Below are positions 1 to 58,897 of a DNA stretch of 58,897 bases, in pieces (within the stretch, counting starts at the first letter, position 1; every line of letters begins with the position of its first letter). The DNA is from Bacteroidia bacterium (GTDB lineage: Bacteria; Bacteroidota; Bacteroidia; M30B66): positions 1 to 58,897 of the forward strand of contig JAIBAI010000012.1 of NCBI GenBank assembly GCA_019695235.1. The letters run 5' to 3'. The translations under genes were made by a program, and so were the position numbers. Below the pieces are notes generated by a model. It searched no databases, had not been told where the DNA came from, and worked only from the letters and a program-made list of their open reading frames with translations.

Positions 1-372
1 AGCGCTGAAAACCTCTGGTTTTCAGCCGAAAGAATGGATACCTTAAAAAATAAACACAACATCCATAAAGCAAATCACCCCGATAGCTATCGGGGTTGTT
101 GTAAATATTCGCCCCGATAGCTATCGGGGTTCCAAGGAAAGACCTGAGCGCTGAAAACCTCTGGTTTTCAGCCGAAAGAATGGATACCTTAAAAAATAAA
201 CACAACATCCATAAAGCAAATCACCCCGATAGCTATCGGGGTTGTTGTAAATATTCGCCCCGATAGCTATCGGAATTTCAAGGAAAGACCTGATCGCTGA
301 AAACCTCTGGTTTTCAGCCGAAAGAATGGATACCTTAAAAAAAAACACAACATCCATAAAGCAAATCACAAC
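1..372. repeat. 146-bp tandem repeat, 2.5 copies, with palindromes and tracrRNA-like cores
   Basis: Two nearly identical 146-bp units (1-146, 147-292) are followed by a partial third (293-372). Each unit holds a 10-bp-arm hairpin (4-26 in unit 1, arms GCTGAAAACC/GGTTTTCAGC), then ATGGAT/ATCCAT arms (34-39, 61-66). The full units also carry two copies of the palindrome CCCCGATAGCTATCGGGG (78-95, 112-129); the second copy in unit 2 is mutated at its end. Each unit contains AAAGCAAATCAC (67-78, 213-224, 358-369), which is part of the tracrRNA anti-repeat. The repeat continues to base 1, so its left limit is unknown. It is not a canonical CRISPR array: the unit is too long and there are no unique spacers. 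Confidence 0.9.
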
Positions 373-374
373 GA

Positions 375-731
375 TTAATGCCGCTGTGGTTCCGATTCAG
401 ATGCTTTACCAGATTTTTTTCTTGTATTACTCTTTTTCTCAAATTCCGGTAAAAATCTAATTGACTTACGTATTGAGTCAGCCTGGGCTTTAGTGACCCA
501 CTCATCACGATTATTCGGATGCCTGGTCATAAAATGGGTATCCCGTGCAGTTATACCCCTTCCATTTACCAAATCCCAAAAAATCCAATTGGGTTTTTCT
601 GGTGGGGGCCTTTTAACCGGTTTCATGATGAAAAAAGCATAAATCAATAAACCTATTGTGAACAAGGTTCCAATTCTACTTCTTAAAAATTGCCGCATCT
701 TCAGTCGGTTTAAGCGTTGATGGTTAGGCAT
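375..731 (-). CDS. small membrane protein, unknown function
   Basis: I do not recognise this 118-residue protein. A basic N-terminus is followed by one hydrophobic segment at about residues 22-37 (TLFTIGLLIYAFF) and a proline-rich stretch (KRPPPEKP). The soluble part contains WDLVNGRG and DTHFMTRHPNN, and the C-terminal tail is highly charged. This suggests a single-pass protein with its C-terminal part on one side of the membrane. ATG at 698 (MRQFL) is an alternative start that would remove 11 residues. The stop codon lies directly beside the tandem repeat, and the last codons overlap a stretch resembling the tracrRNA nexus, so the C-terminus may have been reshaped by that sequence. It is the nearest gene downstream of cas9, 328 bp away and on the same strand. 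No Cas family motif is visible. Confidence 0.6.
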   Translation of the reverse strand: MPNHQRLNRLKMRQFLRSRIGTLFTIGLLIYAFFIMKPVKRPPPEKPNWIFWDLVNGRGITARDTHFMTRHPNNRDEWVTKAQADSIRKSIRFLPEFEKKSNTRKKSGKASESEPQRH

Positions 732-1059
732 ACATTTTATGTGAATTTTTATAATTGCCTTGTCCTTTCATCATTTACCAATCAATTCAAAAAAAACAGA
801 GCTGCCAGTTGCGTACCTTGCTTGAAGCCAATGAAAAGCTACTGAAAATGGTTCGGCACCTGGCAATTGCTTCAGGACCCGGATTAATATGCTGACTGTA
901 TTCTTCTTTAAAGAAACCATAATACTTCTGCACCCGAAAAAATATGTCATTTCAACTGGCGTGGTTGTAGAAATGATAAAAGGTTTTGAACCAGAGCATT
1001 CTTATCTTATATTAAAAGCATCAAAAGCCTAGCATTTTTGATGTTTAAGTTTCAACTTA
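732..1059. other. gap between cas9 and the small membrane gene, possible gene remnants
   Basis: There is no convincing gene in this stretch. Two plus-strand open stretches without a good start look like decayed coding DNA. One at about 801-893 reads as QLRTLLEANEKLLKMV and onward. The other at about 921-1032 reads as KKYVISTGVVVEMIKGFEP and ends in TAG at 1030-1032. I could not assign either to a family. A weak hairpin at 1019-1043 lies just after the cas9 stop. Confidence 0.4.
1019..1043 (-). terminator. weak hairpin downstream of cas9
   Basis: The arms CATCAAAA and TTTTGATG form an 8-bp A/T-rich stem. On the minus strand it is followed by a short GCTTTTAATAT stretch, 16 bp past the cas9 stop. 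The T-run is poor, so this is only a candidate terminator. Confidence 0.35.
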
Positions 1060-4000
1060 TTAATATTCCCCCACCCCAATAATATCTCCCAAATGATTGG
1101 TGCGGAGTTTTATGATATTGCGCAAAGGTTCTAAACTTTTGATTTGTTGGTAAGTAAAACCTTGTAATTCTTTTTTATCACCAACTGTTGATTCTAAATG
1201 ATGTCTCAATTTAAAATCTCGGACTGTATTATTACCATATTTAACAACAGAAATTGTTTGCACTCTAAACAAATTCGGGCTAATCTTCTTTTTGTTTTTA
1301 GGGTCTAATAAATCAATTTCAGCTGGGTTAAAGCCTGTTTTTTCATTGGGAAAAACAAATAATTCATTTTGTTTCATGGTAAATAAAAACTGCCAACCTT
1401 CGCTCTGCTTGTAGGCTTTATCAATAATAGGTAAACCCATGTTAACCCTTGCAACAGCCTCGTATAAAGAAACAACATTTTCCTGTAAGTTGCCTTTTTC
1501 ATCTCGGTACACCGCCACATGGTGGTTATTGCCGGTTTGCACAAAATCTACAGCAATTTTATTTCCGTTTGCATTTAAAATTGGTTTACCAAAATGGTCT
1601 TTTTTGTGGTGCAATGCTTCGGCATTGTTTACGCCTCTTATGGTAACCCGCTTAATGGCAATTCCTTTTTCTTTGTTGAGCCAAATAGGGTTTTTATCTA
1701 AATCAGAGAAGGCTTTTTTTGCATCACCGCCAAAGGCCTTCAGTCGAATTTCTAACGCTGTTCTTACTGCCTTATCTATTACTTTGTCAATTTTTAAATC
1801 TGGCGTTACATCTTTTCTTATTGAAAAATCTTCTACCAACCAAACCAGTTTAACCTTTTCAGGTAATACTACTGTTTTTTCTACATTTAAATAAATTGGA
1901 TTTTTCTCCAAGGTATTTTTTCCTGTAAATGCTTTTTTAGGGTCGTTACCGTTTTCTTCTAGGCGTTGCAATAAAAGCTTTTTGTAAAAAGGATTACCAA
2001 CTTTTTCAATGGTTTCTTTATCAAATTTACCACCTATTTTTTCTTCCTTTTGCTCGTAATACTGGTATCTGCCGTACACCGTTTCTTTGTGTAATTGTCC
2101 ACGAGGAGTTAAAGCTTCTTGTATTTTATTGGAGCCACTAACTTTATTCTTGTTTTTAGTAACTACTTTGTTTTTTGCCTTGTGCGATACAATTACATTT
2201 TCAAGGTGTTCTTTAGCTACTTGTCGGAAATGAGGAATAGGTTCTTTGAATACACGTTTTTTATTTCCATTCTCATCAATTTTGATTATTGTTTCTTTTT
2301 CTTCAATACCCACAACATCCCGAGTTGAAAGTTTTAACTTAGATGTATCCATACTGGTTCTGCCTTTTGAATTGCTGATGGTATCATCAGCGTTTACATT
2401 TCTACGGGCATTTAAGTTATTAAGATATTGGATAAAACTTCTTTTGGTAAAAGCAATGGTCAAAGCGTCCATCGCATGGTGACGGTGGTCGTTTCGTTTG
2501 GTCCAATCTTTAATCACCTCAACTTTTTGCCCATACTTTCGTTCTTCCATTTCTGTCAAGCCCAAAGCACGGTATTTTGGCAAATTGAGTTCTTTCATGA
2601 TGTTTACCAAATCCCAATCTTCACGCAATCTATCTGTTACTTGCCCAGATGTAGAAACTACCGAACGGGTAATTTCAAACAACATTTCTTTTGCCTTTTT
2701 TGCAATATACTGGCTATCTCGCAAATCCCGTTCAATAAAGCCTTCACCAATTTCAGAGGAACGCTTTAGTAGTTTTTGATATTTGGCTTTGGAGATACCG
2801 TTTTCAGGATTGTTTTTATTCCACAACTTATTAAGTGCTTCAATTCTATCTTGATAGGCAGTTAATCCGGCTTCGCCGAATTTACTTTCAATGTATTCAA
2901 AAGCAGTTTGATTTCCTTTTTCTAAATTATCTTTTCTGTAAACAACTGTTTTGTTAGAGAAGCTGTCATCAAATAAACGAGATTGAGGCAGGATATGCTC
3001 AATATCAATTTGCTTACTAAAAAGGATTTCTTTTGGAATATAGGTATCGGTATATAAATCTTTGTAGCTGTTGTTCCTAAGCTCTTCATAGAGTATATAG
3101 CGAACAATGTCATTTCGAGTGGGATTTGCAACGCCAAATTCAGCTTGCAATAACTTAACTATTTTTTCATGAGCTATTTTGGCAGCATTGATATTGGTAG
3201 TCATTTCAGCTCTCTCAGCTGCATTTTTCTTCAACTCACGAGCCAACTCAATTCGGATTTCATCAAATTGAAAATTCCTAGACTTTCCTTCCCTTTCTAG
3301 CGTACCATTTTCCTTGTCAATCAGCGCATTTACTACATTTACCATTTGGTTGAGGATTTTCTCAACCACCGGATTTCGAAGACTATTTTTCCTGAGTAAA
3401 TCTAATTTTGGTTTTAACGTTCGATTTTCCAACTCATCCTTGGTCAATGAATGTTTAGAGTGACGGTATCCGGCCAATTCACAAGCCTCACTGTATTTAT
3501 TTTCTTTGATATACGGATAAATTCTACGCATGGCTTTGGTGGAAAGACTACCGTAATCATCCTGAAAAACCATATTGACCAATATCTTTGCATGGTCAGG
3601 TTTGAAACCAAATTTTGAACACAGTTGCTTTTTCAAGCCTATGTTGTCATTGCCGTAAAGCACAACATCTTCCTGGGAGTATTTTTTGGTATCGTCTTCT
3701 GCTGAATAGAGTATATGCCAAAGCTGATAGGAAGCTTGATTTTCAAAATCTTTACCATCTAATTCTGCATTAAATTCTAAAATCTCGGTATTGATTTTTA
3801 GCACTTCAAAAATGGCTTTCACCATAGCTTTGATTTCAGAAGCAGGAGTTTTTAGTTCGTTGATATTGATTTCGTCTTTGTCTGAAAGTTTTAATAAATC
3901 TTCGTTATAACCTTCGATTTCTAAAATTTTTAAGTACGCATTATACAAGGCTTGATTGGTGCGATTGCCTTCTAATTGGGTGTAGTTCATTTCCCAATCC

Positions 4001-5475
4001 TTGGGTTTGTAACCTAAGATTTCGATAATTTGATTGGCTTTTAGATTTCCTTTGATATTGAGTTCTTCAAAAACTTGATTCTTTGCTGATAAATCTAATT
4101 CGAAAATTTCTTGCTCAGCTTGAATGTCAGTGCTATCACTTTTTTTGATAGATCGCTTTTTGCTGCCAGCTTTTTTAATTAAAACATTGTGCAAATTTTG
4201 CCAAATTTTAAACTCCTGAAACAATGGAGAAGACTTGGGTGCCACACGCATTCCAATCGTTTTCAACTTACCGTCAATTTCTATTTCTTTGCTTTCAAAT
4301 TCGCAAAAACTAATCAAGCCTTTTTGAGATTTGAGTTTGCGTTGATAGAAAATAACAATATCCCGAATTTCTTCTTTGAGTTTATCAGTAAGTTGGGAAT
4401 GGAATTTTGCTTGTGTAGTCCATATTTTTTCAAACTCATCTAAATAATCTTGACGATAAAATACTTGATTTTTAAGAGCTGTGTGTCTGTTTTTCAATAA
4501 CTGATGGTATTGGTTTTGCCCAACCGTTTCTTGATTAAAATACAATTCTTTACTTCTATCCGAAATTGCCCCTAAATATCCACTTGAATTATTGAGATTA
4601 TTATTGATTTCAGTTAGTACATAAGCCATTTGTTCTTTTTCTAATTGCTTACTCACTGCTTCGCTTCGCCATTTGTAGGCTTGCAATTTCTTTTGGTCAC
4701 GAGTATGTAGTTTTATCGTTTGTTCATTTTTTAAATCTTTGTCAATGTCCTTAATATCGGCAGTATTAAATTTGTATTTAGTCCAAAACAAGGCTGATGT
4801 AGCCTTGAGACCTTTTCCCTGTAGATCCTTGTAAAACTCATCAGTCAGTATTTCAGGGTAGTATTGTTTTTGAAAGTTCCATACTTTATCAAATTCAGTT
4901 TGTAAATCGGAACGATAAAAATCTGGAATTACTTTCTTACTATTTTTAAAGTTTTGAAAAACATATTGTCCTGGCGTAAGATTTTCTTCATATAGTTTTT
5001 TTGCGATGCCCATTCCGTCAATAGCTTGTCCTTCTTCACTGTTCTTTGCTTTACGGCTGCTTTTGTAGCCACGCTTTTTATTGATAGTCAAAAGCACTCG
5101 AGCAAATTCATTGAGTTCAATTCTTTCTGTAGCAGCTTTTGCTCTCAATGCCCAAGTTTGAAAAGTAGTTTGCTTACCATCTTCACATAATTTGGCAGCC
5201 GCATTAATAATATTTGCTTTAGTTAGTACCTCTAATAAATTTTCTCGTCTAAGTTGATAACGATCTAAATTTCTTCTTGCGCTGCGTTTAAGGGTTCTGT
5301 CTGCATTGGTTGTAATTGATTTACCTTTCTCAAAGTTACTTTGTTCGTCAACTGTTAATGGATTAACACGAACACCAATCTGCTTTATTTCTGACTCGTT
5401 TTGAGTTTCACCTTCTGTTACATAAGCCCATCCAATAGAGGTGGTTCCCAAATCTAAACCTAAAATCTTTTTCAT
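1060..5475 (-). CDS. cas9: CRISPR-associated endonuclease Cas9, type II-C
   Basis: This is an RNA-guided DNA endonuclease of 1471 residues, in the usual size range of Bacteroidota II-C Cas9. RuvC-I is LGLDLGTTSIGWA with D8. An arginine-rich bridge helix (RSARRNLDRYQLRREN) follows. RuvC-II is IRIELAREL with E743, HNH is IDIEHILPQSRLFDDS with H827, and RuvC-III is RHHAMDAL with H1000 and D1003. All catalytic residues are present, so the enzyme looks active. ATG at 5475 is chosen because family members begin MKKILGLDLGT. A longer GTG-initiated frame reaches 5625, but it runs antisense through the tracrRNA and is unlikely to be translated. The gene is more A/T-rich than the housekeeping genes to its right, suggesting acquisition. 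No cas1, cas2 or cas4 is nearby, so adaptation genes and array are either left of the window or absent. Confidence 0.97.
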   Translation of the reverse strand: MKKILGLDLGTTSIGWAYVTEGETQNESEIKQIGVRVNPLTVDEQSNFEKGKSITTNADRTLKRSARRNLDRYQLRRENLLEVLTKANIINAAAKLCEDGKQTTFQTWALRAKAATERIELNEFARVLLTINKKRGYKSSRKAKNSEEGQAIDGMGIAKKLYEENLTPGQYVFQNFKNSKKVIPDFYRSDLQTEFDKVWNFQKQYYPEILTDEFYKDLQGKGLKATSALFWTKYKFNTADIKDIDKDLKNEQTIKLHTRDQKKLQAYKWRSEAVSKQLEKEQMAYVLTEINNNLNNSSGYLGAISDRSKELYFNQETVGQNQYHQLLKNRHTALKNQVFYRQDYLDEFEKIWTTQAKFHSQLTDKLKEEIRDIVIFYQRKLKSQKGLISFCEFESKEIEIDGKLKTIGMRVAPKSSPLFQEFKIWQNLHNVLIKKAGSKKRSIKKSDSTDIQAEQEIFELDLSAKNQVFEELNIKGNLKANQIIEILGYKPKDWEMNYTQLEGNRTNQALYNAYLKILEIEGYNEDLLKLSDKDEININELKTPASEIKAMVKAIFEVLKINTEILEFNAELDGKDFENQASYQLWHILYSAEDDTKKYSQEDVVLYGNDNIGLKKQLCSKFGFKPDHAKILVNMVFQDDYGSLSTKAMRRIYPYIKENKYSEACELAGYRHSKHSLTKDELENRTLKPKLDLLRKNSLRNPVVEKILNQMVNVVNALIDKENGTLEREGKSRNFQFDEIRIELARELKKNAAERAEMTTNINAAKIAHEKIVKLLQAEFGVANPTRNDIVRYILYEELRNNSYKDLYTDTYIPKEILFSKQIDIEHILPQSRLFDDSFSNKTVVYRKDNLEKGNQTAFEYIESKFGEAGLTAYQDRIEALNKLWNKNNPENGISKAKYQKLLKRSSEIGEGFIERDLRDSQYIAKKAKEMLFEITRSVVSTSGQVTDRLREDWDLVNIMKELNLPKYRALGLTEMEERKYGQKVEVIKDWTKRNDHRHHAMDALTIAFTKRSFIQYLNNLNARRNVNADDTISNSKGRTSMDTSKLKLSTRDVVGIEEKETIIKIDENGNKKRVFKEPIPHFRQVAKEHLENVIVSHKAKNKVVTKNKNKVSGSNKIQEALTPRGQLHKETVYGRYQYYEQKEEKIGGKFDKETIEKVGNPFYKKLLLQRLEENGNDPKKAFTGKNTLEKNPIYLNVEKTVVLPEKVKLVWLVEDFSIRKDVTPDLKIDKVIDKAVRTALEIRLKAFGGDAKKAFSDLDKNPIWLNKEKGIAIKRVTIRGVNNAEALHHKKDHFGKPILNANGNKIAVDFVQTGNNHHVAVYRDEKGNLQENVVSLYEAVARVNMGLPIIDKAYKQSEGWQFLFTMKQNELFVFPNEKTGFNPAEIDLLDPKNKKKISPNLFRVQTISVVKYGNNTVRDFKLRHHLESTVGDKKELQGFTYQQIKSLEPLRNIIKLRTNHLGDIIGVGEY

Positions 5476-5519
5476 ATTATTTTTTTTGCAATTTATACAT
5501 TTCGTAAACAAATTCAATT

Positions 5520-5527
5520 TATATTTG
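5520..5527 (+). promoter_or_regulatory. -7 element of the tracrRNA promoter
   Basis: TATATTTG is an exact match to the Bacteroidota -7 consensus TAnnTTTG. It ends 3 bp before the anti-repeat region, giving an expected start near 5531-5534. No clear -33 TTG is present at the usual distance. Confidence 0.65.
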
Positions 5528-5530
5528 TCG

Positions 5531-5614
5531 TACTGAAAGCAAATCACAATAAGGATTATTCCGTTGTGAAAACATTTGGATTGCTCCTTGTCCAGAATCA
5601 GGGAGCTTTTTTTT
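5531..5614 (+). ncRNA. tracrRNA for the adjacent type II-C Cas9
   Basis: This predicted RNA of about 84 nt is transcribed divergently from cas9. It starts with an anti-repeat, TACTGAAAGCAAATCACAA (5531-5549), which predicts that the matching CRISPR repeat begins close to TTGTGATTTGCTTTCAGTA. The nexus-like part AAGGATTATTCCGTTGTG (5551-5568) has the AAGG...CCGTT layout of known type II tracrRNAs. It continues AAAACATTTGG and ends in an intrinsic terminator at 5583-5614. A consensus -7 element lies directly upstream. The RNA would pair with pre-crRNA to guide RNase III processing and Cas9 loading. Evidence is sequence pattern only; no expression data are available here. Confidence 0.88.
5583..5614 (+). 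terminator. intrinsic terminator of the tracrRNA
   Basis: The stem GCTCCTTG/CAGGGAGC has 8 bp with one G-U pair and an 8-nt loop. It is followed by eight T residues (5607-5614). This is the 3' hairpin of the tracrRNA. Confidence 0.85.
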
Positions 5615-5757
5615 GTCCCTACCACAGCAAACTAGTGGTATTCAACAAATGCCCCCTCCCCCATCGCCCTCCCCCGGCTTTAAAGCAGCCACAAGCCCTT
5701 CTACTGAGCGAAGCTGATTTCTCTTAAATTGCAGGCTTTTGAAATACCTGGTTTACA

Positions 5758-6594
5758 ATGAAAAAACTAATTCCGGCTTTTTTACTTGCCGCCTTTTGTA
5801 GCCTGTCTGCATTGGCTCAGCAGACTTGCTGCATGCTACCTACGCATGGTGCAGAATTTACATCCGACAAAAACTTTCAACAAGCCCATCAGAACCCTTT
5901 GCCGTTTAAGTTTACAACAGAAAATGGCAGGATGATCAGTTTTCCGGTTAAAGGAGGAGCCAATGCATCCGCATTTTATGTTCCGGCGAAAACAAACTCT
6001 AACAAGGTCTTACTGGTGTTTCACGAATGGTGGGGCCTTAACGATTATATCAAAAAAGAAGCAGAAGACTGGCAAGCCGCATTGGGTGATTTAGATGTTT
6101 ATGCAATTGACCTTTATGATGGGAAAGTAGCTGTAAATCAGGAAGAGGCTGCAAAGCTCATGAATGCCCTTCAACCCGAAAGAGCTTTGCAAATCATCAA
6201 CGGACTGCTGCGAATGATAGGTGATAACAAAGAAATCGCCACTTTGGGCTGGTGTATGGGTGGCTCCTGGTCGTTTCAGGCTGCAATTGAAGCCGGGGGG
6301 CAAAGCAAAGCATGTGTGATGTATTATGGTTTCCCCGAAAAAGATGCCAAACGGCTCGAAGCAATTCAGTCAGACATACTGTATATTCAAGCTACACAAG
6401 ATAAGTTTATCACCAATGAAGCTGTACAACAGTTTCAGGATAAACTTCATAAGGCTGGTAGAAAAATTACAGTCATTCCATTCAACGCTGAACATGCTTT
6501 TGCCAATCCGAGTAACCCACAATTCAACAAGACCTTTACGCTCGAAGCACGTCTTAAGGTAATCGAATACCTGAAAAACGCACTAATTCGCTGA
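5758..6594 (+). CDS. dienelactone hydrolase family protein, exported
   Basis: This is a 278-residue alpha/beta hydrolase. A signal peptide covers about residues 1-20 (FLLAAFCSLSALA). The dienelactone hydrolase signature is complete: HEWWGL with E90, nucleophile C166 in GWCMGG, D215 in TQDKF and H246 in AEHAFAN. Cysteine rather than serine as nucleophile is typical of this family, which opens cyclic enol-lactones or related esters. The physiological substrate is unknown. The signal peptide places it outside the cytoplasm. The next gene starts 46 bp downstream on the same strand and may be cotranscribed. The upstream gap to the tracrRNA contains C-rich tracts and no exact TAnnTTTG element. Confidence 0.88.
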   Translation: MKKLIPAFLLAAFCSLSALAQQTCCMLPTHGAEFTSDKNFQQAHQNPLPFKFTTENGRMISFPVKGGANASAFYVPAKTNSNKVLLVFHEWWGLNDYIKKEAEDWQAALGDLDVYAIDLYDGKVAVNQEEAAKLMNALQPERALQIINGLLRMIGDNKEIATLGWCMGGSWSFQAAIEAGGQSKACVMYYGFPEKDAKRLEAIQSDILYIQATQDKFITNEAVQQFQDKLHKAGRKITVIPFNAEHAFANPSNPQFNKTFTLEARLKVIEYLKNALIR

Positions 6595-6640
6595 TCGAAA
6601 AGAAATTTTTCTTCCGGAAACACTTCAATAAAACGCCCAA

Positions 6641-7411
6641 ATGATAAAACAGTTAAGTATCGTTCTTTTTGTCCTTTTAGGGGTATTACAGGCACAGGCG
6701 CAGGTAAAACTCATTCCACGGGCGATCTCTGCTGACGATCATAAACGCAAAAAACCATTGGATGAAGCGCTCTCTGCTGGTTTTGCCGGTATTTCAGCCG
6801 AGCTAAAAGTAAACCGTAATGGTGAAATAGTTTGCGGCAAGCATCCGCTGAAAGGCACGTACCTTCAACCTTTACATGAACTAATTACGCAAAACAAAGG
6901 AGCAGTTTACCCTGGCAAGAAGCTTGATTTTGTGTTGTATTTAGAAATTGGTGATGACTCAATGAACATTTACAAAACACTGCGCAGAGAACTTGAAGCT
7001 TACTCATCAGATTATGGGATTTATCAGAATGGCGAACGCATTGGGGGGCCTGTCATTGTTGTGCTTGCCGGATGTGTACCGTTTTCGGTGATTACACAAG
7101 AAACTAAGCGGCTGGTCATGGTAGCCGACCAGGCTCCTTCTGAAAACCAGGCTCCTGAACTTTTCGCTACTCACCTTAACTTTGGGAAAAATTTCTCCTG
7201 GGATGGCGAGAAAAACATGCCCAATATGCAGTACCACAGCTTCGTAACAAGGGTGAAACTCACAAAAAAAGCCGGGAAGAAAGTTGTGCTGAGCAATTAT
7301 CCTGACAGGGAAAATGCCATTGAAATTATCTTAAAAACCGGTGTTGACTACTTGCTGGTTGACGACATCCCCGACTTTGTTAAATTCTGGGAAAACCGAA
7401 ACCCCTACTGA
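6641..7411 (+). CDS. PLC-like phosphodiesterase fold protein, probably catalytically altered, exported
   Basis: The 256-residue protein starts with a signal peptide (about residues 1-20, ending AQAQ). The body resembles the bacterial PI-PLC-like/AIM6-type group. It has the pattern of PLDEALSAGFAGISAELKV followed by a short loop and GTYLQPL, and it ends with GVDYLLVDDIPD, matching the barrel's last strand. In active relatives the first strand carries an HSHNDY-type motif. Here the aligned stretch is AISADDHKR, so the usual catalytic His/Asn set is changed. Function may therefore be binding rather than catalysis. It follows the dienelactone hydrolase gene and converges with preA, with only 11 bp between the two stop codons. 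Confidence 0.65.
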   Translation: MIKQLSIVLFVLLGVLQAQAQVKLIPRAISADDHKRKKPLDEALSAGFAGISAELKVNRNGEIVCGKHPLKGTYLQPLHELITQNKGAVYPGKKLDFVLYLEIGDDSMNIYKTLRRELEAYSSDYGIYQNGERIGGPVIVVLAGCVPFSVITQETKRLVMVADQAPSENQAPELFATHLNFGKNFSWDGEKNMPNMQYHSFVTRVKLTKKAGKKVVLSNYPDRENAIEIILKTGVDYLLVDDIPDFVKFWENRNPY

Positions 7412-7422
7412 TTATTTCCGGC

Positions 7423-8775
7423 TCACTTAACCTTGTAATGCCGCGGCAAATCTTTTTGGAGCGCTTCCATCGGCATGGGAACCGTATGGTGCAAGCCTCC
7501 TGCAAGTTCATCGTTAAAGCTCACAGGCACCGTTCCGGCAAGGGTTCGTTCTTTCCAGTTGATGTTTTCACTGCCATCATCCCTGCGTTCCATGGTAATG
7601 CAATTTTCAACCGGACAAACCAATGAGCACAAGTTACAGCCAACACAGTTCTCTTCGAACACAGCAGGAATGCGGATAGCCGGATTGCTGTTCAGCCTGA
7701 TAGCCTGATGGGCGCCGTCTTCACAAGCTGTAAAACAGAGCTGGCATCCGATACATTTTTCCTCATTTATATGTGCAACTACTTTGTACTGAAGGTTCAG
7801 GTCTTCCCAATGCTTTACATTTGGTAAAGCTTTGCCACTCATTTGCTCAATACTACTGAAACCTTTTTCATCCATGTAACGGCTTAAGCCTTCAGTTAGT
7901 TCACGGATAATTCCAAAGCCATAATGCATCACTGCAGTGCACACCTGAACGGTAGAAGCACCTAATAATATGAACTCTACAGCATCACGCCAGTTTTCAA
8001 CCCCTCCAATCCCTGAGATAGGCAACTGTACACCCGGATGTTGGGCACAATTCTTCACCATATTCATTGCAATAGGCTTGACCGCCGGACCGCAATAACC
8101 TCCATTGGTGCTCTTGCCATCCACTACCGGATAGGGAACAAAACGGTCAATATCAACCCCAACAATGCTTTGGATGGTATTTATCAGTGAAATCGCATTG
8201 GCTCCACCTTCTTTTGCTGCAAGTGCAGGCTTAGTTATATCAGTAATATTGGGTGTAAGCTTCACAATTACCGGAATTGTAGCCACCTCCATCACCCACT
8301 CAACTATGGTCTTAAGCACCCTTGGCTCCTGCCCTACCGCACTACCCATGCCACGTTCACACATTCCATGCGGACAGCCAAAATTTAATTCTACCCCATC
8401 GGCTCCGGCATTGGTGACATCCTGCATGATCTGATGCCATTGATCACGCGTTTCAACCATCAATGAGGCAATCACCGCATGTTCAGGAAAACGCTTTTTT
8501 ACCTCTTCTATCTCACGCAGATTATCTTTGAGTGGCCGGTCGGTTATCAGTTCTATATTATTAAACCCCATCATCCGTGTATCACGGTAATTCAAGGCTC
8601 CGTAGCGGCTCGACACATTCACCACCGGCACCCCGAGCGTTTTCCACACCGCCCCGCCCCATCCGGCATCAAACGCTTTCATGATCTGGTACCCACTGTT
8701 GGTAGGAGGAGCCGAGGCCAGCCAGAATGGGTTTGGTGACTTTATTCCGGCAAAGTTTGTATTTAATTGTGTCAT
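7423..8775 (-). CDS. preA: dihydropyrimidine dehydrogenase PreA-type subunit
   Basis: This 450-residue flavin/iron-sulfur enzyme of pyrimidine catabolism is the NAD-dependent dihydropyrimidine dehydrogenase, subunit PreA type. The N-terminal FMN-binding barrel begins NPFWLASAPPTNSGYQIMKAF and carries the family loop NFGCPHGMCERGMG. Two [4Fe-4S] clusters lie in the C-terminal ferredoxin domain, starting at C341 (CIGCQLCFTAC) and C377 (CVGCNLCSLVC). Length matches PreA. The usual partner PreT, which brings electrons from NADH, is not next to it, nor are hydantoinase or amidase genes. The partner must be elsewhere, or this copy uses another electron donor. It is transcribed alone toward the PLC-like gene. 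Confidence 0.92.
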   Translation of the reverse strand: MTQLNTNFAGIKSPNPFWLASAPPTNSGYQIMKAFDAGWGGAVWKTLGVPVVNVSSRYGALNYRDTRMMGFNNIELITDRPLKDNLREIEEVKKRFPEHAVIASLMVETRDQWHQIMQDVTNAGADGVELNFGCPHGMCERGMGSAVGQEPRVLKTIVEWVMEVATIPVIVKLTPNITDITKPALAAKEGGANAISLINTIQSIVGVDIDRFVPYPVVDGKSTNGGYCGPAVKPIAMNMVKNCAQHPGVQLPISGIGGVENWRDAVEFILLGASTVQVCTAVMHYGFGIIRELTEGLSRYMDEKGFSSIEQMSGKALPNVKHWEDLNLQYKVVAHINEEKCIGCQLCFTACEDGAHQAIRLNSNPAIRIPAVFEENCVGCNLCSLVCPVENCITMERRDDGSENINWKERTLAGTVPVSFNDELAGGLHHTVPMPMEALQKDLPRHYKVK

Positions 8776-9022
8776 CTGTTGTTCAATTGGAAACCAGCCA
8801 AGTTAAAAAGATTCTTTTATATTTTTATCCTGGCTTCTATTTTCCGGCAATAGAAACTTAAATATTTTGGCTTGATTATTGCAAGCATTTGGAAAATTCA
8901 TTGCCATGAAGCCGCATCAAAATCTTAGTTCAGTAATTTATTGCAGTGAACCTTAAAAAATAATTTGAAAAAAAAATCATCCAAACCCAAACATTTGCAA
9001 TACCAATCCAGTACAAATACCC

Positions 9023-9030
9023 TACTTTTG
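9023..9030 (+). promoter_or_regulatory. -7 promoter element of the DUF1573 gene
   Basis: TACTTTTG matches the Bacteroidota TAnnTTTG consensus, 23 bp upstream of the ATG. A TTTG at 8994-8997 could be the -33 element, but the spacing is longer than usual. Confidence 0.6.
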
Positions 9031-9053
9031 TTTAACAGTAAATTTCAAGTTTC

Positions 9054-9518
9054 ATGAAAAAAATCCTTTTTTCCATTGCCTGTACAACTATCAGCCTTAT
9101 CGGATTTGCACAGCAGCCGGCATCAACAGACCAAAACTGGACGCCCAGCATCCAGTTTGACAAAGAAACCCACGACTACGGAACCATAAAAAATGGAGCC
9201 GATGGTGCCTGTGAATTCAAGTTTACCAATACCGGTAAAGAACCCATCGTGGTAACCAATGCACGTGGTTCATGCGGTTGTACAGTTCCTGAATGGCCAA
9301 AAGAACCAATTGCACCAGGTAAATCAAGCTCTATCAAAGTGAGCTACGATACCAAACGTACCGGGGCAATCAATAAAAATGTTACCCTGACCATTCAAAA
9401 TGCTTCTAAAGATAAAACCGGCACCAAAATGCTATATATCAAAGGAAACGTTGAGCCACCACCAGCAGATGCTGGCATGCCTGAGAAAAAAGGCGGAATG
9501 GCACCCGTTGAACACTAA
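9054..9518 (+). CDS. DUF1573 domain protein, exported
   Basis: This is a small 154-residue protein with a signal peptide (about residues 1-19, ending GFAQQ) and one DUF1573 domain. The domain shows the family pattern: DKETHDYGTIKNGADGAC, then FTNTGKEPIVVTNARGSCGCTVPEWP, then a beta-sandwich end with SYDTKRTG. DUF1573 proteins are Ig-like (ASH/HYDIN-type) periplasmic proteins common in Bacteroidota; no reaction is established. The C-terminus is a proline/glycine-rich tail. The gene has its own consensus -7 element and is closed by an intrinsic terminator, so it is probably monocistronic. Confidence 0.9.
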   Translation: MKKILFSIACTTISLIGFAQQPASTDQNWTPSIQFDKETHDYGTIKNGADGACEFKFTNTGKEPIVVTNARGSCGCTVPEWPKEPIAPGKSSSIKVSYDTKRTGAINKNVTLTIQNASKDKTGTKMLYIKGNVEPPPADAGMPEKKGGMAPVEH

Positions 9519-9545
9519 GAAGCTGAGAAATTTTTCAGACCTTTG

Positions 9546-9574
9546 AGCCCCGATTAATAACCGGGGCTTTTTTT
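9546..9574 (+). terminator. intrinsic terminator after the DUF1573 gene
   Basis: The stem AGCCCCG/CGGGGCT has 7 bp and a 9-nt loop. It is followed by a T-tract that runs directly into the ATG of the aminotransferase gene at 9575. Confidence 0.85.
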
Positions 9575-10816
9575 ATGCCAACAATTTCTACAAAAGGGCA
9601 AGCCATGCCGGCCTCCCCTATCCGCAAACTGGTTCCCTTTGCCGAAAAAGCAAAGTCAAAAGGAATCAAAATTTATCACCTCAATATCGGCCAACCCGAC
9701 ATCGCAACCCCCGCAGTGGCGCTGGATGCCGTTAAACAAAACTCGCTCAAACTGATTGAATATAGCCACAGTGCCGGCATGGAATCATACCGGCGAAAAC
9801 TGGCAGGGTACTATCAGAAAAACCAGGTACAGGTGAACCATGAACAAATTATTATCACCACCGGTGGCTCGGAGGCACTGCTCATGGGCATCATGGCCTG
9901 CCTGAACCCGGGTGATGAAATCATCATTCCTGAACCTTTCTATGCCAACTACCTCAGCTTCGCCATTTCAGCCGGTGCTAAAGTAGTACCAGTGCGTTCT
10001 TCAATCGAAGAAGGGTTCGCATTGCCTCCGGTTGAATCATTCGAAAACCTGATTAGCAGTAAAACAAAAGCCATCTTAATTTCAAACCCCGGTAACCCTA
10101 CCGGGTACCTGTACTCAAAAGCAGAGTTGGAAAAACTACGTGATATCGTGCTCAAACACGACCTCTACCTGTTTTCTGACGAGGTGTACCGTGAGTTCTG
10201 CTATGATGGCAAAACGTTTTTCTCTGCCATGCAATTAGAAGGTCTTGAAAACAATGTAATCTTGATTGACTCTGTATCAAAACGTTACAGTATGTGCGGT
10301 GCACGTGTTGGTGCATTCATTACCCGTAACACTGAAGTACTTCAAACGGTACTCAAATTCGCGCAGGCACGGCTTAGTCCACCCACTTTCGGACAAATAG
10401 CTTCTGAAGCTGCCCTTGATACGCCTGATCAGTATTTCACCGATGTTATTAAAGAATATTCTCATCGCCGGGATGTATTGGTAGAGGGCTTAAACCAGAT
10501 TCCCGACGTATTCTGTCCAAACCCAAGCGGGGCTTTCTACGCCATGGTACGTCTGCCTATCAGTGACTCTGACCATTTTTGCCAATGGTTGCTCGAATCA
10601 TTTAACTACGAAAATGAAACCATCATGCTGGCTCCTGCTACCGGTTTCTATTCCACGCCCGGTGCCGGAAATGACGAAGTGCGGATAGGTTATGTACTTA
10701 ACAGTACCGACCTGAAACGCTCGGTAAAAATCCTTGAAGAAGCATTAAAAGTATATCCACATAAAACTGAAACTATAAACAATGAGTCTGCTCGTTATCG
10801 GCACAGTAGCGTTTGA
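9575..10816 (+). CDS. pyridoxal-phosphate aminotransferase, class I/II
   Basis: This 413-residue aspartate-aminotransferase-fold enzyme shows NIGQPDIATP near the N-terminus, the cofactor-contact region TTGGSEALLMG, SNPGNPTGYLY with the substrate/PLP asparagine, the conserved SDEVYREF, and the PLP lysine in SVSKRYSMCGARVG. Substrate is not determined. The start at 9575 (MPTISTKGQAMPASPIRKL) matches the usual N-terminus of Bacteroidota homologues; ATG at 9605 (MPASPI) is the alternative. The start codon lies at the T-tract of the upstream terminator, so transcription must read through or start very close to the ATG. The 3' end overlaps the PfkB kinase gene by 35 bp in another frame, implying translational coupling. 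Confidence 0.93.
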   Translation: MPTISTKGQAMPASPIRKLVPFAEKAKSKGIKIYHLNIGQPDIATPAVALDAVKQNSLKLIEYSHSAGMESYRRKLAGYYQKNQVQVNHEQIIITTGGSEALLMGIMACLNPGDEIIIPEPFYANYLSFAISAGAKVVPVRSSIEEGFALPPVESFENLISSKTKAILISNPGNPTGYLYSKAELEKLRDIVLKHDLYLFSDEVYREFCYDGKTFFSAMQLEGLENNVILIDSVSKRYSMCGARVGAFITRNTEVLQTVLKFAQARLSPPTFGQIASEAALDTPDQYFTDVIKEYSHRRDVLVEGLNQIPDVFCPNPSGAFYAMVRLPISDSDHFCQWLLESFNYENETIMLAPATGFYSTPGAGNDEVRIGYVLNSTDLKRSVKILEEALKVYPHKTETINNESARYRHSSV

Positions 10817-11705
10817 TGCCATAGAAACGCCCTTCGGGAAAACTGATAAAATTGTAGGAGGTGCTGCTACCTTCATCAGCCTGGCTGCATCCTACTTTAA
10901 AAAAGAAATAAACCTGGTATCAGTGGTCGGAGATGACTTCCCCAAAGAAGCCATTGAGATGCTTGGTGCCAGAGGTATTAATACCCAAGGCTTACAAATA
11001 AAAGCCGGAGAAAAAACTTTCTTCTGGAGTGGGAAATATCATAACGATATGAACACCCGTGACACGCTCGATACGCAGTTAAATGTGCTTGAAACTTTTG
11101 ACCCAGTAATCCCGGATGCATATCAGAACTGCGAATTCCTGATGCTGGGCAACCTTGCACCGGCAATTCAACAAACGGTATTAAACAGGTTAAAAAACCG
11201 TCCGAAACTGGTGGTGCTCGACACCATGAACTTTTGGATGAATGTGGCACTGCCTGAACTGTTAGCGCTACTTAAAAACATTGATGTTCTCACAATCAAC
11301 GACGAAGAAGCCCGGCAGCTCTCAGGTGAATATTCACTCGTAAAAGCGGCGCAGAAGATCCTCGCAATGGGTCCGAAATTTCTGATTATTAAAAAAGGAG
11401 AACATGGTGCTTTACTCTTTAACGACAAACAGGTATTCTTTGCCCCTGCTTTGCCGCTCGAAGATGTGTTTGACCCTACCGGTGCCGGTGACAGTTTTGC
11501 AGGTGGTTTCATTGGCTACCTGGCTGAAACACAAGATATTTCTTTCGACAATATGAAACGTGCAATCATTTTTGGTTCTGCAATGGCTTCATTTTCAGTA
11601 GAGAAATTTGGTACCGAACGTATTCAGGCACTCAGCGAGGAAGAAGTTGACGAGCGTGTGCAACAGTTTATTGATTTGGTTCAATTTGATATTTCATTAA
11701 TCTGA
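10782..11705 (+). CDS. PfkB-family carbohydrate/nucleoside kinase
   Basis: This 307-residue ribokinase-fold kinase transfers phosphate from ATP to a sugar or nucleoside hydroxyl. It begins LLVIGTVAFDAIETP and has the substrate-side glycines IVGGAATFISLAAS. Near the C-terminus is the PfkB signature DPTGAGDSFAGGF, with the catalytic Asp in GAGD. The substrate is unknown; the sequence lacks features that point clearly to fructose, ribose or adenosine. The start overlaps the aminotransferase gene by 35 bp, so the two form a coupled pair. A strong terminator follows at 11725-11758. Confidence 0.9.
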   Translation: MSLLVIGTVAFDAIETPFGKTDKIVGGAATFISLAASYFKKEINLVSVVGDDFPKEAIEMLGARGINTQGLQIKAGEKTFFWSGKYHNDMNTRDTLDTQLNVLETFDPVIPDAYQNCEFLMLGNLAPAIQQTVLNRLKNRPKLVVLDTMNFWMNVALPELLALLKNIDVLTINDEEARQLSGEYSLVKAAQKILAMGPKFLIIKKGEHGALLFNDKQVFFAPALPLEDVFDPTGAGDSFAGGFIGYLAETQDISFDNMKRAIIFGSAMASFSVEKFGTERIQALSEEEVDERVQQFIDLVQFDISLI

Positions 11706-11724
11706 TTTTGAACGAATAGTTAAA

Positions 11725-11758
11725 AGAGGTCATCAAATATTTGATGGCCTCTTTTTTT
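11725..11758 (+). terminator. intrinsic terminator of the aminotransferase-PfkB unit
   Basis: A long hairpin has arms AGAGGTCATCAAA and TTTGATGGCCTCT (one internal T/G pairing). A run of T residues at 11752-11758 follows. Confidence 0.88.
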
Positions 11759-11783
11759 ATACCAGCCGCTGCAAGCTCTACTT

Positions 11784-11818
11784 TAAAAAACAAAAATCCC
11801 CGGCATAAGCCAGGGATT
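11784..11818 (-). terminator. intrinsic terminator of tpx
   Basis: On the minus strand the hairpin AATCCCTGGC/GCCGGGGATT (11795-11818, loop TTAT) is followed by TTTTTGTTTTTT. It lies 27 bp after the tpx stop codon. Confidence 0.8.
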
Positions 11819-11844
11819 GGTAAATTGAGAAATTCAGGAATGCT

Positions 11845-12372
11845 TTATGCCTTATTAATCGCTTCGAGCGCCTTTAATACCGCATCATAATCTGGTTCAT
11901 CAGTTACTTCCGGAACCAATTGTACATACCTGATTTTATTCTGCTGGTCAATGATAAATATCACTCTGGCAGATAAACCTTTAAGCGCACCACTAATCAT
12001 CTCGGTACCATACTCACGGGTGAAATCAGTGTACCTGAAATCAGATGCAGCAATGACGTTCTGAATACCTTCTAATTCACAAAAACGACGCATTGCGAAA
12101 GGGGTGTCTTTTGAAATAACAAAGCCTACTACTCCTTTGTCTTTCATGCCTTCAAGGCGCTTATTGAATTCGCGTGCCTCTTTGGCACACACACCAGTAT
12201 CAAGACTGGGTACGCCAATCAGCACCCTGATTTTTCCTTCAAAATCATACAGGCTGCCTTCACTTAAATCCGGCTTAACAAATGTAAAGTCGAATGCGTT
12301 TTCGCCTACTTCGGGCAAAGCATCCAGAAGGCTCACCGGGTGACCTTTGAGTTTGGTTGAATCGAGACTCAT
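11845..12372 (-). CDS. tpx: thiol peroxidase (Tpx, atypical 2-Cys peroxiredoxin)
   Basis: This 175-residue peroxiredoxin reduces hydrogen peroxide and alkyl hydroperoxides with thioredoxin as reductant. The peroxidatic cysteine is C62 in PSLDTGVCAKEAREFN and the resolving cysteine is C98 in MRRFCELEG, the Tpx arrangement. The spacing is two residues longer than in E. coli Tpx. The family start LKGHPVSLLDALPEVGENAFDF is present, supporting ATG at 12372. No signal peptide is seen, so it is probably cytoplasmic. It is transcribed alone, with its own terminator at 11784-11818. Confidence 0.95.
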   Translation of the reverse strand: MSLDSTKLKGHPVSLLDALPEVGENAFDFTFVKPDLSEGSLYDFEGKIRVLIGVPSLDTGVCAKEAREFNKRLEGMKDKGVVGFVISKDTPFAMRRFCELEGIQNVIAASDFRYTDFTREYGTEMISGALKGLSARVIFIIDQQNKIRYVQLVPEVTDEPDYDAVLKALEAINKA

Positions 12373-12489
12373 GTTTAAATTAAATTTTGGGCAAATATCG
12401 TGCTTCTTCTTGTATCTATTTCTTGAAAATGCTGTTTCAGCTATTTTGCATGAGCCATCACATCAAAATCGTGAAATACCTCATCTTAT

Positions 12490-14340
12490 TTATTGCGCAA
12501 AAAGGGCATCCACACTTCCGGCAGTTACCGCATGGTAGCCCGGGCGTGCTTTACGATAAATCTCACGGGCAGCGTCAATGCGTGCTGGATTCTGCGCCAT
12601 GCCTTTGAACAAAGGCAACACAAACTTCCTGCGGCCTACCTTTACCAGAAACTCATCTAAAGGCTTATTAATGGCAGTATAGGATGTTGGAAGCAACTTT
12701 TCAAACCATGCAGCCTGTATCTCCGCATTTGTGGCATTACTCAGTTTAAATGCCCCATCTAATTGCTCAGCCAGTGAAAGATCCATGGTATCGGGCAGGT
12801 GTCTGATAAAATGTACCCATTCATGCGTGGTCCATTCAACTGTTTTCAAATCTGCAAGCTTCATTTTTCCTGACAGCAAATCGGTAAGCTGCTGCTCTGT
12901 TTGCCTGAACCGTTGTGATACAGGGGGCTTCACATGTTCTGGCATACCTGTCTGGTAAATCCATTGGGTTAATGCTGGTTGTAATGAATTGATTGCAGGC
13001 AGTTTCCGGGTAATATATTTCACAAACTGCTCAGTATCAATTGTTTTAAAGGCAAACTCCTTGAAATATTTCCGGAGGAAATCATCAAAGGCAGCCCTGC
13101 CTACCAGGTTTTCAATTGAACAAAGCAGGAAATATCCTTTTTCATAAGCAATATCGTTCATGCCATCATCCGGGTCACGGCCTTTCAGGTCGAGTTTCAG
13201 ACGTGTATCCTGACTGTCTTTACCCATTCCGGCAATGGTTTTCATCACATCCTGATAGCCCAATTCAGCCAGCATTTCGGCGTAATCTTTGCCATAGAGG
13301 GCTTCCATTATCCGACGTTCAAAATAAACGGTAAAGCCCTCATTCAACCAGAAATCATTCCATGTTGCATTGGTTACCAGGTTACCTGACCAGCTATGGG
13401 CTAGCTCATGGGCTACCAGGCTTGTCAACGAACGGTCTCCGGCAATTATGGTGGGGGTTGCAAAAGTAAGGCGCGGGTTTTCCATCCCGCCAAAAGGAAA
13501 TGAAGGTGGCAAAACCAGGAGGTCATAGCGTCCCCACTGGTAGGTTCCATAGAGCTTTTCAGCGGCAATGAGCATCTTTTCAGTATCTACAAATTCAGAT
13601 GCCGCACGCTCCAACATTGCAGGCTCTGCATACACCCCACAGCGTTCACCGAGTGGCTTAAACGCAAGGTCGCCTACTGCCAGTGCTATCAAATAAGCAG
13701 GCACCGGCAAATCCATCCGAAACGAAAATGTCCCTTCCGGGTTTTTCTCCTGAGGATTCGTTCCGCTCATAAGTGCCATAAAATCTGCTGGCACCTTTAC
13801 TGTTGCATCCCATGAAAAGCGAATTCCGGGGCTATCCTGTACCGGCATCCAGGTACGTGAGAGAACCGCCTGCCCTTGTGTGAATAAGAAGGGCAATTGG
13901 CCTCCTTGTGTTTGCTCCTGACTTAGCCACTGCAAGGCGCCAGGCTCATCTGTTGTCTGGTAACGCACATTCACCACACGGGTATTGGGTGTGATGTTAA
14001 TCTTCAACGGACGCCCCAGAAATGGCTGCTCAGCCATCAGTTCATAGCTGGTACTTTGCCCTTCACCAAGGCTCACTTCAATGATTTCAAGGCCGCGTGT
14101 ATCTAACCAAAATGCATTGGCAGCCATAGCAGTCTTTATCGTGTATTGCGCCTGCCCTTTAATGCGCTTCTTCTGAAAATCAATATCCAATTGAAGCTGC
14201 AGGTGCTCAATAACTGCTTCTTCAGGTTTTGCACACGAATGTGGGTCGTCCACAAACAAAGGCAGGGGGTTTGCTTGTGCTGAATTATTCATCATCAATA
14301 CAGAAAAGAGAATGGTTAAAAAAGAGAATTTTGCGTACAT
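12490..14340 (-). CDS. M1 family aminopeptidase, LTA4-hydrolase type, exported
   Basis: This 616-residue zinc aminopeptidase has a signal peptide at about residues 1-23 (SFLTILFSVLMMNNSAQA). The substrate-binding GGMEN is at 284-288. The zinc site HELAHSWSGN has H311 and H315, with the third ligand E334 in LNEGFTVYFE. The C-terminal part after about residue 440 looks like the helical leukotriene A4 hydrolase C-terminal domain. It removes N-terminal amino acids from peptides outside the cytoplasm. It lies 16 bp downstream of another M1 peptidase gene on the same strand, so the two may be cotranscribed. Confidence 0.93.
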   Translation of the reverse strand: MYAKFSFLTILFSVLMMNNSAQANPLPLFVDDPHSCAKPEEAVIEHLQLQLDIDFQKKRIKGQAQYTIKTAMAANAFWLDTRGLEIIEVSLGEGQSTSYELMAEQPFLGRPLKINITPNTRVVNVRYQTTDEPGALQWLSQEQTQGGQLPFLFTQGQAVLSRTWMPVQDSPGIRFSWDATVKVPADFMALMSGTNPQEKNPEGTFSFRMDLPVPAYLIALAVGDLAFKPLGERCGVYAEPAMLERAASEFVDTEKMLIAAEKLYGTYQWGRYDLLVLPPSFPFGGMENPRLTFATPTIIAGDRSLTSLVAHELAHSWSGNLVTNATWNDFWLNEGFTVYFERRIMEALYGKDYAEMLAELGYQDVMKTIAGMGKDSQDTRLKLDLKGRDPDDGMNDIAYEKGYFLLCSIENLVGRAAFDDFLRKYFKEFAFKTIDTEQFVKYITRKLPAINSLQPALTQWIYQTGMPEHVKPPVSQRFRQTEQQLTDLLSGKMKLADLKTVEWTTHEWVHFIRHLPDTMDLSLAEQLDGAFKLSNATNAEIQAAWFEKLLPTSYTAINKPLDEFLVKVGRRKFVLPLFKGMAQNPARIDAAREIYRKARPGYHAVTAGSVDALFAQ

Positions 14341-14356
14341 CAGCCGACCAAAATAC

Positions 14357-15952
14357 TTAGTTTTTCAAAAGTACCGGGCTGAAATAGGAAGCATTTTCAT
14401 CCGGCATAACTTCAAATGACGATACCGGGCTTTCCTGCCAAAAGCCGGTTGCAATAATTTGACCTACAGGCCGGCCCCTTTCTACCAGCGAAACAGGTAG
14501 CTGAAAGCCGCTTACAGCATTGGCTATGCGGTAATGCATCACATCAGGAGCATTGGCAGTACTGCGCTGAGTAATTTTGTATTCAAGCACCGGAATATCG
14601 GCTCTGGTAAGGTATTGCTCAAAAAAACCTGCAAGGTTACGCCCTGTTTTTACACTCATCCATCTTACAAGTTCATCTGTTGACAGTGGTTTAAACCTGA
14701 AGTTCTCCTGCAACTCTAACAACAAATCTTTCCACTTCCCGGGCCCAATAAGGTTTTCAAGGGTATATAGCATCAAGGCTCCTTTTGAGTACATGTCAAT
14801 TCCACTGTCGTCAGTGCTTAGGATGGGAAACTCATTAGCAACCAGCCGTTTCTTCGCATTGACGTATTCTACTGCCTTTGCAGCACCATAACGGCAACGC
14901 ACATAGGTGTATTCAGCATAGGTACAAAAGGCTTCCTGATGCCATTCATCGCCTTGTTCTGCTGCGGTTACTGCATTGCCCCACCACTGATGCCCACTCT
15001 CATGAATGAGTATAAAATCGAAATCAAGCCCAATACCTGAGTAGTCAGCACCCAGATAACCGTCTTTATATCCATTGCCGTAGGCAATTGCGCCCTGATG
15101 TTCCATGCCCGCATAGGGTACCTCTACAATTGAAAAACCATCGCGCTCGTAGGGGTACGGGCCAAAATATTGCTCGTAGCAGTCAATCATTGGCTTTACC
15201 TGCTGAAACTGCCTACGTGCGGCGTCAATGTTGCGTTTAAGCGGATAATAGGCCAATGCAAGTTGCGTTCCGTTTCTACGTACCAGGGTATCAATTATCA
15301 GCCCATAATCACCGATGTTGAGGCTCAGGTTGTACGTGTTTATCGGATAGGTACTTTTCCAGGAGGTATAACGCAACTTATTTTTCAGTTTTTTATCTTC
15401 GACCAATTGGCCATTTCCCTTAAAAAACAAATTTGCCGGATAGGTACAGCTTACAAAAGCACTTTCCGGATGGTCGCTGTACGCCTCTGGTGCTGGCCAC
15501 CAAAGTGCCGCCCCTTTGTCTTGGCAAGCCACTGTGAGCCAGGGCTTCCCATCAGGGTCAATCGCCCATACAAAGCCTCCATCCCAGGGAGCATTCGGAG
15601 CTTCCAAAGGTTTCCCATGGTACACCACTCTCAGATGTCGCTGACCTGCCTTGCGGGAGTCGAGAAGAATTGAAATATGATTTGCGTTTCGTACCCACTT
15701 TGGCCTTTGGCCATCTAGCAGCAGTGAGTCTATTGCTAACTGCGGATAAAGCAGCAGATTTATTGTTGAATCATCGGAGGCGGTTTGCCAAATCTGCTTA
15801 CAAACAACCTGAATTGACTTTTGCTTAAAATCAGGCTTTACGTGCAGATTCACCATTGATAAATCTGCCTTGGCACTAAGTAATGCAGGGAGGAAAATGG
15901 TAAAAAACAAAAAACGCCACCTGATATAGATGGCGTTTTTAAGAGAGAACAT
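14357..15952 (-). CDS. M1 family metallopeptidase, exported
   Basis: This is a 531-residue M1 peptidase. The N-terminus FLFFTIFLPALLSAKA is a signal peptide. GMEHQGAIAYGNGY replaces the GxMEN motif, the zinc site is HESGHQWWGN (H317, H321), and the third ligand is E340 in WHQEAF. Tyrosines after the zinc site fit the family. It probably trims peptides in the periplasm. The start codon is 9 bp after the L28 stop. Codons about 5-14 coincide with a strong intrinsic terminator for the minus strand (15901-15939), so expression may need readthrough of that terminator. No downstream ATG keeps the signal peptide intact, hence 15952 is retained. Confidence 0.9.
   Translation of the reverse strand: MFSLKNAIYIRWRFLFFTIFLPALLSAKADLSMVNLHVKPDFKQKSIQVVCKQIWQTASDDSTINLLLYPQLAIDSLLLDGQRPKWVRNANHISILLDSRKAGQRHLRVVYHGKPLEAPNAPWDGGFVWAIDPDGKPWLTVACQDKGAALWWPAPEAYSDHPESAFVSCTYPANLFFKGNGQLVEDKKLKNKLRYTSWKSTYPINTYNLSLNIGDYGLIIDTLVRRNGTQLALAYYPLKRNIDAARRQFQQVKPMIDCYEQYFGPYPYERDGFSIVEVPYAGMEHQGAIAYGNGYKDGYLGADYSGIGLDFDFILIHESGHQWWGNAVTAAEQGDEWHQEAFCTYAEYTYVRCRYGAAKAVEYVNAKKRLVANEFPILSTDDSGIDMYSKGALMLYTLENLIGPGKWKDLLLELQENFRFKPLSTDELVRWMSVKTGRNLAGFFEQYLTRADIPVLEYKITQRSTANAPDVMHYRIANAVSGFQLPVSLVERGRPVGQIIATGFWQESPVSSFEVMPDENASYFSPVLLKN
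15901..15939 (-). terminator. intrinsic terminator of rpmB, inside the start of the next gene
   Basis: The arms AAAACGCCA/TGGCGTTTT form a 9-bp stem with an 11-nt loop (15911-15939). On the minus strand it is followed by TTTTTTGTTTTTT (15901-15913). It overlaps the signal-peptide codons of the M1 peptidase gene. Confidence 0.8.
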
Positions 15953-15961
15953 ACGATTAAA

Positions 15962-16195
15962 TCAGAGGGTTCCTTTTTTCTCGATCCTTTTCAATGCTTC
16001 ACTGATACCAATTTTATTGATGGTTTTCAGTGCAGAAGTTGAAATTCGCACAGAAATCCAGGCATCTTCTTCAGGTAAAAAGAACTTCTTAGTAATCAGG
16101 TTTGGGTTAAACCTGCGCTTGGTTTTACGGTTAGAAAATGATACGTTATTGCCCACCATGGCACGTTTTCCTGTGAGCTGACAAACTTTCGACAT
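15962..16195 (-). CDS. rpmB: 50S ribosomal protein L28
   Basis: This 77-residue ribosomal protein is recognised by its start [22 protein letters not shown], the basic [11 protein letters not shown] and the conserved [21 protein letters not shown] at 16195 gives the standard L28 length; an upstream ATG at 16219 would add eight non-conserved residues. L33 (rpmG), often its neighbour, is not next to it here. The gene is followed by a strong terminator embedded in the next reading frame. Confidence 0.97.
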
Positions 16196-16250
16196 GACCT
16201 TTATTTTTAAGGGCTGCAAATAACGGAAATATTTTCGTTAAAAACAAACC

Positions 16251-17231
16251 TCAACGTCTTCTACGTTTTTTTTGCTGCACTGGCCTCTTGGGGGCTGTAT
16301 ATTTTCGCACCAGGTCAAAGCCGCCATATATCCTGTTTCCATCCGGCAAAACAAGCTCATAACTGTACTTTCCTGATACACAACCGTTTCCATCCCAATT
16401 GTTTCGGTATGAACGCTCTTTGAACACTTCCTCCCCTTTTGAATTTCTGATTAAAATCCCTGTATAAGGTTGAAGGTCATGAATAAAGAACACATCATTA
16501 AAGCCGTCGTTATTGGGTGTTACTACATTTGGCACCACCAGACTGCCTTTTTTGGTATGGGTTTTCTGAAAATCCACCTGCGTATTTGTGGTTTCAGCTG
16601 ATTGAAAGCATGGCTGTAGCGTTATCTCGTCAATTTGCAAATAGGATAGCCTGAAAAGTGCCTTCCGGTTGTTCACCTGCAAGGAAGTTTCTGCATCGTT
16701 CCTGAAATTACCTAATACCAGGTTCGTTTCGCCCCCCTTTGCTTTTATTGGCACCACCAATTTTTGCCATTGGTCATCGGGGGCGACGGCCTCCTGAGCG
16801 GGGTGCTTCCACACTGGTTTTGTGTGAATCGGACTGCTTCCATGCTGACTTATTTTTTCTGCACCCAGCCAGACACCAAAACCATCGCAGCGGTAATAAC
16901 TTCCTTCGCTTGTTCGCACCCATAAACTAAGTTCATAGCATGAGTCCTTAAGTAGCGGGGCAGTAAGCGTGCATGCTATATACTCACGGTAGGCCTGATT
17001 GTCTTCATCGTATAAAATGATTCCTGCGGCTACACTTCCTCGGTATGCAGCGGCGCTTCCATAGCGGCGGTGAAGTGTTCCTGTTAGGTCAGGACTACCC
17101 GCACCGGGCGAGAACCAGCGAGTGGTATCGTTAAAACCTTTTGTTAGTTCAAAGCCTCCATCGGGAACATAATTTTGTGCATTCAGCATGCCAACAATCA
17201 GCAAGCATGCAAGCAGCAAGCAACGCATCAT
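16251..17231 (-). CDS. exported protein with CHU_C/gliding-type C-terminal domain
   Basis: This 326-residue protein has a signal peptide (about 1-18, ending MLNAQ). A carbohydrate-binding-like N-terminal part follows: YVPDGGFELTKG, then SCYELSLWVRTSEG, the jelly-roll pattern seen in T9SS substrates. The C-terminus has the CHU_C pattern: VPNVVTPNNDGFNDVFFI, then RNNWDGNG, then GKYSYELVLPDGNRIYGGF. Such domains send proteins through the type IX secretion system. Unusually, about 17 strongly basic residues follow it (KRPVQQKKRRRR at the end). The start overlaps the upstream gene by 4 bp (ATGA), indicating coupling to the helical protein gene. Confidence 0.8.
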   Translation of the reverse strand: MMRCLLLACLLIVGMLNAQNYVPDGGFELTKGFNDTTRWFSPGAGSPDLTGTLHRRYGSAAAYRGSVAAGIILYDEDNQAYREYIACTLTAPLLKDSCYELSLWVRTSEGSYYRCDGFGVWLGAEKISQHGSSPIHTKPVWKHPAQEAVAPDDQWQKLVVPIKAKGGETNLVLGNFRNDAETSLQVNNRKALFRLSYLQIDEITLQPCFQSAETTNTQVDFQKTHTKKGSLVVPNVVTPNNDGFNDVFFIHDLQPYTGILIRNSKGEEVFKERSYRNNWDGNGCVSGKYSYELVLPDGNRIYGGFDLVRKYTAPKRPVQQKKRRRR

Positions 17232-18700
17232 GAAAAATCCTCCGGCAATTTGATTCTGTGTTTTGTCAGCAGTTCAATTGATTTTTGCTCTAACCACGCC
17301 AAATCAGCCGCTGGTTTAGTTGACAGAATTTCCTGATGTATTGGCAAGCCCATGGTTTCTTTGCCCAGTTTTACCCGGATGAGTTTGTAAATCAATTTAA
17401 TAAAATTTGAATAGGTAGTCCGCTGCGATTCAGAAATAAAGCGATTTCTCTTTAAATATACCTTAAACGCATCGGTGAGTGATAAAAATGCTTCGTATTC
17501 ATCAAGTTCAAAATACACTTTCATTAACAATGACTTTGAATCAAGATGGTAATAAACATCGTTGAACTCAACCCTTAGCAGCATACGCAATGCTTTATCG
17601 TATTCTTTCCGGGCAAAATGAACCCATGCCATGCTGTAAGTGAAGGCATTTTCGCTGTATTCAGGATTGAGTTTCTCTTTGTACCGGGCAATAAAGTCAC
17701 TCACCCAGGCCACCTCCCCTAAACGAAGGCCGGTGGTAACAATGTTTTTAAAATCAGGCTGTGATACAAATTGACCTTCATAAATCAAGCCCTGGCTAAC
17801 CATAGTTTGATAGAGAAAAAAGATTTCATTTAAGGCACCTTTATCGCCCCGGTTAATTCTACGAATGCAATCATTTTGTGCAAACACATACATCCCGCGA
17901 AGTTCACGACTGCTGAAGAGCTGACTTGATTTTGCCAACTCATCAAGTAATGCCAGATAATTTTCATGATTACCAGCCTCAGTAAGGCTTATGTAAATCA
18001 TTTTGTAAATTCTGATGGCCGGAATATCATCAAATTGTCCTTGCCGGATGTATTGCATCACCTGGTCGAAAAAACGCAGATTGTACTCAACCGAAAGAAT
18101 ATTTCTACGGTTAATCATCTCACAATAGAAACGCAAACCTTTAACCAGGTAGGCGATTTCAAGATTATCAATCAGCGCTTGCAGGCTCGAATCAAAAGCC
18201 CTGTTGCGCTTTTCAGAAGTATGCTCATAAGAAATCTCACTTATTTGCTGCTGATTAAAGTAATAGGCATGGTCGCGCATTTGATTGCCTGCATTCATCT
18301 GCTGAAGGCTTTCAAGCTCCTGCAGAAAAAATTTATCCTGATTGCGCTCAAGAAGCCCACTGGCCAAATGGTACTTTTTTCTAAAGGCATCCTTCTGATA
18401 TTCCTGATAAGCGATAAAGTCTTCCAAAAGCTTTGTGAGGTCTGAAAGCAGGTATCTGATTTTCTGATCGCTGTATGTTTCTTTAGGGTAGAATTTTTTA
18501 AAAAACAGCGTCTTTTCAAGCTGCTCCTGCTCAAATTGAGGATGAAAACCGGATAGATGCTCAAGGAAAACCTGCAGTTTTTCGTTCTTATTGAAAAAGG
18601 AAGCTCCTGCAAACAACTGAAAATCCTTGATTTCCTTCTTGTTAAGTGTTTTTAATAACAGGATAAGCTTGCTTCCGTGCATCTTCCATTGGTCAGGCAA
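17228..18700 (-). CDS. all-helical protein, unknown function (Bacteroidota-specific type)
   Basis: The 490-residue protein has no signal peptide or membrane segment. The sequence is predicted to be almost entirely helical, with repeated pairs rich in aromatic and charged residues (for example FFKKFYPKETYSDQKIRYLLSDL and EIAYLVKGLRFYCEMINRRN). This fits a TPR-like superhelical scaffold, but I see no exact TPR consensus. I do not recognise a family with known function. ATG at 18682 (MHGSKL) is an alternative start. It is the first gene of a coupled pair with the CHU_C protein. A role in supporting surface-protein export is possible from context only. Confidence 0.7.
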   Translation of the reverse strand: MPDQWKMHGSKLILLLKTLNKKEIKDFQLFAGASFFNKNEKLQVFLEHLSGFHPQFEQEQLEKTLFFKKFYPKETYSDQKIRYLLSDLTKLLEDFIAYQEYQKDAFRKKYHLASGLLERNQDKFFLQELESLQQMNAGNQMRDHAYYFNQQQISEISYEHTSEKRNRAFDSSLQALIDNLEIAYLVKGLRFYCEMINRRNILSVEYNLRFFDQVMQYIRQGQFDDIPAIRIYKMIYISLTEAGNHENYLALLDELAKSSQLFSSRELRGMYVFAQNDCIRRINRGDKGALNEIFFLYQTMVSQGLIYEGQFVSQPDFKNIVTTGLRLGEVAWVSDFIARYKEKLNPEYSENAFTYSMAWVHFARKEYDKALRMLLRVEFNDVYYHLDSKSLLMKVYFELDEYEAFLSLTDAFKVYLKRNRFISESQRTTYSNFIKLIYKLIRVKLGKETMGLPIHQEILSTKPAADLAWLEQKSIELLTKHRIKLPEDFS

Positions 18701-18895
18701 ACAAAAGTAAGAGGTTAGGCTTCAACTCTGACCATGTAGGTAGTAATACTGTCTGAAAATTTCCGACAAAACAACACATCAAATTAAAGCATTATATTGA
18801 TAATGTGCTATTTACGCAATTACAACAGGCGAAATTCAGTAGACAGGTGCTGATAAGCCGGCAAACATGTCTGCAAATTGCCGTATTTTTCTTAT

Positions 18896-18903
18896 TATCT
18901 TTG
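18896..18903 (+). promoter_or_regulatory. -7 promoter element
   Basis: TATCTTTG is an exact TAnnTTTG match, 19 bp upstream of the T9SS protein gene at 18923. Confidence 0.65.
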
Positions 18904-18922
18904 AATTGTAAAACCACGGGTT

Positions 18923-19774
18923 ATGAAAAAAGCAGTATTCACCAGTATTTTTAGCCTTGTATTAGCTGCATTGCAATTGGCCTCATTGAGTCTGTTGGCT
19001 GGCAATGAAACAAAATGGACCAGGCCGGTGCAAATAAACCTCGATGAGGCAACCCTGCAATCTCAACCTGATATAATCAATTTAACGATTCAAATCGAAA
19101 AACCTGTTGGGGTACAAGATTTTACAATTGTTCCCATTGATGCAAATCCTTTTATTGAAATTGTTCATCCGCCCAGAACAGGTGGAAAGAAGGATGGAAA
19201 AATTGATGTGGATATTATCATCCGTAGGGGTGCCTGGATTGCAAGCAATAAAGATGATGTTGACTGGACGGTCAGCTCAGTAAGTCTTTCTGCTTTTAAA
19301 GTTGAGTTTATCACAGTTGACAATATTTCGGGGGTTACTGTTTCAAATGAAATTCCAGGCAATTACATGGGGAGCGCCCGAATTACGGGTATCTCTTTCG
19401 ACGACAAACCGGTACAACCAGCCTCGCCACAGACTTCTGTAGGCTTTGGCAAACTGGCCTCTACGGTACTGAAAAACAATGAGCTTTCAAACGCCCAGTC
19501 CAACAGCATTACTGCTGCCTCTTCGCAGCTTCGTATTTTTCCGATGCCCGTTCGCGATGGTCTGCTAAACATTGAGATTCCTGCTGAATTAAATGTTGCA
19601 AGCCTTAGCATACACAATGCCCTGGGTGCAGTTGTACGTACCTTAAATGCTTCTTCAATGACCGGCATCATCACCATCTCGGTACAGGATATCGAAAGTG
19701 GTGTATATTTTCTGCGGGTTCAGTCAAAAGATGGCCGTCAGGAAATTGTAAAGCGTTTCTTTATCCGGAATTAA
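18923..19774 (+). CDS. T9SS type A sorting domain protein, unknown function
   Basis: This 283-residue secreted protein has a signal peptide at about 1-26 (ending LLAGN). A beta-rich body of about 170 residues (TIQIEKPVGVQDFTIVP and similar) resembles an Ig-like or cohesin-like fold, but I cannot name it. After a serine-rich linker, the C-terminal 80 residues form a type A sorting domain: LRIFPMPVRDGLLNIEIP, SIHNALGAVV, then ESGVYFLRVQS and the final KRFFI. The protein is therefore probably secreted through the type IX system and attached to the surface. A consensus -7 element lies upstream. No operon partner is evident. Confidence 0.85.
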   Translation: MKKAVFTSIFSLVLAALQLASLSLLAGNETKWTRPVQINLDEATLQSQPDIINLTIQIEKPVGVQDFTIVPIDANPFIEIVHPPRTGGKKDGKIDVDIIIRRGAWIASNKDDVDWTVSSVSLSAFKVEFITVDNISGVTVSNEIPGNYMGSARITGISFDDKPVQPASPQTSVGFGKLASTVLKNNELSNAQSNSITAASSQLRIFPMPVRDGLLNIEIPAELNVASLSIHNALGAVVRTLNASSMTGIITISVQDIESGVYFLRVQSKDGRQEIVKRFFIRN

Positions 19775-19971
19775 AGCAAAGCTGTGCCTGCGCAGCCCAA
19801 AGGCTGTAAATGCAATGCCCAATTCATTTTAGGCAAATAATATCTTCTGTGCGTACAGTGGCCTGGCAGGGTTATCTTTTTATCGGATGACAATCAAACA
19901 AAGATTCATCAACGGTTTTTTTGTCGAAACAAAACATCCGCTTTGCTGTTTATTAGCTTCAATTTACAAGC

Positions 19972-20463
19972 ATGTATAAAATAGTGAAACACCTTATTCT
20001 ATTGGCAATTGTCAGCCCGATATTACTACAGGCACAGGCCAATGAGGCTATGAAAAAACAAACTGACCTGGGCATATACCCCAAGGCAGATGAGGGCTAT
20101 AAGCGGGTAATTATTCAGGTTCCGGCAAAGAAGTCGGAAGATTTGCTCAAGTTGGAAATCGTTGCAGGAAAGACCGAGCAGGTTGATTGTAACCACTATT
20201 TTATTTCAGGCACCATTGAAGAACAAATGTTGGAAGGCTGGGGTTATGTTTATTACAAAGTGGTATCTGACGGACAAATGGGCGGCACACGCATGGCCTG
20301 TCCTGACCAAAAGAAAACACAGCGCTTTATTCAAATGCCCTCCCGGCTTACAAGTTACAATAGCAAAATCCCGCTTGTTGTGTATGTACCCATTGATATG
20401 GAAGTGAAATACCGGGTATGGAAAGCAGGAAAAACTTTAAAAAGTTCAGTAATCGCCAAATAA
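19972..20463 (+). CDS. ecotin family serine protease inhibitor
   Basis: The 163-residue periplasmic protein has a signal peptide (about 1-23, ending AQAN). It matches ecotin along its length: VDCNHYFISG, LEGWGYVYYKV, MACPDQKK, YNSKIPLVVYVP and VKYRVWKA. The disulfide pair corresponds to C73 and C110. Ecotins form dimers that clamp serine proteases. By alignment on the second cysteine, the P1 residue is R107 (P1' M108), where E. coli ecotin has methionine, so preference should move toward trypsin-like proteases. The gene is 49 bp ahead of the PD40-amidohydrolase gene. Confidence 0.93.
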   Translation: MYKIVKHLILLAIVSPILLQAQANEAMKKQTDLGIYPKADEGYKRVIIQVPAKKSEDLLKLEIVAGKTEQVDCNHYFISGTIEEQMLEGWGYVYYKVVSDGQMGGTRMACPDQKKTQRFIQMPSRLTSYNSKIPLVVYVPIDMEVKYRVWKAGKTLKSSVIAK

Positions 20464-20512
20464 ACAGGCACTAAGTAAATGATTTGTAACTTGCGCGGCT
20501 TAAGAAAAAGCT

Positions 20513-23500
20513 ATGCGTTACCTCATTCTACTGGCTTGTTTGTGTGCAAGTCAACTATGGGCTCAGCCGACGAAAGAAGAAAAATGGGATGTAAATAACC
20601 CGCCTGGTCCGTTTAAGGAGGTTTCATTCGCGCTTGACGAAGGAACCTGGATGAACCTTGATTTAAGTCCTGACGGCAAAACCCTGGTCTTTGACCTGCT
20701 TGGAGATATCTATTCTATGCCTTCGGAAGGTGGCGAAGCGAAGGTGTTAAGGCAGGGTTTTGCCTACGAAGTACAGCCGCGATTTAGCCCTGACGGGAAG
20801 AAGATTTCGTTTACAAGTGATGCAGGTGGTGCCGATAATATCTGGGTGATGAATGCTGATGGCACAGATGCCCGTCAGGTTACACAGGAAGACTTCCGAC
20901 TTTTAAATAATGCATCATGGACTCCTGATGGTGAATATCTGGTTGCCCGGAAACATTTTACTTCGACCCGTTCGGCAGGTGCAGGCGAAATCTGGATGTA
21001 CCATATTTCAGGAGGTGCAGGATTACAACTTACCAAAAAGAAAAACGACCAGCAGGATGCAGGTGAACCTATTGTATCTGCTGATGGTCGTTATGTATAT
21101 TACAGCGAGGACTTTTACCCCGGAGGTCATTTTAGCTATAACAAAGACCCTAATAAACAAATCTATGTAATTCGTCGTCTTGACCGTAAAACGGGCGATA
21201 TAGAAAATGTAGTACAAGGCCCGGGAGGTGCTGTACGGCCTGTATTATCACACAATGGGAAACTGCTTGCATTTGTACGGCGGGTAAGAGACAAGAGTGT
21301 CCTTTACTTACATGACTTAAATACAGGACAACAATGGCCTGTATACGACAAACTCAGCAAAGATCAGCAGGAAGCATGGGCTTTGTTTGGGGTGTACACC
21401 AATTATTCATTTACCCCGGATGACCGTTCACTTATTATCTGGGCGGAGGGGAAAATCAGAAAAATCAATGTCAGCGACGGCTCGGAAGCCATTATACCCT
21501 TCAAGGCCAATAGCAAGCACAGGATTACTGAGGCCCTGCGTTTTAAACAAGATGTTGCCCCCGACAGCTTTTTGGTAAATACTATTCGGCATGCTGTAAC
21601 CTCACCTGATGGCAAGGTTTTGGTGTTCAATGCAGCCGGATACCTTTGGCGCAAGACCCTTCCTAATGGTAAGCCTGAAAGGTTAACTAAGGGCAGTGAT
21701 TTTGAATTTGAACCCTGTTTCTCGCCTGACGGGAAGCAGTTGATATTTGTAAGCTGGAATGATACAGCCCTAGGCAGCATCCGATTGGCCAACAACACAC
21801 CCGGTACTTCAGTTAAAACGCTGACGCAGGAGAAAGGAATTTACCGGGCGCCGCGGTACTCTCCGGATGGCAATAGTATCGTATTCGCCATGGAAGCTGG
21901 AAACGACCATCAGGGATTTAGTTATACCGAAAAACCAGGTATTTACCTGATGCCTTCAAAAGGTGGTGCTGCCAAACAATTGCTCAAACATGGCGAATAC
22001 CCCTGTTTTTCTGCCGACGGACAACGCATTTTTTTCTCACATAATGCTACCATATTCAGTGGACTTGAAAAGAGCCTTAAAAGTTGTGACCTTAACGGGT
22101 TTGATCAGCGCAGCCATTTTACATCAAAATACAGTGGGCTTATCACACCAAGTCCGGACAATAAATGGGTAGCCTTTACCGAACTGCATAAGGTATATGT
22201 TGCACCTTTCGCCCTAACCGGGCAGGCTGTTGAGCTGAGCAGTGCCAATAAGTCTTATCCCATTAGTCAGGTTGCCCGTGATGCAGGTACGAGTCTGCAT
22301 TGGAGCAACGACAATAAAAGTTTGTTCTGGGTAAGTGGGCAGCAGTATTTTAAGGCAGACCTGAATAAGCGTTTCAGCTTTTTAGCAGGCGCCCCTGATT
22401 CAATTGCCCCTCCGGATACTGCCGGAATTGCCATTGGTTTGAAGCTGGCAACAGATAAGCCCAAAGGTTTAACCGCCATGACCAATGCGCGGATTGTAAC
22501 CATGAAAGGTAATGAAATCATTGAAGAAGGCACTATTATTATTCGTGACAACCGCATTGAGCAGGTTGGTGCTTCAAAAGACATTCAGCTACCAAAGGAG
22601 GCAACGGTAATTGACTGTAAGGGTAAGACCATTACGCCTGGTTTTGTTGATGTGCATGCGCATTTAGGCACTTTTCGTTATGGATTAAGTCCGCAAAAAC
22701 AATGGTCATATTATGCCAACCTTGCCTATGGTGTAACCACAACGCATGACCCATCTTCAAATTCTGAGATGGTATTCTCGCAGAGTGAAATGGTAAAGGC
22801 AGGCAATATGGTTGGGCCACGCATTTTTTCTACCGGTACTATATTGTATGGGGCAGATGGTGATTTCAAAGCAGTAATTAATAATCCGGAAGATGCAAGG
22901 AGTGCCCTGCGACGCACCAAGGCTTATGGTGCTTTTTCGGTGAAGAGTTACAATCAGCCTCGCCGTAATCAGCGTCAGCAGGTAATTGCCGCTGGACGTT
23001 CACTGAACATGATGGTTGTACCCGAAGGAGGTTCACACTTTTTTCACAACATGAGCATGCTACTTGACGGGCATACCGGCATTGAACATAATGTGCCTGT
23101 ACACCATATATACGATGATGTTGTAAAACTCTGGAGTAATACGCAATCAGGCTACACCCCTACCCTTATCGTTGCCTATGGGAGCGTGCAGGGCGAGAAT
23201 TACTGGTATCAGAAAACCAATGTATGGGAAAAGGAACGTTTGTTACGCTTTACGCCAAGAGCCATTATAGATGCCCGCTCCAGGCATCGTACCATGAGTC
23301 CGGACGAAGAATTTGAAAACGGCTTTGTTCAGGTATCCAAAGATTGTAAGAAGTTATCAGATGCGGGGGTAAAGGTAAACCTGGGAGGTCATGGGCAGTT
23401 ACAAGGCCTTGGTGCCCACTGGGAGCTGTGGATGTTACAGATGGGTGGCATGAGTACCCTGGAAGCATTACGGGCAGCAACCTTTAATGGAGCACATTAT

Positions 23501-23779
23501 ATAGGGATGGACCATGAAATTGGCAGCCTTGAAAAAGGCAAGCTTGCCGACCTTATTGTATTCGATAAAAACCCATTGGAGAATATACAAAACTCAGAGT
23601 TTATCAAGTACACCATGGTAAATGGACGACTTTATGATGCTGAAACGATGCAGGAAACCGGGCGCACGCCCCGCCTGCAGACCCCTTTTTACTGGGAACA
23701 GCACCGTTCGAGTTTGAATTTCCCATGGCACGAAGAAACCAATGGTTTTCATTCTCACTCCTGTGGGTGCCAGCACTAA
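20513..23779 (+). CDS. PD40 beta-propeller / amidohydrolase fusion, exported
   Basis: This 1088-residue protein has a signal peptide (about 1-17, ending LWAQ). Residues of roughly 50-630 carry TolB-like PD40 repeats, seen as recurring FSPDGKKISFTSD, SPDGKVLVFNA and YSPDGNSIVFAME units. From about residue 650 comes an amidohydrolase barrel: metal-binding VDVHAHLG, a later HTGIEHNV, and a C-terminal GSLEKGKLADLIVFDKNPLENI. It ends HSHSCGCQH, a short metal-binding-looking tail. Such proteins are thought to be exported hydrolases of cyclic amides or dipeptides, with the propeller shaping access; the substrate is not known. It may be cotranscribed with ecotin. Confidence 0.9.
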   Translation: MRYLILLACLCASQLWAQPTKEEKWDVNNPPGPFKEVSFALDEGTWMNLDLSPDGKTLVFDLLGDIYSMPSEGGEAKVLRQGFAYEVQPRFSPDGKKISFTSDAGGADNIWVMNADGTDARQVTQEDFRLLNNASWTPDGEYLVARKHFTSTRSAGAGEIWMYHISGGAGLQLTKKKNDQQDAGEPIVSADGRYVYYSEDFYPGGHFSYNKDPNKQIYVIRRLDRKTGDIENVVQGPGGAVRPVLSHNGKLLAFVRRVRDKSVLYLHDLNTGQQWPVYDKLSKDQQEAWALFGVYTNYSFTPDDRSLIIWAEGKIRKINVSDGSEAIIPFKANSKHRITEALRFKQDVAPDSFLVNTIRHAVTSPDGKVLVFNAAGYLWRKTLPNGKPERLTKGSDFEFEPCFSPDGKQLIFVSWNDTALGSIRLANNTPGTSVKTLTQEKGIYRAPRYSPDGNSIVFAMEAGNDHQGFSYTEKPGIYLMPSKGGAAKQLLKHGEYPCFSADGQRIFFSHNATIFSGLEKSLKSCDLNGFDQRSHFTSKYSGLITPSPDNKWVAFTELHKVYVAPFALTGQAVELSSANKSYPISQVARDAGTSLHWSNDNKSLFWVSGQQYFKADLNKRFSFLAGAPDSIAPPDTAGIAIGLKLATDKPKGLTAMTNARIVTMKGNEIIEEGTIIIRDNRIEQVGASKDIQLPKEATVIDCKGKTITPGFVDVHAHLGTFRYGLSPQKQWSYYANLAYGVTTTHDPSSNSEMVFSQSEMVKAGNMVGPRIFSTGTILYGADGDFKAVINNPEDARSALRRTKAYGAFSVKSYNQPRRNQRQQVIAAGRSLNMMVVPEGGSHFFHNMSMLLDGHTGIEHNVPVHHIYDDVVKLWSNTQSGYTPTLIVAYGSVQGENYWYQKTNVWEKERLLRFTPRAIIDARSRHRTMSPDEEFENGFVQVSKDCKKLSDAGVKVNLGGHGQLQGLGAHWELWMLQMGGMSTLEALRAATFNGAHYIGMDHEIGSLEKGKLADLIVFDKNPLENIQNSEFIKYTMVNGRLYDAETMQETGRTPRLQTPFYWEQHRSSLNFPWHEETNGFHSHSCGCQH

Positions 23780-23788
23780 GCACCGAGT

Positions 23789-23816
23789 AAAATTGGTTGC
23801 CCTCACGACCAATTTT
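23789..23816 (+). terminator. hairpin after the amidohydrolase gene
   Basis: The 9-bp arms AAAATTGGT/ACCAATTTT are separated by a 10-nt loop, 10 bp after the stop codon. There is no good T-run after it, so it is a weak terminator or mRNA 3' end structure. Confidence 0.5.
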
Positions 23817-23935
23817 AATATAAAATGCTGATTATCAACGTTTTACAAAAATGTATTATTAACAACTACTTGTTGATGCGTTGATATATAGAGGGATACG
23901 ACCAAGAATATTCGTCATATATCTTCGTGTTCATG

Positions 23936-24136
23936 ATGAAATTCTTCGGAAAGTTCTGTTTTATCCAATCGCTATTTCTGCTGCCAATGAGCTTGCGCCT
24001 GTTAAGTGATGCCCTTGATGTTACGGGCTCATCACAGCCGCAGCAAATGGGTGTAGGGGTTTGGATTTTCTTTTCGCTGGTGTTTTCGCTTATGGTACTT
24101 AGTGGCTGGTTTGGCCTGAGAGTAATCCGTAAGTAA
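23936..24136 (+). CDS. small two-segment membrane protein, unknown
   Basis: This is a possible 66-residue protein: MKFFGKFCFIQSLFLLPMSL, a short polar loop (DALDVTGSSQPQQ), then a hydrophobic segment VWIFFSLVFSLMVLSGWFGL and the end RVIRK. The pattern of two membrane segments with a positive C-terminus is plausible for a real small protein. An ATG at 23933 is an equally good start. I recognise no family. It lies 98 bp before the S41 protease start and could be cotranscribed with it. The opposite-strand reading frame here looks like a shadow. Confidence 0.5.
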   Translation: MKFFGKFCFIQSLFLLPMSLRLLSDALDVTGSSQPQQMGVGVWIFFSLVFSLMVLSGWFGLRVIRK

Positions 24137-24234
24137 GGCAACACAAGTGGATCAGATGCTCAGGCAAGGGCTTTGTCTCTATGCTTGTTGATTCAATTCG
24201 TTTGTCGTTATTTGCATTCCTATTTTTTGGCAAG

Positions 24235-25839
24235 ATGACAAACCGAATGTTGCGGGGCGCATTGTTAAGCGCTTTTTTAATTCTTTTCAGCCTTGAGGGG
24301 CTTCAGGCTCAGCGCTATGCGAGCAAAGAAACTGAGAAGTTCGACTACCTGATGTATTTTCTGACCAATAATTATGTTGACTCAGTTGATACCCATGCAC
24401 TCACCGAGGATGGTTTTAGGGCAATACTAAAAAAGCTTGATCCACATTCAATTTACCTGACACGTGAAGAATTGAAAGAAATGGATGAGCCCCTGGTTGG
24501 GAATTTCGATGGTGTTGGAATTCAGTTCAATATACTTGACGACACGATAGTTGTTGTAAACACTATTGTTGGTGGTCCATCTGAAAAATTAGGCATTCTG
24601 GCCGGTGATAAAATCGTAAGAATCGGCGATGAGGTGATGACCAATATGAAAATCAAGAACAAAGATGTGATGACCCGTCTGCGTGGCCCAAGAGGCACTG
24701 TTGTAAAGGTGGGTATTTACCGCAAGGGTATTAAAGACCTGCTTGATTTTACCATTACCCGTGATAAAATTCCGCTGACCAGCATTGACGCAACATATAT
24801 GGCCGATCAGGAAACGGGTTATGTAAAATTGAGTCGCTTCAGTGCCACCTCCGGCCAGGAATTTGTTGAAGCTTTGAATAAGCTCAAAGCGATGGGCATG
24901 AAGAACCTGATTCTTGACCTTGCAGGCAATGGTGGTGGCTATTTGCAAACTGCAATTGACATTTGCGATCAGGCACTTCCGGATAAAAGCCTTGTTGTTT
25001 ACACCCAAGGCAAAGCAGCAAACAGTAGGGTTGACTACCATTCAACTTCAAAAGGAATGTTTGAGAAAGGAAAACTTATTGTGTTGATAGACGAAGGTTC
25101 AGCTTCTGCGTCGGAAATTGTTTCAGGTGCGGTTCAAGACCTTGACAGAGGTATTGTAATTGGTCGTCGTTCTTTTGGCAAGGGTTTGGTGCAAAATTCA
25201 TTTCCTTTTCCGGATGGTTCGGCAATGCGACTGACCACTGCCCGCTATTATACCCCTTCCGGCCGTTGTATTCAAAAGCCTTATTCAGAAGGGGTTGATG
25301 ATTATTACAACGACTTAAATGAGCGGTACAAACACGGTGAATTTACAAACAAAGACAGCATCCATTTTTCCGACTCATTAAAGTATTATACCATAGGCAA
25401 ACGGTTAGTTTACGGGGGAGGCGGCATTATGCCCGATATCTTTATTCCACTTGATACAAGTGAGAATTCAAAGTACCTCAATGATGTTTACCGGAATGGC
25501 ATTTTCAACAAGTTCACACTCAAATATGTAGACCAGCACCGGGCTGAATTAAATACCCTTTACCCCGAATTTAAGTCATTTGCTACTAAGTTTGTTGTGA
25601 ATGACCAGATGCTGAATGAATTTTTTGAGACCGCTGATGCTGAAGGAATTAAGAGAAATGAGGAGGAGATAAAGCGCTCAACAATGTTTATTCGCAGGCA
25701 GTTAAAAGCAATAATTGCTAATCAACTTTGGGGCACCAATGAATATTACCAGGTAGTAAACGAAAACAACCCCATGCTGAAAGAAGCTATGCGGCAAATG
25801 AAATCTGATAGTTTCAAAAAAATGAAACTATCGTATTAA
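24235..25839 (+). CDS. S41 family C-terminal processing protease (CtpA/Prc type), exported
   Basis: This 534-residue periplasmic serine protease uses a Ser-Lys dyad. The signal peptide starts at MTNRMLRGALLSAFLILFS; an upstream ATG at 24181 would add 18 residues of doubtful value, so 24235 is preferred. A PDZ domain follows (FDGVGIQFNI, then IVGGPSEKLGILAGDKIVRIGD). The S41 core contains the serine region DEGSASASEIVSGAV and the lysine in RRSFGKGLVQ. A C-terminal helical region of about 130 residues continues to KKMKLSY. The family cleaves C-termini of envelope proteins. It converges with the O-methyltransferase gene, with 4 bp between the stop codons. Confidence 0.94.
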   Translation: MTNRMLRGALLSAFLILFSLEGLQAQRYASKETEKFDYLMYFLTNNYVDSVDTHALTEDGFRAILKKLDPHSIYLTREELKEMDEPLVGNFDGVGIQFNILDDTIVVVNTIVGGPSEKLGILAGDKIVRIGDEVMTNMKIKNKDVMTRLRGPRGTVVKVGIYRKGIKDLLDFTITRDKIPLTSIDATYMADQETGYVKLSRFSATSGQEFVEALNKLKAMGMKNLILDLAGNGGGYLQTAIDICDQALPDKSLVVYTQGKAANSRVDYHSTSKGMFEKGKLIVLIDEGSASASEIVSGAVQDLDRGIVIGRRSFGKGLVQNSFPFPDGSAMRLTTARYYTPSGRCIQKPYSEGVDDYYNDLNERYKHGEFTNKDSIHFSDSLKYYTIGKRLVYGGGGIMPDIFIPLDTSENSKYLNDVYRNGIFNKFTLKYVDQHRAELNTLYPEFKSFATKFVVNDQMLNEFFETADAEGIKRNEEEIKRSTMFIRRQLKAIIANQLWGTNEYYQVVNENNPMLKEAMRQMKSDSFKKMKLSY

Positions 25840-25843
25840 GCAT

Positions 25844-26488
25844 TTATCGTTTACGTACAATCATTAAACCATCACGTACCGGGAACAATATATTCTCCAC
25901 CCGATGCTGGTCGGCCTGCACTTTTAGATTAAATGCACGCAAAGCTTTGGTTTCAGGGTCATTGGCGCCGGTAGTGTCAACTACCTTTCCACTCCAAAGT
26001 ACATTGTCGGCAATAATTATCCCGCCCGAACGTACTCTGTCAATGATTAAATCATAATAACGGCTGTAGTTTTCCTTATCGGCATCTATGAACACCATAT
26101 CAAATTCGCCTTCGATCTGCGGTATGAGTTCCTGCGCCTGTCCGGTATGCTGAACAATCTTAGGCGCATAGGCCGACTTTGCGAAAAAAGCTGATGAAAC
26201 CAAGGTCAGTTCTTCATTGGCCTCGATAGTGTCGAGCTGGCCGTTTTCTGACAATCCTTCAGCCAGGCAAAGGGCAGAATAGCCGGTATAGGTGCCTATT
26301 TCGAGGATTCTGGTCGGACGAATTAACTTACTGAACAAGCTCAGCAGGCGGCCTTGTAAATGTCCCGACAACATTCTGGGATTCAGCACTTTTAACCAGG
26401 TTTCACGGTTGAGTGCAGCCAGAAGCGCTGGTTCTGGGCTTGTATGGGCGAGTGCGTAAGCATCTATTTCAGGTGGCAAAAATTCCAT
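25844..26488 (-). CDS. SAM-dependent O-methyltransferase (class I, catechol type)
   Basis: This 214-residue enzyme has the SAM-binding motif LEIGTYTGYSALCLAEGL, then DTIEANEE, DMVFIDADKENYSRYYD with the metal-binding aspartate, and IIADNVLWSGKV. These define the YrrM/caffeoyl-CoA O-methyltransferase-like family, which methylates hydroxyl groups of small molecules with a divalent metal. Substrate is unknown. It is cytoplasmic and transcribed alone, divergent from parA across a 200-bp gap and convergent with the S41 protease gene. Confidence 0.93.
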   Translation of the reverse strand: MEFLPPEIDAYALAHTSPEPALLAALNRETWLKVLNPRMLSGHLQGRLLSLFSKLIRPTRILEIGTYTGYSALCLAEGLSENGQLDTIEANEELTLVSSAFFAKSAYAPKIVQHTGQAQELIPQIEGEFDMVFIDADKENYSRYYDLIIDRVRSGGIIIADNVLWSGKVVDTTGANDPETKALRAFNLKVQADQHRVENILFPVRDGLMIVRKR

Positions 26489-26628
26489 ATTGCTGTTTTT
26501 CAGGCAAAGGAAAATCTTTCAGGGTAGTTCGCAAAATAAAGTACAGAATTCCCGTTAATGTTGATAAATAGCACTTACAAACCGCTGGATGTTGATGTTT
26601 TTCATGCTTATCCTTCATGCTTAATATG

Positions 26629-26636
26629 TATCTTTG
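26629..26636 (+). promoter_or_regulatory. -7 promoter element of the parA operon
   Basis: TATCTTTG, an exact TAnnTTTG match, lies 52 bp upstream of the parA start. Confidence 0.6.
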
Positions 26637-26688
26637 AGCACTGCGAGTAAATTGCTGTAAAGTCTTGTTTAACAGATAAATAAAAAGA

Positions 26689-27510
26689 ATGACGCGCGTA
26701 ATAGCCATTGCAAATCAAAAGGGCGGTGTGGGGAAGACCACCACAGCTATCAATCTGGCAGCCAGTCTGGCGATCCTGGAGCACAAGACCTTATTAATTG
26801 ATGCCGATCCGCAGGCCAATGCGACTTCCGGCATTGGGTTTGACCCAAGAAATATCAAAACCAGTATCTATGAATGTATCATCAATGAGGTGGAGCCCCG
26901 TGATATCATTTTAAATACAAGTACCCCGAATTTAGATTTAATTCCGGCGCATATTGACCTTGTGGGTGCTGAGATTGAGATCATCAACTTCCCCAACCGG
27001 GAACACATGATGCGTGCGGCCATCAACAAGATCAGAGACCAGTATGAATTCATCATCATTGACTGCTCTCCCTCGCTTGGTTTGATTACTGTAAATTCAT
27101 TAACAGCAGCCGACTCGGTGATTATTCCTGTACAATGTGAGTATTTTGCACTTGAAGGCTTAGGCAAACTGCTTAATACGATAAAAATTGTTCAGTCGAG
27201 GCTTAATCCTGACTTAGAAATAGAAGGCATTCTGTTAACAATGTATGATTCAAGGTTAAGGTTGAGCAACCAGGTGGTAGAGGAGGTAAAAACCCATTTC
27301 CAGCAGATGGTTTTTGATACAATAATTCAGCGCAACACCCGTTTAGGAGAGGCGCCCAGTTTTGGGCTTTCTGTTATTATGCATGATGCTTCCTCCAGTG
27401 GTGCTGTCAATTACCTGAACCTGGCTCGTGAAATACTTCAAAAAAACGAACTTACCAAGGTAAACAATGCCGAAAAGGTGATTGATGATGTAAATGAACT
27501 GCTTAATTAA
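26689..27510 (+). CDS. parA: chromosome partitioning ATPase ParA/Soj
   Basis: This 273-residue Walker-type ATPase moves the chromosome origin with ParB. The deviant Walker A motif [16 protein letters not shown] is at the N-terminus and Walker A' is [12 protein letters not shown]. The Walker B region [17 protein letters not shown] and the C-terminal [12 protein letters not shown] are conserved. It is the first gene of the run parA-parB-DUF5683-dapB-lepB, with 23 bp to the parB start. No perfect parS site (TGTTTCACGTGAAACA) was found in the window. Confidence 0.96.
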
Positions 27511-27533
27511 TTGCTGAGAATTTATTGCAGGTC

Positions 27534-28427
27534 ATGAGTAATACAAATAAGAGAAGTGCATTAGGCAAAGGCCTTAGCGCACTGCTACAAAATCCGGATA
27601 CAGATATTACCTCACGCACCGATGGTACTGGTGAGGCAGTAGTTGGCTCTATCACACAACTTGATGTGAGCCAGATAGAGGCGAATCCTTTTCAGCCAAG
27701 AACACATTTTGAAGAAGAAAGCCTTCGTGAATTGGCTGAATCAATTCATGAAATGGGGCTTATTCAGCCAGTTACAGTTCGCAAAATGGGCTATGACCGT
27801 TACCAGCTCATCAGCGGTGAACGTCGTTTCAGGGCATCACAACTGGCTGGCTTAACAAGAATTCCGGCTTATATCCGGATTGCAAACGACCAAAGCATGC
27901 TTGAAATGGCATTGGTTGAGAATATCCAACGTGAAGAATTAGATGCCATTGAGATTGCCCTTGCATACGAGCGTTTGATTGAAGAAGTGAGCCTGACTCA
28001 GGAAGAAGTCAGCGAAAAAGTGGCTAAAAAAAGGAGTACGGTCACTAATTATTTACGTTTGTTAAAGCTTCCGCCGGAAATACAGCTGGGTATTCGCCAA
28101 CGCAGGATTTCAATGGGGCATGCCCGTGCTCTGATTAGTATTGATGATAAACAAACCCAGCTGAATCTTTATCAGCAAATATTGACCAATGAGCTATCTG
28201 TCAGGCAGGTTGAAGAAGCCACCAGGGTAAATAAGAACAAAACAGCACCTGCTGCTTCGCAGAAGAAAACAGTGCCTGCAGCAGTGCAGCAAGCCGCCAA
28301 GAGCCTTGGAGCCAAGCTTTCAGCAAAGGTAGATATCAAAATGGAGCACACAGGCAATGGGCTGATACGCATCCATTACAAAGATGCATCTGAGCTTGAC
28401 CATCTGCTTCGGAAACTAAATTCCTGA
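27534..28427 (+). CDS. parB: chromosome partitioning protein ParB
   Basis: This 297-residue parS-binding CTPase has the N-terminal start KRSALGKGLSALLQ, the ParB box QIEANPFQPRTHF, the CTP-binding motifs LIQPVTVRKMG and GERRFRASQLAG, and the NIQREELDAIEIALAY segment. A helix-turn-helix follows (LTQEEVSEKVAKKRSTVTNYLRLLKLP). The C-terminal dimerisation region ends HLLRKLNS. ATG at 27534 is preferred to the upstream in-frame 27525 start because the family begins close to this point. The stop overlaps the next gene by one base. Confidence 0.96.
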   Translation: MSNTNKRSALGKGLSALLQNPDTDITSRTDGTGEAVVGSITQLDVSQIEANPFQPRTHFEEESLRELAESIHEMGLIQPVTVRKMGYDRYQLISGERRFRASQLAGLTRIPAYIRIANDQSMLEMALVENIQREELDAIEIALAYERLIEEVSLTQEEVSEKVAKKRSTVTNYLRLLKLPPEIQLGIRQRRISMGHARALISIDDKQTQLNLYQQILTNELSVRQVEEATRVNKNKTAPAASQKKTVPAAVQQAAKSLGAKLSAKVDIKMEHTGNGLIRIHYKDASELDHLLRKLNS

Positions 28428-28981
28428 TGGCAACACGGAGCCTTTCGGGATTCACTTTACTTCTTCTGTTCTGCTTCCTGTCAGGTTCAGCATTGGCTCA
28501 GCAGCAAGAACAGACACCAGACAGCATTCGGGTTCATTCGCCGAAAAAAGCTGCATTACTTTCAACAGTACTCCCCGGAGCCGGGCAATTTTATAATAAG
28601 AAGTACTGGAAAATAGGGGTTATTGCTGCCGGCACAGGTGCACTCATATACAGCTTCCAGTTTAACACAAAATATTACAGACTCTATAAAAACGAACTGA
28701 TTATTCGTCAGCAAAAAAGCGGAATACCAAACCCTGACTTAGACAGATACACTGATGGAAACCTTAATGACCTGCAAAGTTTTTACAGGCGAAACCGTGA
28801 TTTGACTGTAGTGGGGTTTGGACTTTTGTACGTTCTCAACATCATTGATGCTACTGTTGATGCCCATTTATTTGATTTCGACCTGAACGATTCACTGAGC
28901 ATGCACTTAAGACCAACTTTGCAAGCAATGCCAACAGATTATACATTGGCCAAAGGGTTTTCAATTCAATTTAACTTTTAG
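28427..28981 (+). CDS. DUF5683 domain protein, exported or membrane-bound
   Basis: This 184-residue protein has a signal peptide (about 1-24, ending ALAQ). The DUF5683 core follows: HSPKKAALLSTVLPGAGQFYNKKYWK, a hydrophobic segment VIAAGTGALIYSFQF, and a second one near VVGFGLLYVLNIIDATVDAHLF. It ends with a beta strand resembling an outer-membrane-type C-terminus (GFSIQFNF). The family is widespread in Bacteroidota and often sits between parB and dapB, as here; its function is not established. The start codon overlaps the parB stop (TGATG), so it is translationally coupled. Confidence 0.88.
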   Translation: MATRSLSGFTLLLLFCFLSGSALAQQQEQTPDSIRVHSPKKAALLSTVLPGAGQFYNKKYWKIGVIAAGTGALIYSFQFNTKYYRLYKNELIIRQQKSGIPNPDLDRYTDGNLNDLQSFYRRNRDLTVVGFGLLYVLNIIDATVDAHLFDFDLNDSLSMHLRPTLQAMPTDYTLAKGFSIQFNF

Positions 28982-28985
28982 CACC

Positions 28986-29720
28986 ATGCGTATTGCACTT
29001 ATCGGATATGGCAACATGGGAAAAACGATTGAGAAAATCGCGCTTTCACGTGGGCATGAAATTAACCTAAGGCTTAGTCTTGAAAACAAACCTGAAAACT
29101 GGCAGCAGCTCTTAGCTGAAGCGGATGTTGCTATTGAATTTACTTCACCGGATGCTGCCGTGGAGCATATCAGGGCTTGTTTTAATGCCGGCACTCCAGT
29201 GGTGGTTGGTACTACAGGCTGGTATAAGGATTTTGCAATTATTCAACAGGAAGCCATTGCAAACAATGCCGGTATGTTTTATGCAAGCAATTTCAGCATT
29301 GGTGTAAATCTATTTTTCGCGCTGAACAAATATTTGGCTGCACTGATGAAACCATACAATGAATACCAACTAAATCTTGAAGAGGTGCATCACATTCACA
29401 AAAAAGATGCTCCAAGTGGTACCGCCATCACGCTGGCAGAAGGCATTATCTCGCAAAACGATGCCTATCATGCTTGGTCAGGTCAGATAGCGCCCGCCAC
29501 AAGCATCATTCCGATAAACTCAATCCGTGAAAACGAAGTTCCCGGAACCCATATCATACGTTATACCTCTGAAATTGACCGCATTGAAATCAGCCATACC
29601 GCTTTTAGTCGTACAGGCTTTGCTCAGGGTGCTGTAATGGCTGCTGAATTTATGCGTGCTAAAAAAGGTATCTATACCATGTCTGACTTGTTAAACATAA
29701 ACACTCCTGATGGAAATTAA
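28986..29720 (+). CDS. dapB: 4-hydroxy-tetrahydrodipicolinate reductase
   Basis: This 244-residue cytoplasmic enzyme makes tetrahydrodipicolinate with NAD(P)H in lysine and diaminopimelate synthesis. The nucleotide-binding start is LIGYGNMGKTIEKIA. GTTGWY lies in the middle. The catalytic signature is EVHHIHKKDAPSGTAITLAE, with the active-site histidine and lysine. Length is normal. It starts 4 bp after the DUF5683 gene and overlaps lepB by 11 bp. Confidence 0.96.
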   Translation: MRIALIGYGNMGKTIEKIALSRGHEINLRLSLENKPENWQQLLAEADVAIEFTSPDAAVEHIRACFNAGTPVVVGTTGWYKDFAIIQQEAIANNAGMFYASNFSIGVNLFFALNKYLAALMKPYNEYQLNLEEVHHIHKKDAPSGTAITLAEGIISQNDAYHAWSGQIAPATSIIPINSIRENEVPGTHIIRYTSEIDRIEISHTAFSRTGFAQGAVMAAEFMRAKKGIYTMSDLLNINTPDGN

Positions 29721-31320
29721 GTGGATTATCAATAGCTTACTGCTGATTTTGTTTCATGCCGCACTTGCCGGTATATTTATTAAAGCCCGCCGTCAATTTT
29801 GGGAAGCGCTGATTCCGGGATATAACCTTTGGGTGTGGCTAAAAATTCTTGAACGTCCCTGGTGGTGGCTCATCCTGTTGCTTGTACCCGGGGTAAATGT
29901 TGTGATGTACCTGGTTTTGGTGTTTCTTACACTGCGCACCTTCGAAATTGAAGAACCCATAGAGACGACTGTTGGTCTGGTGTTTTCATTCTTTTATTTG
30001 CCCTGGGTGGCATTCAATAAAAAGCACCGCTGGATGGGTGATGGGTATTGGAAATCGTATAAACGCACCACCTTTACCGAATGGTCAGAAGCCATCATTT
30101 TCGCGGTGGTAGCAGCTACTATCATCCGCACATTTTTCTTTGAGGCTTTTACCATACCTACATCTTCGATGGAGAAGACCTTACTGGTGGGTGATTATCT
30201 TTTTGTAAGCAAGCTCAGTTACGGCAGTAAGACACCCAATACCCCTCTTACTATTCCATTCACGCACCATACACTGCCTTTTACAGAAACAATTCCATCA
30301 TACAGCACCTGGATACAATTGCCGTATTTTCGTTTTCCTGCATTAGGGCCGGTGAAAAACAATGATATTGTAGTTTTTAATTACCCGGATGGAGATACTG
30401 TGGCATTAAACTGCCAGAACATCAGTTACTACAAACTTGTTCGTGCTTTTGGCTGGAAACAAGTACACTCACCTCAGGTTATCAATCCTGCAAATGGAAG
30501 ACCATTTGGGAAGATTGCCTGGAGACCTGTAGACAAGCGCGACCATTATGTAAAGCGTTGTGTAGCAATTGCCGGCGATAAGATGGAAATAAAGAACAAG
30601 CAGTTGTTCATCAATGATAAGCCGGCGCACAATCCTGAGATGATGCAGTTTTCGTACTATGCACAATTCAAGGCAAATCCTGAAAAGCTGTTTGATAAGC
30701 TTGACATCACTGATGCCGAGCCCGCCGACCGTTCTTTTACCCTTTGGCGCTTGCACCTGAATGAAAAGAACAAAAAAGAACTCATGCAGTCGCCAATACT
30801 GGCCCAAATAGCTGACGCAAATGAGCAGGAAAGTGATGTATTTCCTTTTGACCCGAATTATCCCTGGGATCGTGATAATTATGGGCCTTTGGTGATTCCT
30901 AAAAAAGGTGAAACGGTTGATTTGAACATCAGAAACCTACCGCTATACAGAAGAATCATTGAAATTTACGAAGGCAACAAGCTGGAAATAAAAGACAGTA
31001 GTATCCTTATTAATGGTCAGGCAGCCCCCAAATACACCTTTGCTCAGGATTACTATTTCATGATGGGTGACAACCGGCACAACTCAGCTGATTCACGTTT
31101 TTGGGGCTTTGTGCCGCATGACCATATTGTTGGTAAGGCTGTATTTATTTGGCTTTCACGCTCAAAAAACAGAGGGTTTCCCAATATTCGTTATGAAAGG
31201 GTCTTTAGTTTTATCCGTAACGATGGGATTTCGCGCTCATACTTCTTCCACATCATGATTCCTTTGTTACTGGGAATATGGGGGTGGAACAACCGCCACC
31301 GGTTCAGGGTAAGGAGGTAG
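29710..31320 (+). CDS. lepB: signal peptidase I, long Bacteroidota form
   Basis: This membrane protease cleaves signal peptides from exported proteins. At 536 residues it is much longer than proteobacterial LepB, as usual in Bacteroidota. Membrane segments lie in the first 130 residues. The S26 core has the catalytic serine in TIPTSSMEKTLLVGDYLFVSK, the catalytic lysine in YVKRCVAIAGDKMEI, and the late box MGDNRHNSADSRFWG. A large insert of about 250 residues separates the second and last boxes. The 3' end overlaps the convergent safE gene by 17 bp. Confidence 0.95.
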   Translation: MEIKWIINSLLLILFHAALAGIFIKARRQFWEALIPGYNLWVWLKILERPWWWLILLLVPGVNVVMYLVLVFLTLRTFEIEEPIETTVGLVFSFFYLPWVAFNKKHRWMGDGYWKSYKRTTFTEWSEAIIFAVVAATIIRTFFFEAFTIPTSSMEKTLLVGDYLFVSKLSYGSKTPNTPLTIPFTHHTLPFTETIPSYSTWIQLPYFRFPALGPVKNNDIVVFNYPDGDTVALNCQNISYYKLVRAFGWKQVHSPQVINPANGRPFGKIAWRPVDKRDHYVKRCVAIAGDKMEIKNKQLFINDKPAHNPEMMQFSYYAQFKANPEKLFDKLDITDAEPADRSFTLWRLHLNEKNKKELMQSPILAQIADANEQESDVFPFDPNYPWDRDNYGPLVIPKKGETVDLNIRNLPLYRRIIEIYEGNKLEIKDSSILINGQAAPKYTFAQDYYFMMGDNRHNSADSRFWGFVPHDHIVGKAVFIWLSRSKNRGFPNIRYERVFSFIRNDGISRSYFFHIMIPLLLGIWGWNNRHRFRVRR

Positions 31321-32023
31321 GCTGCTCCTTTGTCGGCTGGGCACATTCCTGTGCCTCGCCTGGTTTATTGTTAGCCGGGCTTAACATCGGGATACCCAGG
31401 CCCAGTCCGCGTATCACCAACAGTATGCCCATCAGTACCGTGATGACTGGAGAAGCTTTGCGTATTACTTGTCGCATTTGCGGTGAGATGGTGGATAGCA
31501 GTCCGATACTTAGCATTGCAGGGAGGGTACCCAGCCCAAACACTACCATGAACAAGACACCATCTGTAATGGTTCTACTTGCAGTTGCGCCTGCCAGCGC
31601 AGTATAGAGTAAGCCGCAGGGAAGCAAACCGTTAAGCATACCTGCAAGAAAAAGAGCTGAAGGTGTTTTTTTTCTGATTGCCGCCCCTAAGTGCTGCTTA
31701 AAAAACGGACCTAATCCCAATGCAAACCTTTTCGTAAATTTTATTCTGGCAAACAATACCGATACAATTAATAAACTGCCCAGGGCAATAGACAGACTTT
31801 GCTGAATACCGGCCAGCACCAGGCCGGCACCGAAAAAAGAAAAGATGAAACCCAGCGTGGCATAGCATAAAATACGCCCTGCATGGTATAAGAACAGTAA
31901 GAGGGTTCGAGAGGTGAAAGGCAAATGGTGTACAGGCAAAGCCAATGCGATAGGGCCACACATTCCAACACAATGCAAACTTCCGGAAGCCCCAAGGAGA
32001 AAAGCAACAAAAAGCAGTTCCAT
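31304..32023 (-). CDS. SafE/TauE-type membrane protein, cytochrome oxidase-linked
   Basis: This 239-residue protein has about six membrane segments. The first contains the family hallmark SLHCVGMCGPIALALP, whose Cys and His may bind metal. A second motif is NGLLPCGLLYTALAGA. Members of this sulfite exporter TauE/SafE (UreH/DsbD-like) group are repeatedly found at the end of cco operons and are thought to help copper handling or maturation; the role is inferred. It is the last gene of the leftward cco operon, 11 bp after ccoH, and its end overlaps lepB. Confidence 0.85.
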   Translation of the reverse strand: MELLFVAFLLGASGSLHCVGMCGPIALALPVHHLPFTSRTLLLFLYHAGRILCYATLGFIFSFFGAGLVLAGIQQSLSIALGSLLIVSVLFARIKFTKRFALGLGPFFKQHLGAAIRKKTPSALFLAGMLNGLLPCGLLYTALAGATASRTITDGVLFMVVFGLGTLPAMLSIGLLSTISPQMRQVIRKASPVITVLMGILLVIRGLGLGIPMLSPANNKPGEAQECAQPTKEQPTSLP

Positions 32024-32034
32024 ACTAACCGGCT

Positions 32035-32499
32035 TTACTTTATCATAAGCACCTGCTCATCGTAAAAGGTAGTGTCATTATGCGCCCAGTTAATTTTGAG
32101 GCGATAAGCCCCTGCCTTATATCCCACAGTAGGAATTATCATCTTGCCTTGTGCATCTGTTTTAATTGGCAACAATTTATCGTGCCGGGCATCAGAGGGT
32201 CTAAAAAGTTCAAGTTGCCCATTTATTCCGGTTTCAAACGGAAAATAAAGTACAATTTGCTCCTTTTCTATCGTTACTTTCAAAGGATTGCTAAGCTTCT
32301 TACTTCGATTCAGTTTATCAATCTGGTCTTGAAATTTCAATTCACGTGCATAATAGTCTGTTGCCTCCAGCTCAATATTTTGCCTGAAAGCCCCTGTAAC
32401 CATAGTAAGAATGCCAACGACAAACAAGCTGAAAACAATAAAAATTCCTGTTCCCCAATTCCATCGCCAGCCCTGTTTTTTGCCAATATTGTTCTTCAT
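32035..32499 (-). CDS. ccoH: FixH/CcoH family protein
   Basis: The 154-residue protein has an N-terminal membrane anchor (WNWGTGIFIVFSLFVVGILTMVTGAF). The rest is a periplasmic domain with the FixH pattern DYYARELKFQDQIDKLNRSKKL followed by beta strands ending TTFYDEQVLMIK. FixH/CcoH stabilises cbb3 oxidase assembly intermediates. It lies 6 bp after ccoG and 11 bp before safE in a tight operon. Confidence 0.9.
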   Translation of the reverse strand: MKNNIGKKQGWRWNWGTGIFIVFSLFVVGILTMVTGAFRQNIELEATDYYARELKFQDQIDKLNRSKKLSNPLKVTIEKEQIVLYFPFETGINGQLELFRPSDARHDKLLPIKTDAQGKMIIPTVGYKAGAYRLKINWAHNDTTFYDEQVLMIK

Positions 32500-32505
32500 G
32501 GTATG

Positions 32506-33912
32506 CTATTTGGCAGGCCCTAAGAATTTGGTAGATGCGGTTTCAACACAATTTTCTTTATCACAGAACTCAAGTTCAATCTCTTGTTTGCGCTTTTTCA
32601 AATCTTTTGCTGCAATTACAACAAAGAAACTGCCTTTTTGGATATTTCCTGGCGGCAATTGAATTTCTGTTGCACCTCCAATCAGTTGTACCCTACCTGG
32701 AATTCCTTTCAACTGAGGGCGCAGCTCCATTGATTCGTGCGTTTTGTTTATCAATGAATAGCTATACAGATTACTTAAGCTATCAGGTGATGGCTTCTGA
32801 AAAAGAGTTCCAGGCGCCCTCAAAACAGTAGCTTCTACAGATGAGCGGGAAGCCAGGCCAAATACGAGCCCCCCAATAAGGGCAAGTAAAACAAAAGAGT
32901 ATCCTAACATACGTGGTGTTAGTTTTAACTTCTCTCCTTTGGCAATTCCCGCTTCTGATGCAAGTCTGATCAAACCTTTCGGCTTATTCACCTTTTCCAT
33001 AATATGGTCGCATGCGTCCATACAGGCAGTACAGTTAATACATTCTAATTGAGTGCCATTCCGGATATCAATTCCGGTAGGACACACCTTTACACACTGA
33101 AAACAGTCAATGCAATCGCCCCGTTCGGTATCTTCTATTTTACTGTATTTCTTCCGGGGCTCACCTCTTACATAGTCATAGGCTACGACAACAGAGTGTT
33201 TATCGAGCAAAACACCCTGCAGCCGGCCATAAGGGCAAACCACGATACAAATTTGTTCACGCATATAGCTGTAAACAAAGAAGAAAACACCGGTAAAAAG
33301 AAAGAGGGCAATAAATCCACCCAAATGAGCGCTAACAGGTTCTGAAATAATTTTAAGCAACTCATCCATTGAAATAATATATGCCAGGAAGAAATTGGCA
33401 ATTAAGAATGAGATGAGAAAGAAGATGCTATACTTGGCTGATTTTTTTAGGATTTTCTCACGTGTCCAGGGGCCTTTGTTTAAAGCGCGCTGATGGCTGG
33501 CATCTCCTTCAATCCAGTACTCAATCTTGCGAAAAACCATTTCCATAAAAATGGTTTGCGGACATGCCCAGCCACAGAAAAGGCGACCAAATACAACTGT
33601 AAACAGCACCACAAAGACCATAAAGCAGAGCATGGCCAATGCAAACAGAAACATATCCTGGGGGAAAAAGGCGAAGCCGAAAATGATAAATTTTCGTTCG
33701 ACGATATTCAGTAAAAGCAGCGGTTCACCATTTACTTTAATAAACGGGAGTGCAAAGAACAGTACCAGATATATGATACTGGCGATGTTTCTTTTATTAT
33801 AGAATCGGCCAAAAGGCTTGGTCGGATATATCCAGTTGCGTTTCCCATCTTTTTTGATGGTAGAAATGGAATCGCGAAATGAGCCATCCTTTTGGCCGGG
33901 TGTTTGATTCAT
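32506..33912 (-). CDS. ccoG: cbb3 oxidase accessory protein CcoG (FixG/RdxA)
   Basis: This 468-residue membrane iron-sulfur protein is proposed to reduce Cu(II) for cbb3 oxidase assembly. It has several membrane segments, CGWACPQTIFMEMVFRKIEYWIEG, and two [4Fe-4S] motifs: CIDCFQCVKVCPTGID and CINCTACMDACDHIM. The C-terminal Ig-like domain lies in the periplasm (LRPQLKGIPGRVQ and onward). Its ATG shares one base with the ccoP stop codon, so it is translationally coupled. Confidence 0.95.
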   Translation of the reverse strand: MNQTPGQKDGSFRDSISTIKKDGKRNWIYPTKPFGRFYNKRNIASIIYLVLFFALPFIKVNGEPLLLLNIVERKFIIFGFAFFPQDMFLFALAMLCFMVFVVLFTVVFGRLFCGWACPQTIFMEMVFRKIEYWIEGDASHQRALNKGPWTREKILKKSAKYSIFFLISFLIANFFLAYIISMDELLKIISEPVSAHLGGFIALFLFTGVFFFVYSYMREQICIVVCPYGRLQGVLLDKHSVVVAYDYVRGEPRKKYSKIEDTERGDCIDCFQCVKVCPTGIDIRNGTQLECINCTACMDACDHIMEKVNKPKGLIRLASEAGIAKGEKLKLTPRMLGYSFVLLALIGGLVFGLASRSSVEATVLRAPGTLFQKPSPDSLSNLYSYSLINKTHESMELRPQLKGIPGRVQLIGGATEIQLPPGNIQKGSFFVVIAAKDLKKRKQEIELEFCDKENCVETASTKFLGPAK

Positions 33913-35057
33913 TACTTTGTTTCTGTTATGGCTGCAGTAGATGGTGCCGCAGCAGAAGAGTCAGTGCTTTCTTTCCATAGCTCACCCTGGGGTTCCTTCC
34001 CATTTGCAGGCTTAGTACCATGCAACGTTAGAATGTAGCTTGCAACTTTCTGGATTGCTTCGGGTTTGAGTGCTTGCTGCCACGCGATCATTCCTTTTGC
34101 AGGCACACCATATTTGATCACTTTAAAAATATTTTTCACCCCTCCCCCATTGATCCAGAAATCGTCGGTAAGATTTGGCCCTACACCTCCTTCACCGCTC
34201 TGGCCATGACAGCTGGCACAATTGCCTTTAAATATTTCCATTCCGGAAGCAATCATTGCGGCATCAGTCATAGCCGTAACTGTGTTTTCATCAACACTGG
34301 CGGCAGCAGTTTTAAGCTGTTTTCCTTTTGCCAGCTCTGCTTCCGCAAGTTCTGTTTCATACTCCTGAAGCTGCAAAGGTGAGGTTTTGGTAACGTGGTA
34401 ACTGAAAAGGTACACAACACTGAAAACAATCGTCAGGTAAAAGCCATATTTCCACCAAGGTGGCAGGTTGTTATCCAACTCACGTATTCCATCGTATTCG
34501 TGGTCAGTCATCACCTGAGCTTCATTTTCAACCGGGATGGAATCGTTAAACTTCCGGCCCATTACATTCCAGTTTACCGCCCAAATTTTGTTAAAAGTGA
34601 TTTCTTCGTTGCTCAGCGACTGAAGCAACTGTTTGATTATTCTCAGCAGACCGCCCACCATTGCAATTTGAACAATAATGGTAAATACCATCGCGAAAAA
34701 TATCCAGGGGTCAAGACCAGCATAGCCGGAAGAAAAGGCCTGGACACTCCCTGCCGCTCCTTCTACCGCAGTTGAATCTTGCGCCAACAAGCTGCCTGAA
34801 AGGAATATTAGTCCCAGCATCAGCATTGGGCTTGCCGTACCACTTCGTTCTGATTTTAGTTTTTGACGTGCTGCCTGTGCCAGATTTTTTGCTGTTGCAG
34901 CAAGGCCTAAAACAACCAGAAAGAGCAGGATAATAACGATAAGCAATACCCAAAATAACCAATTACTAAAAGGAGAACCGCTTACCGCTGGCGCTGCTGA
35001 TGCAACTCCTCCGAAGGCACTTATGAAACCAAGCGTAATGAACAGTCGTTTATTCAT
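33912..35057 (-). CDS. ccoP: cbb3 cytochrome c oxidase subunit CcoP, mono-heme
   Basis: This 381-residue subunit has two additional N-terminal hydrophobic regions (about 1-55 and 75-90) before the CcoP N-terminal domain DHEYDGIRELDNNLPPWWKY. A membrane helix is followed by one cytochrome c domain with NCASCHGQSGEGGVGPNL. Classical CcoP has two heme c sites; only one CxxCH is present here, the usual Bacteroidota form. The tail is low-complexity (SSAAAPSTAA). It passes electrons toward CcoNO in the membrane. It lies between ccoQ and ccoG. Confidence 0.95.
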   Translation of the reverse strand: MNKRLFITLGFISAFGGVASAAPAVSGSPFSNWLFWVLLIVIILLFLVVLGLAATAKNLAQAARQKLKSERSGTASPMLMLGLIFLSGSLLAQDSTAVEGAAGSVQAFSSGYAGLDPWIFFAMVFTIIVQIAMVGGLLRIIKQLLQSLSNEEITFNKIWAVNWNVMGRKFNDSIPVENEAQVMTDHEYDGIRELDNNLPPWWKYGFYLTIVFSVVYLFSYHVTKTSPLQLQEYETELAEAELAKGKQLKTAAASVDENTVTAMTDAAMIASGMEIFKGNCASCHGQSGEGGVGPNLTDDFWINGGGVKNIFKVIKYGVPAKGMIAWQQALKPEAIQKVASYILTLHGTKPANGKEPQGELWKESTDSSAAAPSTAAITETK

Positions 35058-35114
35058 GCTAAAGATTTTTTTAATATTTTTTAGGGTGTAAAGGCCTTTC
35101 AGCCCTGCCAGGGT

Positions 35115-35312
35115 TTAGTTTTTAAATTCGTCTTTTTCTGATTCGGGAAGTCTTTGATCGAGTGGAATTGATTTTAGCCGAACCATTTCTTGCTTATCGG
35201 TCTGCAAAACGTACCAGATTAATCCAATGAAAAAAAGAAAGAATATCATTAGTGAAATCAGCGGAAATATATCTACTCCGGCGATAGTACTCAGATAATT
35301 GATGAATTTCAT
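35115..35312 (-). CDS. ccoQ: CcoQ/FixQ-like small subunit
   Basis: The 65-residue protein has one membrane helix (FPLISLMIFFLFFIGLIWYVLQT) and a charged C-terminus (LDQRLPESEKDEFKN). Size, helix and position between ccoNO and ccoP match CcoQ, which stabilises the oxidase complex. Sequence alone would be weak evidence; the operon position makes the call. Confidence 0.88.
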   Translation of the reverse strand: MKFINYLSTIAGVDIFPLISLMIFFLFFIGLIWYVLQTDKQEMVRLKSIPLDQRLPESEKDEFKN

Positions 35313-35336
35313 GATTTAGTTCTTAAGCAGGTATTT

Positions 35337-37499
35337 TTAGTTTGTTGCTTCAGCTTTCGCAGCTCCAATATCGGTTCCCAGCCGCTGCAGGTAGGCAATC
35401 ACTGCAATAATTTCCTTCTGAGGCATTGATTCAATGCCTGCTTCACGTAAGCCAATGGTAATTTTTCTTGCTTGTTTCATCAGGTCTTTGTTTGCCTGCG
35501 TATCATAGCCTTCAGGATAGGGTACACCTAATTTCTGCATTGCCCTGATTTTAGCAGGCGTGCTGGCAGTATCCAAATCATGGTCGAGCAGCCAGGGGTA
35601 GGATGGCATAATTGAGCCTGGCGACATGGAACTTGGGTCATCCATGTGGTTGTAGTGCCAGCTATCCGGTTTTTTCAACTTGTTGGTTCCTTCTCTTGCA
35701 AGGTCCGGGCCGGTACGTTTTGAACCCCACTGGAAAGGATGGTCGTACACAAATTCACCAGCTTTGGAATATTCACCATAACGTTCAGTTTCAGCCCTGA
35801 ATGGGCGCACCATTTGGCTATGGCAGGTATAACAACCTTCGCGAACATAGATATCGCGCCCTTGCAATTCAAGCGGAGTATAAGGCTTTACACTTGCAAT
35901 GGTGGGTATATTTGATTTCACGAGGAAGGTGGGCACCATTTCAATGACCCCTCCGATAAGAATCACAATTAAGCTAAAAATCATCAGCTGTACAGGCCGG
36001 CGCTCGATGGGTCGGTGCCAGTGCTCACCCTTCACGTGGCGATTGGGCAATACATTTGCCAATGCAGGTGCTTCGCTGGGCTCATTAGCTACAAGTTTTC
36101 CTGCTGCGGCAGTCTTCCATAGATTTACTATCATAACAATAAATCCTGTCAGATACAACAGCCCTCCCAAGGAGCGAAGTGCATACATTGGCAGAATCTG
36201 TGTAACAGTTTCAAGGAAATTGGGGTATTTTAAAAAGCCATCTGCATTGAACTCCTGCCACATCAAACTTTGCACGAAGCCAGCCCAATAAAGGGGTATT
36301 GCATAAAACAGTATTCCCAGGGTGGCAATCCAAAAATGGAAATTTGCCATTTTGCGGGAGAAAAGTGGTTTGCCATAAATCATTGGGAAGAGCCAATAAA
36401 GCATACCGAAAGTCAACATACCATTCCAGCCTAATGCCCCCACGTGCACGTGTGCTACAATCCAATCAGTAAAATGCCCGATCGCGTTAACATTCTTCAG
36501 TGAAAGCATCGGACCTTCAAATGTTGACATTCCGTAGGCCGTAATTGCCACCACCATAAATTTTAGTACTACATCTTCACGCACTTTATCCCAAACACCG
36601 CGCAGAGTAAGTAAACCATTTATCATACCGCCCCATGATGGAGCAATGAGCATCACTGAGAAAACCACCCCTAAGGATTGTGCCCAGTCGGGAAGTGATG
36701 TGTAAAGCAAGTGGTGAGGGCCTGCCCAGATATATAAGAAAATCAATGCCCAGAAGTGAACAATTGATAACCTGTATGAATACACCGGTCTGTTTGCGGC
36801 TTTTGGAACGAAATAGTACATCAGCCCCAGATAGGGAGTTGTAAGGAAGAAAGCTACTGCATTGTGCCCGTACCACCATTGTACCAAAGCATCCTGCACT
36901 CCGGCATACCAACTGTAACTCTTTGTAAGTGAAATAGGAATTTCAAAAGAATTCACGATATGCAGCACCGCAACCGTAACCAGGGTGGCGATATAAAACC
37001 AGATTGCTACGTATAAATGCTGTACCCTTCTTTTCAGAATGGTGCCAAACATATTCCAACCGAAAACAACCCATATCAAAGTAATAGCGATATCAATCGG
37101 CCACTCAAGCTCTGCATACTCCTTACCGGATGTCATTCCAAGTGGTAAAGTGATAGCAGCTGCAAGAATAATCAATTGCCAGCCCCAGAAATGAATGTTA
37201 CTCAATACATCACTGTACATCCGGGCTTTGCATAGCCGTTGTAAGGAGTAATAAACTCCGGCAAATATGCCATTACCCACAAATGCAAAAATTACTGCAT
37301 TGGTATGCAACGGACGTACCCTCCCGAAGGATGTGTAAGGCAATCCAAAATTTAACTCAGGGAATACCAATTGTAGCGCCGCCAACAGGCCTACTGTCAT
37401 TCCAATCAAACCAAAAACAATGGTGGCGATGGCAAAATTTCTGACAATTTTATTGTCGTAACTGTATTGCTCTAAGGGTAGCGATGCGTCCTGTTGCAT
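35337..37499 (-). CDS. ccoNO: fused cbb3 cytochrome c oxidase subunits I and II (CcoN-CcoO)
   Basis: This 720-residue fusion is the catalytic unit of the high-affinity cbb3 oxidase. Residues of about 1-470 are CcoN, with 12 or so membrane helices. Heme and CuB ligands lie in WWYGHNAVAF, WAGPHHLLYTS and HFTDWIVAHVHVGALGWNG. After a linker and one membrane helix, the CcoO part carries one heme c (EGCYTCHSQMVRPFRAE) and ends with a CcoO-like helix region (KEIIAVIAYLQRLGTD). The N-O fusion is characteristic of Bacteroidota. It reduces oxygen to water and pumps protons at low oxygen. It is the second gene of the operon after ccoS. Confidence 0.96.
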   Translation of the reverse strand: MQQDASLPLEQYSYDNKIVRNFAIATIVFGLIGMTVGLLAALQLVFPELNFGLPYTSFGRVRPLHTNAVIFAFVGNGIFAGVYYSLQRLCKARMYSDVLSNIHFWGWQLIILAAAITLPLGMTSGKEYAELEWPIDIAITLIWVVFGWNMFGTILKRRVQHLYVAIWFYIATLVTVAVLHIVNSFEIPISLTKSYSWYAGVQDALVQWWYGHNAVAFFLTTPYLGLMYYFVPKAANRPVYSYRLSIVHFWALIFLYIWAGPHHLLYTSLPDWAQSLGVVFSVMLIAPSWGGMINGLLTLRGVWDKVREDVVLKFMVVAITAYGMSTFEGPMLSLKNVNAIGHFTDWIVAHVHVGALGWNGMLTFGMLYWLFPMIYGKPLFSRKMANFHFWIATLGILFYAIPLYWAGFVQSLMWQEFNADGFLKYPNFLETVTQILPMYALRSLGGLLYLTGFIVMIVNLWKTAAAGKLVANEPSEAPALANVLPNRHVKGEHWHRPIERRPVQLMIFSLIVILIGGVIEMVPTFLVKSNIPTIASVKPYTPLELQGRDIYVREGCYTCHSQMVRPFRAETERYGEYSKAGEFVYDHPFQWGSKRTGPDLAREGTNKLKKPDSWHYNHMDDPSSMSPGSIMPSYPWLLDHDLDTASTPAKIRAMQKLGVPYPEGYDTQANKDLMKQARKITIGLREAGIESMPQKEIIAVIAYLQRLGTDIGAAKAEATN

Positions 37500-37524
37500 A
37501 AGGGTATTTAGTGCTTGAATCTAT

Positions 37525-37698
37525 TTAATTTTTGTGTTTCTCTTGTTTATTTTCTCCTATCGGTTCCTCAAAAAGTATCCTGACAGATGGAGTATAATCA
37601 TCATCAAATTGCCCTTTACGAACCGCCCAAAGAAATGCCCCCAGAAAAACCAGGGCAACACAAAGGCTGATACCAATTAAAATATACAAGGCACTCAT
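37525..37698 (-). CDS. ccoS: cbb3 oxidase maturation protein CcoS
   Basis: This is a 57-residue protein. It reads MSALYILIGISLCVALVFLG, then AFLWAVRKGQFDD, and ends EKHKN. One membrane helix followed by AVRKGQFDD is the CcoS signature. CcoS is needed for heme and copper insertion into cbb3 oxidase. It is the first gene of the cco operon, 25 bp before ccoNO, with a consensus -7 element and an FNR-type palindrome upstream. Confidence 0.92.
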   Translation of the reverse strand: MSALYILIGISLCVALVFLGAFLWAVRKGQFDDDYTPSVRILFEEPIGENKQEKHKN

Positions 37699-37735
37699 GA
37701 TGACAATGAAGAATAATGCAATTATTTCTTTGCAG

Positions 37736-37802
37736 CAAAACTATTATATGATTCAAGGTACATGAATGACCAGCATCAGTTGAAAACATGATTTATATCA
37801 AG
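37736..37802 (-). promoter_or_regulatory. FNR-type operator and -7 element of the cco operon
   Basis: On the minus strand, TTGATATAAATCATG (within 37787-37802) matches the FNR layout TTGAT-N4-ATCAA with one change in the last arm. Downstream, TAGTTTTG (37743-37736) is an exact -7 element; the predicted start is near 37729, about 31 bp before ccoS. The palindrome centre is 58.5 bp from the end of the -7 element. No clear -33 TTG is seen, as expected for an activator-dependent promoter. Confidence 0.75.
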
Positions 37803-37976
37803 TTTTGGCAAGGCTAAAAAGAGGTAAGATTTTTCTCATTTGCGCCAAACATTCAATATTTTTTAGCTGTATATCAGACACTTAAGTAATTTCTAATATA
37901 CATTGTTTGTTTTTATGATGTAAGATTTGAAACTTTTATTGAAAATTAACGAATACTACCTCCTAACCTTTATTTT

Positions 37977-39854
37977 ATGAATAAATCAAAACACAATTAT
38001 GGACTTCAGGCGGCAAAGATTCTGAAGACAGTATTTGCAGTGGCTTTACTGGTAAGCGTAAGCAATTTGCAGGCGCAACCTGGCCGCAACAACAACAATA
38101 ACAACCGTGGTGGCAACTGTAATGGCCCCCAAAATGGCGGTGGTGGTAACCACGGCGGTGACGGGAACCATGGTGGTGGCGGTCATCACGGCGGTGGTGG
38201 ACATCATGGCGGTGGTCATCACGGCGGTGGCGGACATCATGGCGGTGGCGGACATCATGGCGGTGGAAATCATGGCGGTGGCGGCAACAGCAATTGTATG
38301 CCAGTTGTTTCAGCCAGCTTTTCAGCTGATGATTTGAGCGTAACTGCCACCAGTACCAAAGACCTCTCAAATGTGGTTTTGGAGTTTTGCGACGAAACAA
38401 CACAAAAATTTAACTGTGTAAATGGCAAGTCAAAAACCTTTTCCGGAACAGGTAGTAATGCTGGGAAGCTTATCCAGGGCGTATGGATTAAATCAGGTTG
38501 CAATAGCAGCAATGACGGCCCAGGTTATGGTGAATATGTTCCCAATCCGGATGAGTTTGTTTGTAATCCGGTTGCTCCATCTTGTTTTGCCTGGGAGATT
38601 GTTTCATACAGCCCCGGAAAACGTTATGATGACAGTGACCTGACAGCAGAGCGTTCAATTCCGGAACGTGCTTTGGGCGACCCACAAAAAAGTGATGCCG
38701 TTACCTCAGAAGCGGATGTAAATTTCGTGGCGCTTGGTTTTGGTGGTGAGCTGGTTATTAAATTCCAGTATCCTATTCAAAATGGCCCCGGTGCTGATGT
38801 GAAAGTATGGGAAACTACTTACCCTAACAACACTGGAAATTGTGCAGCATACCCTGAAACTATCAATGCATTTGCATCACAAGATGGATGTAACTGGGAA
38901 TTTATCGGTGGCGGATGTCAGGACACTGAACTTGACCTTGGGGTATTATCATGGGCGCAGTTTATTAAACTGATAGATGTATCACCCAAAGCAGCATTTG
39001 CCGCAGTAGGTCATATCGCCGATGGTTATGATGTTGATGGTATCGAGTGTTTGAATGGTGCTGCTGAGAACCCTGAACTTGAAAGTACTGATTGTAAATT
39101 TGCTGTAGCACTTATCGCGTTCGATCAAAAATTGCGTAAAGATGGTCAGCCTGTTCTTGCTCCTCGTAGCGATGGGAACAACGCATTGGGCGAACCCGAA
39201 CGCGTTGATGCTGGTGTAAACTTTGCTTCTCTTGGCTTTGGAGGTTCTATCATCCTTGGTTTTAACTGTGTAATTTTCGACAAACCAGGTGATGACATTG
39301 AAATTGCTGAAACTTCTTTTGGAACTCCTGCTTGTTCGGTATATCCTGAAAAGGCACTTGTAGAAGGTTCTCTTGACCTCGTTTCATGGGAGGTGTTGGC
39401 AGCTGAGATTTGCCAGGATGCATTTATTGATTTAGCTGGTAGAGGACCTATCAAATACCTAAAAATCACTGATATCTCTGATGCTTCTAAATTTGCTAAT
39501 TCAGTTGAAACAGATGGTTATGATGTTGACGGGGTGGTTGTTTTACAGCCTGGTTGTTCAGCAGCTCCACGTATGGCTGAGAAAATGACACCTGCTATTG
39601 CCGGAACAAAAATTTACCCAAATCCGGTAAGCAATCAACTTTCTGTAAGCTTCAACACAGGAGATGTTCAGGAAAGTATCAGTGTGCGTATCTTCAATGC
39701 AATGGGTCAGGTAGTGGTTGCCGAAAACTTCACTGCCGAACGCAGCGCAGAGATTAATAAAAACATCAACCTTTCATCTGTTGCAAACGGTGTTTACTTC
39801 ATCAGTGTTGAACGCAATGATGTACGTGAAACCTTCCAGATTGTAAAACAATAA
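37977..39854 (+). CDS. T9SS-exported protein with His/Gly-rich region and two repeated domains
   Basis: This 625-residue secreted protein has a signal peptide (about 1-32, ending NLQAQ). Residues of about 55-105 are a Gly/His tract built from HHGGGG units, which could bind Cu, Ni or Zn. Two copies of a roughly 150-residue beta domain follow, at about 205-365 and 370-530. Shared features are ALGxPxxxDA, NFxxLGFGG, a Cys in CAAYPE/CSVYPE, and xDGYDVDGxxxL. The C-terminus is a type A sorting domain (KIYPNPVSNQLSVSF to the final ETFQIVKQ). I do not know the function. It sits on the opposite strand between the cco operon and the copper ATPase unit, so a metal-related role is possible but unproven. 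Confidence 0.82.
   Translation: MNKSKHNYGLQAAKILKTVFAVALLVSVSNLQAQPGRNNNNNNRGGNCNGPQNGGGGNHGGDGNHGGGGHHGGGGHHGGGHHGGGGHHGGGGHHGGGNHGGGGNSNCMPVVSASFSADDLSVTATSTKDLSNVVLEFCDETTQKFNCVNGKSKTFSGTGSNAGKLIQGVWIKSGCNSSNDGPGYGEYVPNPDEFVCNPVAPSCFAWEIVSYSPGKRYDDSDLTAERSIPERALGDPQKSDAVTSEADVNFVALGFGGELVIKFQYPIQNGPGADVKVWETTYPNNTGNCAAYPETINAFASQDGCNWEFIGGGCQDTELDLGVLSWAQFIKLIDVSPKAAFAAVGHIADGYDVDGIECLNGAAENPELESTDCKFAVALIAFDQKLRKDGQPVLAPRSDGNNALGEPERVDAGVNFASLGFGGSIILGFNCVIFDKPGDDIEIAETSFGTPACSVYPEKALVEGSLDLVSWEVLAAEICQDAFIDLAGRGPIKYLKITDISDASKFANSVETDGYDVDGVVVLQPGCSAAPRMAEKMTPAIAGTKIYPNPVSNQLSVSFNTGDVQESISVRIFNAMGQVVVAENFTAERSAEINKNINLSSVANGVYFISVERNDVRETFQIVKQ
38136..38286 (+). repeat. in-frame short tandem repeat encoding Gly/His tract
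   Basis: Tandem variants of a 12-15-base unit (GGTCATCACGGCGGT and relatives) encode HHGGGG repeats inside the T9SS protein. Copies are similar but not identical, so copy number may vary between strains. Confidence 0.85.
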
Positions 39855-39874
39855 TTGTTTGGTTCCTTTAAATG

Positions 39875-39907
39875 AAAGCGGCTGCTCTACTGAGCAGCCG
39901 CTTTTTT
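39875..39907 (+). terminator. intrinsic terminator of the His/Gly-rich protein gene
   Basis: The arms AAAGCGGCTGCTC/GAGCAGCCGCTTT form a 13-bp stem with a 4-nt loop, followed by a T-run. The right end touches the ccoI stop codon, so it may also work weakly for the opposite strand. Confidence 0.9.
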
Positions 39908-42333
39908 TATGCTAATTTCATGCGCTTTGCGGTCAACCAGGTAAGCAAAGTTGCCAGTGCTACAATGCTGATTGAGGCTGCCGGCATGAGAATTGCTGCA
40001 ATAACAGGTTGCAGTGCCCCTCTGAGCGCAAATGATAAGCCAATAATGTTGTAAACAATAGAAAAGATAAAACTCCAGGCAATGATTGTTCTGGCATGCC
40101 TGCTAAATCTCAGCAGGACACTAAGCCGCCCCATACTTTCGCCTTGAATAATTCCATCACAGGCCGGAGAGAAATTGTTAACATCATCGCTAACTGCAAT
40201 TCCTACGGTGCTTTCTTTCAAAGCCCCTGCATCGTTAAGGCCATCACCCAGCATGAGTGTATTCTTACCCCCGGATTTCAAATTTTTTATAAAATTCAGT
40301 TTGTCTTCCGGTTGGTATCTGAAATGCATGCGTTCATCCTTAAACCAAGTACTTAGCCATGACTTATCTGCTGAATGGTCGCCACTGACTAAATAAATCT
40401 GGTGGTTTTTTTCTAATTCAGCCATTTGTTCTGCTAAACCTTCCCGCATTTTGTTCCGAAAAACAAACCTCCCAAAAGGTTCCTTATTTATACTAAGAAA
40501 CACACTCGTTTCAGTATCCTGTGCTGGTAAAGCACCTGTAAATGCCGCTGAACCAAGCTGAATCAATTCTCCCTGGCAATAGCCCTGCAGCCCCAGGCCT
40601 GGCACCTCATCAAACTCGATGATTTCTGTAGTTTTACATAGCTCCATAGCTTCTCCAATGCGTCGGCTTAAGGGGTGGTTCGACTGTGCTACAAGCGAAG
40701 CTATTGCACTAAATTGGGTCGCATTGAGGGTCTTCCCTTCATACAACGGTTTTGAATCCCGGCCCGGTGTTATAGTGCCTGTTTTATCAAACACCAAGGT
40801 ATCTGTGTTACCGAGTTTTTCTATTACGGTCGGATGCTTAAGGTACAATCCGTTTTGGGCTAAGATGCGCAAAACGTGACCATTGGTAAAGGTGGCAGCC
40901 AGCAACAGAATGCAGGGACAGGCCACTATCAGGATGGTTGTTACTGCGTTCCATGCAAGAATAGGCGCGCCCTGCCAATACCAATAGCCTGCAGCAAGTA
41001 CAGCAAGCACGAACACCACCGCCGTGAAGTACTGGTTGATGCGATTCACCATACCACTTTCTGACCTGTTTTCATCTTCGGTGAAAGCACTGTTATTCCA
41101 CAAACGCGTCAGGTAGCTTTGTTCTACTTCACTTACTACTTCTAAGTCAATGGCTGTACCCAACTGCCGGCCTCCGGCATATATCAAATCTCCCTTTACA
41201 ATTGGCTCCGGCCTGGCCTCCCCTGTCACAAAACTATAATCAATGCTGGCGCTATCACTCAAAAGTATCGCATCGGCTGGTATAACCTCCCTGTTTCGGA
41301 TACGCATGCGCATACCACTTTTGAGTTTGCTTACCTGCACCTGCTGTATCGTTTCGTTTTCAACCACTGAAACTGCAAGTGGGAAATATGAACGGTAATC
41401 TCTGTCGAAAGCCATCGTTTCAAAGGTGCGGTCTTGAAAAGCCCGGCCAACCAACATAAAGAATACAATTCCGGCCATTGAGTCAAAATAACCTGGGCCT
41501 GTACCACTTGCCAATTCGTAAACACTACGGATGAATGTAATCAGGATAGCTGCCGCTAAAGGCAAATCAATGTTCAAATGCCTCGAACGAATAGCCCCAA
41601 GGGCAGATATAAAGAAGTCGCGACTACTATACAGCAGTACAGGCAGACTTAAAGCCAGGTTTAACAATGAGAAGGTCCATTTGAGGCCCGGCTGAACATC
41701 AACCCCCGAAATTGCAAAATATTCAGGGAAACTCAACATCATGATGTTTCCGAAACAGAAACCAGCTACGCCCACCTTCGCCCATTTCTGCCGGCTAAGT
41801 TTACGAATGTTTTTTTTCTCAATTGCGTCAAGGCTGATATGCGGCTGATAGCCCACGTGCGACATCCGGGAGGCGATGGCAGCCAGTGAAGTCAGCGCCG
41901 GATTGTACACAAGACTGATTGTTCTATTCGGAAAGTTGACTGAGCTGCTGATAACACCCGGATCGAGTTTTCTGAAATTTTCAAGCAGCCAGATGCATGA
42001 ACTGCAATGCATGCCTGGCACAAAGAAGCTCACATGACATTGGGTGGCGCTGTTGAACTGTAAGAGCTTATTCCGGATTTCAGGCTGGTCTAAATAACTG
42101 AATTTATCTTTATACAAATCAGGGTCGGGGCTATTGCCAACACCCTCGCCCATAGCATAATAGGTGCAAAGCTTGTTTTCATCCAGTATCTCGTAAACAA
42201 GCTTACAACCTTTACAGCAAAAAGAATGACTTTTAAATACAATTGTATCTTGCTCACATGGTTCGCCGCAGTGATAACAGGCTTCTGTACCCTTTGTAAT
42301 TTCAGGGCTATGTAACTGCCCTCTCTGTTCCAT
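39907..42333 (-). CDS. ccoI: CcoI-type copper-translocating P-type ATPase
   Basis: This 808-residue P1B ATPase is of the kind that exports Cu(I) for cbb3 oxidase assembly. An N-terminal zinc-finger-like Cys cluster (CYHCGEPC, then CCKGC) precedes a heavy-metal domain with GMHCSSC. About eight membrane helices surround the ion site VACPCILLLA. The phosphorylation motif is VFDKTGTITPG, the nucleotide domain has NHPLSRR, and the hinge is GDGLNDAGAL. The Cys-rich N-terminus is typical of FixI/CcoI rather than CopA. The ATG overlaps the hemerythrin-like gene stop by one base, so the two are coupled and share the FNR-type promoter upstream. Confidence 0.93.
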   Translation of the reverse strand: MEQRGQLHSPEITKGTEACYHCGEPCEQDTIVFKSHSFCCKGCKLVYEILDENKLCTYYAMGEGVGNSPDPDLYKDKFSYLDQPEIRNKLLQFNSATQCHVSFFVPGMHCSSCIWLLENFRKLDPGVISSSVNFPNRTISLVYNPALTSLAAIASRMSHVGYQPHISLDAIEKKNIRKLSRQKWAKVGVAGFCFGNIMMLSFPEYFAISGVDVQPGLKWTFSLLNLALSLPVLLYSSRDFFISALGAIRSRHLNIDLPLAAAILITFIRSVYELASGTGPGYFDSMAGIVFFMLVGRAFQDRTFETMAFDRDYRSYFPLAVSVVENETIQQVQVSKLKSGMRMRIRNREVIPADAILLSDSASIDYSFVTGEARPEPIVKGDLIYAGGRQLGTAIDLEVVSEVEQSYLTRLWNNSAFTEDENRSESGMVNRINQYFTAVVFVLAVLAAGYWYWQGAPILAWNAVTTILIVACPCILLLAATFTNGHVLRILAQNGLYLKHPTVIEKLGNTDTLVFDKTGTITPGRDSKPLYEGKTLNATQFSAIASLVAQSNHPLSRRIGEAMELCKTTEIIEFDEVPGLGLQGYCQGELIQLGSAAFTGALPAQDTETSVFLSINKEPFGRFVFRNKMREGLAEQMAELEKNHQIYLVSGDHSADKSWLSTWFKDERMHFRYQPEDKLNFIKNLKSGGKNTLMLGDGLNDAGALKESTVGIAVSDDVNNFSPACDGIIQGESMGRLSVLLRFSRHARTIIAWSFIFSIVYNIIGLSFALRGALQPVIAAILMPAASISIVALATLLTWLTAKRMKLA

Positions 42334-42923
42334 CAGGCATCACCTCCATGGCCATATTCAAGAGCATCATCCTGCTGAGAGCGGTTTAATACCATTTCTT
42401 CTATGGTTGCTATTCTTGGTAATAGAAACTGGTCTTCTCGGTAAAGCTGCTGCGTTAAATCTTCGGAAAACTCCTGAAGTTCTGCATAACACAACTTCAT
42501 GGCTTCGTCTGTTTTTGCAGGAGGCTGGAACTGATTCGTCAGGCTGCGCAAGCTCTCGAGCATTGTTAAAATACCTGCATGCTCTGCCTTAATTTGCCTG
42601 ATACTGCTTTCAGTCAGCTTGATTTTCAAAAAACGGGAAGGTTCTTTTTGCTTATAAACCTCTAACAGCTTACGTAAAAACGGAAACAAATTTGTTTCCT
42701 GCAGGCTAATCAACTGTTCAATCTTGGGGCGCAATGATTCTAATGATTTCACCACCTGTGTCAGAATGTGTTGTTCAGAAGGATTGTTACGCAGAGCGGA
42801 TTGTAAATTAAGGATTATTAAGTCAAGCATTTTGCGGGTAAACGCATGCTGCCTGTTTTCAATAAAATCTAATAAATCGTACTCATCTACCCTGTTAAAG
42901 TCTATGTGGTTGTAGTAAGTCAC
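42333..42923 (-). CDS. hemerythrin-like helical protein with incomplete diiron ligands
   Basis: This helical protein of about 196 residues resembles the hemerythrin/RIC (YtfE, ScdA) family by the pattern RQHAFTRKML, ETNLFPFLRKL, KAEHAGILTML and REDQFLLPRI. RIC proteins repair iron-sulfur clusters after nitrosative stress. Here the two HxxxE histidines are missing: QLISLQETNLFPF and LTQQLYREDQFLLPR keep the glutamates but not the His. A full diiron site is therefore doubtful. No ATG is near the 5' end. TTG at 42947 overlaps the -7 element, so GTG at 42923 is the better start. It is coupled to ccoI by a one-base overlap. Confidence 0.7.
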   Translation of the reverse strand: MTYYNHIDFNRVDEYDLLDFIENRQHAFTRKMLDLIILNLQSALRNNPSEQHILTQVVKSLESLRPKIEQLISLQETNLFPFLRKLLEVYKQKEPSRFLKIKLTESSIRQIKAEHAGILTMLESLRSLTNQFQPPAKTDEAMKLCYAELQEFSEDLTQQLYREDQFLLPRIATIEEMVLNRSQQDDALEYGHGGDA

Positions 42924-42944
42924 CTGAGCAGTCTTTCGCAGAAG

Positions 42945-43011
42945 CAAAGATGAAAATCAGTAATCAAAATCTACATGACCCTTCTCAGGTCAAAACATGA
43001 TTTATGTCAGG
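42945..43011 (-). promoter_or_regulatory. FNR-type operator and -7 element of the hemerythrin-ccoI unit
   Basis: On the minus strand, CCTGACATAAATCATG (43011-42996) has the TGA-N6-TCA dyad of Crp/FNR sites. Downstream, CATCTTTG (42952-42945) is a -7 element with one mismatch. The distance from dyad centre to the -7 end is 58.5 bp, identical to the cco operon promoter. A second dyad, TGACC-N7-GGTCA (42976-42992), lies between them. Confidence 0.72.
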
Positions 43012-43021
43012 AACTTCCTGA

Positions 43022-43735
43022 TTAATCCAATACATTGGCCATTCGCACCAACTGCCTTTGGTCAAGTATTGCAATTTTTTTTCCGTTAAGACCAATCATT
43101 CCTTCGGCTTTGAACTCACTCAGCAGGCGGATTACGGTTTCTGTGGCTGTGCCCACAATATTGGCAATATCTTCACGGCTTAATACTACCCCAATGGTGG
43201 TGCCATCGTTCTCATACCCGTAGGTTTCTTTCAGATACAATAAGGCTTCGGCGACCCTCTCACGAACTGGTTTTTGTGCCAGCTTGGTCATGCGATGCTC
43301 GGCATTGCCTAAATCACTTGAAAGCAATTTCATAATCTCCATTGACAGGTTACCATTGTTTTTCAGCAAACTGAAAAAGGTTTGTTTGGGTATATGGCAA
43401 ACGCGGGCATCTTCAATCACCTCAGCACTTGCAGAGTACTTATCACCCCCCAGCAAAGAGCGGTATCCCATGATATCCCCTTCTTTTACGAGCCTGACAA
43501 TCTGCTCCTTGCCTTCATCGCCAATTTGAAAAACCTTGATTTTTCCTTCTTTCACACAGTATAAACCGTGTGGATAGGCGCCAATATTGAAAATAATCTG
43601 CCCTTTTTTGTAATAGGTACAACCTTTTTCATTGTTTAACTGCTCCAGCTCAGTGCCATGCAGGTCACAAAACACAGATTTGCCTCTCGATTCGCAGTGA
43701 CTACAGTCGGGTTGTTCCGAAATTTTACGCAACAT
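43022..43735 (-). CDS. Crp/Fnr-family regulator with N-terminal cysteines (FNR-like)
   Basis: This 237-residue regulator has N-terminal cysteines C11, C14 and C23 (CSHCESRGKSVFC) plus C113 in DARVCHIP. The pattern resembles the four ligands of the oxygen-labile [4Fe-4S] cluster of E. coli FNR. The cyclic-nucleotide-fold domain follows (KKGQIIFNIG, KEGKIKVFQIG, KEGDIMGYRSLL). The C-terminal helix-turn-helix reads LSREDIANIVGTATETVIRLLSEF. It probably activates genes at low oxygen. The likely targets adjoin it: FNR-type dyads precede the hemerythrin-ccoI unit and the cco operon. The gene is just upstream of the first of these, on the same strand. Confidence 0.92.
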   Translation of the reverse strand: MLRKISEQPDCSHCESRGKSVFCDLHGTELEQLNNEKGCTYYKKGQIIFNIGAYPHGLYCVKEGKIKVFQIGDEGKEQIVRLVKEGDIMGYRSLLGGDKYSASAEVIEDARVCHIPKQTFFSLLKNNGNLSMEIMKLLSSDLGNAEHRMTKLAQKPVRERVAEALLYLKETYGYENDGTTIGVVLSREDIANIVGTATETVIRLLSEFKAEGMIGLNGKKIAILDQRQLVRMANVLD

Positions 43736-43899
43736 CTCTCAATAGAAATTCGTGTAAAAATAACCCAAACAAACTTAAAAACTACCTTTTATCAGTATTT
43801 TTTATACCCCATTTTACCGGGCTTATTCACAATTTGCTTTTGGGGAAGAAATTTGTGCTCCGGCAACCAACTTTAAGCCTGATGTACCATATTTGTGTT

Positions 43900-46368
43900 A
43901 TGATTCAAGTAATACGCCGTTGGTGGCTTCCGGGGGTATTTTCAATGCTCCTCCCTTGTGGGATGTATGCCCAGCCTCATCCATACAATTGTCAACATTG
44001 GCGCACCCTTAATGGACCAGGGATATCAACAAGTCATTTGCGTGAACTTAACCCCAGTACTGCCCGCAGCGATTCGTTTGATATTTTGCATTACAACATC
44101 CAGATTGACCTTACCGACATTAGTGGAAAAACAATCAAAGCAGCTACAAACATCCGCTTCAAACCACTCATTGAAGGTCAATCTCATATTCTCTTCGACT
44201 TTTTTCACCAGGATGCATCAAATCAGATAAAACTAAGCGCCGATTCAGTCAAAACCGACAGTCTGCATCTGGGGTTTTCGCATAAGGGGAATCTGCTTCA
44301 GGTTGATTTTCCTGAAAGCCTTCCTTTAAACCAGGAGATTGAAATCACCGTTTATTATCATGGTATCCCACACCGGGATACCAAATGGGGCGGCTTTATA
44401 AACGAACAAGGCTATATTTACAACCTGGGTATTGGTATCTCCAGCATCCCACCTAATTTTGGGAAGGTATGGTACCCTTGTTTTGACTCTTTTTCCGAAC
44501 GGGCAACGTACACCTATCACGTAAAAAGTTCCGGCAACTATAAAGCGCATTGTCAGGGAGAATTTTTAGGCGAGCAAGTTGTTTCCGGCGATACTGTTGT
44601 CAGGTCGTATGCTTTTACCCAGCCAATTCCGACCCATATTTCTGCCATCGCAGCTTCTAATTATGAAGATGTAAACTTCGTGCACAGCGGGGTTTATGGC
44701 CCTGTGGATGTGCGACTTACGGCAAAACCATCCGACACAGCTAAAATGCGTACCAGCTTTAGCAATATCGGCAAAGCTATTGACGCCTGTGAGTTTTGGT
44801 ATGGGGCAAACCATTGGGGAAGGGTCGGCTATGTAACTACCACCATGGGGGCGCTTGAAATTCCACAAAATATTGCCTATCCGGTATTCATGCTGGGGCA
44901 ACCGGCATCGGTGAACGAAAACCTGTATGCCCATGAGTTGGCACATTATTGGTGGGGTGATTGGATTGCCCCCTACTCACACAACGACATGTGGCTCAAG
45001 GAAGGTCCGGCTGAATACAGCAGCCATCTAATGACTGAAGCGCTTTCGGGGCGGCAGGCTTTTGTAAAAGCGGTGAAAGAAAATCAATACTACGTACTCA
45101 CCGAGGCACACGTGAAAGACAAAGGGTTCTGGCCATTATCTCCTGTTCCGGATAGCGTTGTATATGGCAGCCACACTTATTACAAAGGTGCGGCTGTGAT
45201 GCATAATCTCAGAGCCTACCTTGGCGATACTTTATTTAGAAAGGGCATGCGTGGGGTCCAGCAAAGTATGCAGCTCACTACCTTCACGCCTGAACAATTC
45301 CGTGATACTTTAGCAGCCAGCACCGGGGTTGCATTGGATGATTTCTTCAACGACCAGGTTTTCACGCCGGGTTTTGCTGTTTTTGTAAGCGACTCAATGC
45401 ATTCACTACCGCTTAACAACAATTGGGAATGTACCATTTACCTAAGGCAGTTGCTTAGAAAACGGAACCAGTTTTATCACAATGTGCCGCTTGACATTAC
45501 CTTGTTCGGCGAAAACAACCAAATATCTGAGCACACTGTTTATACGGGCAATCAACTTGATACCATTGTACTGTCGCTTCCTTTTGAGCCTGTAAATATT
45601 ATACTTAACCGTTATAACCGCCTCAACCAGGCAAGAATGGAGCATGAGTTCATCATGACTCCACAGCAATCTATTCCTTCGGTTGTACCATTTGTTAATT
45701 TCAGGATATTTAAAGAAGCTCTCAGCGATACTGCGAGAATAAGAATTGAGCATATCTGGGCTGGTGCCGATACTAGCCTGAAAGCCAACGGAATTGACCG
45801 AATTAGTTCAAGTCATTACTGGGTGGTATCAGGTAGTTGGCCTGAAAACGCAAGACTTGCGGCACAATTGAATTATGTTGGGGCAAAACCTGATGACTTG
45901 GATTATGATTTGTTTCAGAAAACAGAATCCAGGGCTATTCTTGTTTACCGGCCGGATGTCTCAGCTCCCTGGCGGGTTTGTAATGATTTTACCGTTACGG
46001 CAGGTTCTCTTACCAATGGGGCTGGCTCAATTCGCATTAACCGACTCCTGCCCGGTCATTATGCATTTGCAAAGGGCGACAAGCTGCTTTCACTGCATGA
46101 ACTGCCTGCCGAAAAAACCTTGCAAGTCTATCCCAATCCGGCTGAAAACATGCTATACATTGACACCAAAGGACTACCATACAATAAATATGTTGTAGAA
46201 ATTGTATCACTGAATGGCAGCGTTTGTATGCAGGAAGTAATGAACAGCTCATTGAGCAGTTCATTTACAATGGCGGTTAATCAACTTAGCAATGGTATTT
46301 ACCTGCTGCGTCTGCGTTCGTTTGACAATCAGGAAATCCGGCAAGCCCGCTTTGCAATTATTCGCTGA
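43900..46368 (+). CDS. T9SS-exported M1 family metallopeptidase
   Basis: This 822-residue secreted aminopeptidase has a signal peptide from ATG 43900 (RRWWLPGVFSMLLPCGMYAQ). Earlier in-frame starts at 43834 and 43882 only add residues before the signal. The zinc site is HELAHYWWGD (H345, H349), with the glutamate ligand in WLKEGPAEY about 19 residues later. A GALEIPQ stretch stands where the substrate motif is expected. After beta-rich domains the protein ends with a type A sorting domain (LQVYPNPAENMLYID, NGIYLLRLRS, ARFAIIR), so it is probably attached to the cell surface. It is the third M1 peptidase in the window. The regulator gene fnr is divergent. Confidence 0.92.
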   Translation: MIQVIRRWWLPGVFSMLLPCGMYAQPHPYNCQHWRTLNGPGISTSHLRELNPSTARSDSFDILHYNIQIDLTDISGKTIKAATNIRFKPLIEGQSHILFDFFHQDASNQIKLSADSVKTDSLHLGFSHKGNLLQVDFPESLPLNQEIEITVYYHGIPHRDTKWGGFINEQGYIYNLGIGISSIPPNFGKVWYPCFDSFSERATYTYHVKSSGNYKAHCQGEFLGEQVVSGDTVVRSYAFTQPIPTHISAIAASNYEDVNFVHSGVYGPVDVRLTAKPSDTAKMRTSFSNIGKAIDACEFWYGANHWGRVGYVTTTMGALEIPQNIAYPVFMLGQPASVNENLYAHELAHYWWGDWIAPYSHNDMWLKEGPAEYSSHLMTEALSGRQAFVKAVKENQYYVLTEAHVKDKGFWPLSPVPDSVVYGSHTYYKGAAVMHNLRAYLGDTLFRKGMRGVQQSMQLTTFTPEQFRDTLAASTGVALDDFFNDQVFTPGFAVFVSDSMHSLPLNNNWECTIYLRQLLRKRNQFYHNVPLDITLFGENNQISEHTVYTGNQLDTIVLSLPFEPVNIILNRYNRLNQARMEHEFIMTPQQSIPSVVPFVNFRIFKEALSDTARIRIEHIWAGADTSLKANGIDRISSSHYWVVSGSWPENARLAAQLNYVGAKPDDLDYDLFQKTESRAILVYRPDVSAPWRVCNDFTVTAGSLTNGAGSIRINRLLPGHYAFAKGDKLLSLHELPAEKTLQVYPNPAENMLYIDTKGLPYNKYVVEIVSLNGSVCMQEVMNSSLSSSFTMAVNQLSNGIYLLRLRSFDNQEIRQARFAIIR

Positions 46369-46403
46369 CGGGCGGTGACCCTGCTACACTCAGACCGCCG
46401 AAG

Positions 46404-47633
46404 CTACCCTAAAATAATCCCTGCCATTGTAGCCGACAGGTAAGAAGCCAAAGTACCGCAGATAAGTGCCTTCATGCCTAACTGCGCCAGGTCGGTTCTG
46501 CGATTGGGGGCAAGTTCACCGATGCCACCAATCTGCATGCCTACGCTTGAGAAATTGGCAAAGCCGCAAAGAGCAAAGCTGGCAATTACTAATGATTTGG
46601 GGTCTAAAGTCTGTTTTATTTGCACCAGTTCACTATAGGCAACAAATTCATTGATGGTTAGTTTTTGCCCCATCAGGGTAGCCACCGTTTTAACATCGGC
46701 AGAGGGCACCCCCATTGCCCAGGCAAAAGGATAAAAAACCCATCCGAAAATATTATCGAGACTCAGTTCCGGGCTAATCTTACGCAATGCATAGTCAATC
46801 AAGGCTATCAGGGCAATAAAACCAATCAACATGGCCACTACATTGAGTGAAATCTTCATGCCGTCAGATGCCCCGTGACTAATGGCATCTATCACATTGC
46901 TGTAATTTGATTTCACTTCCAGCTTCACCTGCCCTTTTGTTTCGCTGACCTCCGTTTCGGGGTACACAATTTTTGAAATTACCAAGGATGCAGGTGCGGC
47001 CATGATACTTGCTGCGAGCAGATATTCAGCAGGCACACCCATATTGGCATACACTATTAAAATACCTCCGGCAATACAAGCCATGCTCCCACTCATACTT
47101 GCCAGTAGTTCACTTCTGGTCATGCCTGAAAGGTAAGGCCTGATCATCACCTGCGCTTCTACCTGGCCAACAAAGGCACTGGCCACACTGCTGAGTGTTT
47201 CTGAACCACTTGTACGTAAAATAAAATAAACCCCCTTGGCAATCACAGCAATGATGCGTTGCATAATACCTACATGGTAAAGAATTGCTACTAGCACACA
47301 AACCAGAATAATTGTTGCCGGAATATTAAAAAAGAAGATAAAAGCGTTTTCTATTCCAAATACACCGCCCAGTTTGGCAGGGTCAGCAAGCATCCCCCCA
47401 AAAACAAAACGGGCTCCTTCACGACCAAATTCTTCAATCTTACCCATGCCATGCCCGAGTAGCTGAAAGAACCTTTGTACCGGCTCTATCTTTAATACCA
47501 ATAAGGCCAGAACGAGCTGTAATCCTAAACCGCTAAAAATTAAGCGAAGGCTAATGGCCTTACGGTTATTTGAAAGCAGGAAGGCAACCCCCAATATCAG
47601 GAGCATGCCTAAAATTCCGGTGAATCTTTCCAT
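46404..47633 (-). CDS. CNT-family nucleoside transporter
   Basis: This 409-residue inner-membrane symporter imports nucleosides with sodium or protons. Family motifs are present: the N-terminal GLGLQLVLALLVLK, FVFGGML, the gate region SLSSVASAFVGQVEAQVMIRPYL-like segment, ELLASMSGSMACIAGG, and the C-terminal YSELVQIKQTLDPKS, ALCGFANFSSVGMQIGG and GELAPNRRTDLAQLG. About ten hydrophobic segments fit the fold. It may supply substrates for the pyrimidine pathway (PreA), though the genes are far apart. It is transcribed alone, convergent with the M1 peptidase gene. Confidence 0.93.
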   Translation of the reverse strand: MERFTGILGMLLILGVAFLLSNNRKAISLRLIFSGLGLQLVLALLVLKIEPVQRFFQLLGHGMGKIEEFGREGARFVFGGMLADPAKLGGVFGIENAFIFFFNIPATIILVCVLVAILYHVGIMQRIIAVIAKGVYFILRTSGSETLSSVASAFVGQVEAQVMIRPYLSGMTRSELLASMSGSMACIAGGILIVYANMGVPAEYLLAASIMAAPASLVISKIVYPETEVSETKGQVKLEVKSNYSNVIDAISHGASDGMKISLNVVAMLIGFIALIALIDYALRKISPELSLDNIFGWVFYPFAWAMGVPSADVKTVATLMGQKLTINEFVAYSELVQIKQTLDPKSLVIASFALCGFANFSSVGMQIGGIGELAPNRRTDLAQLGMKALICGTLASYLSATMAGIILG

Positions 47634-47667
47634 ATAGGCAAAGAAAGCAAAAATGCAACTTACCGGC

Positions 47668-49620
47668 TCAGGTAGTACGATCTAATTTTCTCCATGAACG
47701 CAACAAAATTTCTATGTCCTGACCGGGCTTGTAATCTTTTGCGTACAAAATATTTGCCTGATGACGTGTTGGCTCATCGGTTTCTATACCCCTAAAGGGG
47801 TCTAATGGGTTGAGAATGCCCATACGCAATGACGGAAGTTTTTTTATCCGGCTCTCAGCAACATAGCCAACAAGCGTGCGCCTACCCGTTAACAAAAGCC
47901 CTGTGTTGCGCAAAAGACTGCGCTTATTCGTAAAAAGAAGCATTAAAACAGGAGAGCAGAGCGTTAGTGTTATTCCGACACACAGGTCGAGCAAGCGTTT
48001 TTTTCGTCGGTTCTCCCGCCGTCCGATTGAGTTTAATCCAATGGTGTACAGCTCTCCGCTTGACTGTATTGAGTTGCTTCCGATAATAAACAGGCTTTCG
48101 GGCGGAGCAATTTTATACTCCAAATCAGGATGGCTCACCTCCATCATCCTGTCCATTATTTGTGTTGAGCTCAGGTCACGCCCACAGAAAATAAGTTCAT
48201 TGATTGAAAACATCTCAACTAATTCTTTCAATCGTGAGATGTTTCCGGCATAACCTTCCTGCCATTGAAAGCCAGGGTCAGGATGAATAATGCCCATGTA
48301 CGAGACCTTTGTCTGGCTTTGATTGAGCAAGGCGCCTACCCTGCTGGCCTCGTCTTTATGGCCAATAATCAGCACATGTTTTTGCTTTTCATCGCTGGCA
48401 ATTAATTTTTGTTTGAAAAGTATATTCGTTACAAGCCGCAATCCGGCAGCGGCAAACACAGCCCATGCTGTACCCACCAGAATCAGGAATCGTGAATAAC
48501 GGTATTGCTCATCCAGCAAGGCATACACCAACAAAATCAGCACCGTTCCGGCCAAAATACCTCGTGTAGAGCGCACAATACGTAAGGGTTTGTCGTAACC
48601 ACCATTCATCCATACGCCTGTAATCCAGGCAAGACTGTATAGGGGTACTGCAATCCATAAAAATGAGTAAGGATAAAATATTCCGCTTCGGCTGGCCCAG
48701 TAATTTTTCAGCAGGTACATCCCTCCGCCAAAGAGAAGAAAATCAGTAAAAGGCAACCAGATAGCAGCAACAGCTCTTCTTGCAATGGCCACTCCGGCAC
48801 GCATATAGACCGCCATCCTAATAAGGAAACTAAACACATAAGCATGCCGGCTGCTAAAGTGCTTCCGGGCGAAAATGATCATTGCCTGATAGAAAATCAG
48901 TACATAATTGAAGCTTCCTTTGCGCGTACTTTCGCCCCGGTAGTGAATAATCCGTGTGGCCGGAGTGTAATACACCTTGTATCCAGCCTTCAAAATACGA
49001 TAGCTCAGGTCAATGTCTTCGCCATACATAAAAAACGCCTCGTCAAGCAGACCCGCTTTATCAAGTGCTGATTTACGCATAAACATAAATGCTCCTGAGA
49101 GCACTTCAATCTCCTGTACCTGCTCAGGGTCGAGGAATCCCAGATAGTACCTGCCGAATCTCTTTGAACGGGGAAACAATGCAGCCAGTCCGAAAATTTT
49201 GTAAAAAGCTGTATCCGGCCAGGGAATCCCCCGTTTTGATTCTGGCAAATAACGCCCCTTACCGTCAATTAGTTTCACGCCACATGCCCCAGCCTGTTGA
49301 TGCGCGTCCATAAATTCAATACAGGTTCTGAAGGTATCTTCCTGCACCACGGTATCTGGATTTAACAGCAGCACGTATTCTCCTTTAGCCTGACGGATGG
49401 CCTGGTTATTTGCTTTTGAAAAACCGGGATTGTCATTATTCGCAATCAAATGTACCTGAGGGAATTTCTCCTTCAGCATATATACAGAGCCGTCAACTGA
49501 ATTGTTGTCAACTACAAACACTTCGCCCTCAATGCCGTTCATTGCCTTGAATACCGACTGAAGGCATTGCTCCAGGAAGAACTCAACATTATAATTTACA
49601 ATGACAACCGAGAGTTTCAA
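47668..49620 (-). CDS. GT2 glycosyltransferase fused to a degenerate phosphoglycosyltransferase-like membrane domain
   Basis: The 650-residue protein has three parts. Residues 1 to about 240 are a GT2 domain of the rhamnosyltransferase type (VVIVNYNVEFFLEQCL, VVDNNSVDGS, GFSKANNQAIRQA, LLLNPDT, MYGEDIDLSYR). Residues of about 260-400 are membrane segments. From about 410 there is a Rossmann-like domain (HVLIIGHKDEASRVGALLN) as in WbaP/WcaJ-type transferases. The end resembles their catalytic part: KRLLDLCVGITLTLCSPV, GRRTLVGY and YKPGQDIEILLRSW. The usual catalytic KFRSM and Asp-Glu segment are missing. It probably builds surface polysaccharide. It lies 3 bp after queE. Confidence 0.85.
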   Translation of the reverse strand: MKLSVVIVNYNVEFFLEQCLQSVFKAMNGIEGEVFVVDNNSVDGSVYMLKEKFPQVHLIANNDNPGFSKANNQAIRQAKGEYVLLLNPDTVVQEDTFRTCIEFMDAHQQAGACGVKLIDGKGRYLPESKRGIPWPDTAFYKIFGLAALFPRSKRFGRYYLGFLDPEQVQEIEVLSGAFMFMRKSALDKAGLLDEAFFMYGEDIDLSYRILKAGYKVYYTPATRIIHYRGESTRKGSFNYVLIFYQAMIIFARKHFSSRHAYVFSFLIRMAVYMRAGVAIARRAVAAIWLPFTDFLLFGGGMYLLKNYWASRSGIFYPYSFLWIAVPLYSLAWITGVWMNGGYDKPLRIVRSTRGILAGTVLILLVYALLDEQYRYSRFLILVGTAWAVFAAAGLRLVTNILFKQKLIASDEKQKHVLIIGHKDEASRVGALLNQSQTKVSYMGIIHPDPGFQWQEGYAGNISRLKELVEMFSINELIFCGRDLSSTQIMDRMMEVSHPDLEYKIAPPESLFIIGSNSIQSSGELYTIGLNSIGRRENRRKKRLLDLCVGITLTLCSPVLMLLFTNKRSLLRNTGLLLTGRRTLVGYVAESRIKKLPSLRMGILNPLDPFRGIETDEPTRHQANILYAKDYKPGQDIEILLRSWRKLDRTT

Positions 49621-49623
49621 ATC

Positions 49624-50265
49624 TTAGGGGATATGCATGTATTTATGTGTTTGCAGCGAGACCATCCATGCGGGATGCGCCTTCACATAGGCAACAATTT
49701 CAGGCATCAGCTGCTGGCTTCGGCTCCATTCGGGTTGTAGAAACAACTTACATCCTTGCTTTACATGGGCTGCATGTTGTTCTGCCCATTGAAAATCAGA
49801 AGCATTAAATACAATAACCTTTAGTTCATCTGCCTTTTCAAGTATTTGCGGCAAGGGTTTTTTGAATTTTTTAGGAGATACGCAAACCCAGTCGAAAACG
49901 CCGCTCATCGGCCAGGAACCGGATGTTTCAAGAAAAATCTTAATTCCGTTTGCATGCAGTAGTGCGCACAGTTTTTCAAGGTTATAGATAAGTGGTTCAC
50001 CACCGGTAATTACCACTGCTTTTGCCTGATGTGATGCTGCATTTGCAACTATTTCACCGATTGGTGTAAGCGGGTGCAGGCTTGCATCCCACGATTCTTT
50101 CACATCGCACCAGTGGCAGCCAACATCACAGCCGCCCAAGCGAATAAAGTATGCGGCTTTTCCTGTATGATAGCCTTCTCCCTGAATGGTATAGAAATCT
50201 TCCATCAGCGGAAGTATTTCACCTGCTTCCAGTAGCGCTTGTTGCTTAGGGTCAGCGAGTGGCAT
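49624..50265 (-). CDS. queE: 7-carboxy-7-deazaguanine synthase (radical SAM)
   Basis: This 213-residue radical SAM enzyme makes the deazapurine ring for queuosine. The start PLMEDFYTIQGEGYHTGKAAYFIRL is typical. The [4Fe-4S] motif is GGCDVGCHWCDVKESWD (CxxxCxxC), followed by VVITGGEPLIYNL and a C-terminal LQTHKYMHIP. QueC, QueD and QueF are not adjacent. It overlaps folD by 14 bp and is followed 3 bp later by the glycosyltransferase gene, which seems functionally unrelated. Confidence 0.95.
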   Translation of the reverse strand: MPLADPKQQALLEAGEILPLMEDFYTIQGEGYHTGKAAYFIRLGGCDVGCHWCDVKESWDASLHPLTPIGEIVANAASHQAKAVVITGGEPLIYNLEKLCALLHANGIKIFLETSGSWPMSGVFDWVCVSPKKFKKPLPQILEKADELKVIVFNASDFQWAEQHAAHVKQGCKLFLQPEWSRSQQLMPEIVAYVKAHPAWMVSLQTHKYMHIP

Positions 50266-51142
50266 CAGATGAAGTTATTCGTTGCCAGGCAAGATAGGTA
50301 TTTTGCATCAATGCAGCGATAGTCATTGCTCCTACACCGCCTGGTACTGGTGTTATCCAGGAAGTTTTGGGTGCCACTTTTTCAAAATCAACATCACCTG
50401 CAATTCGGTATCCTTTGGGTGTGGTGGTATCGGCAACTCGGGTGATGCCCACATCAATCACTACCGCACCTTGTTTCACCATCTCAGCAGTTACAAATTG
50501 GGGGCGTCCCAGGGCTGCGATAAGAATATCTGCCTGCTTTGTCAACAAGGCAAGGTCTTTGGTTTTACTATGGCAAAGACTCACGGTGCTATTGCCCGGA
50601 AAAGCATTCCGGCTCATCAGCAGGCTCACCGGCGTTCCGACAATATTGCTTCTACCAAGCACCACACAATGTTTGCCGCTGGTTTCAATCTTATACTCCT
50701 CCAGCAACATTAAAATTCCTTTTGGTGTAGCTGATACAAAGCCTGGTAGCTGGAGCATCAGGCGCCCGAGATTTTCCGGATGAAAGCCATCCACATCCTT
50801 TTCTACCTTGACTGCCATGGTTACTTTTTGCTCATCAATATGTTGCGGCAAAGGCAACTGCACAATAATCCCATGCACCGAATTATCTTCATTCAGCTGT
50901 TGAATGCAGGCAAGCAATTCATTTTCGCTTACATTGTCAGCGAAACGTATCAATTTAGAACCGAATCCGATTTCGTTGCAGGCTTTTACTTTAGCGGCGA
51001 CGTATGTTTCGCTGGCCCCGTTGTGCCCAACCAATACCGCTGCCAATTGGGGTCTTTGCACAGCTTCAGGCAATGATGCCAAATCGGCAGCAATTCTTTG
51101 TTTTATTTTACCTGCCGTAGCCTTCCCGTCAAGGATATTCAT
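50252..51142 (-). CDS. folD: methylenetetrahydrofolate dehydrogenase/cyclohydrolase
   Basis: This 296-residue bifunctional enzyme interconverts 5,10-methylene- and 10-formyl-tetrahydrofolate. Signatures are the catalytic region GASETYVAAKVKACNEIGF with its lysine, GIIVQLPLPQHID, DVDGFHPENLGRL, the nucleotide-binding VVLGRSNIVGTPVSLLM, and the C-terminal TPVPGGVGAMTIAALMQNT. It is cytoplasmic and of normal length. It lies 10 bp after ffh and overlaps queE. Confidence 0.97.
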   Translation of the reverse strand: MNILDGKATAGKIKQRIAADLASLPEAVQRPQLAAVLVGHNGASETYVAAKVKACNEIGFGSKLIRFADNVSENELLACIQQLNEDNSVHGIIVQLPLPQHIDEQKVTMAVKVEKDVDGFHPENLGRLMLQLPGFVSATPKGILMLLEEYKIETSGKHCVVLGRSNIVGTPVSLLMSRNAFPGNSTVSLCHSKTKDLALLTKQADILIAALGRPQFVTAEMVKQGAVVIDVGITRVADTTTPKGYRIAGDVDFEKVAPKTSWITPVPGGVGAMTIAALMQNTYLAWQRITSSDATR

Positions 51143-51152
51143 CTGTTTCTAC

Positions 51153-52487
51153 TTATCGTTTCATTGCTTGCATTCCGCGCATGAGACTTGCCATTTTCCC
51201 ACGGTCATTCATCATGCGCATCATCTTGCGGGTATCTTCAAACTGTTTGAGCAGTTTATTTACCTCTGTAATATCTGTACCACTACCCATAGCAATGCGT
51301 TTACGCCGGCTGCCGTTGATAATTGCAGGGTCTTCTTTTTCTGCCGGAGTCATACTTTGTATAATGGCTTCAATGCTTTTAAAGGCATCATCGTTCACCT
51401 CCACATCCTTCATCATCTTTCCCATCCCCGGAATCATTCCAACCAAATCTTTCAGGTTACCCATCTTTTTGATTTGCTGAATCTGGTCGTAGAAGTCATT
51501 AAAACTAAAAGTATTCTTTGCAATTTTCTTTTGCAGACGACGTGCCTGCTCTTCATCAAAATTCTCCTGCGCCTTCTCTACCAACGATACCACATCGCCC
51601 ATTCCAAGAATACGGTCGGCCATACGTTCCGGATAAAAGATATCCAGGGCTTCCATTTTCTCGCCGGTACCTACAAACTTAATTGGCTTGTTTACAACAC
51701 TTCTGATAGTAAGTGCTGCACCACCGCGGGTATCGCCATCAAGTTTTGTAAGCACCACCCCGTCATAATCAATACGTTCATTAAATGCCTTAGCCGTATT
51801 TACGGCATCCTGCCCGGTCATTGAATCAACTACGAAAAGGGTTTCCTGCGGTTGAACAGCTTGCTTCACCCTGGCAATCTCACTCATCATCTGCTCATCA
51901 ACTGCAAGGCGCCCGGCGGTGTCAATGATAACCACCTGCTTAGCTCCTTGTTTTGCATGCTGAATAGCCCTGCGTGCAATATCTACAGGGTCTTTGCTTT
52001 CAGTATCTGCGAAAACCTCTACCCCTGTTTGTTCACCCAGTACTATCAGTTGGTTAATAGCTGCTGGACGGTAAACGTCACCTGCAACCAACAGTACTTG
52101 TTTGGCTTTTTTGGTTTTTAAATAATTTGCCAGTTTGCCCGAGAAGGTTGTCTTACCAGAACCCTGCAAACCTGCAATTAAAATCACCGTTGGGTTACCA
52201 CTGATGTTAATATCGGTTTTCTGGCCGCCCATCAGCGTAGTGAGTTCATCGTGGGTAATTTTTACCAATAATTGCCCTGGCGAAATGGCGGTAAGCACCT
52301 GCGCCCCCATTGCCTTCTCTTTTACCCTGTCAGTAAAGTCTTTGGCAATTTTATAGTTCACGTCAGCATCCAGCAGGGCCTTCCGTACCTCCTTCAATGT
52401 CTCGGCAACGTTTATTTCGGTAATCCGCCCCTGGCCTTTTAAGAGTTTAAATGCCTTATCGAATTTATCACTCAGATTCTCAAACAT
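51153..52487 (-). CDS. ffh: signal recognition particle protein Ffh
   Basis: This 444-residue SRP GTPase binds signal sequences of nascent membrane proteins with SRP RNA. The N domain starts MFENLSDKFDKAFKLLKG. The G domain has LQGSGKTTFSGKLA, DVYRPAAINQL, VIIDTAGRLAVD and LTKLDGDTRGG. The methionine-rich M domain is at the C-terminus (IPGMGKMMKD, MIPGMGKM-type and RMMRMMNDRGKM). ATG at 52487 is chosen because the family begins MFENL; an upstream in-frame start at 52517 adds ten atypical residues. It leads the run ffh-folD-queE-glycosyltransferase. Confidence 0.97.
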   Translation of the reverse strand: MFENLSDKFDKAFKLLKGQGRITEINVAETLKEVRKALLDADVNYKIAKDFTDRVKEKAMGAQVLTAISPGQLLVKITHDELTTLMGGQKTDINISGNPTVILIAGLQGSGKTTFSGKLANYLKTKKAKQVLLVAGDVYRPAAINQLIVLGEQTGVEVFADTESKDPVDIARRAIQHAKQGAKQVVIIDTAGRLAVDEQMMSEIARVKQAVQPQETLFVVDSMTGQDAVNTAKAFNERIDYDGVVLTKLDGDTRGGAALTIRSVVNKPIKFVGTGEKMEALDIFYPERMADRILGMGDVVSLVEKAQENFDEEQARRLQKKIAKNTFSFNDFYDQIQQIKKMGNLKDLVGMIPGMGKMMKDVEVNDDAFKSIEAIIQSMTPAEKEDPAIINGSRRKRIAMGSGTDITEVNKLLKQFEDTRKMMRMMNDRGKMASLMRGMQAMKR

Positions 52488-52644
52488 ATCTTCAAAATTG
52501 CCTGCAAAATTAAGCAAAAAGGCATTTAATTCAGCCCGCAGAAACTGCTGACCATCAGCATGTTTTACCTCACCACAACGATTTATGTTCCCATAACAGG
52601 TATATTTCAGGATAGCCCTGTTAAAAAATCATGCCCTGTGGGTG

Positions 52645-52692
52645 TTGGGTAATGGATTTGAATACCTACTTTTGTTTAGAATCATTCTAAAC
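52645..52692 (+). promoter_or_regulatory. promoter plus 9-1-9 palindromic operator of the response regulator gene
   Basis: TTG (52645-52647) and TACTTTTG (52667-52674) fit the Bacteroidota -33/-7 elements with 19-bp spacing. Over the predicted start lies GTTTAGAAT-C-ATTCTAAAC (52674-52692), a perfect 9-bp inverted repeat around one base. Its inner 7-1-7 part resembles Fur/PerR-type operators in layout, which suggests repression by a metal- or peroxide-sensing regulator. Confidence 0.75.
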
Positions 52693-52704
52693 AATTTATT
52701 CACC

Positions 52705-53361
52705 TTGGGGAAAGAGAACATCCAGGTACTGATTGCTGATAATCACCTGTTAATCAGAGAGGGTATGCGTAGTATTCTGTCGGCTTTGCCTGGCATAAAT
52801 TTACTTGCTGAGGCAGCGGATGCAAATGAATTGCTGGCAAAATTAAAGGAGCAACAACCTGACATTGTTATTATTGATTGCTTTATGCCTGGTTTTTTTA
52901 AGCCGGAAGACATTCCTGAAATATTGAGTATTTCGCCTCAGGCCAGGGTAATGGTTGTTACTACCCAACAGGACAAATCAGGAATTTTAAAGGTATTGGG
53001 TTACGGTGTGAGTAATTTCATCTTAAAGCAATGTGATAAAGATGAATTTATCAGCGCTGTTTATGCGACGTATAAGAAAGAGAATTTCTTTTGTGGGAAA
53101 GTGGTAGATGCCATATTAGAGAAGCATTTCCCCCAGGACACCCATTGTGACCCCGCCATTTTAAGTCAGCGTGAAATAGAAATCATCAACGACATTGCCT
53201 TAGGTTTAACCAATGGCGAAATAGCCAAAAAGAACCACCTGAGCGTTCATACGGTAAGCACACACCGGAGAAACATTTTGAAAAAACTCAAATTAAAAAA
53301 TGCATCTGAATTAGTGATGTACGGCATCCGGACGGGGATTATCAAGGTTGCTAACGTATAG
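52705..53361 (+). CDS. LuxR/NarL-type response regulator
   Basis: The receiver domain starts IQVLIADNHLLIREGMRSIL and has the phosphoacceptor aspartate in DIVIIDCFMPG and the conserved lysine in NFILKQCDK. The C-terminal LuxR helix-turn-helix reads LSQREIEIINDIALGLTNGEIAKKN, with VHTVSTHRRNILKKL after it. No ATG exists near the 5' end. A GTG at 52642 would precede the promoter, so TTG at 52705 (then GKENIQV) is proposed, giving about 218 residues. The acidic pocket is reduced (AD-N rather than DD), so phosphorylation is uncertain. No histidine kinase gene is adjacent. It diverges from ffh. Confidence 0.88.
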   Translation: MGKENIQVLIADNHLLIREGMRSILSALPGINLLAEAADANELLAKLKEQQPDIVIIDCFMPGFFKPEDIPEILSISPQARVMVVTTQQDKSGILKVLGYGVSNFILKQCDKDEFISAVYATYKKENFFCGKVVDAILEKHFPQDTHCDPAILSQREIEIINDIALGLTNGEIAKKNHLSVHTVSTHRRNILKKLKLKNASELVMYGIRTGIIKVANV

Positions 53362-53491
53362 CCGGATACTTTTTTTCTTTCTGCGGGTATATTAGCATCA
53401 ATAGAATTTAAAATTTTCACACAAATCATTTTGCAAGAAATCGCTGCAAGAAAATATGTCAATATATTAGTTGCTTAAAAATTATACTCCG

Positions 53492-54292
53492 ATGGCCCTT
53501 CCAACAGATTACATCACTATCAACAGACAATCATGGAATAACCGTACTGATACGCATGTGAACTCTTTGTTTTATGATTTGTCGGGGTTTATGAAAGGTA
53601 AATCTTCACTTAATGATATTGAACTCAGTCTGCTGGGCGACATAAAAGACAAAAGTATCCTTCATCTACAATGTCATTTCGGGCAAGACACGATTTCGCT
53701 TAGTCGCCTTGGTGCGGTAGCAACTGGCGTTGATTTATCGGACAAAGCCATTGAATATGCCAAAAAAATTGCAACTGACCTTAACACCAACACCCGTTTT
53801 ATTTGTTGTAATATTTACGACCTGCCTGAATATCTTAATGAGCAATTCGACATTGTATATACCAGCTATGGCACTATCGGCTGGCTACCTGACTTAGATG
53901 CCTGGGCAGCAATTATTTCAAAGTTTCTCAAACCTGGCGGAAAATTTGTTTTTGTAGAATTTCATCCGGTGGTATGGATGTTCGATGATAACTTTGAATC
54001 CATTGCTTATAATTACTTCAATTCAGGTCCCATTTTTGAAACCGAAAATGGCACCTACGCCAATCGTGACGCAGAAATAACCCAAAAATCAGTCATGTGG
54101 AATCATAGCCTTTCAGAAGTATTTAGCAGTTTAATGAATCATAAGCTGCAAATAAGCTCATTTAACGAATATGATTATTCTCCTTACAACTGTTTCTTAA
54201 AAACCATTGAACCGGAACCCGGGAAATTCAGGATTTCACACCTTGGCGAAAAAATTCCGATGCTATTTTCTATAGTAGCTGAGAAACAATGA
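53492..54292 (+). CDS. class I SAM-dependent methyltransferase
   Basis: This 266-residue methyltransferase has motif I ILHLQCHFGQDTISLSRLGA, where a typical GxGxG is replaced by QCHFGQ, as in a common Bacteroidota group. Next are VDLSDKAIEYAKKIA, FDIVYTSYGTIGWLPD and LKPGGKFVFVEFHP. The substrate is unknown. ATG at 53492 (MALPTDYITINRQSWN) is chosen because homologues start near this sequence; an upstream TTG at 53471 is in frame. It is cytoplasmic and converges with the trans-sulfuration enzyme gene. Confidence 0.88.
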   Translation: MALPTDYITINRQSWNNRTDTHVNSLFYDLSGFMKGKSSLNDIELSLLGDIKDKSILHLQCHFGQDTISLSRLGAVATGVDLSDKAIEYAKKIATDLNTNTRFICCNIYDLPEYLNEQFDIVYTSYGTIGWLPDLDAWAAIISKFLKPGGKFVFVEFHPVVWMFDDNFESIAYNYFNSGPIFETENGTYANRDAEITQKSVMWNHSLSEVFSSLMNHKLQISSFNEYDYSPYNCFLKTIEPEPGKFRISHLGEKIPMLFSIVAEKQ

Positions 54293-54327
54293 AGGCTGCG
54301 CAATGCCTTCAAACGCTTTGCTTTAGC

Positions 54328-55584
54328 TCACACTGAGGCCGCCATCAATGCTGAATTGATATCGTCAATAATATCTTCATAGTGTTCAACCCCAATTGAC
54401 AATCGAATCATTTTTTCGGTGATGGATAACTGATTCCTCAAGGTTTTATCCACATCAACATGGGTCATTGTGGCAGGGTGCTCGGCTAAGCTTTCAGTAC
54501 TACCCAGACTTACAGCCAACTTTATTAATTGTAAAGCATTAAGAAACTTAAACGCCTCCTTTTCACTTCCTTTGATGTCAAATGAAATCATGCCTCCATT
54601 GGTTAAGCACTGCTTCTGTCTGATGGTGTATTGCTCCTTGTCTGCTTCGGTGATATTACCAATAAAATAAACCTTTTCAACGCTTGGGTGGGTATTGAGA
54701 AATGCGGCAACCTTGTTGGCATTATTTGCCTGTATATCCATGCGTGCTTTTAAGGTCTCAAGGCTTCTTAACAATAACCAACCCGTATTTGGACTTGCCA
54801 TATTGCCTAAAAAAGTTCTGAGGCCTTTCACCCTGTTCAATAGCCTTTTCGACCCCAGGCAAGCCCCCGCAATAACGTCACTATGCCCACCAATGTATTT
54901 TGTTGCAGAATAAAGTACCAGGTCGGCACCATGCTTTAATGGATGCTGCCATATTGGGCCCAGATAGGTATTGTCAACTGCTACAAACACCTCCTTGTCG
55001 CCAGTTGAGAAATGTGCCGCAATTTCCTTACTACTACGAATGTCAATCAGGTCGTTTGTCGGATTTGCCGGAGTTTCAATATAAACCAAGGCAAGCTTGT
55101 CGGCCTTTCCGGTCTTCTCTACTATTTCGATAATTTCTTCTTTTGATTGCCCAACCCTAAACTCAGCATAATGAATGCCGAATTTTGGAAGAATTTTTTT
55201 AATAAAATGATCGCTGCCTCCATACAAAGGACTGCTAATGAGCAGCAAATCACCCGGTTTTAAGAATTCTAATAATACCGTTGAGATTGCCGCCATTCCA
55301 CTTTCAAAAACAGCACATTCTTCTGCTTCATCCCATAGTGTGAGTCTGTTCTCTAATATCTCTAAATCAGGATTATTGATTCTACTATAAATAAGTCCAA
55401 GTTCTTCACCTACCTGTTGCTGACGGTGTCCGTACGCTATTTCAAAAAATGCTTTTCCCTCCTCAGCATTTTTAAAAACAAAGGTTGATGTCTGGAATAT
55501 CGGGCATTTAACAGCACCTTCTGAAAGTTCCGGCTTATAACCATAAGACATCATCAGGCTTTCGGGTCTCAATTTTTTTGTCAT
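54328..55584 (-). CDS. trans-sulfuration family PLP enzyme (cystathionine gamma-synthase/lyase or methionine gamma-lyase type)
   Basis: This 418-residue Cys/Met-metabolism enzyme shows the N-terminal GAVKCPIFQTSTFVF, YSRINNPD, ESGMAAIST for PLP phosphate binding, VDNTYLGPIWQ, and the PLP lysine in YSATKYIGGHSD. The C-terminal VSLGSTESLAEHPATMTH and RLSIGVEHYEDIIDDI are conserved. Distinguishing synthase from lyase activity is not possible from these motifs alone. It is transcribed leftward and lies 27 bp downstream of the SCO gene, so it may be read with the nirK cluster. Confidence 0.93.
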   Translation of the reverse strand: MTKKLRPESLMMSYGYKPELSEGAVKCPIFQTSTFVFKNAEEGKAFFEIAYGHRQQQVGEELGLIYSRINNPDLEILENRLTLWDEAEECAVFESGMAAISTVLLEFLKPGDLLLISSPLYGGSDHFIKKILPKFGIHYAEFRVGQSKEEIIEIVEKTGKADKLALVYIETPANPTNDLIDIRSSKEIAAHFSTGDKEVFVAVDNTYLGPIWQHPLKHGADLVLYSATKYIGGHSDVIAGACLGSKRLLNRVKGLRTFLGNMASPNTGWLLLRSLETLKARMDIQANNANKVAAFLNTHPSVEKVYFIGNITEADKEQYTIRQKQCLTNGGMISFDIKGSEKEAFKFLNALQLIKLAVSLGSTESLAEHPATMTHVDVDKTLRNQLSITEKMIRLSIGVEHYEDIIDDINSALMAASV

Positions 55585-55611
55585 CCTTAAAGGTATATTT
55601 ATGATTAGCTT

Positions 55612-56193
55612 TTAATTATTCTCTTTGGCTATTTTTACAGCTGTTGAAGCTACTTTCTCCACATTGATTTCAAGCCCTTCCTCTTGAATTACAAGCTCTC
55701 CATAGGGATTGAAAACAGTGATAATGTTTGAATGTGAAAAATCTATCGGATCAATCTTTTTGTATTTCATTGCAAGTACATTGGCGAACTCTTGAGTTTC
55801 TTCTTCAGTAGAGGTTAGAAATGTCCAATGTGGCTCATCCATTTTATTGGTTTGAGCAAATGTCTTTAGTTTTTCCGGGGTGTCATTCTCCGGATCAATG
55901 GTTACCAATACAAGGTTGATAGCGGGTAAATACGCCTTGTCAATCGCTTTTTCTATTTGCTTCATCTTTGAAACCAATACCGGGCAAGCACTTTTACAGG
56001 AGGTATAAATCATCACAACAACGAGTGTCTTACCTTTTAAATCGTTTAATTTCATTGATTTCCCATCCTGGTTTTTCCAATTAGAAGTAAGATGGAAGAT
56101 AGAATTATCCGGTAATTTTCTTTCTTTGGCTTCATTGAATGAGCAGGAAGAAAGAAGAAAAGTTAATACTGCTAAAAAACCAATTGCTTTCAT
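55612..56193 (-). CDS. SCO1/SenC family copper-binding lipoprotein
   Basis: The 193-residue protein has a lipoprotein signal (FLAVLTFLLSSC, lipidated Cys about residue 17). The thioredoxin-like SCO domain has the copper ligands C66 and C70 in YTSCKSACPVL and H154 in DFSHSNI. SCO proteins deliver Cu to cuproenzymes, mostly the CuA site of oxidases. Here no CuA oxidase is adjacent and the neighbour is NirK, so nitrite reductase may be the client. ATG at 56193 is chosen to keep the lipoprotein signal; an upstream start at 56250 would overlap the next gene. It is separated by 1 bp from the FGE-like gene. Confidence 0.93.
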   Translation of the reverse strand: MKAIGFLAVLTFLLSSCSFNEAKERKLPDNSIFHLTSNWKNQDGKSMKLNDLKGKTLVVVMIYTSCKSACPVLVSKMKQIEKAIDKAYLPAINLVLVTIDPENDTPEKLKTFAQTNKMDEPHWTFLTSTEEETQEFANVLAMKYKKIDPIDFSHSNIITVFNPYGELVIQEEGLEINVEKVASTAVKIAKENN

Positions 56194-56194
56194 T

Positions 56195-57046
56195 CTATTG
56201 AGTTGTTTGATTACTGGTATCTTTTGCACAACGAAAACCCATATTGGCAATGGTATAGTGTGCTTTCACAGCAGTGCGCATTCCAAAACGCATAAATGCA
56301 GCATAGTTATTTACCTCAGAAGCACTCGTTGCTCCGGCTGCACAAAAAAGGTCCTTGTTGTTGTTCTCACCCCCGGTACGCGAGTCTCCAATGCTCATGA
56401 TTGAGTTAAAATCATCTGTCCATTCCCAAATCAAATCAAAAACATTATACACACCCCAATAATTGGGTGCTGATTGTTTTACCGGTTTAAATTGTCTGCC
56501 CTTCTCCATATACAGTTGTATAATGGCATCAGAATATTGCTTTTTCGACCTTGCATTGAAAGTATCGGCATCTGCCATAGCAATAAATTCCCATTCGTCT
56601 AAGGTCGGCAAACGCTTACCTGCACTTTTTGCAAAAGCCTTGGCAGCAAACCAGGAAACAAAACAAACAGGGGCATCCGGGCGCGCATCTTTCGGTAATT
56701 CTAAATCAGAAGGCCAGTCTCTTAAATAATTGGTATCGGCATGTATCCTTAAAATACTTGATTTCCTCCATTGAGGATTAGCTGTAACAAATGACAAAAA
56801 CTCCTCATTTGTAACAGCACGCTCATCAATTAAAAAGGCAGGTACCTTAACTGCATTGCTATCAATAGCACCATAAAATGGCATATACTCCCCTCCGGGA
56901 ATATATACCATTTTTACTGTAGTTTTTATTGGCCCGATTGAAGCCCTTACAACTTCACCTTGCTTCTCATCGTGCGGCTTTTCTTTGGTACATGCACTTT
57001 GTGCAAGCAACGACAGCAATAACAATATATAAGTAGCAGGCTTCAA
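56195..57046 (-). CDS. formylglycine-generating-enzyme-like (SUMF1) lipoprotein
   Basis: The 283-residue protein has a lipoprotein signal (LLLLSLLAQSAC, lipid Cys about 19). The FGE-sulfatase fold follows: MVYIPGGEYMPF, DERAVTNEEFLSFV, PVCFVSWFAAKAFAKSAGKRLPT, DEWEFIA, WEWTDDFNS and MGFRCAKD. True FGEs use two cysteines in their copper site. Here the region reads LFCAAGATSASEVNNYAAF, with one Cys only, so formylglycine formation is unlikely. From what I recall, similar proteins occur beside copper nitrite or N2O reductases in Bacteroidota; a maturation role is plausible. It lies between nirK and the SCO gene, 9 bp from nirK. Confidence 0.88.
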   Translation of the reverse strand: MKPATYILLLLSLLAQSACTKEKPHDEKQGEVVRASIGPIKTTVKMVYIPGGEYMPFYGAIDSNAVKVPAFLIDERAVTNEEFLSFVTANPQWRKSSILRIHADTNYLRDWPSDLELPKDARPDAPVCFVSWFAAKAFAKSAGKRLPTLDEWEFIAMADADTFNARSKKQYSDAIIQLYMEKGRQFKPVKQSAPNYWGVYNVFDLIWEWTDDFNSIMSIGDSRTGGENNNKDLFCAAGATSASEVNNYAAFMRFGMRTAVKAHYTIANMGFRCAKDTSNQTTQ

Positions 57047-57055
57047 GCAGATTTG

Positions 57056-58105
57056 TTACTTTTTCCCCTTATTAAAAATAAGTGGGTTTGCCTCTCCTGT
57101 AACTTTAAGCTTTCCAATAGCACCTTTGTTAAATGCTCTTGAAAGAGAATGGTCAACCAGCACGTACTGCCCCGGATAGTCAACTTTAAACTCCACGATA
57201 GCTGAACCGCCCGCAGGAATCATGGTTGTTTGAACGTTATGTGAAACCGTTGAACCACCTTCCAAATATACATTATCAAATATTTCACCTATCACGTGAA
57301 ACGATGAAGTTAAGTTAGGTCCACCATTGCCTACAAACAAACGTACAGTTTCTCCTACTTTGGCTTCAATCATATTTTTTCCTAACAATGAACCTTTCTT
57401 GCCATTAAACAAAACATAATCAGGCTCTTCTGCTACCGCTTTGTCGTTGTTAAACTCTGTTAAACCTGCTTTAGCAGCAGCTTTGGTATAAAAATCACCC
57501 TGCATGATATAATATTCACGGTCAACCTTTGGCAATCCTCCCGCCGGTTCCACTAAAATTAAACCGTACATACCATTGCCGATATGCATTGGTACCGGAG
57601 GAGCAGCACAATGGTAAACATATAAACCAGGATTTAATGCCTTGAAATGAAGTACAGCCTCCTGCCCGGGTGCGGCAGATGTAGCCTCTGCACCACCTCC
57701 CGGCCCTGTTACAGCATGCAGGTCAATGTTATGAGGGAGTACGCTGTTCGCAGCATTTTTAAGACGCAATTCAACTTCATCACCTTCACGTACCCGAATA
57801 AAACTACCCGGAACGGTGTTGTTGAATGTCCAGAAGGTATAGTTAATGCCGTCTGCAATTTCTGCCTCAATTTCAGTGGTTTCAAGGTTTACAATCCATT
57901 TTTGCGGACCTCTGTCGCCTACCGGTGCGGGTACATTAGGGGCACTTGTAACTTCGGCTACTTTCGCTTCACCTGTTACTTTCATGTCAATTGCAGCGGT
58001 TTTGTTTTCCGCTGTGGGTTTATCCCCAGCAACTCCACCACAACTGGTAAGAATTGTAATCATTCCGATGGATGTAACACTTAGAATTAAACGTTTCATT
58101 TTCAT
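57056..58105 (-). CDS. nirK: copper-containing nitrite reductase (NO-forming), lipoprotein
   Basis: The 349-residue lipoprotein (ILTSC, lipid Cys 22) has two cupredoxin domains and reduces nitrite to nitric oxide. Type 1 Cu ligands are H125, C166, H174 and M179 ([26 protein letters not shown]). Type 2 Cu ligands are H130, H165 and H319 ([10 protein letters not shown]). The catalytic pair is D128 and H270 ([10 protein letters not shown]). All are intact. The type resembles the AniA-like lipoprotein class anchored in the outer membrane. ATG at 58105 (MKMKRL) is preferred; 58132 and 58099 are alternatives. It leads nirK - FGE-like - SCO. An FNR-like dyad lies upstream, though 250 bp away. Confidence 0.94.
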
Positions 58106-58415
58106 TTGCTTGATATTTAGTTTGTTACGCATTTTTACACTTGAAAATTGACACTATTTTTTCACCCTTCCGGCCATCATATTGAAACCAATTACAATTG
58201 CCCCGCTTTGTTAACTTTGTTCTGGAAGAAAATTTTGTCGCCATCTATAACTTAATGAACAAACAGGGAAAATGTTTGAGGTTTGGTGATTTTATAGTCA
58301 ATAACCACAACTGTTATATTTAATGCAAACAAACATCCTAATCATTGAACGAAACATGACTTACATCAGGAACAAAAGTGACTTTAACCCAATCAAACAC
58401 TAATCATCTGCCGCC
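58106..58415. other. nirK-SRAP divergent gap
   Basis: No gene is seen in this 310-bp stretch. It holds A/T-rich DNA and the FNR-like dyad at 58355-58370. I found no exact TAnnTTTG element for either direction. Confidence 0.6.
58355..58370. promoter_or_regulatory. third FNR-type dyad, upstream of nirK and SRAP
   Basis: CATGACTTACATCAGG has the same TGA-N6-TCA core and flanking AAACATGA...TCAGGAAC context as the sites at 42996 and 37787. It lies 46 bp before the SRAP ATG and about 250 bp before nirK. Promoter elements at the 58.5-bp spacing are not evident in either direction. Confidence 0.55.
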
Positions 58416-58897
58416 ATGTGTTACAACATAGCTTTTATGGAGAAAAGGGCGCAGAAGTATGCCGAAAGGTACAAGGACGTAATTCCCACAGGCTGGAACC
58501 CGGACGTGCTCCCTGATGAATTGCCCCAATATTTCTTTGTCAGTGGCTTTACCCATCCACTATTACCTATTGTAAGACATGATGGCATTTGCATGGCGCA
58601 ATGGGGCTTGATACCCTATTGGGTTAAAAATGCTGAAAACGCCAGGGAAATCCAGTCAAAAACCCTGAACGCAATGGGTGAAACTGTTTTTGAAAAACCT
58701 TCATTTCGCAAAAGTATTGCCAGCCAACGCTGCATACTTGGTGTGAGCGGATTTTATGAATGGAGAACCTTTCAGAACAAAAAATATCCTTACCTGATCC
58801 GGGCTAGCGAGCAGGCGCTTTTTTCTTTGGCTTGTATCTTTGATACCTGGTGCGACCAAAGTACCGGCGAAATCAGCACCACCTTCAGTATTCTTAC
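58416..58897 (+). CDS. SRAP domain protein (HMCES/YedK family), 3' end outside the window
   Basis: The first 160 residues are present. It begins MCYNIAF, so after methionine removal Cys2 becomes the N-terminal catalytic residue that forms a thiazolidine crosslink with abasic sites in single-stranded DNA. Other conserved parts are AQWGLIPYWV, SKTLNAMGETVFEKPSFR, RCILGVSGFYEW with the catalytic Glu, and PYLIRA. The family shields abasic sites at replication forks and during SOS-type damage. It is divergent from nirK. The gene is cut by the window end, not by mutation. Confidence 0.93.
   Translation, partial: MCYNIAFMEKRAQKYAERYKDVIPTGWNPDVLPDELPQYFFVSGFTHPLLPIVRHDGICMAQWGLIPYWVKNAENAREIQSKTLNAMGETVFEKPSFRKSIASQRCILGVSGFYEWRTFQNKKYPYLIRASEQALFSLACIFDTWCDQSTGEISTTFSIL

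Follow-up and report, generated by a model that had tools for sequence, protein, structure and literature searches.

Giant CRISPR repeats at a Bacteroidota type II-C locus, probably relics of the trailer end of the array enlarged by a dispersed hairpin element

The stretch of DNA analysed here, hereafter the window (58,897 nt), is contig C111 of a 116-contig draft genome (G000), read from base 1, and this first base falls inside a repeat unit of unusual length. Beside the contig end lie a tandem repeat (1-390), a type II-C cas9 and its tracrRNA, and the features concerned are as follows.

1..81, minus strand: third giant CRISPR repeat, incomplete because the contig ends here; query positions 4-81 align at 96% identity
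1..66, minus strand: the copy of element E that belongs to the third repeat, cut short where the contig ends
77..96: palindrome CCCCGATAGCTATCGG(A/G) in place of a spacer, between repeat D and the third repeat
95..227, minus strand: giant CRISPR repeat D; 95% identical to the giant repeat of contig C39; first bases GTTG replaced by palindrome-derived GGGG
112..130: palindrome CCCCGATAGCTATCGG(A/G), second insert in repeat D
141..212, minus strand: element E in repeat D
223..242: palindrome CCCCGATAGCTATCGG(A/G) in place of a spacer, between repeats C and D
241..372, minus strand: giant CRISPR repeat C, 132 nt, starting with GTTGTGATTTGCTTT at 372 and ending with ACAACAAC at about 241; probably trailer-most; aligns along its length at 93% identity with the giant repeat that flanks a 30-nt spacer on C39
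258..274: palindrome CCCCGATAGCTATCGG(A/G), second insert in repeat C; four copies in the window, all in the tandem, with 0 expected
287..357, minus strand: element E in repeat C, made up of a stem (ATGGAT/ATCCAT) with a T-rich loop followed by the hairpin GCTGAAAACC/GGTTTTCAGC; 66.5 bits with covariance model R1 and E 7.9e-5 with R2
375..731, minus strand: ORF of 118 aa that stops three bases short of the first repeat; without match in Pfam or among phages
856..999, minus strand: decayed remnant of a REP-associated tyrosine transposase (RAYT) with an in-frame stop, downstream of cas9; similar to the RAYT of G221 by tblastn (52% over 48 aa, E 6e-10), with a blastn match of 71% over 155 nt (E 5e-19)
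1060..5475, minus strand: type II-C cas9, 1471 aa from the ATG at 5475; TIGR01865, RuvC_III, HNH_4
5531..5614, plus strand: tracrRNA; anti-repeat ACTGAAAGCAAATCACAA without insert, core, and terminator GGGAGCTTTTTTTT; core the same as in tracrRNAs of related loci; duplex of at least 18 bp with the normal repeat

The initial annotation had drawn attention to a 12-mer, AAAGCAAATCAC, in all three units of the tandem, and this is correct (67-78, 213-224 and 358-369), as is the 14-mer AAAGCAAATCACAA, which is common to 358-371 and tracrRNA positions 5536-5549 and occurs nowhere else in the window. The latter match is above chance: 2000 dinucleotide-shuffled versions of 1-390 shared at most 13 nt with the tracrRNA region (mean of the longest match 7.6 nt), and none reached 14. 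Both words are the start of the type II-C CRISPR repeat on the minus strand, and the minus-strand 15-mer GTTGTGATTTGCTTT is the first third of this repeat. The decayed array that had been listed among the possibilities is indeed present, since 1-372 on the minus strand consists of 2.5 giant copies, about 132 nt each, of a 47-nt CRISPR repeat, with both repeat ends recognisable. Each giant is interrupted directly after GTTGTGATTTGCTTT by a hairpin element of about 71 nt, here called E, and again by an 18-bp palindrome, and the giants form a head-to-tail tandem of 146 bp. Unique spacers of about 30 nt, which are present at giants of contig C39 and of genomes G098, G166 and G221, are absent between the window repeats, and the palindrome is found instead. 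Because it replaces the spacers there, we call this part a relic of an array rather than a working array.

Other proposals fared less well. The stretch GATTAATGCCGCTGTG (373-388), which had been likened to the tracrRNA nexus, is unconvincing, because its alignment to the nexus needs one gap and two mismatches; an equal score was reached in 1.9% of local shuffles and by 0.37% of 21-mers sampled through the window. The stretch lies in the stop codon (TAA) and C-terminal codons of the minus-strand ORF 375-731, and no tracrRNA-type terminator follows. A tracrRNA duplicate, which would be without credible nexus and without terminator, was given up accordingly. The view that the minus strand holds crRNA-repeat-like halves able to pair with the tracrRNA was borne out by folding, in that the 15-nt pairing segment is kept: in a 20-nt test, the giant is predicted to pair over 15 bp (-20.9 kcal/mol) versus at least 18 bp (-28.3 kcal/mol) for the normal repeat. 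Whole-repeat duplexfold of giants with the tracrRNA was uninformative, as long chance pairing dominated, and the 20-nt test was used for this reason.

This pairing and the non-random match to the tracrRNA are what could speak for a short crRNA-like or tracr-L/scaRNA-like RNA from 1-390 with which Cas9 represses a chromosomal gene, perhaps its own. We regard such an RNA as extremely improbable. The guide position is occupied either by the tail of the ORF (putative guide 402-373, minus strand), which at a seed length of 10-12 matches only itself in the window, or, between repeats, by the palindrome, whose copies in the window are limited to 1-390; no 10-12-nt seed match was found at cas9 or the tracrRNA, nor one for a tracr-L/scaRNA-like regulator elsewhere in the 58.9-kb window. 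The resemblance to the nexus is weak and falls in coding sequence, no terminator follows, and the insert displaces the TTG promoter element encoded in the repeat.

Contig C39 of the same genome matches 1-390 and carries an array of 47-nt repeats (GTTGTGATTTGCTTTCAGTTCCTTGAAATACCGATATTTGCCACAAC) with 30-nt spacers. Its order is the normal array, a leader-like stretch, two 132-nt repeats around a 30-nt spacer, a second leader-like copy, cas2 and cas1. The 132-nt repeat has the same 15-nt start as the 47-nt repeat and nearly the same 3' part, and these two ends are separated by about 69-72 nt containing two hairpins; the palindrome CCCCGATAGCTATCGGGG comes further along. Assignment to type II-C is based on repeat ends as in the genome's array, pairing of the 5' part with the tracrRNA anti-repeat, and the presence of cas9, cas1 and cas2 in the genome. 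The two leader-like copies (L002, 299-438 and 782-921) are 91% identical, one after the normal array and the other after the giants, as in a duplicated array with leader. In this class, the palindrome CCCCGATAGCTATCGGGG forms a dispersed element of its own, found at 77-274 of the window, at C24:41144-41307 and C108:14176 of the same genome, and in several relatives; its three copies on C24 are spaced at 74 bp. Judging from repeat orientation and from other genomes, C111 and C39 would be joined at these ends across an assembly gap, and the window tandem would be the trailer (oldest) end of this genome's type II-C array.

The head-to-tail 146-bp units without 30-nt spacers in the window would also be expected of an ordinary minisatellite that happens to include a fragment of a CRISPR repeat. 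We consider this very improbable, because it is contradicted by C39, where two repeats made of the same unit enclose a 30-nt spacer next to cas2 and a leader-like stretch, and because both repeat ends are kept.

E-like inserts were found at the same base of the repeat in the arrays of five other genomes (G098, G396, G221, G166 and G037) and probably of a sixth (G441), in loci that span several related bacterial families; giant lengths are 97-132 nt, and E measures about 48-71 nt across the genomes. Genome G098, which was reached by DNA search of relatives, has 46-nt repeats, of which about 30 are normal; among the five repeats nearest to cas9, three are giant: 55-58 nt are inserted behind the same 15 nt, and the spacers around them have kept their normal length. 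The first repeat is giant in G396, the first two in G221, and the first and fifth in G166, while in G037 giants in a 195-bp tandem precede the normal array as in the window genome. G441 has two giants at a contig end, where the normal repeat was not seen, and G323 has a solitary giant-repeat-like sequence. In G441 (L129, 5066-5290 and 20-224), the giants read GTTGTGAATTGC and the tracrRNA GCAATTCACAA, repeat and anti-repeat having changed together. Three spacers adjacent to giants gave no viral match when searched as exact 21-23-mers against IMG/VR.

These genomes were collected by two kinds of searches. A pattern scan of one genome per species for 84,980 GTDB species gave 13 records, four of which were genuine: G098, G396 and tracr-like sequences in G062 and G395, the G395 record being the same contig as G443. 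The other nine were rejected as chance by inspection, and so were both matches of the giant pattern in viral contigs. Covariance model R1, which was built from eight sequences, found G221, G166, G441, G037, G323 and tracr-like sequences in G433 and G444; weak matches of the covariance model, e.g. in G145, G170 and G245, were judged by eye to be chance.

The aforementioned tracrRNA-like sequences carry the E-like insert at the same base, within the anti-repeat, in four genomes (G062, G443, G444 and G433; L048 8268-8165, minus strand; L071 177-279; L133 4882-4807, minus strand; L122 1501-1575). A search for Cas9 in these four and in G323 found none, three of the five genomes being at least 94% complete, and for this reason their tracr-like and giant-like sequences look like orphans. 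The sequence of G062 (L048) keeps a full core and terminator.

Position within the array was examined by taking the trailer direction from a report on transcription in Flavobacterium type II-C arrays, where transcription runs toward the variable end from a TTG promoter in the repeat, about 35 bp before the spacer (PMC10309648). Giants cluster at the trailer end in five arrays (p=2.5e-5, with array lengths partly cut by contig ends). Counted from the spacer, the TTG of five of six normal repeats is at -38/-39, and that of giants is at -89 or beyond; two giants (that of G000 and that of G166) have another TTG near -40/-47.

An important question is whether E was inserted into the repeat or belonged to it from the beginning. 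In the latter case, early Bacteroidota type II-C repeats would have been about 100 nt long, the short form would have arisen by deletion, and the giants would have been left at array ends and as tracrRNA fossils. The giants at the oldest array end, the E-like insert at the same base in the tracr-like sequences of G062, G443, G444 and G433, and the fact that normal repeats can come after giants within one array would all fit such an origin. We nevertheless think it quite unlikely. The flanks of the giants match the normal repeats of their own lineage (identical in G221, G166 and G098, and nearly so in G396), while inserts vary from lineage to lineage; other genomes have dispersed E copies outside CRISPR; and array turnover would probably be too fast for such fossils to persist across families. 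In addition, the insert of G441 follows the host family and not the Cas9 clade, being 88-89% identical to that of G098 (host family) versus 73% to that of G166 (nearest Cas9), by a simple aligner that inflates all of these values. Cas9 identities among the loci are 24-34%, except for G000-G221 (85%), G098-G396 (84%) and G441-G166 (59%).

The first stem of E covaries, with 98% of cells paired and three pairs changed on both sides; its covariation score was reached in none of 500 shuffles, and slid versions fail. Because MAFFT misaligned the stems when all 19 inserts were given, a smaller set was used. Two insert versions in G098 differ while their flanks are identical, and the second version favours two or more insertions over one founder. 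Identical inserts within one array, as in G221, in a pair of G098 and in G166, favour copying.

Model R2, which describes the insert alone, matches 39 of 395 genomes, CRISPR copies included, with up to eight scored copies per genome. Copies lie at unrelated places with a shared boundary and structure, as is characteristic of a dispersed element: dispersed copies have a clean left edge after TT, and the f3 consensus is a stem, a T-rich loop, the complementary stem and GAGAACGCTTCGCTTAGTT. Two E copies stand directly head to tail in G226 (L195, L196). In the window genome itself, E occurs only in CRISPR repeats and a donor is missing. Rfam searches of eight loci gave no family for E.

Dispersed copies in f3 genomes (G011, G155, G125 and G211; L165-L188) lie within 60 nt upstream of a start codon in 12 of 18 cases, in one orientation, versus 13% of random points; most are 4-45 nt upstream, like a mobile 5' leader. 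From this placement, and from the position of E directly 5' of the anti-repeat core in the tracr-like sequences, it could be argued that E is not a parasite but acts in cis as a functional 5' leader or promoter, which in CRISPR repeats would drive RNA toward the tracrRNA side and away from the crRNA. We consider this unlikely, because no Bacteroidota promoter motif was recognised in E by eye, because a preference for A-runs near start codons would look the same, and in view of the aforementioned Rfam result.

As a candidate mover, a RAYT gene was found as an open frame between cas9 and cas1 in G221 (L214:237-860, minus strand). It matches NCBIfam NF047646 (E 2e-15) and Pfam Y1_Tnp (E 0.0055), both below the cut-off, and TnpA-REP of PDB 4er8 (E 3e-4); the RAYT remnant of the window (856-999) sits between cas9 and the giants. 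R2 gave no match next to the RAYT of G221, and the f3 copies examined have no RAYT nearby; for the latter reason RAYT was not accepted as a proven mover. It is a lead only; no transposition event was seen, and how E moves is something that we infer.

Taking these results together, we assign a probability of roughly 0.8, as a joint figure, to the reading that 1-372 represents relic CRISPR repeats of the trailer end of this genome's type II-C array, enlarged by a dispersed hairpin element, and not a regulator. E may have entered a single CRISPR repeat between two T-runs, and repeat duplication, by spacer acquisition or recombination, may then have copied the giant form a few times. Repeats added later would have shed E precisely, a loss for which the hairpin and the flanking TT/TTT would favour slippage, and for this reason giants would remain at the trailer end. 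The window repeats have also lost their normal spacers, with the palindrome instead, and have multiplied as the 146-bp tandem. With 15 bp of tracrRNA pairing left to a giant, a crRNA that ends in one could still be loaded into Cas9. For spacers that follow a giant, transcription from a promoter of their own is improbable, because the TTG element of the repeat (about 38 bp before the spacer) has been moved away by the insert.

A further proposal, which we put forward as possible but rather doubtful, is that E is a mobile hairpin element which genuinely prefers the segment of type II-C repeats that pairs with the tracrRNA, together with the matching tracrRNA anti-repeat. Arrays would tolerate it because its place is just beyond the 15-bp core of the pairing, and would shed it when repeats are copied in spacer acquisition. 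If transcription toward AAAGCAAATCACAAC is also initiated by E, a giant would as it stands be a precursor of a tracrRNA, and tracrRNAs could arise from repeats by this route.

The main interest of the locus is the giant repeat interrupted by a dispersed element, which the initial annotation overlooked. CRISPR repeats are usually described as 24-48 nt long (PMC3733652); tools that expect this range may therefore overlook repeats of 97-132 nt, with possible errors in array ends and in the number of spacers. No comparable insertion inside CRISPR repeats was found in the open-access literature, which is weak evidence of absence, and the giant repeat is apparently an undescribed kind of CRISPR repeat. 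That several diverged type II-C systems carry the same kind of element at the same base suggests a weak spot of the repeat where an insert is tolerated, which lies outside the 15 bp of pairing with the tracrRNA and between the two halves of the promoter. Cas9 use of giant-repeat crRNAs, Cas1-Cas2 copying of a 132-bp repeat and precise loss of the insert have become testable, and giant-repeat-like sequences fused to tracr-like cores bear on the origin of tracrRNAs from repeats.

Several known systems can be compared. Like tracr-L of Streptococcus pyogenes and scaRNA of Francisella, the window stretch has repeat- or tracr-like segments near cas9, but it differs from them in that no partial guide match to a promoter was found in the window and there is neither nexus nor terminator. 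MITEs are small, non-coding and dispersed, as E is, whereas no clear terminal inverted repeats were seen in E, and a TT/TTT direct repeat stands at its edges in several giants only. In REP/RAYT systems, a published survey describes atypical hairpins on either side of the Bacteroidetes RAYTs of subclass 2.6, and further copies of these hairpins in the rest of the genome (PMC6006769). E likewise consists of small dispersed extragenic hairpins; a RAYT relic lies beside the window giants and a RAYT gene between cas9 and cas1 in G221. E differs in its large loop, in the lack of a GTAG foot and in that no RAYT was found near dispersed copies; a GT[AG]G foot at a palindrome is absent from the E copies listed, and subclass 2.6 hairpins are also without it (PMC6006769). 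The papers found do not describe REPs inside CRISPR repeats. With Bacteroidota type II-C systems, e.g. of Flavobacterium (PMC10309648), the locus has in common cas9, cas1, cas2, a tracrRNA, a repeat of 46-47 nt, spacers of about 30 nt and the TTG about 35 bp before the spacer, but here some repeats reach 97-132 nt by an insert at one fixed base, and the window spacers are replaced by a palindrome. IS256 and IS982 in the type II-C loci of F. psychrophilum (PMC10309648) are likewise mobile DNA that splits a type II-C array or enters the locus; there a full IS enters once, whereas here a short hairpin lies inside the repeat and has been multiplied with it.
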